IMG/VR virus record: IMGVR_UViG_3300031974_000185
Span: 1-33,304 of that record
DNA length: 33,304 nt
Direction: 5' to 3' (one strand)
DNA from: a virus
Positions 1-33,304 of the stretch are shown piece by piece (positions within the stretch are counted from its first letter, which is position 1; every line of letters begins with the position of its first letter). The translations under genes and the position numbers were made by a program. The notes under the pieces are model-generated. The model saw only the letters and a list, made by a program, of their open reading frames with translations, had not been told where the DNA came from and did not search any database.

Positions 1-135
1 CAAATGCAGATGCTAGTTGAAATCATAGCTATAACTTTAGTAGGATTGTTTATGGCAACTTGTATCACAGGAACTATCTTACTTCTAATGGATGCAGAAG
101 ATAGATGGGAAAGAAAAAAGAGGGAACGAAAATGA
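1..135 (+). CDS. Small single-pass membrane protein (5' end outside window)
   Basis: An open frame runs from the left edge to a TGA at 133-135. It has ATG codons at 4 and 10, so either the gene is cut by the edge or it is a complete protein of about 40 residues. Residues 4-28 form one hydrophobic segment (LVEIIAITLVGLFMA, then TILLLM), followed by a charged tail ending WERKKRERK. This is the plan of a small inner-membrane protein with a basic cytoplasmic tail. Its stop overlaps the next start as ATGA, so the two are probably translationally coupled. No function can be assigned. Confidence 0.5.
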   Translation, partial: QMQMLVEIIAITLVGLFMATCITGTILLLMDAEDRWERKKRERK

Positions 136-617
136 ACATATTTTATTTTGATGAGTGTCCAATCAAGTCAGCACAAGCACAGCCTGATAAAATGCTAGTG
201 AAGATGCCACTTGAAACAGCACAGATGTTATGTACTGCTCATAGAGTGTTAGATGGTGATGGATATGCAGATGCTAATGGACTTTACAAAGAAGCATACA
301 AGAATCATCCTTGTACTATTTGGGCTAGAGATTGCTATGATAATTATGGATGGCTATATAATCACTTTATTGCATTAGGAGATGAATATAAATATAGGTA
401 TGGTAGAGAGCATGGTAGCATTACTAAACTAAAAAAAGCTTTGTATTTTAAACCTGATAACATTGAAGACAAAGGAAAAATGACACCACTAGCACAGGCT
501 ATGCCTGATGAATACAAAGATGATAATCCTATTGTGGCTTACAGGAATTATGTAATACATGAGAAACACTATGCACAATGGAACAAGAACAGGAGTAAAC
601 CAACATGGTGGACATAA
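132..617 (+). CDS. Pyrimidine-dimer glycosylase-like phage protein
   Basis: This is a 161-residue protein. I place the start at ATG 132, not at the in-frame ATG at 105, because 132 has a purine-rich GAGGGA just upstream, overlaps the previous stop as ATGA, and gives the familiar N-terminus MNIFYFDECPIKSAQ. The opening DECP-x3-A-Q-x2-D-K-M-L-V-K-M-x-LE-x-AQ-M-L and the following TAHR are typical of a phage family that I recall being linked to the T4 endonuclease V / Pyr_excise group, which repairs pyrimidine dimers. I cannot confirm that link, so catalytic activity is an inference. The next gene overlaps its end by 13 bases. Confidence 0.6.
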   Translation: MNIFYFDECPIKSAQAQPDKMLVKMPLETAQMLCTAHRVLDGDGYADANGLYKEAYKNHPCTIWARDCYDNYGWLYNHFIALGDEYKYRYGREHGSITKLKKALYFKPDNIEDKGKMTPLAQAMPDEYKDDNPIVAYRNYVIHEKHYAQWNKNRSKPTWWT

Positions 618-802
618 AAACATTAATGATAAATAACTATACTAACAAAGATATTTCTAAAGATGAGTATAGAAGTTGGGTTGATTGGGTTATAGATTAT
701 AATTATAATAATCCTAAAGAACCTATTTGCTACCAAGTGAGGTGGACAAGTGATACATTTTTAGTAACTTTATTGGATTCAGATATTGACACAGAGGGTT
801 AG
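605..802 (+). CDS. Hypothetical 65-residue protein
   Basis: A short acidic protein rich in Trp, Tyr and Asn (SWVDWVIDYNYNNP in the middle). The start ATG at 605 has AGGAG at 591-595, nine bases upstream, which supports translation. It overlaps the preceding gene by 13 bases. No signal peptide or membrane segment is visible. I do not recognise a family. The -35 and -10 boxes of a strong promoter lie across its stop codon, so it is the last gene before a new transcription unit. Confidence 0.6.
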   Translation: MVDIKTLMINNYTNKDISKDEYRSWVDWVIDYNYNNPKEPICYQVRWTSDTFLVTLLDSDIDTEG

Positions 803-814
803 TTGTGGTATAAT
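786..814 (+). promoter_or_regulatory. Perfect consensus sigma70 promoter upstream of the RNA region
   Basis: TTGACA at 786-791 and TATAAT at 809-814 are separated by exactly 17 bases, matching the host housekeeping promoter consensus at all 12 positions. Transcription would start near 820-822. It drives the noncoding stretch 821-1278 and possibly the gene at 1291. The bases after the -10 box (AGCCAC) resemble those after the second promoter (CGCCAT). Confidence 0.85.
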
Positions 815-820
815 AGCCAC

Positions 821-1278
821 TATTGTTTAGGTATATTGTAAGTGTAGCCCTCTCACTAAAACACTTCCTTGAACTTACAGTATGCGATTTCAAATCGTGC
901 AAGTTTCCGGTCTTGTGCCATCAAACCGGACTAAGTTTCAAATCCTAGATTAAATTCGGGGTAGTCTGATTTTCCCACATTTGCGTGGAGGTTTGAACAG
1001 ACTCTAAACAACAAAGCCATAATCTGCGGACAGACTTTGCTAGTATTTTAAGCTGTCGGTAAACAAATCAAACTAGCCTAGCATGACTTACTGTTAGTAA
1101 AAAGTAGGAGGTTGTAGAGGTTTCTAGTCCTGTACGATAAACAAAACTAGACGTGGCTAGGAGTGAGCCTTTGTAAAAGCCTTGAGTATATATTGACGAT
1201 GGAGTCCTATACAAAAATAGGTTAAGGATAAAACACGAATGAGTACTAAACCACCACGTGACTAGCCACCCTATTTAA
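821..1278 (+). ncRNA. Candidate structured noncoding RNA or long 5' leader
   Basis: About 460 bases with no credible gene follow a perfect promoter. The RNA can form many local stems. These include 837-843 with 873-879 (7 bp), 906-911 with 925-930 (TCCGGT/ACCGGA), 963-968 with 998-1003 (AGTCTG/CAGACT) and 1029-1037 with 1050-1057 (8 bp with one bulged A). The loop of that last hairpin (TGCTAG, 1038-1043) can pair with 1078-1083, giving a pseudoknot. Further stems are 1206-1210 with 1217-1221 and a long-range 8-bp helix, 1153-1160 with 1262-1269 (GTGGCTAG/CTAGCCAC). The phrase TTTCAAATC occurs twice, near 888 and 937. I do not recognise the family. It could be an independent regulatory RNA or the leader of the gene at 1291. 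The stems were found by eye, without folding energies. Confidence 0.5.
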
Positions 1279-1287
1279 TTGGAGGGT
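1268..1287 (+). promoter_or_regulatory. Hairpin that can mask a ribosome binding site
   Basis: ACCCT (1268-1272) can pair with AGGGT (1283-1287), covering most of the GGAGGG ribosome binding site of the gene starting at 1291. The 5' side shares 1268-1269 with the long-range helix 1153-1160/1262-1269, so the two pairings compete slightly. This would allow the upstream RNA to control translation. It is short, so the regulatory role is an inference. Confidence 0.35.
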
Positions 1288-1290
1288 TAC

Positions 1291-1551
1291 ATGAAATTTT
1301 ATTTCACATCAGAAGAACTATCACAAGATATTGAATGGACTTGGAGTGATGCTTGTAAAGAGAAACAATATTGGCAGACTTGGATTCCAAAGAAATCAGA
1401 TTTAAAAATCAAAACAAAACTTAAACGAGAACAAATGCAACAAGCAAAGAACGAGTTGTGGGAATCGTTACAGACTCAGATTCAAATGACAAGAGATTTA
1501 ATTAATTCAAAGAGAAGAAAGAAAAGGCTTGACAAAAAGAATCAAACATGA
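1291..1551 (+). CDS. Hypothetical basic 86-residue protein
   Basis: The start is ATG 1291, preceded by GGAGGG at 1281-1286. An in-frame TTG at 1279 overlaps that site and is not credible. The N-terminal half is Trp-rich and acidic (IEWTWSDACKEKQYWQTWIP). The C-terminal half is strongly basic and probably helical, ending SKRRKKRLDKKNQ, which would suit nucleic-acid binding. No family is recognised. Its last codons carry the next promoter: the -35 box is in the coding region and the stop TGA (1549-1551) touches the -10 box. The first gene after a strong promoter and structured leader is often an early regulatory or host-takeover protein, but that is only an inference. Confidence 0.65.
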   Translation: MKFYFTSEELSQDIEWTWSDACKEKQYWQTWIPKKSDLKIKTKLKREQMQQAKNELWESLQTQIQMTRDLINSKRRKKRLDKKNQT

Positions 1552-1557
1552 TATAAT
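1529..1557 (+). promoter_or_regulatory. Perfect consensus sigma70 promoter for the replication block
   Basis: TTGACA at 1529-1534 and TATAAT at 1552-1557 with a 17-base spacer match the consensus at all 12 positions. The start of transcription would be near 1563-1565, leaving a short leader with AAGGAGG at 1578-1584 before the SSB gene. Confidence 0.85.
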
Positions 1558-1590
1558 CGCCATACATTTATACACTAAGGAGGAAACTAT

Positions 1591-2004
1591 ATGTATGAAT
1601 ATGTAGAAGGAAAAGCTATGTGGGCTAATGTCAGCACACCAAACACTAAGTTTGAACCACATAAGTATTCTATTGTTGTGTTGACAGATACTGATACTGC
1701 TGATAAGCTAGAAAAGATTGGACTATCTCAAGTGAGAACAAGAGACGGTTCACTTAAGTATGAGGAACCAGCTTTCTCTTTCAGCAGAAAGGTAGAACGT
1801 CATGACGGTACTACTAATCCGGCACCTAAACTTGTTGACAATGACGGTAATCCGTTAGATGTTAGCGTGGGTAACGGTTCAGATGTGACTGTTAAGATTA
1901 AACCTTATAAAGGTAAATACGGTACTTTTGCAGAGCTAATAGCTGTGAAGGTAAGTAACTTAGTTGAATATGCAGAAGCAGATTCAGATAACGAGGAGTT
2001 TTAA
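1591..2004 (+). CDS. Single-stranded DNA-binding protein, T7 gp2.5 type
   Basis: A 137-residue protein that begins with the pattern usual in phage SSBs of this group, G-K-A-M-W-A-N-V-x-x-P-N-T-K-F-E-P. It continues with a beta-rich core containing FSRKVERHDGT, APKLVDNDGNPLD and the GNGSDVTVKIKPY strand. It ends in a short, very acidic tail with a terminal aromatic residue (EADSDNEEF). In T7 gp2.5 that type of tail contacts polymerase and primase-helicase. It would coat single-stranded DNA at the fork and during recombination. AAGGAGG lies seven bases before the ATG. It is the first gene after a perfect promoter and precedes the other replication genes, which fits. Confidence 0.85.
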   Translation: MYEYVEGKAMWANVSTPNTKFEPHKYSIVVLTDTDTADKLEKIGLSQVRTRDGSLKYEEPAFSFSRKVERHDGTTNPAPKLVDNDGNPLDVSVGNGSDVTVKIKPYKGKYGTFAELIAVKVSNLVEYAEADSDNEEF

Positions 2005-2006
2005 TT

Positions 2007-2246
2007 ATGATTATCACTATTAAAAACGATGACGGAGAAACAGTATACGATGTTTCTAAGATTGAGGATGAGCAACAAAAAGCTAATGCTAATGTGACTA
2101 TCTCTAAGGTAGGAACTATTAATGTTTTAGTTGAAGCTTTGAACTTTGCTTCTCAAGGACATCAGAATAATCTGGAAACTATCCTAAAGGAAAGTCCAGA
2201 AGCATTAGTAGAAACTGAATCAGAAACTGACGAAGAGACTGAGTAA
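2007..2246 (+). CDS. Hypothetical acidic 79-residue protein
   Basis: It starts two bases after the SSB stop, with GAGGAG upstream inside the end of the SSB gene. The protein begins MIITIKNDDGETVYDVSKI and ends in an acidic run rich in Glu and Thr (ETESETDEETE). It has no cysteines, signal peptide or membrane segment. I do not recognise the family. Its position between SSB and primase-helicase suggests a replication accessory protein or an SSB partner, but nothing in the sequence proves it. Confidence 0.65.
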   Translation: MIITIKNDDGETVYDVSKIEDEQQKANANVTISKVGTINVLVEALNFASQGHQNNLETILKESPEALVETESETDEETE

Positions 2247-2263
2247 CATTAGTGAGGGCTAAC

Positions 2264-3931
2264 ATGGATAAAACTTGGGACAAACTACATCAGCCATGTC
2301 CACTTTGCGGTAGCAGTGATGCTGTCGGTATCAATGCAGACGGTTCAGCAAAGTGTTTTAGTTGCGGAGAGTTTATGCCTAGCTATGACAATGCATGTCA
2401 AGGAAAAAATATGGAAACAGTTAATATAAATCAGACCAAGCAAGTTGATATTGTAGATGAGGGAACTTTTTCTGCTCTAACTGACAGAAAGATTTCTCAA
2501 GGTACTGCTAAAAAGTACGGGGTAAAATGTGTACATGACCTTCAAGGTAACGTAGTAAAACATTTCTACCCTTACTTCAATGGGCATGAGTTATCAGCTA
2601 CAAAGGTTCGTAACGTAAAGACCAAAGACTTTTTTGTTAATGGTTCTTACAACGACACAGGTTTGTTTGGTCAACAGTTATTTAAAGGTGGTAAGTACGT
2701 CACTATAACTGAGGGAGAGTGCGATGCTATGGCTACGTATGAACTTCTCGGTTCTAAGTGGGCTGTAGTATCTATTAAACGTGGTGCTAACGGTGCAGTA
2801 AGAGACATCAAAGAAAGCTTAGAGTTCTTTGATAACTTTGAAAACGTTATCATTGCTTTTGATAAAGACAAAGCCGGACAAGAGGCTAGTATTAAAGTTG
2901 CTAGACTTTTCAAGCCGGGAAAAGCTCGTATCGTAACGCTACCTAACGGTTGGAAAGACCCTAATGATATGCTTAAAAACAACAGGCATAAAGAGTTTGT
3001 TGAAGCATGGTGGTCAGCTAAAGTTTATACACCTTCTGGAGTTATAAACGTATCTGAACAAAGGGAGAAGTTTCATAACCGTGAAAAGAAAGAGAGTGTT
3101 CCTTATCCATACGAAGGACTTAACAAAAAGCTATATGGTTTGAGACAAGGAGAACTTGTAACTCTTACCGGTGGTACAGGACTTGGTAAGTCTAGTGTGA
3201 CTAGAGAAATAGAACATTGGTTAATTAAAAGTACTAACGATAACGTAGGTATCATAGCACTAGAAGAAGATTGGAGAAGAACTATTGACGGTATCTTATC
3301 TATTGAAGCTAATGCTAGATTATACATTGACCAAATAAGAGAACGCTACAGTAAAGAGGAACTTGATAAGTTCTTTGATATACTTTATGACGGTAACAAC
3401 AGGAACAGAGTATGGATTCATTCACACTTTGGGACTAACGACATTGATGATATCTTTAGTAAACTTAGGTTTATGATTATAGGATGTGATTGTAAGTGGG
3501 TTGTAGTAGACCACTTGCACATGTTGGTAAGTGCTGTACATGAAGGAGACGAAAGACGTGCTATCGATACTATCATGACACGACTTAGAAGTTTGGTAGA
3601 AGAAACAGGAGCCGGTATTATACTTGTGTCACACCTTAGACGTATTGACGGTAACAAAGGACATGAGAATGGTATAGAAGTTTCACTATCACATCTAAGA
3701 GGTTCTAATAGTATTGGTCAACTATCAGATTGTGTAATAGCACTTGAAAGAAATCAACAGTCAGATGACCCAGAAGAAGCTAGGACAACTCGTATGAGAG
3801 TATTGAAGTCTAGATATACAGGAGACGTAGGTCTCGCAACAAGGGTTATCTATGACCATGAGACAGGTAGATTAAGTGAGCTTACTGATTCTGATATAAG
3901 CTTTGAAGAAAGTAACGAAGAGGCATTCTAA
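2264..3931 (+). CDS. Primase-helicase, T7 gp4 type
   Basis: A 555-residue bifunctional primase-helicase. I start it at ATG 2264 (GAGG six bases upstream) instead of the in-frame GTG at 2252, which overlaps the ribosome binding site. The N-terminus has a zinc-binding module with CPLC and CFSC pairs for template recognition. The TOPRIM primase centre follows, with EGECD near residue 150 and FDKDKAG near 200. The RecA-like helicase has Walker A GGTGLGKSS near 303-311, Walker B VVVDH near residue 416 and a C-terminal LKSRYTGDVG arginine-finger-type motif. It would unwind DNA using NTPs and lay down RNA primers at the fork. The stop overlaps the polymerase start (TAATG), coupling the two. Confidence 0.93.
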   Translation: MDKTWDKLHQPCPLCGSSDAVGINADGSAKCFSCGEFMPSYDNACQGKNMETVNINQTKQVDIVDEGTFSALTDRKISQGTAKKYGVKCVHDLQGNVVKHFYPYFNGHELSATKVRNVKTKDFFVNGSYNDTGLFGQQLFKGGKYVTITEGECDAMATYELLGSKWAVVSIKRGANGAVRDIKESLEFFDNFENVIIAFDKDKAGQEASIKVARLFKPGKARIVTLPNGWKDPNDMLKNNRHKEFVEAWWSAKVYTPSGVINVSEQREKFHNREKKESVPYPYEGLNKKLYGLRQGELVTLTGGTGLGKSSVTREIEHWLIKSTNDNVGIIALEEDWRRTIDGILSIEANARLYIDQIRERYSKEELDKFFDILYDGNNRNRVWIHSHFGTNDIDDIFSKLRFMIIGCDCKWVVVDHLHMLVSAVHEGDERRAIDTIMTRLRSLVEETGAGIILVSHLRRIDGNKGHENGIEVSLSHLRGSNSIGQLSDCVIALERNQQSDDPEEARTTRMRVLKSRYTGDVGLATRVIYDHETGRLSELTDSDISFEESNEEAF

Positions 3932-5661
3932 TGCAATTAGTATTTGATATAGAGACAGACGATTTAAAGGCAACAAAGATTTGGTGCATCGTAGCTCAAG
4001 ATGTAGACACAGGACAAATCTATAAGTACTCGCCTAATAATTTAGATGAAGGATATAAACTCTTGTCAAACGCTGAGACTTTGATAGGTCACAACATCAT
4101 CGGATTTGATATACCAATGGTTGAAAAGTTCGGTGGTGTAGACTTATCTCATATTCCTGTTATAGATACACTTGTCTTATCTAGATTGTTTAATCCTACA
4201 CGTGAAGGTGGTCACAGCTTAGAGACTTGGGGATACAAACTTAACTATAAGAAGATTGAGTTTAATGATTATCTTAACTTCTCAAAAGAAATGTTAGACT
4301 ATTGTGTAAGAGACGTACAACTTAACTCTGTAGTACTTAAGAAACTTAGAGAAGAGAGTAAAGGTTTTGCTAAAGATTCTATTGCTCTTGAACAAGACGT
4401 AGCTAAGATAATAAAACAACAAGAGACAAACGGATTTAAATTTGACCACATCAATGCAGAGCTTTTACTTGCAGACTTAAGAGAAAAGAAACAAGCTATT
4501 GAAGATGAGGTACATAACACATTCAAACCAAAATGGGTTGACGATAAAATGGTTAGCCCATACATCAAGAAAGATGGAGAACTTTCTAAACGTGGACTTA
4601 CTGATGATGAATATCAAAGATGTTTAGATACACAGAACTTCAAACCTTTCATGCGACAAAAACTACAAGAGTTTAATCTTGGTAGTCGTAAACAAATAGG
4701 AGAGTATCTTATTGACTTTGGTTGGAAGCCTGAAAGATTTACACCTACAGGGCAGCCAATCGTAGATGAGAAAACTCTATCACAAATAACTCACATACAT
4801 GAAGCTAAACTTATAGCAGACTTTTTATTGCTACAAAAACGCATAGCTCAGATTGATTCTTGGATAGGAGCAGTACAAGAGGATGAACGTGTGCATGGTT
4901 TTGTCATACCTAACGGTGCTATTACCGGTAGAATGACACACAGAAACCCTAATATGGCACAGGTTCCTTCTGTTAATAATCCTTACGGTAAAGAATGCAG
5001 AGCATGTTGGACAGTAGATGAGGGTAATGTTTTACTCGGAGTTGATGCTAGTGGTTTAGAGTTACGTATGTTAGCACACTATATGAATGACGAGGTATTT
5101 ACAAATGAAATCATTAACGGAGACATACACACCGCTAATCAAAAACTTGCAAGACTTGAATCAAGAGATAAGGCGAAGACATTCATCTATGCCCTCATGT
5201 ACGGAGCAGGAGATGAGAAGCTTGGCAAAGTGGTTGGAGGAACTACGTCTGATGGCAAACGAGCTAGACAACATTTCTTTGATAATAAACCATCATTTAA
5301 ATCTCTTAGAGATAGAGTTCAAAGAGCATCAGCAAAAGGTTATCTCAAAGGATTAGACGGAAGAAAACTATATGTACGTAATACTCACTCATCTTTAAAC
5401 ACGTTACTACAAGGAGCCGGAGCTATTGTTATGAAGAAAGCTCTAGTGTTACTTGATAAAACTCTACAGTTAAATACAGTAGATTATAAATTTGTAGCTA
5501 ACATCCATGATGAATGGCAGATTGAAGTGCCAAAAGATAAAGCTGATTTTATTGGAAAGTTTGCAGTAGATAGTATTATAAAAGCCGGAGAACATTTTAA
5601 TCTTAGATGTCCTCTTGACGGAGAATATAAGATAGGAGGAAACTGGAGTGAAACCCACTAA
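3931..5661 (+). CDS. Family A DNA polymerase with 3'-5' exonuclease
   Basis: A 576-residue replicative polymerase, shorter than T7 gp5 (704). The exonuclease domain has the FDIETD motif (D6, E8), HNIIGFD (D60) and Y124-x3-D128, so proofreading residues are intact. The polymerase domain shows motif A VDASGLELR (D372), motif B with R412, K416, Y420 and Y424 in RDKAKTFIYALMYG, and motif C HDE (526-528). The residue equivalent to E. coli Pol I Phe762 is Tyr420, as in T7 polymerase. The reduced length suggests a small or missing thioredoxin-binding insertion, so processivity may rest on another factor. It is coupled to the primase-helicase and overlaps the next gene by 14 bases. Confidence 0.95.
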   Translation: MQLVFDIETDDLKATKIWCIVAQDVDTGQIYKYSPNNLDEGYKLLSNAETLIGHNIIGFDIPMVEKFGGVDLSHIPVIDTLVLSRLFNPTREGGHSLETWGYKLNYKKIEFNDYLNFSKEMLDYCVRDVQLNSVVLKKLREESKGFAKDSIALEQDVAKIIKQQETNGFKFDHINAELLLADLREKKQAIEDEVHNTFKPKWVDDKMVSPYIKKDGELSKRGLTDDEYQRCLDTQNFKPFMRQKLQEFNLGSRKQIGEYLIDFGWKPERFTPTGQPIVDEKTLSQITHIHEAKLIADFLLLQKRIAQIDSWIGAVQEDERVHGFVIPNGAITGRMTHRNPNMAQVPSVNNPYGKECRACWTVDEGNVLLGVDASGLELRMLAHYMNDEVFTNEIINGDIHTANQKLARLESRDKAKTFIYALMYGAGDEKLGKVVGGTTSDGKRARQHFFDNKPSFKSLRDRVQRASAKGYLKGLDGRKLYVRNTHSSLNTLLQGAGAIVMKKALVLLDKTLQLNTVDYKFVANIHDEWQIEVPKDKADFIGKFAVDSIIKAGEHFNLRCPLDGEYKIGGNWSETH

Positions 5662-6064
5662 AGAAAACAGAAAAAAGTTTGACATAGATTTACAGTACGG
5701 AACAGTTAGAGAAGAAAAGATAGCAGACATGCTAACTAATAAAAAGATAGAAGTCAAATCCGAAAGGGATATGTGGATGAAGACAGGTAACATAGCAGTT
5801 GAATATGAATGTTGGAATAAACCTTCTGGCATCAAAGCAACTGAATCAGATTATTGGTTCCACAATCTTTGTATTGGAGACAACGAATATTGTACTTTAG
5901 TTTTTAAGACAGATGTATTAAGAACTATTGTAGATAAACTTGATTACTTTAAAACAGTATCAGGTGGAGATAATAAAGCTAGTAAAATGTTTTTAGTTAA
6001 CCTACAAAAATTATTTTCTAGTGATGTAATAAAAGCTTTTAAAGATTATGACAACAAAAAATAA
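5648..6064 (+). CDS. Putative PD-(D/E)XK-type small nuclease
   Basis: A 138-residue protein with a GTG start at 5648, supported by AGGAGGA at 5634-5640 with ideal spacing. It overlaps the polymerase by 14 bases. The segment YGTVREEKIADML, then KIEVKSERDMW and GNIAVEYE, reads like a compact PD-(D/E)XK core: an early acidic helix, an E-x-K (EVK) catalytic strand and a following strand with glutamates. This suggests a DNA-cleaving enzyme for degrading host DNA or processing recombination intermediates, in line with its place among replication genes. The family assignment rests on motif shape only. It overlaps the following exonuclease gene by 17 bases. Confidence 0.6.
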   Translation: MKPTKENRKKFDIDLQYGTVREEKIADMLTNKKIEVKSERDMWMKTGNIAVEYECWNKPSGIKATESDYWFHNLCIGDNEYCTLVFKTDVLRTIVDKLDYFKTVSGGDNKASKMFLVNLQKLFSSDVIKAFKDYDNKK

Positions 6065-6938
6065 AAAAACACTTGACACTTTAGTAGAAGATATATATAA
6101 TAAGTTGTCGGCTCTTGGAAAAGGAGAGCATCTTGACATAGATGAAGAGACTATTGAACAGTTTGGAGAGTCTATGAAAGAGATTCTCTACACTTGGTCT
6201 CATCCTAGTCCACGTGGTAAACCTACACTTAGAATGTCTAACATAGGTAGACAGCCTAGACAACTTTGGTATGATATGAAATCTACTGATGAGAATCAGG
6301 AAACAATATCGCCATCTACTTTTATTAAGTTTCTATACGGACACTTACTTGAAGAGATAGTTTTATTTCTTGTTAAGTTATCTGGACACACAGTAACTAA
6401 CGAACAAAAAGAAATAACTGTATCCGGAATCAAAGGACACATGGATTGTGTTATTGACGGAGAGGTTGTTGATATTAAAACTGCATCAGGTTTTGCATTC
6501 AAGAAATTTAAAGAAGGTACTCTAGCAGAAGATGATGCCTTTGGTTACATGGCTCAACTAGCTGGGTACGAACAAGCAGAAGGTACAACTAAAGGTGGCT
6601 TCCTTGCTCTTAACAAAGAGTCCGGAGAGTTAGCTTTGTTCAGACCAGATAACTTTGATAAACCTAATATCAAAAAGAAAATATCTGATATTAAGAAAGC
6701 TGTTAAAAAAGAAACACCACCAGACAAATGTTATGATGATGAGCCAGACGGAAAATCTGGTAACATGAAGTTAGCTAGAGGTTGTGTTTATTGTAGACAT
6801 AAATTTGAATGTCACAAAGATGCTAACAACGGAGAGGGTCTTAGAGTATTTAAATATTCAACAGGTTATAGATATTTAACTCAAACACCTAACGCACCAA
6901 AAGTTATAGAGGTAACAGATGAATGGAAAAAAAGCTAA
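6048..6938 (+). CDS. RecB/Cas4-type PD-(D/E)XK exonuclease
   Basis: A 296-residue nuclease. The catalytic features are GHLLEE (H99, E102/E103), GHMD (D133), VDIK (D142, K144) and YMAQLAGY (Q170), which is the RecB-family order. Downstream, Cys228, 246, 249 and 255 (the last three in CVYCRHKFEC) resemble the iron-sulphur cluster cysteines of Cas4 and AddB-type nucleases. It probably fills the role of T7 gp6 exonuclease: host DNA degradation, primer removal and end resection. ATG 6048 overlaps the upstream gene by 17 bases. The first 60 residues look less conserved in character, and a perfect promoter lies within codons 9-18, so a shorter product from a downstream start is possible. Confidence 0.85.
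   Translation: MTTKNKKTLDTLVEDIYNKLSALGKGEHLDIDEETIEQFGESMKEILYTWSHPSPRGKPTLRMSNIGRQPRQLWYDMKSTDENQETISPSTFIKFLYGHLLEEIVLFLVKLSGHTVTNEQKEITVSGIKGHMDCVIDGEVVDIKTASGFAFKKFKEGTLAEDDAFGYMAQLAGYEQAEGTTKGGFLALNKESGELALFRPDNFDKPNIKKKISDIKKAVKKETPPDKCYDDEPDGKSGNMKLARGCVYCRHKFECHKDANNGEGLRVFKYSTGYRYLTQTPNAPKVIEVTDEWKKS
6073..6101 (+). promoter_or_regulatory. Perfect consensus sigma70 promoter inside the exonuclease gene
   Basis: TTGACA at 6073-6078 and TATAAT at 6096-6101 with a 17-base spacer match the consensus completely. It sits just inside the exonuclease reading frame. It could serve the downstream nuclease and ribonucleotide reductase genes. Because the sequence also encodes protein, chance is somewhat more likely than for the two intergenic promoters. 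Confidence 0.6.
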
Positions 6939-7167
6939 AGCTTTAAGACGTAGAGCAGAATCATTATTAATAGAATGGTTACACACTATGGTCCCAGAAG
7001 GCGAAGATACTTCAAAGATTAATAGAAAGAATCTAGATAAGTTCTTACCAGAACAAACTCATATCTTTGCTAATAATAGATTTATGTTAAGTGCTTATAG
7101 TTTACGTTGGTTTTATAAGCAAGTAAAAAGAAATCCTAACATTACACTACAGGAACTCAATGGCTAG
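6919..7167 (+). CDS. Hypothetical basic 82-residue protein
   Basis: It starts at ATG 6919, overlapping the exonuclease by 20 bases, and ends eight bases into the endonuclease I gene. The protein is basic and probably helical (KKAKALRRRAESLLIEWLHTMV at the start, YSLRWFYKQVKRNPN near the end). Its style matches a small protein I have seen next to nucleases in marine phages, but no function is known to me. The basic surface and location suggest DNA binding. Confidence 0.65.
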   Translation: MNGKKAKALRRRAESLLIEWLHTMVPEGEDTSKINRKNLDKFLPEQTHIFANNRFMLSAYSLRWFYKQVKRNPNITLQELNG

Positions 7168-7591
7168 AAAACCAAGAAAACCAAGACCGAAAAAGATAAA
7201 CGTCCCTAAAGGTTATGATAGTCTTTGGGAATTTAATATACATAATGATTTACTTAATGATTGGAAACATCATGTAGATACAATCAAGTATGTAGTACAT
7301 CATAAATACGAAGCAGACTTTGTAAAAGAGATAGACGGTAAGACAATACTGCTTGAAGCTAAAGGTAGATTCTGGGATTACCCTGAGTATAGTAAATACA
7401 TACACGTAAGAAAAGCTTTACCTAAAAATTATGAGTTAGTATTTTTATTTCAAAAGCCTTACTCTCCTATGCCGGGAGCTAAAGTAAGAAAGGATGGAAC
7501 AAAAAGAACTCATGCTGAATGGGCAGAAACAAATAACTTTACATGGTATAGTGAAGAAACTCTACCAAAAGAATGGAGAACAGATGTATAA
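7160..7591 (+). CDS. Endonuclease I, Holliday junction resolvase (T7 gp3 type)
   Basis: A 143-residue enzyme that resolves branched DNA and helps break down host DNA. It shows the T7 endonuclease I active-site layout: SLWEFNIH (E24), YEADFV (D53) and LLEAKG (E66, K68). These are followed by the conserved HVRKALP, then ELVFLF, THAEWAETNNF and LPKEW segments seen in T7 gp3. The N-terminus is very basic (RKPRKPRPKK). The length is close to T7 gp3 (149). It overlaps both neighbours by about eight bases, so it belongs to the same translated block. Confidence 0.92.
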   Translation: MARKPRKPRPKKINVPKGYDSLWEFNIHNDLLNDWKHHVDTIKYVVHHKYEADFVKEIDGKTILLEAKGRFWDYPEYSKYIHVRKALPKNYELVFLFQKPYSPMPGAKVRKDGTKRTHAEWAETNNFTWYSEETLPKEWRTDV

Positions 7592-7853
7592 ATTTAATGA
7601 AGATAAAATATTAAATGAAATAAAAGCTTACGTAGGTAATACTTATTCTCAACATTATTCTAATGGTAAGTATCAAGCTACTGATATGATAATTGATTCT
7701 GGATATGGAGAAGGATTTTGTATTGGTAACATTATGAAGTATGCCATGAGGTTTGGTAAAAAGAATGGTAAAGATAACAAAGACTTAATGAAAATAATTC
7801 ACTATGCTATCATAGCATTATATGTAAACAACAAGGAACAAGACAATGGTTGA
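7584..7853 (+). CDS. DUF3310-like small phage protein
   Basis: An 89-residue protein starting at ATG 7584, preceded by GGAG within the end of the endonuclease gene. Longer in-frame starts lie inside that gene and lack support. The C-terminal half, I-G-N-I-M-K-Y-A-M-R-F-G-K-K-N-G followed by D-L-M-K-I-I-H-Y-A, fits the DUF3310 pattern (G-N-x-x-K-Y-x-x-R, then D-L-x-K-x-x-x-Y) found in many phages near nucleotide metabolism genes. The biochemical role is uncertain. It overlaps the NrdA gene by eight bases. Confidence 0.7.
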   Translation: MYKFNEDKILNEIKAYVGNTYSQHYSNGKYQATDMIIDSGYGEGFCIGNIMKYAMRFGKKNGKDNKDLMKIIHYAIIALYVNNKEQDNG

Positions 7854-9741
7854 AGATAAAGTAGGAAAGAAACCTTATCTAGGGATTATTATAGATTACG
7901 ATAAAGAAAAAACATTTGATAAATTTAGTTTAGATACACTCAAAGATAGATATTTTTGGGAAGGAGAAACACATGCACAAGAAGCATTCGCAAGAGCCTC
8001 AGTCTTCGGAGCCACCTTCAAAGGTGAGACTGATTATGAACTGGCTCAGAGACTTTATAACTACAGTTCCTCTCGTTGGTTCATGTTTAGCACTCCTATA
8101 CTTAGTAACGGGGGAACGAGTCGTGGGCTTCCTATCAGTTGCTTCCTCAATTATGTTCCTGACAGCCGGAGTGGTTTATCTGCTCACTATGACGAGAACA
8201 TATGGTTGGCTAGTTCGGGTGGAGGCATCGGTGGATATTGGGGCGATATTAGGAGCAATGGTATTTCAACTACTCATGGGAGTCGTTCTACTGGAAGCAT
8301 TCCTTTCATCCATGTTGTAGACTCACAGATGTTAGCCTTCAATCAAGGCACGACAAGACGTGGTAGTTATGCGGCTTACATGGATATATCTCATCCAGAG
8401 ATTGAAGAGTTTATTAACATGCGTAAAGAGTCTGGTGGAGATATTAACAGAAAGAATCTTAATCTACACAATGGAGTAAACATTACTAATTCTTTCCTTG
8501 AAGCTGTAGAGAACGATGATGATTGGAGATTGATAGACCCTAAGACTAACGAAGCTGTTAAGGTTATTAATGCTAGGGATTTATGGTGGCAACTTATAAA
8601 TGCTAGAGCAGAAACAGGAGAGCCTTACATGGTCAACATAGATACATGTAATGATGCTCTACCTAAAGGACAAAAAGATTTAGGATTAAAGATACGTCAG
8701 AGTAATTTATGTTCTGAGATAACTTTACCTACTAACGAAGAGAGAACTGCTGTGTGCTGTTTATCTTCTGTAAACTTAGAACACTTTGATAAGTGGTCAA
8801 AGGATGAAAACTTTATCAAAGATTTAGTAACAATGCTTGACAATGTTCTTGAGCATTATATTGAGAATGCTGTCGACACATCACAACTTGGAGGTTATAG
8901 TGCAAACTTCAAACGTTTTCAAAAATATATTAAAGAAGGTAAAGAAGGCTTTACAAAATCTGCCTACTCTGCATATAGAGAAAGAAGTATCGGGCTTGGT
9001 GCAATGGGTTTCCACGCGTATCTACAGTCCTGTGGAATACCTTTCGAATCTATTTACGCGACTGGGTTCAACTTTAAAGCATTCACTTATATTAAATTAC
9101 AAGCTACACACGCAACTAAAGAACTTGCTATTGAACGTGGTGAAGCTCCCGATATTAGTGGCTCTGGAAATCGCAACAGTCATCTTCTTGCTATTGCTCC
9201 TAACGCTAGTAGTGGTATCATCTGTAGTGGGACTAGCCCTTCTATCGAGCCTTATCGTGCTAACTGCTACACACACAAAACTTTATCCGGTTCTTATCAA
9301 GTCAGAAACAAATACTTAGAAAAGCTTTTCAAAGATAAAGGTTTAAAAGGTAAAGAGCTAGAGAATCTTTGGAAAGATATTGCAGGTAGTGAAGGCTCTG
9401 TTCAGCATTTAGATATTCTTACTGATGATGAAAAAGAATTATTTAAAACTGCTAACGAGATAAATCAAATATGGATTATAGAACATGCATACAAACGTCA
9501 AGAGTTTATATGTCAGGCTCAGTCTGTTAATCTATTCTTTACTTTACCAAAAGCTACTGAGCCACAAGAAGTACATGATGAATATATGCAGTATGTAAAT
9601 GATGTTCATTGGTACGGTATAAATAAACTAAAGTCGTTATACTACTTTAGGTCCAATGCTGCTAGAAACGCAGAGAACGTCAACATAAAAGTTCCACGTG
9701 TTAGATTAGATGATGTGGAATGTATAGCATGTGAGGGATAA
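7846..9741 (+). CDS. nrdA: Class I ribonucleoside-diphosphate reductase, large subunit
   Basis: A 631-residue catalytic subunit that reduces ribonucleotides to deoxyribonucleotides for phage DNA synthesis. Visible active-site parts are the redox cysteine in SCF (C99), the N287-x-C289-x-E291 radical site (NLCSE), the second redox cysteine at 304/305 (CCLSS), the paired tyrosines of LKSLYYF for radical transfer, and a C-terminal C-x2-C (CIACEG). No N-terminal ATP-cone is present, so allosteric activity control is probably lost, as is common in phage enzymes. The partner NrdB follows 400 bases downstream. Two stretches (about 7970-8350 and 8980-9290) are visibly richer in GC than the rest of the gene. 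Confidence 0.95.
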   Translation: MVEDKVGKKPYLGIIIDYDKEKTFDKFSLDTLKDRYFWEGETHAQEAFARASVFGATFKGETDYELAQRLYNYSSSRWFMFSTPILSNGGTSRGLPISCFLNYVPDSRSGLSAHYDENIWLASSGGGIGGYWGDIRSNGISTTHGSRSTGSIPFIHVVDSQMLAFNQGTTRRGSYAAYMDISHPEIEEFINMRKESGGDINRKNLNLHNGVNITNSFLEAVENDDDWRLIDPKTNEAVKVINARDLWWQLINARAETGEPYMVNIDTCNDALPKGQKDLGLKIRQSNLCSEITLPTNEERTAVCCLSSVNLEHFDKWSKDENFIKDLVTMLDNVLEHYIENAVDTSQLGGYSANFKRFQKYIKEGKEGFTKSAYSAYRERSIGLGAMGFHAYLQSCGIPFESIYATGFNFKAFTYIKLQATHATKELAIERGEAPDISGSGNRNSHLLAIAPNASSGIICSGTSPSIEPYRANCYTHKTLSGSYQVRNKYLEKLFKDKGLKGKELENLWKDIAGSEGSVQHLDILTDDEKELFKTANEINQIWIIEHAYKRQEFICQAQSVNLFFTLPKATEPQEVHDEYMQYVNDVHWYGINKLKSLYYFRSNAARNAENVNIKVPRVRLDDVECIACEG

Positions 9742-9742
9742 T

Positions 9743-10003
9743 ATGGCTAAGAAATATATACACGTTAATCAACACAAAATTAGAGCAAACAAAAAACATG
9801 GCACTAACGAACCTGTTATTACTATCAAGGAAGGTAGGGTAAATACTTACTGTCACGAAGTAAAAGTTATGGGTGAATGTACTATTAGATATGGTGGTAA
9901 TGACAAACCTATACTACCTTGTGGTGCAAGAGTTGTTATTGAAACTGAAGCACCTTACGAAATAGTAAAACCTGCTGATTATGTGGAGGCTGATTTAACA
10001 TGA
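9743..10003 (+). CDS. Small conserved phage protein linked to the reductase genes
   Basis: An 86-residue protein. ATG 9743 follows GAGGGA at the end of nrdA, and the in-frame GTG at 9731 overlaps that site. It begins AKKYIHVNQHKIRANKKHG and contains VYC-like NTYCHEVKVMGECT and PCGARVVIETE segments, with three cysteines. I recognise this as a short protein often seen beside ribonucleotide reductase genes in marine phages, but no function has been given to it that I know. The next start overlaps its stop as ATGA. Confidence 0.75.
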   Translation: MAKKYIHVNQHKIRANKKHGTNEPVITIKEGRVNTYCHEVKVMGECTIRYGGNDKPILPCGARVVIETEAPYEIVKPADYVEADLT

Positions 10004-10161
10004 AGTGTTGGCATTGTAATACAGAATTAATATGGGGTGGAGACCACGACATAGAAGATGAAAGCGGTGGCTACTCTATAGAAACTAATTTAACCTGTCC
10101 AAAATGCCATGCATTTGTACTGGTTTATTTACCAAAGGAAAATAATTATGAGCTTACTTAG
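10000..10161 (+). CDS. Zinc-ribbon protein, 53 residues
   Basis: The frame opens at ATG 10000, overlapping the previous TGA, and ends at TAG 10159-10161 inside the start of nrdB. The protein begins MKCWHCNTELIWGGDHD and has a second pair in CPKC, giving C-x2-C ... C-x2-C with about 26 residues between: a small zinc ribbon. The WGGDHD phrase is typical of a tiny conserved protein in marine phages. It probably binds zinc; its partner, nucleic acid or protein, is unknown. Overlaps on both sides support real translation. Confidence 0.8.
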   Translation: MKCWHCNTELIWGGDHDIEDESGGYSIETNLTCPKCHAFVLVYLPKENNYELT

Positions 10162-11131
10162 TACAAGAGAATACTACAAACCATTTGATGACCCATGGAT
10201 GTTTGATTATTATGTCCTACAAAATCAAATGCATTGGATGCCAGAGTCTGTACCGTTACATACAGATGTAAAGGACTGGCAAGAACTAACAGACAAAGAA
10301 AAGAATTTACTTACACAAATATTTAGATTGTTTACTCAATCAGATGTTGATGTAGGTTCCGGATATGTAGATAGATATATGCGTATCTTTAAAAAGCCAG
10401 AAGCAAGAATGATGATGGGTTCGTTTGCAAACATGGAATCAATTCATCAACATGCTTATAGTTTATTACTTGATACAGTTGGTATGCCTGAGATAGAGTA
10501 CAAAGCTTTTGCTGAGTACGAAGAAATGTCAGACAAGCATGAGTATATAAGTGATATTAAAACAACATTAAAAGATAAGAAAAGTATTGCAAAAACTTTA
10601 GCAGTTTATTCAGCTTTTACTGAGGGACTACAACTCTTTAGTAGCTTTGCAATCTTGTTAAACTTCCCACGCTTCGGTAAAATGAAAGGCATGGGACAAA
10701 TAGTTACTTATTCTATACGTGATGAATCTTTACACGTAGAAGCTATGACAAAATTATTTAGAGAGTTTATAAAAGAGAACATAGAAATCTGGACAGACGA
10801 TTTCAAAAAAGAACTCTATGATATTTGCAGACAAATGGTTGAGCTTGAAGATAAGTTCTTAGATTTAGTATTTGAAATGGGAGACATTCAAGGCTTAACT
10901 AAAAAAGATATGTATGCTTATAATAGATATATAGCAGATAGAAGACTACTACAATTAGGATTAAAAACTAATTACGACCAAAGAGAAAATCCACTTGGTT
11001 GGATTGATGAGGTCACAGGTGTTGAACACCAAAACTTTTTTGAAGGCAGAGCAACTACCTATATGAAAGCCGGACTTAGAGGTAGACAAGATAATGTTGT
11101 ATTTAAAACTATAGGAGATTCCAATGATTAA
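10148..11131 (+). CDS. nrdB: Class I ribonucleotide reductase, small subunit
   Basis: A 327-residue radical-generating subunit. I start it at ATG 10148 (MSLLSTREYYKPF), preceded by AAGGAAAA; the longer frame upstream belongs to the zinc-ribbon gene in another frame. The dimetal ligands are present with E. coli spacing: D66, E97-x2-H100, E159 and E193-x2-H196. Y104 sits four residues after H100, matching the radical tyrosine Y122. This points to a normal tyrosyl-radical enzyme working with the upstream NrdA to make dNTPs. It overlaps the next gene by eight bases. Confidence 0.95.
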   Translation: MSLLSTREYYKPFDDPWMFDYYVLQNQMHWMPESVPLHTDVKDWQELTDKEKNLLTQIFRLFTQSDVDVGSGYVDRYMRIFKKPEARMMMGSFANMESIHQHAYSLLLDTVGMPEIEYKAFAEYEEMSDKHEYISDIKTTLKDKKSIAKTLAVYSAFTEGLQLFSSFAILLNFPRFGKMKGMGQIVTYSIRDESLHVEAMTKLFREFIKENIEIWTDDFKKELYDICRQMVELEDKFLDLVFEMGDIQGLTKKDMYAYNRYIADRRLLQLGLKTNYDQRENPLGWIDEVTGVEHQNFFEGRATTYMKAGLRGRQDNVVFKTIGDSND

Positions 11132-11342
11132 TAAAAGTGAAGCAAACTTAGTCAGCTTCAAAATACTTTTAACAAGAGATAATAAAATTGTAACAGAGTT
11201 TAGTATGTTACCAGAAGAAATGGTTGATGAAGTCTTCCCTCCAGAAGATAGACCATTGATGAAAACAATTATCAGAAACGGTAAAGCTAAACTAGAAAAC
11301 TTACACGGTTACTTTCAAAGAGAACTTAACGCTTTGGAATAG
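11124..11342 (+). CDS. Hypothetical 72-residue protein at the end of the plus-strand arm
   Basis: A short protein (MINKSEANLVSFKILL...) that overlaps the end of nrdB by eight bases. It looks soluble, with a beta-type start and helical end (LENLHGYFQRELNALE). No family is recognised. Its 3' end overlaps the 3' end of the minus-strand cyclase gene by 17 bases, so the two transcription arms converge here without a spacer. Confidence 0.65.
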   Translation: MINKSEANLVSFKILLTRDNKIVTEFSMLPEEMVDEVFPPEDRPLMKTIIRNGKAKLENLHGYFQRELNALE

Positions 11343-13065
11343 TATAAATCTTTATGGGTTTCTCTTTACCCTTTACATAAATTGGCTTAAGAGTTGCATA
11401 GTTACCTGTGTAACTCTTAATTGTTTCATGACCTATGACTATATCTTCGCCAACTTCTTTTGTAGAACTCTCTAACCTAGCAGCTAAGTTAACTGCATCC
11501 CCTATTGCTGAGTAATCAAATCGTGAATCACTTCCCATATTACCTACAACTGCTTCTCCTGTATTTACCCCTATACCTATCTCTATTCCTAAATCGGCTT
11601 CAGCCATACGTTGGTGTATTTTCACAGCTGATTCAACAGCTCTTTGCTCATGTTCATCTAAGTCTATAGGTGCATTAAAGATAGCCATCATAGCATCACC
11701 AATATATTTATCTACCATCCCTCCACATTCTTTAACTGCATCAGCTTGAATAGTCAATGCTTTATTCATTATCTCTGTTACTTGTTCAGGCTCTAACTTT
11801 TCTGACAAGCTTGTAAATCCTCTAACATCTGTAAATAAAAACGTACATCTTCGTCTATCTCCGCCTAACTTCAGAAGTTCAGGATTATCTTGTAGCTGTT
11901 TGACTTGTCTTGGGTCAAGGTAATGTTCGAACTGTTGTTTGATTTGTTGTCTAAGTTTGTATTGCTTTCTAAAGTTTAGATAAAAACTTTGAGTAGCAAT
12001 AAGTGTCATACTTATCATACTCCATGTGAAATCTATAAGAGTATGACGGTTTATAAAGTCATACTGTAAATATGCCATCAGAGCTATCAAACTTAGAAAT
12101 GATACTAGACCCTTAGTGATGTTAAGATAATTGATTACAAGAGCTGTCAGTAAGCCTGAGACTAATAATATACATAGCTCAACAAACAATCTATAGTCTG
12201 GTATTTTTGGAGTCTCTAATAAAATACTTTCTGCTAATGCTCCTTGTATTTTATGTGGCTCTAATAATCCTACTGGTGTAGCAACTTGATTGCTTATACC
12301 TTTAGCTGTAAAGCCAACAAACACAAAAGTATTTTGTACATCTAATTCTTTTAGGGTTGTTTGTTTAGTATCAACCCAACTTACCCACTTCCTACCGAGA
12401 CTATCTGTAGCAATGGGAGGTAGCCCACGAACTCTTATCTGTTCAATTCCATTTTCATTAGTTTTTATTTGATAAGTACGACCACCTCCTAGTATTTTTA
12501 AGACTTGAGTTCCAAATGAAGCTACCCACCCATCTGGAGTTTGTTGTAATAAGGGAATTTGTCTGACAAGATTATCAACGTCAACAGGTACAGAGATAGT
12601 ACCTTGAGTAGCTGACTGTTTGAGTATGTCAATATTTTCTAAGAAACCTTGTGCTTGTGGAATGACAACATCTGGACCAACTATTACAGTCCCATGTGTC
12701 TGAGGATAATTATTATTATCTACCTCTGGCATAGCTATAACACTTGCAGAGCTTTGTAAAGCTTGAGCAAATACTTCGTCTCCACCTAACCTATCTTCAT
12801 GTGGAAACAACATAACCCAACCTACACCGTAAGCTCCTGCATCTATAATCTGATTATGAATATCTGCCAAGGTTTGACGTGGCAGTGGATAACCACCAAA
12901 GCTATCTATATCTTCTTCAGTGATATTTAAAATTGTGAAATGCCCTGTAGGACTTTGCTCCGGAATCAGAGCATCAAAAGTTTTGAGTCTTAATACTTCA
13001 AGTGGTGTCCAGTTAAACAACAAAGGAATTGTTAGGAGTGTTAAAAGAATACTAGACCACTTCAT
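11326..13065 (-). CDS. CHASE2-domain membrane adenylate cyclase
   Basis: A 579-residue class III nucleotide cyclase. An N-terminal membrane segment (about 4-18) leads to a periplasmic CHASE2 sensor domain (about 25-285) with the typical LRLKTFDALIP start and FVGFTAKG near its end. Three membrane helices (about 292-362) and a cytoplasmic cyclase domain (about 405-579) follow. Metal-binding D413 (FTDVRGFT) and D457 (KYIGDAMMA), substrate K453, S519 at the adenine-selecting position (DYSAIGD) and transition-state N526 and R530 (VNLAARLE) are all present. It should make cAMP from ATP in response to a periplasmic signal. Such enzymes are bacterial; its presence at the end of a phage late operon is unusual. 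Its start shares bases with the FecR stop (TAATG), so the two are coupled. Confidence 0.9.
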   Translation of the reverse strand: MKWSSILLTLLTIPLLFNWTPLEVLRLKTFDALIPEQSPTGHFTILNITEEDIDSFGGYPLPRQTLADIHNQIIDAGAYGVGWVMLFPHEDRLGGDEVFAQALQSSASVIAMPEVDNNNYPQTHGTVIVGPDVVIPQAQGFLENIDILKQSATQGTISVPVDVDNLVRQIPLLQQTPDGWVASFGTQVLKILGGGRTYQIKTNENGIEQIRVRGLPPIATDSLGRKWVSWVDTKQTTLKELDVQNTFVFVGFTAKGISNQVATPVGLLEPHKIQGALAESILLETPKIPDYRLFVELCILLVSGLLTALVINYLNITKGLVSFLSLIALMAYLQYDFINRHTLIDFTWSMISMTLIATQSFYLNFRKQYKLRQQIKQQFEHYLDPRQVKQLQDNPELLKLGGDRRRCTFLFTDVRGFTSLSEKLEPEQVTEIMNKALTIQADAVKECGGMVDKYIGDAMMAIFNAPIDLDEHEQRAVESAVKIHQRMAEADLGIEIGIGVNTGEAVVGNMGSDSRFDYSAIGDAVNLAARLESSTKEVGEDIVIGHETIKSYTGNYATLKPIYVKGKEKPIKIYTIPKR

Positions 13066-14171
13066 TAGTTACTCTGTTTAATTTTAATTGATGATGAGTT
13101 ACCACCGTTAACTATTATCTGGGTACTCTTACCATCTTGCACTAACAATACTGTATAAGCTCCAGAACTATCTAAATTTAAACGTACAGTATCCTCTACC
13201 TGTCTAAAGATAGTTAATATATTATCAGTCATAAAAGTATTTACTTGAGTATCTTGGTCATACCCAAACTTTGTACCTTTTAAATTTATTTCTGAGACAT
13301 TACCAAGCTGGTCAGTCTCTAACTCATCTATTTGTTCTATTATATCTAGTAAATCTTCTAAGAAGTTTACATCAAGATAGTTGATATCTAACTCTGTAAA
13401 TTCTAAATCATCTTCTGCTAAGTAATCTATATCTAAATCAGAGAACTCAAGGTAATCAACATCAAGGATATTAGAAACGTTACTTCCATCTTGTCTCTCA
13501 TCTTCTATTGTTTCTGGTGGTTCGTTAACTATTAACATGTTATCTATGACATCTAAAGTTAAGTCAAGGATAACAGGCTCTGTTGGTTTTGTTTCAAACA
13601 TAGAAACTGTAGTAGCTTGATAAGACTTGTTCAGTACTACTTGTCCTATAGCAGTACTTACAAGTATCTCACCACTTGGAATACCATTTTCATCGGGCAA
13701 TAAAATAATTAAAGACCTACCAAGTTCATCTACAGTTACTGTGAAATCAGTTCCACGAATAGCTATAGTAGCACTTGGGGTCTTGATAGATATATTCTGC
13801 TTGTCAATAGATGCAAGTTTGCCAGTGATAAATCGTGCAGTACCACTAGCAAACTGCAAAGCCATCTTAGATTTAGATGGGTCAGGGTCGTAGATAAACT
13901 CATCAATAACTAACTCTGAATGTTCAGTTAGTCTTACTTGACTGTCATCTAAAAAAGTAATGCCCACTCTTCCGTTAGAAGTTTGGACATTATCATAACT
14001 TTCTATACCAAATTTTAAAGCAGCTGGAATCTCTTCGTTTCTAACTACTCTTGCAACACCGTTAAGTTCTGTAATACTACCTATATCAGCAACCGATTGC
14101 TGTCCCGCCATCGTTTTGAATGACACAAATAGTACCATTGTTGCCACTACTAATAATCTTAAGCCAATCAC
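13065..14171 (-). CDS. Secreted FecR-domain protein with acidic repeats
   Basis: A protein of up to 368 residues. A signal peptide (about 1-22, ending TMA before GQQS) suggests export. The FecR domain spans roughly 30-190, with VQTSNGRVGITFLDDSQVRL and the hallmark TPSATIAIRGTDFTV (131-145). Residues 235-285 carry a leucine/aspartate repeat (LDVDYL, LDIDYL, LDINYL). A beta-rich end follows. In bacteria FecR domains act in periplasmic signalling, and from memory they are often found beside CHASE2 cyclases, as here. The start is uncertain: GTG 14171 gives the best signal peptide but overlaps the curlin-like gene by 86 bases; ATG 14138 and ATG 14111 are alternatives. No clear ribosome binding site is seen. 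Confidence 0.85.
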   Translation of the reverse strand: MIGLRLLVVATMVLFVSFKTMAGQQSVADIGSITELNGVARVVRNEEIPAALKFGIESYDNVQTSNGRVGITFLDDSQVRLTEHSELVIDEFIYDPDPSKSKMALQFASGTARFITGKLASIDKQNISIKTPSATIAIRGTDFTVTVDELGRSLIILLPDENGIPSGEILVSTAIGQVVLNKSYQATTVSMFETKPTEPVILDLTLDVIDNMLIVNEPPETIEDERQDGSNVSNILDVDYLEFSDLDIDYLAEDDLEFTELDINYLDVNFLEDLLDIIEQIDELETDQLGNVSEINLKGTKFGYDQDTQVNTFMTDNILTIFRQVEDTVRLNLDSSGAYTVLLVQDGKSTQIIVNGGNSSSIKIKQSN

Positions 14172-14790
14172 TTGCTAATGTACTCTGTTGTTGAATGTTA
14201 AATGTTCTGCTATTTCCTGTCTGGTCAAGATAGAAATAACCTTCAGCATATCCGTCTCCATCATAAGTAATTGTATTGCTATCTCCATCTACATCTACAA
14301 AATTTGTAAACGAATCAATATCAATTTCAAACTCAAAGACGTTGCTATCACCATTGATAACCCAATCCAAATCCAAAGCACTTGCTAAGTCGTTAGTAGC
14401 TATGTCAAGTGTAAAGTCATTTGATGAACCTGTTACATCAACATTTATATCACTACCGTCTGCTCCATAAGTATTAGTAGGGTCAATTTGTACAGTGAAC
14501 TCGTTACTATCTCCATCAAAATTAAATGTACCTGTAAGCGTATCCGCCCAAATATCAGCTAGAAACTTGTTATAGTCTCCTATTTGATTTAATATTAAAG
14601 TTAAGTTATCACCATCTAAATCAAGAGCTGTCATACTACCAGCAACTGCATCTAAGCCACCCATAATATTACTAGAACCTAACTGTTCTAAGTCTATGTT
14701 AGCTGTATCTCCAGACTGGTCTATGAAAATTTCATTATCTGCTACTACTAATATAGATAGTAAAGCAGTTAAACTAATTAGCTTCTTCAT
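14086..14790 (-). CDS. Secreted curlin-like repeat protein, putative CsgG substrate
   Basis: A 234-residue acidic protein with a clear signal peptide (MKKLISLTALLSILVVA, then DNE). The mature part has about eight strand-turn-strand units built on h-x-G-(D/S)-x-N-x-h. Examples are IDQSGDTANI, LNQIGDYNKF, FDGDSNEFTV, VTGSSNDFTL, INGDSNVFEF, VDGDSNTITY and LDQTGNSRTF, spaced irregularly by 17-27 residues. Gln/Gly/Asn in the first, second and seventh units match the Q-x-G-x-N core of curlin repeats; the middle units have Asp in place of Gln. Two cysteines sit near the end (222, 234). It is probably exported as an amyloid-like or beta-solenoid protein. The placement directly after csgG supports this. 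It overlaps csgG by 17 bases. Confidence 0.7.
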   Translation of the reverse strand: MKKLISLTALLSILVVADNEIFIDQSGDTANIDLEQLGSSNIMGGLDAVAGSMTALDLDGDNLTLILNQIGDYNKFLADIWADTLTGTFNFDGDSNEFTVQIDPTNTYGADGSDINVDVTGSSNDFTLDIATNDLASALDLDWVINGDSNVFEFEIDIDSFTNFVDVDGDSNTITYDGDGYAEGYFYLDQTGNSRTFNIQQQSTLASDWLKIISSGNNGTICVIQNDGGTAIGC

Positions 14791-15580
14791 ATTCCCAATA
14801 CCCTCTTTGTATTCCTTCTTCTATTATATTTAAAACACCAGTCTCTATTGCTCTTTGCAAAGCTATAGACACTGGCTCGTTTTCTGTAGTTCCTCCTTCA
14901 AATTCTACTAGCTCTGTTCCAGCTTCATAGAATCTAAATACATCTTGTGATACACCTACAGATAATACAGTTTTAGAAACTAATACTTCCATAAGTATTT
15001 CACCTGTTGCTACAGATACTAAACGTAAAGAAATGGTAATCATATCTTCACGATATTCTTTAGTGCTACCTACACCTAAGTATCTAGCACCTATTCCGCC
15101 TGATGTAATGTTAGTATTATAACTAACCACTCCACCCTGCATTAACAACCCTGCAAATAACAGGGGCTGTAATTCTTTATTTTCTTTAAACTCTTGTCGA
15201 GTACTTCTAATTAGTTGTCGTTCTTTAGTTAGGTCATCTAAGCCTACTCTTTCTACTACTCTAAAAAACTTTCCATTTGCTGCGTGTTTAAAAGCTCTAA
15301 TCAATAAAGCTTCTGGAGCTTGGGTAATAGCTGTACTAAACAATGCAAATGAACTATTACTTTTTCTTTGTCCAGTTAAGTCTTTAAAACTATTCGGGTA
15401 CACTGCTATTGTCGGCTGTACTTTAGCAGCTGGTAAATTCTTTAATACTTCTGATTGTAAATCTAATACTGAAGATTCTTTGATACTTGTAGAGTCTGAC
15501 AGTACAAAGTCATCATTCAGTATTGCACAACTAGAAAGTAAAAGAACCAATAGGTAACTGAATAATTGTTTCATTGCCAT
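14774..15580 (-). CDS. csgG: Curli secretion pore lipoprotein CsgG
   Basis: A 268-residue outer-membrane lipoprotein. The N-terminus is a lipoprotein signal with lipobox LSSC. The body aligns by eye with E. coli CsgG throughout: FSTAITQAPEALL, ERVGLDDLTKERQLIRS, GGIGARYLGVGS, TISLRLVSVATGEIL, SKTVLSVG and NEPVSIALQRAIETGV. CsgG forms a nonameric outer-membrane channel that exports curlin subunits. The constriction Phe appears kept (FSTA), whereas the Tyr and Asn before it do not seem conserved. I chose ATG 15580; GTG 15583 and ATG 15574 are alternatives. The start lies 50 bases inside csgF, so the two are translated together. No csgE, csgB or csgD is seen. Confidence 0.93.
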   Translation of the reverse strand: MAMKQLFSYLLVLLLSSCAILNDDFVLSDSTSIKESSVLDLQSEVLKNLPAAKVQPTIAVYPNSFKDLTGQRKSNSSFALFSTAITQAPEALLIRAFKHAANGKFFRVVERVGLDDLTKERQLIRSTRQEFKENKELQPLLFAGLLMQGGVVSYNTNITSGGIGARYLGVGSTKEYREDMITISLRLVSVATGEILMEVLVSKTVLSVGVSQDVFRFYEAGTELVEFEGGTTENEPVSIALQRAIETGVLNIIEEGIQRGYWEYEEAN

Positions 15581-16040
15581 CACTGTCTGTAATTTTTAAA
15601 GTTATAATTCCGTCTTCAACATTATATTCTATGGTGTTACCTTCTAAACTTAGTACACCACTTTCGCTTGGAGTTTCACCAAATAAATTTTCTACTAGCT
15701 GTCTAGATAACTGTGCATATATTCTAGACTCTAGGTTTCTTATAAATCTTGCAAGTGTCGTGTTCTCTTTATCTCTTTCTATCTGTTCTTGTAATGCTTT
15801 TATTTCTTCTTTGATGCTCATCTTTCTTGAGAACTCTTGATTCTGTATAGTAAGATAATGTGCTGATGTACCTATACCACTAAAGCTAGGATTCTTAAAT
15901 GTATGTACCATTTCATCTGCAAAGACTTTAGAGTTACCCCAGAAAGCTAACAACATAAATCCAAATACAGCTACTTGAATTATAGAAGCAACTGTAACTT
16001 GTTTCATAGGATGTACTTTTTCTAAATCGTCTATCTTCAT
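15531..16040 (-). CDS. csgF: Curli assembly factor CsgF
   Basis: A 169-residue exported protein. After a hydrophobic segment (about 13-34) and a likely cleavage site (VFA before DEM at 41/42), the mature N-terminus MVHTFKNPSFSG matches the CsgF start that plugs into the CsgG channel (TFQFRNPNFGG in E. coli). The C-terminus, DGIITLKITDSDGNETIIQL, matches the final CsgF strands. CsgF couples secretion to surface nucleation in curli systems. The start at ATG 16040 overlaps the previous stop (TAATG) and leaves an unusual 11-residue charged lead (MKIDDLEKVHP); starting at ATG 16007 instead gives a standard signal peptide. The gene overlaps csgG by 50 bases. Confidence 0.88.
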   Translation of the reverse strand: MKIDDLEKVHPMKQVTVASIIQVAVFGFMLLAFWGNSKVFADEMVHTFKNPSFSGIGTSAHYLTIQNQEFSRKMSIKEEIKALQEQIERDKENTTLARFIRNLESRIYAQLSRQLVENLFGETPSESGVLSLEGNTIEYNVEDGIITLKITDSDGNETIIQLPIGSFTF

Positions 16041-16327
16041 TAATCTTTTCTTTGGTCTTTTTTACCGTCTGCTCTAGCTAATCTATCTACATCTATCTGT
16101 ACACCTAAAGCTGTGCGTACCATAGAGTCTATTCTTATCATGTCATTATCCATTTGTCTTACTCTATCTATTAAAGCAACTATCATACCGTGTTGAGTAT
16201 CTAGTTTTTTATGTACGTCAGCTATTAAAGCATTAAATAATTTATATACCATCCAACCGGCAGCAACTGCAAAAGCTGCAGGAATACCTACAGTTTCTAA
16301 CACGGTCATAAAATCTCTAGTGTCCAT
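16040..16327 (-). CDS. Small holin-like membrane protein with coiled coil
   Basis: A 95-residue protein with one membrane helix (about 13-33, GIPAAFAVAAGWMVYKLFN). A helical, heptad-patterned tail follows (DTQHGMIVALIDRVRQMDNDMIRIDSMV) with a charged end (ADGKKDQRKD). This plan is shared by phage holin-like and spanin-like proteins. The gene starts at the previous stop and ends at the csgF start, so it links the structural genes with the curli cassette. A lysis role is inferred from topology and position; no enzyme motif is present. Confidence 0.65.
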   Translation of the reverse strand: MDTRDFMTVLETVGIPAAFAVAAGWMVYKLFNALIADVHKKLDTQHGMIVALIDRVRQMDNDMIRIDSMVRTALGVQIDVDRLARADGKKDQRKD

Positions 16328-16770
16328 TACTTTCCTTTTACTAAACTACCACCGAAATACATACCGATAATAGCTGATACTAAGTTAGTATCTAGTTGTG
16401 TAATTACTAAGCCTTCAAAAGTTACCCAGTCAAATACTTCTTTACCTTCTGTGAAGAACCAAAATCCCGGATTCCAAATAGTATAACCTACTGTTACGTT
16501 TACATCAGGATAATAAACTGCTACAAGTTTTGGTAGTAATACAATTGCAAAGATAGATGTAAGTGCTATGATTCTTCTTGTCCATGCAAAGCCTTTATCT
16601 TTTAGCCCGTGGTCAAGTGATTGCTTTCTAGCTTTCATATCAAACTCACCACGAGTTATTAGTAGCTTTTGTTGTTCTGCTTTAGCTTTTCTACTTTCTG
16701 CCCAGACACTCATAAGTCCTCCGAGCAATGTAGAGCCTAGCATAGTTATTATTTCAAACGGAAATCCCAT
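16327..16770 (-). CDS. Putative holin-like membrane protein with three hydrophobic segments
   Basis: A 147-residue protein with hydrophobic stretches near residues 6-23, 66-87 and 126-144, and a basic linker rich in Lys and Arg (SRKAKAEQQKLLITRGEFDMKARKQ) after the first. The size, the glycine-rich membrane segments and the place right after the virion genes resemble a family of marine phage proteins often called holins or small tail-associated membrane proteins. It could permeabilise the inner membrane at lysis. GGACTAAG precedes the ATG. The two-base gap to the virion gene and overlap with the next gene show one operon. Confidence 0.6.
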   Translation of the reverse strand: MGFPFEIITMLGSTLLGGLMSVWAESRKAKAEQQKLLITRGEFDMKARKQSLDHGLKDKGFAWTRRIIALTSIFAIVLLPKLVAVYYPDVNVTVGYTIWNPGFWFFTEGKEVFDWVTFEGLVITQLDTNLVSAIIGMYFGGSLVKGK

Positions 16771-16771
16771 C

Positions 16772-19700
16772 TTAGTCCTTTAAATATTTTAAATCTGTTA
16801 AATATTTTTCTACGCTTCCTGCTCCTAGCTCTGTATTCCAATTATTTTTCCAACCTACAGCTCTTTCCTCTGGAGTTTTACCTATTGGAGCAGGTATTAA
16901 TTTAATTAAAGCTCTTGTTACTGCAGTCCCTATTTCTGGGTTATTCAAATCATCATAAGTAATATTTCTTAAATCAATACCGTGTTTATCTTTAACTTTA
17001 TCTACATAGTTTCTTAAACCTTGACCTGTATCAGCTCCGGGTTTTAACGCATTTTGAAAATCTTGAAATCTTATAGGAGTAATTTGATAAGCACTTCTAT
17101 TATCTTTTCTAAATGTTTTAGGGTCTGTTGCAAATTTACTTTCTACAAAAGCATATTCCCTTAATAAAGCTTTATCATCTTTTCCTTCTCCAAGTTTTTC
17201 TATAGCTTTTTCATAAACATCTCTACCTATATACTCTGGTAGAACTGGTCCGCCTTGATTAAAACCAAGCCTATCCATTTGTTCAGAATATGGTAAGCCT
17301 GTGAAAGGGTCCACTCTATCTGCTGGGTCTTCTTTAGTGTATGGTACATTATCTTTACCTTCTACTAATCCACCTTTTGCAAATACTGCCATAGGTTCTT
17401 TCATATCCGGTGTTACATCTAACGATATAACTTTTAATTCGTTAGGTATAAGAGCATAGTCTCCGTGTATTTTTTCAAATTCATCATAGTCCATTTCATT
17501 TACCTCAAGCTTTTTCTTATCTTTCCATCTTTTTAATACATCTTCAGCTGTATCTGGAGAATCACTAGTAAAAAGAATTGTACTAACTTTAGGTCTTACT
17601 TTATATTCTTTGCCTAGCTTATTAGCTGTAGAAGTTATTTTATTTTTGTATAAATCTAAAAACTTTTTACCGCTTCCTAGAAATTCTCCTTCAAAATTAA
17701 GTGTAATATTTTTTTCATTAATATTTTTTTCAACAGTGTCTCTCATTGACATTGGAATTTTTTCTAACAACTCTTTATCAGTGTCAACTATTCTAGTATC
17801 AACGACTTCACCTTGTCCTTGTTTTAGTAATTTTTTTAAAGTATCTTTAGATTCATACATAAGAGGTACTGAATCATATTCTAACTGAGTCTTAGGTAAA
17901 CCAATCTCTTCTATTATCCACTTAGATTTACCTACTTCATATTTATCTTTTAAAGCTTCTAAAAGCTCATCATAATCAGGTTTTTCCCCATAAGAAAAAT
18001 CTTGAACGTTATTTTTGTATTCATCGCTTTCTAATATTTCTTCTACTGTAGGGGTTCTACGAATCTGTATGGTATCGACATAGTTTAGTTGTTTTGCGTT
18101 TCTATTTATTTGAGTAGCTGCATCAGTAAATGCAACTTTATCATAACCTTCTTTAGCTGCTAGTTTCATCACATCTTTTATAGCAATATCAACAAATCCT
18201 AAACCTTTATATGGATAATCTGGAATTCTTCCACCAAGTTCTGTCTCATAGTTTTCTTTTCTAGCAGCCTGATGTAAATCTGATTGTATTTCTTCTACAA
18301 ATAAAACTTTGTTACCTTGAATATCTGTTCTATCAGAAATTCTATAGTGTAAAATTTGGTCAGCTCCTTCAAGATGATTATCTGTAAAAAGTGTAGGAGT
18401 TTTAGGGTTATCTAAATGAATTGTAATTTCTCTATAATTAGAAGCTCCTCCCATAGGAAGTCTGTAAGATTCATATTGATTTCCAAACAAAGTAGGTAGA
18501 GTATCTTCACCTTTTAAAACACTTTCAGATACTTGAGTTTTTAAAGGAACATCTGGGTCTATATCAGAAACAGGGTCTAGCAAACCTTCAGCTCTAGCAT
18601 AATTATTTAATTGAATCAAAGCTTCGTCTCTACTTACATAATAATCTGTAAGCCATATTTTACTACCTCCTGTTCCTACAGTAGCTTGATACCCATTACC
18701 CCAACCTTCTACTTCAGTTCCATATAAAGCCACAGGAACACCATTAATTTCTCCAGTTAAATATTCTACATTAGACTTTTCTATTTTATCACGAGCTAAA
18801 TCTTCAAGCTGTTCGTCAGACAAACCTTTATACTCTGTTGCTCCGTCATTTCTACGAGCTGTAGAATACTCTATTTCCATATTTATAAAGTCATTTTCTA
18901 ATTCAGAAGTCATAGGTTTATCTAGTGTTAAAAATTCTTCTACAGATGTATCCATATCAACATCGCTAGTTTTAATAGTAGGATTATCTTCACTTCTAAT
19001 AACTCTATAAAGCTTTGGTCGGTTTTCTCTAACGTAATTTAAAACTTCTTCAGGTGTAGTATCTTTAGTAACTTGTATATTATCTAAATCTATAAACTCT
19101 AATTCTTCTTGTTTAAATTTATCTTGCTGTCTTTTAGAGCTTTTTAAAGCATCTAGAAAAGCTTGACCACTTTTATAATTATTTATGTTTTTTTCTGCAA
19201 ACTCTTCTATAGTAGATTTATAACCAGCCATGTCTACCGCTACAGAATCATCTATAATATTAGTAGGTCCTCCACCACCGCCCATAGTGTCATCGCCTCT
19301 TCTAGCTTGTACCTTTCTTAAAATTTTACTTGTTCCTTTACCAACAACACCAGCAGCAGGTATTACTCCTGTAGCTTCTGCAACTGCTATACCAGCAGAT
19401 AAAGGGTCTTCTACTTTAATAGGCGTTTTTTGCAGTATATTTTTTCTAGGGTTTATTAAATCTAACATAAATTCTTTTGGAGATTTTAAACTTGGCTGTG
19501 CTTTTTCTGCATATATTGCGGCACCAGTAGCAGATAAAGGTGCATTAGTAACAGGATTCATATAACCTGCTAACTGTTCTCCAATTGGTAAAGTTTCAAA
19601 AGCTTCAAAACCTTTTCTAACATCTCCTTCTTTTACAGCTTTTGCTATTTGCTTGTGTGCCTCTTCTCTTCTCTTCTCTCTATCTTTAAATAATTGTGTA

Positions 19701-22700
19701 GTTTGCTCAGTTAATTTACCTGAAAATAAATCTTCTCCTACACCTTCAGCAACTTTTAACTGTGCTTGTGTAACAGGTCCTCCTAAGAAAAATTCTTCTC
19801 TTTCTTTTTCTTTTTGTTTTTCTTCTTCTAATAAAGGTAGTTGACTGTACTCTAAATACTTAACTGTATAAGCATCATAAAACTCTCTAAAGTTAATGTT
19901 CTCAAAATTTAATTCTTCATAAGCTTTATTTAATTTTTCATCGCTAATTTTCAAAGGTATATATTCATTACTAGAATATAAAAAAGTACTCCTTTCATCT
20001 TTAGTATAATTAGTTAAATTTTCTTTTACTAAAGATTCTATCTCATAAGGGTCTATATCAAAATGTTTAACAGCATCTAACATTCTTTTACTTTTAACAA
20101 ACTCTCTATAGTTTTTATTATTTTCTTCTTCGTACCTACTTAAAACACTTTCGGCTTTCATGTTCTTAGTTATAGAACTATTTATATTGTTTTGATATAC
20201 TTTTCTAGCTCTATTTAAATCTCTTAATTTAAAAGAAAAATCATTTTTAATTTTATCAGGAGTAATAGTAACTAATCTTTGACCAGTTAATTTACCTAGT
20301 AATTCTCTTTGTAAAGATGTTTTGCCTTCTTCAATCCTAATAGCTTTTTTACCACGTGTTAAACTTGCAATGTCTGTTGCTTCTCTAGGTAATACTTTTT
20401 CTAAAATATGTCCTAAAGCAACATCCATATTATTAGCTACTTCTGCAAGATTATTATTATCTACTCTCTCTTCCCAAACTAAAGGTTCTTTAGTAATAGG
20501 ATTAATAATTTTTATATCAAATCCTTCTTTAGTCTTACCACCTCTAACAAGAATGTCTGTTATAGCTTCTGTCAATAATGCTTCATCAACAAATGGTCTT
20601 AAGAAAAATTCTAAACCTTCAATAGTTTGCCCAATAATATTTCTATCTACAGTTTCCATACTTTCTGTTGGGTCAGTTACTAAGTTTAAAATGTTTCTAA
20701 AGTTATCTGTAACAGGAGCAGAAGGGTCTGTGTACGTTAAATCTATATACTGTATGTTTCCTTTGTTATCTCTACTAAATAATAAAGCACTGTTCTTTGA
20801 CCATGGAGCAAGATTTAAACTTCTAACAGCTTTTTCATCTTCATCTGAAATTCCAAAAGCTAACTTACTAAAATCTGTCAAGCCTTTTGAAAATAAATAT
20901 GTTGTTGTAACTTGAGAAGCTAACCTATTCATTCCTCTATCTTGAATAACTTTGTTACCAGACCTTAACTCTTGTGCAGCTCTCATCATAGTATTGTAAT
21001 TATTACGGAACTGTTCAGCAGTAAATGAAAAAAAGTTACCTATAGGAAGTTTTCTTAGTTCTTGTAATCTGGGAGCTATTAAATCATATGTAGGCATAGT
21101 AGCTCTAACTACATCTGCAGCTTCTTGTTTTAAGTCTTGTAAGTTTCTCCTTGCTAAATCAGGATAAGCTTTTTTAAGTGTGTTAAGTTCTTTATTGTAA
21201 GCTACAATTCTCCATAAATCATCTTCGGCTACATATACAGAAGTAGCTTTACGTCCTGCCTTTTTAAATATTTCAGGAAACTTAGACAACATGTTTTCAT
21301 TAGGATTAGCAGCTAAATCATTTATAAGATTTTTAAATTCACCAACTCTTACGTTTTGGTTTACTATTCCTAACCTTTGATAATCTTCATATAAATCAGA
21401 CAATACTTTATTTTTCTTCGTAGCATCCATAGTAAATAAATCATTACTTAAGATTTGAGAAGATTTAATAGTTTCATCAGTAAACGGATTGATACCGTTT
21501 CTCATTAATATAATACTACCACCTAAAGTATTTCTAACGTGAGTCAATCCATTAAATACAGTTGCTGCAGCTTGTGAAGAACCTTTAGCAGTTAAAAAGT
21601 AACCGTACATTCTTTCTAAAACTTGTCTAGTTTGCCCTTTATTACGAGCCATAGTATTAAATAATTCTGCAATCTCTGGTGTTGTTCTTAAACCATCTAA
21701 CTGTAAGAACTGTTTACCTTCAATTGTAGCAGCTTTTAAAGACTCGTCAGGAGCTTTAGAAAACTTTCCAGTTTCTTTAAAAAACCATTTACCTAAACCT
21801 TTTTCATATAAGTCATCATATAATTTGTAATTAGTAATCTGTGTTCCAAGAGTATCTAAAGTTCTAAATACTGCTAATGAAGCATCTACTTCTTCAGCAC
21901 CTAATAGTTTTTGTATAGCAGGAGCTATATTTTTTCTTTGTTGAAAAACAACTTCATTCTTTTTAGTTCCAAACACTCCGTTTAAATGAGATATAATATT
22001 ATTATAATCTTTAGTGTCTCTTTTAAGAATATCATTAACAACTCTTCTAGCTTCTTGCTGTTGAAAAGGAGTTATGTTTTTTGTCCCTTTAGCTTTTTTA
22101 ATACTAGCTGCAATAGAATCTGTAACCTCATCTATAACTTCTTGAGAAGGTCTCCAATTTTTATTCTCATAAAACTGATAAGTTTTTCTTAAGTAAGAAC
22201 CCATGTTTTCCTCTATTACTGCTTTCATTTTAGGAGGAACATAATTTGATTTAAGGAACATCTTACTTAAATTAGTTATTTCACCTTTAGCTTCTTTTGC
22301 CCAAGGTCTAACTTCTTTAGGTAAACTTGCAAGTGTTTTTTTACCTTTTAAGTATTGATTTAAAATATCATCTATTTCTTTTTCAGAAAATTTAGAAGTT
22401 TTAACAGCTTTAGCAATAGATGTGACTAACTTAGCATGTATCTCTGAAGCTCTCTTAGACCATGCTATTTTATTATAGTCTGCACTCTTTAACATTTTAA
22501 ACATTTCATCAGAGTACATTCCGCTAGTTGTTAAAAAGTTTTGATAAAATCTTTGTATACTTCTATATCCTTTATTTAACCCTCTATAAATTAAGCTGTC
22601 TTTACCGAACTTTAATACATCCTCATTACTAATGTCTTTAATAATAGGAACTTCAGATACATCTTTTTTTCTAGCTGATTTAGTTTTAGCTGAACCTTGA

Positions 22701-23701
22701 ATTAAAGATTTAAAACTTTCTTTTTGAGATTGACTAGAATTTTTCACAGACTGTAACATCTGTAAGATACCTTCTTTTGTTAATTTTAAAGTTCCAACAC
22801 CTGCGGATACAATTCCTGAAAATGCTACACCATCTAATAACAAACTAAGTCTACGTGCTTCTTCAGGACTTTGCTCATCAACATCTAAATAATTCAACAC
22901 CTCACCCATTAAATTATTATCGTTACCTATATAATTACTTAAAGCTCCTGCAACATAAGTAAACTCAGGATTATCAGCAAAAGTAATTTGAGCAGCTAGT
23001 TCAGCTTTACCTAATGTTTTACCAGCTCCTAGTAATTTTTTAGTTTTTTCTTGTCTTGCTTCTTTAGCTAATTGAGCTTTTGAAGGTCTTCCAACTTTCC
23101 TAGTTATTTTTTCTGGTACTTTTTGTGCAGTCTTTGTAAATAAAGAAGAAGGGTTTCTAGTCACAGCAAAAGCAGTTACATATTCTCCAATAGGTTTTAT
23201 AATTTTACCTGCTGTTGTTTCAGGTTCTTGAATCTCGTAATAAGTTTTACCAGTTTCTTCATCTTTTTTTTCGTTCCAGATATCCCCTAAACCAACACTT
23301 CTACCAATATCTCTAAAAGCTTTATCAGTTCCTCTTCTTATTTCTTTTTCATTAGGAGCTAGTTTAGCTAAAGTATTTACTAAAGGACTAGGATATTTTT
23401 CTGCAATAAACCTTGATAAAGATAAAGAACCACCAACAGTTTCTGATAACCAAGGAACGGTAGTCTTTCTAAATTCTTTTAAAGGTATATCTTTATCAGC
23501 TTGTTGTATTAAATAATTTTCAATACTTTTATCTAATGAACTACTAGAGTTTTTTGTAGCGTATTCAAGGAACTCATCAAAAGTGTATTTATTATAGAAC
23601 TGTTCATAAGAATTATAAAGTTCTTGCAACTCTGCTAAGTCAGATTGTAGTTCTCTTTTTTGAGATTCATCTTTTTTGTACTGTTCAAATCTAGATGGCA
23701 T
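16772..23701 (-). CDS. Giant internal virion / polyvalent protein with C-terminal transglycosylase-like domain
   Basis: A 2309-residue protein, probably packed in the virion and ejected into the host. The N-terminal 1300 residues are mainly helical. Near residue 895, LPIGNFFSFTAEQFRNNYN followed by AAQELRSGN recalls the LPD38-type domain of large polyvalent proteins. After a flexible glycine stretch (near 1480), a second region (about 1740-1850, with YRLPMGGASNYREITIHL and VLFVEEIQSDLHQ) resembles another domain shared by such proteins. The last 160 residues (LLREYAFVESKF, then SAYQITPIRFQDF) look like a lytic transglycosylase or muramidase, with a candidate catalytic Glu near 2185, useful for crossing the cell wall during ejection. 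Domain names are from memory of motifs. AGGA precedes the start. Confidence 0.8.
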   Translation of the reverse strand: MPSRFEQYKKDESQKRELQSDLAELQELYNSYEQFYNKYTFDEFLEYATKNSSSSLDKSIENYLIQQADKDIPLKEFRKTTVPWLSETVGGSLSLSRFIAEKYPSPLVNTLAKLAPNEKEIRRGTDKAFRDIGRSVGLGDIWNEKKDEETGKTYYEIQEPETTAGKIIKPIGEYVTAFAVTRNPSSLFTKTAQKVPEKITRKVGRPSKAQLAKEARQEKTKKLLGAGKTLGKAELAAQITFADNPEFTYVAGALSNYIGNDNNLMGEVLNYLDVDEQSPEEARRLSLLLDGVAFSGIVSAGVGTLKLTKEGILQMLQSVKNSSQSQKESFKSLIQGSAKTKSARKKDVSEVPIIKDISNEDVLKFGKDSLIYRGLNKGYRSIQRFYQNFLTTSGMYSDEMFKMLKSADYNKIAWSKRASEIHAKLVTSIAKAVKTSKFSEKEIDDILNQYLKGKKTLASLPKEVRPWAKEAKGEITNLSKMFLKSNYVPPKMKAVIEENMGSYLRKTYQFYENKNWRPSQEVIDEVTDSIAASIKKAKGTKNITPFQQQEARRVVNDILKRDTKDYNNIISHLNGVFGTKKNEVVFQQRKNIAPAIQKLLGAEEVDASLAVFRTLDTLGTQITNYKLYDDLYEKGLGKWFFKETGKFSKAPDESLKAATIEGKQFLQLDGLRTTPEIAELFNTMARNKGQTRQVLERMYGYFLTAKGSSQAAATVFNGLTHVRNTLGGSIILMRNGINPFTDETIKSSQILSNDLFTMDATKKNKVLSDLYEDYQRLGIVNQNVRVGEFKNLINDLAANPNENMLSKFPEIFKKAGRKATSVYVAEDDLWRIVAYNKELNTLKKAYPDLARRNLQDLKQEAADVVRATMPTYDLIAPRLQELRKLPIGNFFSFTAEQFRNNYNTMMRAAQELRSGNKVIQDRGMNRLASQVTTTYLFSKGLTDFSKLAFGISDEDEKAVRSLNLAPWSKNSALLFSRDNKGNIQYIDLTYTDPSAPVTDNFRNILNLVTDPTESMETVDRNIIGQTIEGLEFFLRPFVDEALLTEAITDILVRGGKTKEGFDIKIINPITKEPLVWEERVDNNNLAEVANNMDVALGHILEKVLPREATDIASLTRGKKAIRIEEGKTSLQRELLGKLTGQRLVTITPDKIKNDFSFKLRDLNRARKVYQNNINSSITKNMKAESVLSRYEEENNKNYREFVKSKRMLDAVKHFDIDPYEIESLVKENLTNYTKDERSTFLYSSNEYIPLKISDEKLNKAYEELNFENINFREFYDAYTVKYLEYSQLPLLEEEKQKEKEREEFFLGGPVTQAQLKVAEGVGEDLFSGKLTEQTTQLFKDREKRREEAHKQIAKAVKEGDVRKGFEAFETLPIGEQLAGYMNPVTNAPLSATGAAIYAEKAQPSLKSPKEFMLDLINPRKNILQKTPIKVEDPLSAGIAVAEATGVIPAAGVVGKGTSKILRKVQARRGDDTMGGGGGPTNIIDDSVAVDMAGYKSTIEEFAEKNINNYKSGQAFLDALKSSKRQQDKFKQEELEFIDLDNIQVTKDTTPEEVLNYVRENRPKLYRVIRSEDNPTIKTSDVDMDTSVEEFLTLDKPMTSELENDFINMEIEYSTARRNDGATEYKGLSDEQLEDLARDKIEKSNVEYLTGEINGVPVALYGTEVEGWGNGYQATVGTGGSKIWLTDYYVSRDEALIQLNNYARAEGLLDPVSDIDPDVPLKTQVSESVLKGEDTLPTLFGNQYESYRLPMGGASNYREITIHLDNPKTPTLFTDNHLEGADQILHYRISDRTDIQGNKVLFVEEIQSDLHQAARKENYETELGGRIPDYPYKGLGFVDIAIKDVMKLAAKEGYDKVAFTDAATQINRNAKQLNYVDTIQIRRTPTVEEILESDEYKNNVQDFSYGEKPDYDELLEALKDKYEVGKSKWIIEEIGLPKTQLEYDSVPLMYESKDTLKKLLKQGQGEVVDTRIVDTDKELLEKIPMSMRDTVEKNINEKNITLNFEGEFLGSGKKFLDLYKNKITSTANKLGKEYKVRPKVSTILFTSDSPDTAEDVLKRWKDKKKLEVNEMDYDEFEKIHGDYALIPNELKVISLDVTPDMKEPMAVFAKGGLVEGKDNVPYTKEDPADRVDPFTGLPYSEQMDRLGFNQGGPVLPEYIGRDVYEKAIEKLGEGKDDKALLREYAFVESKFATDPKTFRKDNRSAYQITPIRFQDFQNALKPGADTGQGLRNYVDKVKDKHGIDLRNITYDDLNNPEIGTAVTRALIKLIPAPIGKTPEERAVGWKNNWNTELGAGSVEKYLTDLKYLKD

Positions 23702-23713
23702 TAAAATGTCCTG

Positions 23714-25297
23714 TTATTTAAAAGGAGTATCAATATTTATATTTTTTTGCCTGAAAGCTAGAGGTACTTCTTTAGATTCTGGACTTACAGGTGTTTTATT
23801 AAATGTATAAGTTAAGAAACTTTCAAAAATATCTGTACTGTTTCTTCTAAATTGATGCTCTTGTAATAACCTTATTTCGTTAGCAATTTTACTATCATCT
23901 TTTGGGTAAGCATTATAGTCATATTTATTTTCATTTAAGAAAGTTAAAGTATCTCTGCTCAATTGATTACTTATTTCTTTAGGTAAATTAGTAACAAAAT
24001 CTCTAGTTATTATAGTTTTATTAATCTCATTACTTAGTTGACCAGAAGCTATTTGATTAGTTAAATCTATTAAATAAGTTATTCTATATTCTTCTTGTAA
24101 TTCATTTGGATTTCTAATACCAGCAATTCTATTTACTGTAGCTTCAGCAAACTCTGGCATTTTTTCTTTAATGTAGTTTTCTCTTTCTTTACCTGTTAAA
24201 TCTCTAACATCAGCCACTAACTCTGCTAATTCTTGACTTGACTCTAAAACATCAGCAGTTGTATCTGCAATACCAAGTTGTCTACGTATAAAATTAAGTT
24301 CTTTAATATCTGTTATTTCAGAATTATTCATACTTAGTTCTTTATTTGCACGATATTTTTCACTAGCTTCTCTGATAGTATTTTGAGCATTAATTGAAAA
24401 CTTATTATCTATAACAGATTGTGAAATAGTTAAATAATTATTGTAAGTTTTAATGTTAGAATTTCTAAATCTTTTAATAACTTCATTACGTATTTCAGAG
24501 CTTATATCTTCTCCATAATCGTCTACTAATAAATCTCTAACATTGGAATCATCTATAATTATTTTATTTCTATCTAAAGCTTGTAATTCTCTAACATCTA
24601 AAGACGGTAATACGCTAACTAAATTTGTACCTCTTTCTAAAGCTTTATCATATTTAAGTTTTGAAGCTTGAGTTTTATCTGCTAATTCTTTATCTCTTTC
24701 TTTAGCTCCGGGTAAAAAACCAAATGCTTTATGTACAAGACTTATATTTTTAGGATTAGTAATTTCTTCTTTTTTAGCTTTAAAGTAATCATTAATAGGT
24801 TTATTAAATGTTTCAAGAGTAGTAAGTCTTGGAGCATCAACATCATAAGTTTCCAAGAATTGATTGTGCCTTTCTTCTGCCCAGTTTTGTTTCCACTCTT
24901 CTTTTGCTGCTATAAAATCAGATTCGTTATCATATAACTGTCTATCTTTTCTATTTTCAGGTATGTCATAAAAAGCGTTTTCTGCTTCATCTTGGTAATA
25001 ATTATATGCTCCTCTTCTTTGAACTTCATCGTATTGGTTTTGTTTTTTTAAACCTTTTTCAAAAGCATAAGCCCTTTCCTGTAATGTAAATGTCTGTTGT
25101 TCATCTAATTCTTTTACATTTTTTAAAACTCTAGACTGCATCTGAGCTTCTTTAGCATTAAAAAATAATGAAGCTAATAAAATATTTCTAGCTCTGTTAT
25201 CTTTTTTTTCTCCTCGAGTAAAATACGCACTAGCTATATCTGACCAGCTAGAGCCAGATTCTTTACCTAATAAACTTGTATAATCTTTATCTGCCAT
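23714..25297 (-). CDS. Internal virion-type protein, coiled-coil rich
   Basis: A 527-residue, strongly helical, charged protein that begins MADKDYTSLLGKESGSSW and continues IASAYFTRGEKKDNRARN. Similar openings occur in internal core proteins of marine podovirus-like phages. Long stretches have coiled-coil character (LKNVKELDEQQTFTLQERAYAFEKGLK in the first 100 residues). No enzymatic motif is visible. GAGGAATAAA precedes the ATG. It lies directly upstream of the 2309-residue protein, and the pair may form the internal core and ejection channel, as the T7 gp14-gp16 set does; this is an inference from position and composition. Confidence 0.7.
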   Translation of the reverse strand: MADKDYTSLLGKESGSSWSDIASAYFTRGEKKDNRARNILLASLFFNAKEAQMQSRVLKNVKELDEQQTFTLQERAYAFEKGLKKQNQYDEVQRRGAYNYYQDEAENAFYDIPENRKDRQLYDNESDFIAAKEEWKQNWAEERHNQFLETYDVDAPRLTTLETFNKPINDYFKAKKEEITNPKNISLVHKAFGFLPGAKERDKELADKTQASKLKYDKALERGTNLVSVLPSLDVRELQALDRNKIIIDDSNVRDLLVDDYGEDISSEIRNEVIKRFRNSNIKTYNNYLTISQSVIDNKFSINAQNTIREASEKYRANKELSMNNSEITDIKELNFIRRQLGIADTTADVLESSQELAELVADVRDLTGKERENYIKEKMPEFAEATVNRIAGIRNPNELQEEYRITYLIDLTNQIASGQLSNEINKTIITRDFVTNLPKEISNQLSRDTLTFLNENKYDYNAYPKDDSKIANEIRLLQEHQFRRNSTDIFESFLTYTFNKTPVSPESKEVPLAFRQKNINIDTPFK

Positions 25298-25298
25298 T

Positions 25299-25895
25299 TT
25301 ATTCCTCTTTTGCTAATAAACTTGTGTTTGTTTTTTCTTCTACTTTTTCTAATAAACTCGGGGATAGTTCTGTTTCTTCTATAACTTTTCTAACTTCTTC
25401 CGGTACTGATTGTGGATTAACTCTACTTGCAGCAACTTGTTTCATTTTATCTAATTCATTTATGCCTTTTTCAAGTGTTTCTACTTGTTTATCTGGAGAC
25501 ATTTCTACAGGAGCTTCATCATCACCAGCTTCTAAACTATAAGGTATATTTGCTTTTTCTGCTAAAGCCATTACCATATACATAGTAGGTTCCATAAGTA
25601 ATAACATTAAATCAGGATTCCATTTACCTTCTAAGAATCCAGCATATAAAGTTATAGAAGCTATATCAACAACTCCTACTCCATTACTTAAAGATAGTAA
25701 AACATTTGTAGTAGTTTCTGGAACTGTTAAAGTTTCAAAAACATATAACATAGCTTCTCTAGGATTTGTATATTCTGTAGGTTTTTCCCAATTGTAAGGT
25801 TGGTCAGGAGAATTAGTTAAGCTCTGACCGGGAATAGCTCTACCTGTATTTAAACTACCCTGTATAAAATTAATTGCTTTTTCTGAAACTGCCAT
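25299..25895 (-). CDS. Putative virion protein, 198 residues
   Basis: The first half is hydrophobic and well ordered (REAMLYVFETLTVPETT, VVDIASITLYAGFLEG, LMLLLMEPTMYMVMALAEKA). The last 80 residues are charged and helical with proline breaks. The one-base gap to the next gene and tight packing place it in the structural operon. I recognise the ETLTVPETTTNVLLSL style from marine phage contigs, but no role has been assigned that I know. It may be an internal or connector-associated protein. Confidence 0.65.
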   Translation of the reverse strand: MAVSEKAINFIQGSLNTGRAIPGQSLTNSPDQPYNWEKPTEYTNPREAMLYVFETLTVPETTTNVLLSLSNGVGVVDIASITLYAGFLEGKWNPDLMLLLMEPTMYMVMALAEKANIPYSLEAGDDEAPVEMSPDKQVETLEKGINELDKMKQVAASRVNPQSVPEEVRKVIEETELSPSLLEKVEEKTNTSLLAKEE

Positions 25896-25899
25896 AATA

Positions 25900-26679
25900 T
25901 TATCCCATTTGTCCCATTAAATATTGTGGTGAAAGTGTACCATAAAATAAAGACTGATTAAGTTGATTAAAGTTTGTAGCTTGTAAGTTAGGTATTTGAG
26001 ATTGTACTGTTGACATGTATGCGTTTTGTGCAGCTTCCATTGATGGTTGAGGGGCTACTCCTGCACTCATAAAAGGTTGCTCTGGTTCGCCCTGTATAGC
26101 TCCCATAACATATGAAGTACCTACAGACTTAGCTACATCAGGTATAAAATCTTCTCCAATATATTGTTTAGTTTTACCTAAAGGGTCTGATGCAAATTCT
26201 TTTACGCCTGTTCCTAGATTTACAAAGTTTTGTCTAATTTGTTGTCCAACTGTAGGTCCTGTAGCAGCAGTAGAAACTATTTTTTCTTTTAAAGCTGCAG
26301 TAGTAGCTTCACCTTTTAAACCTACACTTCCTTTAGAACCAAAATCCACAAACAAGTCTGAAGTATTTGCTAATTTTTCTAAAGAACCTGTTACTGTATC
26401 AGATGCTATATTAACTCCTGTAGTAGCTCCTGTAGTAGCTGTAGCTCCTGTAGTAGCTGTAGCTCCTGTAGTAGCTGTAGCTCCTGTAGTAGCTGCAGTT
26501 GTACCTGCACCAGCTCCTGCTCCACTAAAGAACCCTTTTATTCCACTAAAAGCTTTTCCTATCATAGGACCTAACATCATTCCTAAAGCTATGCTTCCTA
26601 AAAATCTACCTAATTTTGAACTAAAAAGTTTCTTTACACCTTTTTTTATTTTTCTACCTACTTTTCTTAAAAATCCCAT
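25900..26679 (-). CDS. Putative virion protein with basic N-terminus and TGATAT repeats
   Basis: A 259-residue protein. The first 22 residues are strongly basic (FLRKVGRKIKKGVKKLFSSK), followed by a hydrophobic glycine-rich segment (FLGSIALGMMLGPMIGKAF), a pattern that suits membrane interaction or DNA contact. Residues 60-90 are a low-complexity TGATAT repeat encoded by an 18-base tandem repeat. The rest is Gln/Asn-rich with no recognisable motif. AGGAAATAAATATT precedes the ATG. It lies among the tail and internal virion genes and probably forms part of the ejection apparatus. Confidence 0.65.
   Translation of the reverse strand: MGFLRKVGRKIKKGVKKLFSSKLGRFLGSIALGMMLGPMIGKAFSGIKGFFSGAGAGAGTTAATTGATATTGATATTGATATTGATTGVNIASDTVTGSLEKLANTSDLFVDFGSKGSVGLKGEATTAALKEKIVSTAATGPTVGQQIRQNFVNLGTGVKEFASDPLGKTKQYIGEDFIPDVAKSVGTSYVMGAIQGEPEQPFMSAGVAPQPSMEAAQNAYMSTVQSQIPNLQATNFNQLNQSLFYGTLSPQYLMGQMG
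26415..26498 (-). repeat. 18-base tandem repeat (four units plus a partial)
   Basis: On the plus strand the unit CTCCTGTAGTAGCTGTAG is repeated at 26427, 26445, 26463 and 26481 (the last with one change), with a 12-base partial copy at 26415. It encodes six-residue units TGATAT on the minus strand, in frame, so copy-number changes would lengthen or shorten the linker without a frameshift. Confidence 0.9.
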
Positions 26680-26694
26680 AATATTTATTTCCTT

Positions 26695-28950
26695 TTATCT
26701 ATAACTGTAACCTGTTCCTCCACCAGATGTTCCACCACTAGTAAGTCCAGCACTGTAAGATGCACCAAGACTTGTCAATAAACTTGTTAAATAATCATCG
26801 TACTTTTCACCCGGCTTACCTTCGTTTGCAATAGCTGTTGCAATGATTTGAGCTTTTCTATTCTCTTCATTTTCAAAAGCTCTGAAATCAAAATCAGCTT
26901 GGTCTCTTAATTCTTGCCATAAGAAAGCCATAGCTTGTGAACTTATACCAAAAGCATTCATAGCATTTTGCATGTTGATTTGATTCTGAGCTGCTGTAGT
27001 AACTGTATTAGCTTGTCTTCTCCATTGAACATTAGAAGCTTCTACAGCTGCTGAATTTTGTGCATTCCATTGATTTCTTGCAAAGTCTTGTTGACTGTTA
27101 AATTGGTCAACTTGTGTTAATAACTGAGAATTAAATTTTTCAACATCAGCTTCTCTACCAGCTCTTCTAGCTTCTGTAGCATTAGCTTGAGTAGCGTTAA
27201 ACTGCTCCATAGCATTCATTTGAGATGCGTTATACTGATTCATGTTAGCAGCTAATGAAGCCATAAATTGCTCAGTTTGATTTTCACTTGTTGCGTTAAA
27301 TTGAGCTGCTGTATTTTGAGCTGCTTGATTACTTAATATTCTTTGTTGAGTTTGATTAGCTTTTAATATTTTAGCTTGTTGGTCATTATTTAAGTTAGCC
27401 ATGTCCATGCTTAAAAAAGCTTGAGCATTTTGTATTTGAGTTCTCTGATAAAAATCAGCTTCAGCTAAATTAGCTTGTGACATTAACAGTGCATCTTGTA
27501 TAGCTGCTTGTTGTTCGTTACTTGCTTCTGTTAAACCAACAGTTTGTAAAAATCTACTATTAGACAAAGCTACTTGTTGGTCAGCATTAAACTGAGCCAT
27601 ATCCATATTAAATACATTTTGTGCGTTTGTTAAAGCTGTCTGTTGTCTTCTTTGTGTATTTGCTTCAGCTTCTCTCGCTTCTATATCTCTTTGTTGAGCT
27701 ACACTACTTTGAATAGCTTGTGCATTGCTTTGAGCAATAGGCATTGCTGATTGAATAATAGCATTTAATAAAGCATCTCTACCAACTGTAGAAGCTGACA
27801 TGCCTCTTTGTGCTAACATTTGTTCAACACTTGCTACTGCTGGTCTAGCCCATAAAGGTATTTCTCCTTCTTCAATACCTTCAAGAAGTTTATTCATTTG
27901 TGTAGATACTAAAGCTTCTTGAGGTAGTCCTTCTATTATTCCTCTTTCTTCTTCACTAAAGTCTGCAAGTCTATCTTCTAATGCTTCTGGGTCATTACCT
28001 ATCTCTTCTATATCAGCATCAGATAATCCAGCTTTACTTAATTGTTTTTTAGCTCTTGTAATTCTTGATAAACTTGTACCTGCGTTTTGAGCTGCTACTG
28101 CTTTAGCACCTTCACTAAGAGTTCCAACAATTCTTTCAGTTAACGCACCTTCTGGTATATCTATAGTTGCTCCTTCTATAGGTGCTACCCTTTCTACTCC
28201 TGCAGCTTTTGCAATAGCTTCATCTGCTATTTCACCTTTTGCAGCTTCTACTTGAGCTTCTGTAGCTACTTGTTCTGCTTCCATTTTAGTAGCTTGTACT
28301 TTTTCTGGTGTAATTGCTTCGGTAACTACTCCTGTTGTAACAGCTTCTGGAGTTACTGGTTGAGCTACTTGAGCTGTAGCTGTTGTAGGCTGTGCCATTG
28401 TTGTAGTAACTTGTTCAGCTATAGGCTGTCCAGTTACAGGGTCAATACCTGTAGGAACAGCTTCAGGAATCTGAGGAATTGTTTCAGGTAATATACCTTC
28501 AGCAGCAAGTTGAGCTTCTCTACCAGTTCTAATAGTTCTAGCAGCTTTTTCTTTTTGAGCTAAAGAAGTTTTATCAGTAATAGCTTCTAAAGCAGATTGT
28601 TCTCTTTCAATTTCTTGCTGGGCTGTTTCTTTTTGTTGCTCTTGTTTTTCTTCAGCAGCTTTTTTAGCTTCTTCTTCAGCTCTTTTAGCTTCTTCTTCAG
28701 CTTTTTGTCTAGCTTCTTCTTCAGCTTTTAACCTTTCTTGCTCATCTTCTACATCTTGTCTTTTAGACTCATCTTCACCGGGAAGTCTTTCAATAGACAT
28801 AAAGTCATCTCCATCTTGAGGTTCAGGTTTTTTACCTAAGTTACCACCTACTTGATAACTTACTCTACCACCTTTAGACATATCAAGTCTATTATCAGTA
28901 GTATATTTTTTCTTATACCTTTTATTTCTTTTCTTTTTTTGTTTTGCCAT
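26695..28950 (-). CDS. Large coiled-coil, Gln/Ala-rich tail-associated protein
   Basis: A 751-residue protein started at ATG 28950, which has GGAAAG upstream; the frame stays open to 29007, but the familiar N-terminus is MAKQKKKRNKRYKKKYTTDN. Order of regions: a basic start with a RLDMSKGGRVSYQ phrase, a charged coiled coil of AEEEA/KAAEE repeats (about 70-120), a Pro/Thr/Val-rich linker, then a long region rich in Gln, Asn and Ala with repeated AQFNA/EQFNATQ phrases (about 400-680), and a glycine-rich tail. This composition fits a fibrous or internal virion protein; no catalytic motif is seen. I recognise the N-terminal style from marine phage structural genes. Confidence 0.75.
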   Translation of the reverse strand: MAKQKKKRNKRYKKKYTTDNRLDMSKGGRVSYQVGGNLGKKPEPQDGDDFMSIERLPGEDESKRQDVEDEQERLKAEEEARQKAEEEAKRAEEEAKKAAEEKQEQQKETAQQEIEREQSALEAITDKTSLAQKEKAARTIRTGREAQLAAEGILPETIPQIPEAVPTGIDPVTGQPIAEQVTTTMAQPTTATAQVAQPVTPEAVTTGVVTEAITPEKVQATKMEAEQVATEAQVEAAKGEIADEAIAKAAGVERVAPIEGATIDIPEGALTERIVGTLSEGAKAVAAQNAGTSLSRITRAKKQLSKAGLSDADIEEIGNDPEALEDRLADFSEEERGIIEGLPQEALVSTQMNKLLEGIEEGEIPLWARPAVASVEQMLAQRGMSASTVGRDALLNAIIQSAMPIAQSNAQAIQSSVAQQRDIEAREAEANTQRRQQTALTNAQNVFNMDMAQFNADQQVALSNSRFLQTVGLTEASNEQQAAIQDALLMSQANLAEADFYQRTQIQNAQAFLSMDMANLNNDQQAKILKANQTQQRILSNQAAQNTAAQFNATSENQTEQFMASLAANMNQYNASQMNAMEQFNATQANATEARRAGREADVEKFNSQLLTQVDQFNSQQDFARNQWNAQNSAAVEASNVQWRRQANTVTTAAQNQINMQNAMNAFGISSQAMAFLWQELRDQADFDFRAFENEENRKAQIIATAIANEGKPGEKYDDYLTSLLTSLGASYSAGLTSGGTSGGGTGYSYR

Positions 28951-29059
28951 TTTTACTTTCCAATCTTTTTTTAAGCTTTGATAAAAGTTTTGAAGGAACT
29001 TGAGCAACTGAAATGCTTATAACAGTAACAGGACGTTTGTTATTTTTTTTCTTTCTCAT
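28922..29059 (-). CDS. Possible small basic protein, 45 residues
   Basis: A short frame begins at ATG 29059 (MRKKKNNKRPVTVISISVAQ) and ends at TAA 28922-28924, overlapping the next gene by 29 bases in another frame. It fills what would be a gap of more than 100 bases in an operon that otherwise has none. The VTVISIS strand and LLSKLKKRL helix look protein-like. A weak TAGG lies upstream. No function is known. It could also be only the leader of the gene at 28950. Confidence 0.5.
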   Translation of the reverse strand: MRKKKNNKRPVTVISISVAQVPSKLLSKLKKRLESKNGKTKKEKK

Positions 29060-29063
29060 ACCT

Positions 29064-29092
29064 ATTTTACTTAACTTCGAAGAGTTTGTCAA
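29064..29092 (-). promoter_or_regulatory. Possible sigma70 promoter within the late operon
   Basis: On the minus strand TTGACA (29092-29087) and TAAAAT (29069-29064) are separated by 17 bases, 11 of 12 consensus matches. It overlaps the last codons of the gene ending at 29067 and could boost expression of the genes from 28950 leftward. Because it lies in coding sequence it may be fortuitous. Confidence 0.4.
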
Positions 29093-29309
29093 CCTTTTCG
29101 TGTAATTTTTCTAATCTTTCTATCAAAATATTAAAATCTTCTTTTAATTCTTGCTTAGTTACATACTCTCTAGCTATTTCTTCACGAGTTTTATTCAAGA
29201 GAATATCGAGTCTTTTTGCCTCTGTAGTGTTCTGTCTAATACTATAAAGTATTGGAGCTAATACCAATGTTACTAATATATTCCAAAATAAATAAGCTGT
29301 TAGCTCCAT
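29067..29309 (-). CDS. Small membrane protein with coiled-coil tail
   Basis: An 80-residue protein with one N-terminal membrane helix (about 5-24, AYLFWNILVTLVLAPILYSI) and a long helical tail with heptad spacing (RLDILLNKTREEIAREY, then LIERLEKLHEKVDKLF). Proteins of this form occur beside tail fibres in marine phages and have been called holin-like or spanin-like. No motif fixes a role. It lies six bases after the gene ending at 29316 and is part of the late operon. Confidence 0.65.
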   Translation of the reverse strand: MELTAYLFWNILVTLVLAPILYSIRQNTTEAKRLDILLNKTREEIAREYVTKQELKEDFNILIERLEKLHEKVDKLFEVK

Positions 29310-29315
29310 GATACT

Positions 29316-29690
29316 TTATCCACCAATAGTTTTAGTTACTGATGTAGGTGTAATAGCTTCAGTAATTTTTGCAGCTATTGCATCTTTAAGATTTTGTACT
29401 TCATCAGTACCCATAGCAGTTGTTACCCAACCTTCTACGTCACTAGCTGTAACACTATCAAAAGCTGTAAAGCTTCCTAAGTCTGAGATATCTAATGATT
29501 GTGTACCGTATACATCTGCTGTATAGTTTACATCATCACCATTCTCATCTTCGTAAGTATTAGTGTCATCAGTTCCTGTAAGTCTCCAATGTACATTGTA
29601 GATTACATCAGTTTCTGTTATTGCGTTTTCATCAGTTACAGACGGTTTAGTGTCCACTGTCGCAACGTTCCAAGTATAATTAATTGCCAT
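29316..29690 (-). CDS. Conserved tail-associated protein, 124 residues
   Basis: A beta-rich acidic protein that begins MAINYTWNVATVDTKPS and contains YNVHWRLTGTDD, YGTQSLDISDLGSFTAFD and VTASDVEGWVTTAMG. I recognise this arrangement from short proteins encoded next to tail fibres in marine tailed phages, where the function is not established. GGAG precedes the ATG. It overlaps the end of the tail fibre gene by 11 bases. It may be a fibre accessory or chaperone-like protein, by position only. Confidence 0.7.
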   Translation of the reverse strand: MAINYTWNVATVDTKPSVTDENAITETDVIYNVHWRLTGTDDTNTYEDENGDDVNYTADVYGTQSLDISDLGSFTAFDSVTASDVEGWVTTAMGTDEVQNLKDAIAAKITEAITPTSVTKTIGG

Positions 29691-32600
29691 TTTTTTCTCC
29701 TTTTAAGTTTGCAATTTCACTTTTTAGTGATTCTATTTGTTCCTGTTGTTCTTTCATAGCTTCGACCAACACGGATGTTATTCTATTATATTTCAATGCT
29801 AAGACTTCTTCACCATCTTCGTAAGCTGTGTATACTGCTTCTGGTAATGCCTTTTCAACATCTTGTGCTATAAAACCAGCTTCTTTAACATCTGGTTTCT
29901 TTTTATAATTATATGTAACACCATTTAAAAGTTTTACTTTTTCTATAGCATTAGGTATATTTTCAATATTTTCTTTTAATCTTCTATCAGATGTAGCTCC
30001 TGTTTCAATAACTACAGAACCTATCATTAAGTCTGTACTATCCATCCATAGTTTATAACTAGGTGCAGTATTACTATCCTGTGTTGTATTAGTATTAAAT
30101 CTAATACCATTTGTAAACACATCACCATTAATAGATGCTTTAGTGGTTATATTACTATTTGTAGTTTGACCATTTGTAGTTCCTACATAGAACTCACCAC
30201 CACTAGTTATTCTTACTCTTTCAGCATTATTATAACCATTAAATATTAATGAGTTATCTGTAGCATTTTGATATATAGAACCTTGCACACCATCTGATTG
30301 GTCGCCAAATTCTAATCCAGCATTACCTGTATCACTAGATGTTATTCTTATAAATGATTCGCCATTGTTATTAACATGAAGAGTTCTAGCTGGTGCATTT
30401 GTACCTATTCCAACCTGAGAATTGGTATTAATAGATAATGTATTAGTACTAGCACCTTGTGCAATTTTAAAAGGAACTGTAGCATTTACAATATCGTAAT
30501 AAGTAAAAGCTGAACTTGAAGCATCTATACCTATGTTAGCTATAGCTGTATTATTAGGTGCAAATACCATTCTTGCATTATTTGATGCAGTAGTAGATGC
30601 TAATTTAAGCTGTACGTTCCCAGCAGAACGTATATCAAGGGGATTATCGGGTGAACTTGTGCCAATTCCAAAGTTTCCACTAGAAATTATCCTTGCATAC
30701 TCAGTTGTGGCTGTGCCGTTATATCCAGTAAATAAAATATCACCGTTATTTGTGTTATTTCTTGAACTAATTGTAGTAACACCAGCAGATTGTTTAATTT
30801 CAGATACTTGGCTAGTGCCATCTGTATCTTGTAAAAATAATGATGCTATAGAATCTCTTATTCTTATATCACCATCAACAGTCAATTTATTACTTGGTGA
30901 ACTTGTGCCAATTCCAACATTACGAGAAGAATCTATAGTCATAGCAGTTGCCGAAGCAACTCTAAAGCCCATGTCATCAGCAGAATGGTCATAGAATATA
31001 CCAGCTCGTAAAGCAATATCACTATCAGCAAAAGCATAATAACCTGTGCCAGTATTTGTTGTTCCTACAGTAACACCTGTATTACCAGCATTATCAACAA
31101 ACAATTCATTTGCTGCTACATTAGGCGTTGAACCTGATGCACCATCATTACCTTGTATGTGCAGTCTAGCAGTTGAATGAGGTACTGAAGTTCCTATACC
31201 AGTAGAATTTGTACCTATAGATGATATTGCTGCACCATCTTTATAAATCTGTATTACTTGTCCGTGTGATGTATTTCTTTCAAACCTAACTGGTGCTGTG
31301 CCATCTGCAAAAACATTTAATTTTTTTTGTGGCGAAGTAGTCCCAATTCCAAGCGACTCAGCACTAGAATCCCAGAATAGAGCTTGTGAAGTTCCTGTAT
31401 CTTCGTAGAAAGAGATGTCTCCGTTAGATGCTATTTCTAAACGCTTTCTAGCATTTGCTTCAGCAGTAACTCTAGTGAAGAAATCTAAACCACCATTAAA
31501 GTTTCCTGATGTGGCACTTGTTTTAGAGCCTTTAATAACACCAAAAACTCTTTGTGTTCCACTACCATCATCGCCTTTAAAACTAATTGAAGCACCTGAG
31601 CCTACCGCTTGTGTTTCAGTTGATTCAAGTTGTAGGGTTGCACCAGTATTACTTACACCTGAACCGCCTTTGATTATAGCATCGCCTTCAACATGTAAAG
31701 TTGCTGATGGATTAGTTATACCAATTCCAACATTACCACTAGAATCTATTCTTGCTCTTTCAGCTTCAGAACCACTAGATGCAGTTTTAAAAACTATTTC
31801 AGTATTTTCTGTACCACCCGCATCACCCGCAGTAATTGCTAGTGTTCCTGTTGCATTTGCTAAACCAAAACCAGCATAAGTAGTTCCTGTAGATGCATCT
31901 ATTCTAATTCCATCTAGTCCATTAGAATCTGAGTTTGCTAATTGTTTTAGTGTTAGTATGCCATCTAGTGATGTAGTGTTTACACCTAGCTTTCCACTAG
32001 AATCTATCCTTACTCTTTCAGATGCATTTGTATGGAATCGCATTGAATCAGTATTATGGTTATATACAATTTGACCTATATCATCATCTGCTGAATCACC
32101 AAAAATTAAATAACCCTGTCCTGTACCTGATGAAGTATATATTCTTAGTTGTGGGTTTGTAGATGTTGACCTAATAATACCAGCTACATCTAAAGGATTA
32201 CTTGGCGCTATGCCTATTCCAACCTTACCATCTTCATTTATTGTCATTCTTGGTGAAGGTGCAGCACTATTTCTTAAATCATTTGAATTAGCTGTAAAAA
32301 ATTGTAACGATGCTTCATTAGCATTTGCACCAGCAAAATTTTCAGCAGCAAAAGTTTTTATTCCAGCTAAAACTTTTCTATCTGCATTTAAAGTAGCATC
32401 ATTCGAAGTAAATAATATTTCACCTATTAATTCACCCTCTGTGACTTGTGTATCTAAACTGTTTATTCTTAAACTCTCAACACCATCTGTGGTTGAAATT
32501 TCAAGTTTAGCGTTTGGTGAAGTAGTCCCAATAGCCAATCTTTCAGTTGATGCATCCCAAAGTAAACCTTCCGTTGTGCCTGTGTCATCGTAAAAAATTA

Positions 32601-33304
32601 TGTCATTGTTAGCTTTTATTAATAAAGCTTCAGTTAAACTTCCAGCTACAGAACTTGAATGAACAAGAAAAGCTAAACCTTGTACGTTGTTTGAGGTAGC
32701 TGTTTGTTTACCAACAATAGCAGAACGGATTTGAGAAGAAGTACCAGCTTTTGCAAAACCTAATCCACCTTTGTAGTTTCCGTTTCCAGTAGTAGCAGCA
32801 CTATTACCAATTATTAAACTAGCATTTGGAGTATTTGCTGTAGTGCTAAAAGCAGTTGTTGCTGTGGCGTTTGATAAACCTTCTACAGTTAAGCCGTCCA
32901 TTGTGGCTGTTCCTGTTACGTCTATGCCTGTATTGTTAACAGCAACTCTTTGACTATCTTGGTAATAAAGACGAGTCTCTCCACTTTGAATACCTAATAA
33001 AAATCTAGCACCTGTAGAATCTTCTAAGGAAAGATTTTGAGCCTGTATTTTTAAATTTCCTATACCAGCATCTTTTATATAACTATCACTAGCATCATGG
33101 TAGATTTGTAAATCATTACCATCACCAAACTGAGCTTTTTCGTTGTCTTCAAAGCTTATACCATTTCCACCAGCTGAACTAATTTGACTATCTACATAAG
33201 CTTTTACAGATTGTTGAGTCGGTAAAAGCGTTGCAGAGTTTGAAGACATATTATCTTCATCTACAAAACCTGTTATAGTAGTTGTACCGTCTGACAAGCT
33301 TCCG
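29680..33304 (-). CDS. Tail fibre with S74 self-cleaving chaperone domain (5' end outside window)
   Basis: At least 1205 residues are visible. The frame is open to the right edge, and the first in-window start is only a TTG at 33297, so the true start lies outside. The body is a series of degenerate beta repeats with GIGTSSP and RIDSSGNVGIG phrases recurring, typical of long trimeric fibres. The last 103 residues are a Peptidase_S74 domain (SDRRLKENIENI, GFIAQDVEKALPEAV), which folds the trimer and then cuts itself off before the Ser of SDRRLK. It ends in a coiled coil (MKEQQEQIESLKSEIANL). The fibre recognises the host surface. It overlaps the next gene by 11 bases. Confidence 0.9.
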   Translation of the reverse strand, partial: GSLSDGTTTITGFVDEDNMSSNSATLLPTQQSVKAYVDSQISSAGGNGISFEDNEKAQFGDGNDLQIYHDASDSYIKDAGIGNLKIQAQNLSLEDSTGARFLLGIQSGETRLYYQDSQRVAVNNTGIDVTGTATMDGLTVEGLSNATATTAFSTTANTPNASLIIGNSAATTGNGNYKGGLGFAKAGTSSQIRSAIVGKQTATSNNVQGLAFLVHSSSVAGSLTEALLIKANNDIIFYDDTGTTEGLLWDASTERLAIGTTSPNAKLEISTTDGVESLRINSLDTQVTEGELIGEILFTSNDATLNADRKVLAGIKTFAAENFAGANANEASLQFFTANSNDLRNSAAPSPRMTINEDGKVGIGIAPSNPLDVAGIIRSTSTNPQLRIYTSSGTGQGYLIFGDSADDDIGQIVYNHNTDSMRFHTNASERVRIDSSGKLGVNTTSLDGILTLKQLANSDSNGLDGIRIDASTGTTYAGFGLANATGTLAITAGDAGGTENTEIVFKTASSGSEAERARIDSSGNVGIGITNPSATLHVEGDAIIKGGSGVSNTGATLQLESTETQAVGSGASISFKGDDGSGTQRVFGVIKGSKTSATSGNFNGGLDFFTRVTAEANARKRLEIASNGDISFYEDTGTSQALFWDSSAESLGIGTTSPQKKLNVFADGTAPVRFERNTSHGQVIQIYKDGAAISSIGTNSTGIGTSVPHSTARLHIQGNDGASGSTPNVAANELFVDNAGNTGVTVGTTNTGTGYYAFADSDIALRAGIFYDHSADDMGFRVASATAMTIDSSRNVGIGTSSPSNKLTVDGDIRIRDSIASLFLQDTDGTSQVSEIKQSAGVTTISSRNNTNNGDILFTGYNGTATTEYARIISSGNFGIGTSSPDNPLDIRSAGNVQLKLASTTASNNARMVFAPNNTAIANIGIDASSSAFTYYDIVNATVPFKIAQGASTNTLSINTNSQVGIGTNAPARTLHVNNNGESFIRITSSDTGNAGLEFGDQSDGVQGSIYQNATDNSLIFNGYNNAERVRITSGGEFYVGTTNGQTTNSNITTKASINGDVFTNGIRFNTNTTQDSNTAPSYKLWMDSTDLMIGSVVIETGATSDRRLKENIENIPNAIEKVKLLNGVTYNYKKKPDVKEAGFIAQDVEKALPEAVYTAYEDGEEVLALKYNRITSVLVEAMKEQQEQIESLKSEIANLKGEKNGN

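Follow-up and report, generated by a model that had tools for sequence, protein, structure and literature searches.

A conserved curli-type secretion cassette with a FecR-CHASE2 gene pair in a virus most likely infecting SAR11

Published curli modules and the locus described here

Curli secretion genes are known from several groups of marine phages. The genes csgF and csgG were first reported in pelagimyophages (PMC7029224), and a full set with FecR and a cyclase was described in 2022 for podo- and myophages (PMC9599517). In the latter paper, the order of the viral type VIII secretion (T8SS) module is a small gene ('HK'), CsgF, CsgG, CsgA/B, FecR, in some cases a further CsgA/B, and adenylate cyclase; one or two short histidine kinases invariably stand before the module, which lacks CsgE, CsgC and CsgD, and its curli proteins and FecR were present at all 65 ocean stations surveyed. 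Between them, three reports place this order in pelagimyophages, HTVC023P-type podophages and the OM43 phage Melnitz (PMC9599517, PMC9004378, PMC7029224). For Melnitz, its authors report csgF and csgG, propose a role in lysis, and state that clumping of infected cells was not seen (PMC9004378); the Melnitz GenBank record also annotates curlins, FecR and the cyclase. A transcriptome of the HTVC023P-type phage HTVC027P contains no mention of curli (PMC12753301).

We analyzed a 33,304-base IMG/VR virus record (hereafter the window, meaning its full length), which is classed as linear and is therefore possibly a fragment. An initial annotation had described a string of csgF, csgG, a curlin-like gene, FecR and a CHASE2 cyclase as a possibly new combination; the published module and the Melnitz annotation rule out that novelty. 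The locus has the CsgF-CsgG-CsgA/B-FecR order of the viral T8SS module, with a small gene before it and the cyclase that often follows. It departs from the module, as far as the available text of PMC9599517 describes it, in having one curlin only, in having relatives whose cyclase is absent or inverted, and in that the protein at the 'HK' position is holin-like and lacks a conserved His. By its DNA polymerase the virus belongs to the same broad group as the HTVC023P-type and myovirus pelagiphages treated in that text. The closest polymerase is that of Pelagibacter phage HTVC115P (53% identity), followed by HTVC103P and HTVC104P, and we infer from this proximity that SAR11 is the most likely host.

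Among individual genomes, Melnitz (OM43; MZ577097) and HTVC008M (KC465899) carry csgF, csgG, curlin, FecR and, further on, the cyclase in one direction, as here. They differ in having two curlins, the second between FecR and the cyclase, in having two copies of the first gene (h2), and in a CHASE2 part only ∼30% identical. Bacterial curli (csg) operons likewise have csgF and csgG adjoining curlin-repeat genes; at the curli loci retrieved from seven bacterial genomes (L183-L185, L187-L190), csgG was present, mostly with csgF and curlins, whereas FecR, the cyclase and h2 were absent. The other half of the cassette resembles bacterial FecR-CHASE2 gene pairs such as that of the Burkholderia BiofilmReg operon (PMC5192318), in which the gene for a periplasmic FecR-domain protein adjoins a CHASE2 membrane sensor gene, but in that operon FecR carries a LysM fusion, CHASE2 is coupled to a histidine kinase as its output, and curli genes are lacking. 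Because bacterial curli loci occur without FecR or cyclase and FecR-CHASE2 pairs occur without curli genes, the cassette looks like two joined bacterial modules.

Layout and genomic setting of the cassette

The open reading frames of the five-gene string were all confirmed on the minus strand, and their coordinates (Table 1) agree with the description of an uninterrupted, overlapping series. The five named genes span 16040-11326, and the range 11326-16327 originally given for them also covers h2. In minus-strand order, a gene for a 2309-aa protein and h1 are followed by the gapless six-gene string h2-csgF-csgG-curlin-FecR-cyclase. The proposal that all products are bound for the envelope is supported by hydrophobic N-termini on CsgF, CsgG, the curlin-like protein and FecR, and by the transmembrane segments of the cyclase. 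The curlin gene runs at its 3′ end for 86 bases (14086-14171) into the signal-peptide-coding 5′ end of the FecR gene, in a different frame, and the median overlap among podophage loci has the same length.

Table 1. Features of the cassette and its immediate neighbors in the window.
Feature	Position	Strand	Description	Profile match
h1	16327..16770	-	Small membrane protein, holin-like by the description of the initial annotation	phrog_38283 E=8e-8
h2	16040..16327	-	95 aa, one-helix membrane protein with coiled coil, holin-like	phrog_18771
CsgF	15531..16040	-	Predicted CsgG-pore cap, periplasmic/extracellular, phage-type C-terminus	PF10614 E=2.4e-18
CsgG	14774..15583	-	Predicted outer-membrane lipoprotein secretion pore	PF03783 E=2e-49
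Curlin-like	14086..14790	-	Secreted all-beta protein, probable cargo	PF07012 E=0.12 (this sequence alone)
FecR-domain protein	13065..14171	-	Periplasmic	PF04773 E=1.2e-11, residues 61-147; phrog_37870 E=3.9e-80
CHASE2 class III (adenylate-type) cyclase	11326..13065	-		PF05226 2e-27; PF00211 6.9e-19
dn	11124..11342	+	Convergent 72-aa gene, last of the ribonucleotide-reductase module	phrog_27180

The gene dn marks the edge of the slot in which the cassette lies and overlaps the 3′ end of the cyclase gene by 17 bases, tail to tail. A dn ortholog stands at the same place in HTVC115P (E=4e-10), which has no cassette, and is followed there by unrelated small genes and Hsp20; thus the cassette sits in a variable slot. 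Elsewhere in the window, the early region holds a pyrimidine-dimer DNA glycosylase-like gene (105-617; PF03013, E=6.1e-7), and positions 29680-33297 encode a 1205-aa protein that resembles tail fibres and has a peptidase S74 chaperone domain at its C-terminus.

Secretion genes, the first gene and their co-occurrence

The CsgG family has an invariant lipobox cysteine (Cys19), and its profile matches solved CsgG (3x2r) over nearly the full length at 9.5e-65. The CsgF profile matches solved CsgF (6l7a) at 7e-11, and the protein keeps the N-terminal, pore-binding FxNPxFxG...S.H.L segment common to bacterial CsgF. Two components of a type VIII system, a CsgG pore lipoprotein and a CsgF with the CsgG-binding N-terminal segment, are thus recognizable; the third, a secreted curlin-repeat substrate, is recognizable at the level of the family and only weakly in this protein alone. 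A 1499-base unannotated record titled Salmonella phage S.Kent 1-2-1 (OR851715.1) encodes a CsgG 40.6% identical to that of this virus and is probably a host csg fragment.

The curlin-like identity proposed earlier, weak for the single sequence, holds for its family. PF07012 was found in 6 of 13 relatives (best 8.6e-6), the Q, G and N positions of the curlin-type Q.G..N motif are invariant, and the protein contains 7 GxxN motifs where 2.19 are expected, a number reached in 7 of 5000 shuffles. Its N-terminus is signal-peptide-like, and its AlphaFold model is all-beta (pLDDT 78.8). A fold search with this model returned no significant match to any solved structure, and a sequence search none to a solved curlin; the motifs are irregularly spaced (22-33). 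Because of this spacing, the single copy and the lack of a significant structural match to curlin, the podophage protein may not form fibres. We consider it the probable cargo of the pore.

On balance, the reading that we judge somewhat probable is that the locus is a late type VIII (curli) secretion module adapted to phage use, of the kind known from pelagiphages, and that FecR-CHASE2 serves it as a periplasmic sensor. By homology, CsgG would form an outer-membrane pore that CsgF lines or caps, and the curlin-like protein would leave through it onto the surface of the infected cell. The module would be a movable unit adjoining structural genes and, to judge only from strand and position, expressed late. 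Candidate benefits to the phage include control of lysis and fibres on the cell surface, which might aggregate cells or prevent superinfection. Two published observations count against this explanation: the usual gate or adaptor CsgE is outside the published phage modules (PMC9599517), and Melnitz caused no clumping (PMC9004378).

The earlier proposal called for a gene-neighborhood survey. Using profiles derived from the genes of this virus, we annotated 80 viral loci anchored on csgG and 80 anchored on h2, and counted distinct loci after removing near-identical ones, scoring only those with room for the gene in question. Both csgF and h2 lay upstream of csgG in 70 of 70 such loci, curlin and FecR both lay downstream in 60 of 60, and in the h2-anchored set csgF and csgG followed in 65 of 65, counts drawn from overlapping metagenome projects and hence from loci that are not fully independent. 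The genes mostly overlapped end to start. Across seven close pairs, dN/dS was ∼0.00-0.25 for all six cassette genes, so that all are under purifying selection. This co-occurrence is far beyond chance, and the locus is a conserved cassette, not a chance neighborhood. The expectation that all five genes would co-occur was upheld without exception for csgF, csgG, curlin and FecR and less strictly for the cyclase; genes scattered over unrelated places with nothing shared beyond csgG/csgF, the pattern that would have spoken against a common system, were not seen in the survey, which rules out that reading.

The same four genes lie together in HTVC008M and Melnitz, and at one locus (L089) the cassette stands beside terminase and portal genes. 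Together with the ribonucleotide-reductase slot in our window, these cases show that the unit is kept in unrelated genomic settings. Two loci from metagenome-assembled genomes (MAGs) titled Maricaulis and Pelagibacter (L085 and L089) were rejected as bacterial full cassettes since the virion, terminase or portal genes on them show that they are phage contigs. Three further loci (L086, L087, L186) have the same gene order and may be either phage or bacterial copies. Phage contigs of this kind inside bacterial MAGs can make the cassette look chromosomal.

Two holin-like genes had been said to precede the string, and one of them is a constant part of it. The other, h1, which has a single strong hydrophobic segment (residues 61-88), was detected at some cassette loci but not at others, and we found no similarity to HTVC115P gp35, with which we had considered equating it. 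By the counts above, h2 is an obligate sixth member of the cassette. Among isolates, it was found only in HTVC008M and Melnitz, where both copies stand at the place published as 'histidine kinase', and from this position it is probably the gene so labeled in PMC9599517. Members of the family are 85-116 aa long and combine a single hydrophobic helix with a coiled coil. All 17 relatives matched phrog_18771, and 7 of the 17 matched the holin family phrog_4898 (best E=1.1e-4); we found no conserved His in the family and no kinase match in Pfam. We therefore rejected a histidine kinase as the first gene, given its 95 aa and its matches to holin families instead, and read h2 as a holin-like membrane protein. 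The label in the literature deserves reconsideration.

An obligate holin-like gene is also what one would expect if the cassette served lysis control, with the CsgG pore and h2 dissipating gradients of the membrane or envelope late in infection, curlin or CsgF acting as a plug, FecR-CHASE2 timing lysis, and fibres being beside the point. The adjoining late genes fit such a role, as do the missing CsgE, the lysis function proposed for CsgGF and the unclumped Melnitz-infected cells (PMC9599517, PMC9004378). However, every cassette has a conserved curlin that bears an export signal, which goes beyond the needs of a pore, the cassette has no endolysin, and lysis does not require it, because the isolate HTVC115P infects SAR11 without one. 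We regard lysis control as rather unlikely to be the main function.

The FecR-CHASE2 pair and its catalytic output

In the secretion module that we favor, FecR would be periplasmic and the CHASE2 cyclase an inner-membrane protein, the two forming a periplasmic sensor of export or envelope state that puts out a cyclic nucleotide. In FecR, the hydrophobic segment (1-24) begins at residue 1; by Pfam the protein has only the FecR domain, and no anti-sigma part was found before the membrane helix. An iron or anti-sigma regulator of the FecI/FecR type, which would need a cytoplasmic N-terminus, was therefore rejected. The same feature bears on the suggestion, made in PMC7029224, that CsgG/CsgF is an uptake pore, which here would admit larger nutrients to the periplasm of the starved infected cell while FecR-CHASE2 senses nutrient state. 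The hosts are oligotrophs, as that idea would have it, but it leaves the constant curlin and h2 unexplained, and the iron-regulator reading has no direct support since FecR lacks the anti-sigma part of iron signaling; we consider an uptake pore very improbable.

The AlphaFold model of FecR was poor overall (pLDDT 39), with only the last 70 residues moderately confident and all-beta, and a fold search with it gave nothing significant. Motifs resembling extra curlin repeats in the FecR C-terminus, seen by eye, were discarded when a profile comparison did no better than shuffled columns; Pfam Curlin_rpt matched no member of the family.

The sensor pair proposed earlier is supported from two sides. 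In a sample of 75 bacterial genomes from one class, probably Gammaproteobacteria (the central genome is titled Polaromonas), 19 of 47 FecR places had a CHASE2 gene within 4 kb on the same strand, and phage profiles matched no curli gene in ∼1.5 kb of flank at the 30 CHASE2 loci retrieved. Thus, FecR-CHASE2 is a common bacterial gene pair that occurs without curli. There is also a precedent for such a sensor in Sinorhizobium, where CHASE2 cyclases act downstream of the outer-membrane barrel protein NsrA (PMC13001267). In phages, FecR and CHASE2 protein distances across 57 podophage loci were correlated at 0.87 (partial correlation 0.79 given CsgG), and FecR and catalytic-half distances at 0.41 (partial −0.04 given CHASE2). 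The latter value is low because the catalytic domain has been exchanged repeatedly.

This exchange is visible among the cassette cyclases, which have two types of catalytic domain (L016, L017, L100, L104, L108 and others). Two cyclases (L016 and L017) share 96% in CHASE2 and 44% in the catalytic domain, and the catalytic type switches 6-8 times on the CHASE2 and FecR trees. The active site was kept throughout: the metal-binding D413 and D457, the adenine-specifying K453 and the transition-state R530 are invariant in 61 of 61 sequences, and N526 is present in 59 of 61, so that both types have the residues of class III adenylate cyclases.

The position of the cyclase is also variable. Of 88 distinct FecR-bearing loci, 55 had it downstream in the same direction, 9 had it on the other strand and 10 had none, with 14 unresolved; its absence or reversal in a minority of loci makes it a separable partner. 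Where inverted (L100, L104, L105, L107-L110, L115, L122, L141 and L143), it lies in the ribonucleotide-reductase string directly after the small gene that follows nrdB, and the podophages concerned form one clade on the FecR tree. If strand reflects timing, these phages would make the cyclase before the pore. Part of the FecR-CHASE2 correlation could stem from physical linkage. In the inverted loci, however, FecR and CHASE2 are separated by the swapped catalytic half, and at each of these loci the closest FecR and the closest CHASE2 are both those of other inverted loci, whereas the closest catalytic half often belongs to a non-inverted locus. Since FecR-CHASE2 kinship is thus kept across an intervening catalytic half, linkage alone is an imperfect account; within this group (n=7) the FecR-CHASE2 correlation was weak (0.24), over a narrow range. 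We conclude that phages pass on FecR and the CHASE2 half as one pair, and this co-inheritance, beside an exchanged catalytic half with a conserved active site, is the reason for proposing a periplasmic sensor.

The claim that this sensor answers with cAMP fared less well, standing as far as the intact active site goes and losing ground on the separable cyclase and on the receiver. The cyclic-nucleotide-binding domain PF00027 occurs in 4 of 79 SAR11-family genomes, of which one is a MAG with a phage contig in it and two match in unusually long frames, and a search of 17 phage records with the cassette did not find it. Three of the 79 genomes have class III cyclases, one of these being the cassette cyclase itself. 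With PF00027 nearly absent, an answer through a CRP-type regulator has no known receiver, and a CRP-type receptor in SAR11 appears unlikely. This removes the easiest account of the cyclase output.

One way to do without a CRP-like receptor is for the product to act extracellularly or as a decoy, leaving through the pore or interfering with host nucleotide signaling. The conservation of catalytic residues through repeated domain exchange and the scarcity of PF00027 in hosts and phages agree with this. However, the receptor survey covered the PF00027 class alone, and the Lys453 signature fits a plain adenylate cyclase; we hold such an output to be improbable.

In the available text of PMC9599517, PMC9004378 and PMC7029224 we found no account of FecR-CHASE2 co-inheritance with catalytic exchange, of the inversion, of the missing receptor or of a holin-like h2. 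Within the secretion module that we favor, the sensor pair with an exchangeable output is the most useful new lead, because an exchanged cyclase part beside a constant pair gives a testable hypothesis on what the module senses. Tentatively, the co-inherited FecR-CHASE2 sensor may report the state of the phage-built curli pore from the periplasm, and the exchangeable cyclase output, swapped some five or more times, may act on a receptor in infected SAR11 cells outside the cNMP-binding family, a possibility that we do not yet think probable. If true, the phage would import an envelope-to-nucleotide signaling circuit that has no counterpart in its host.
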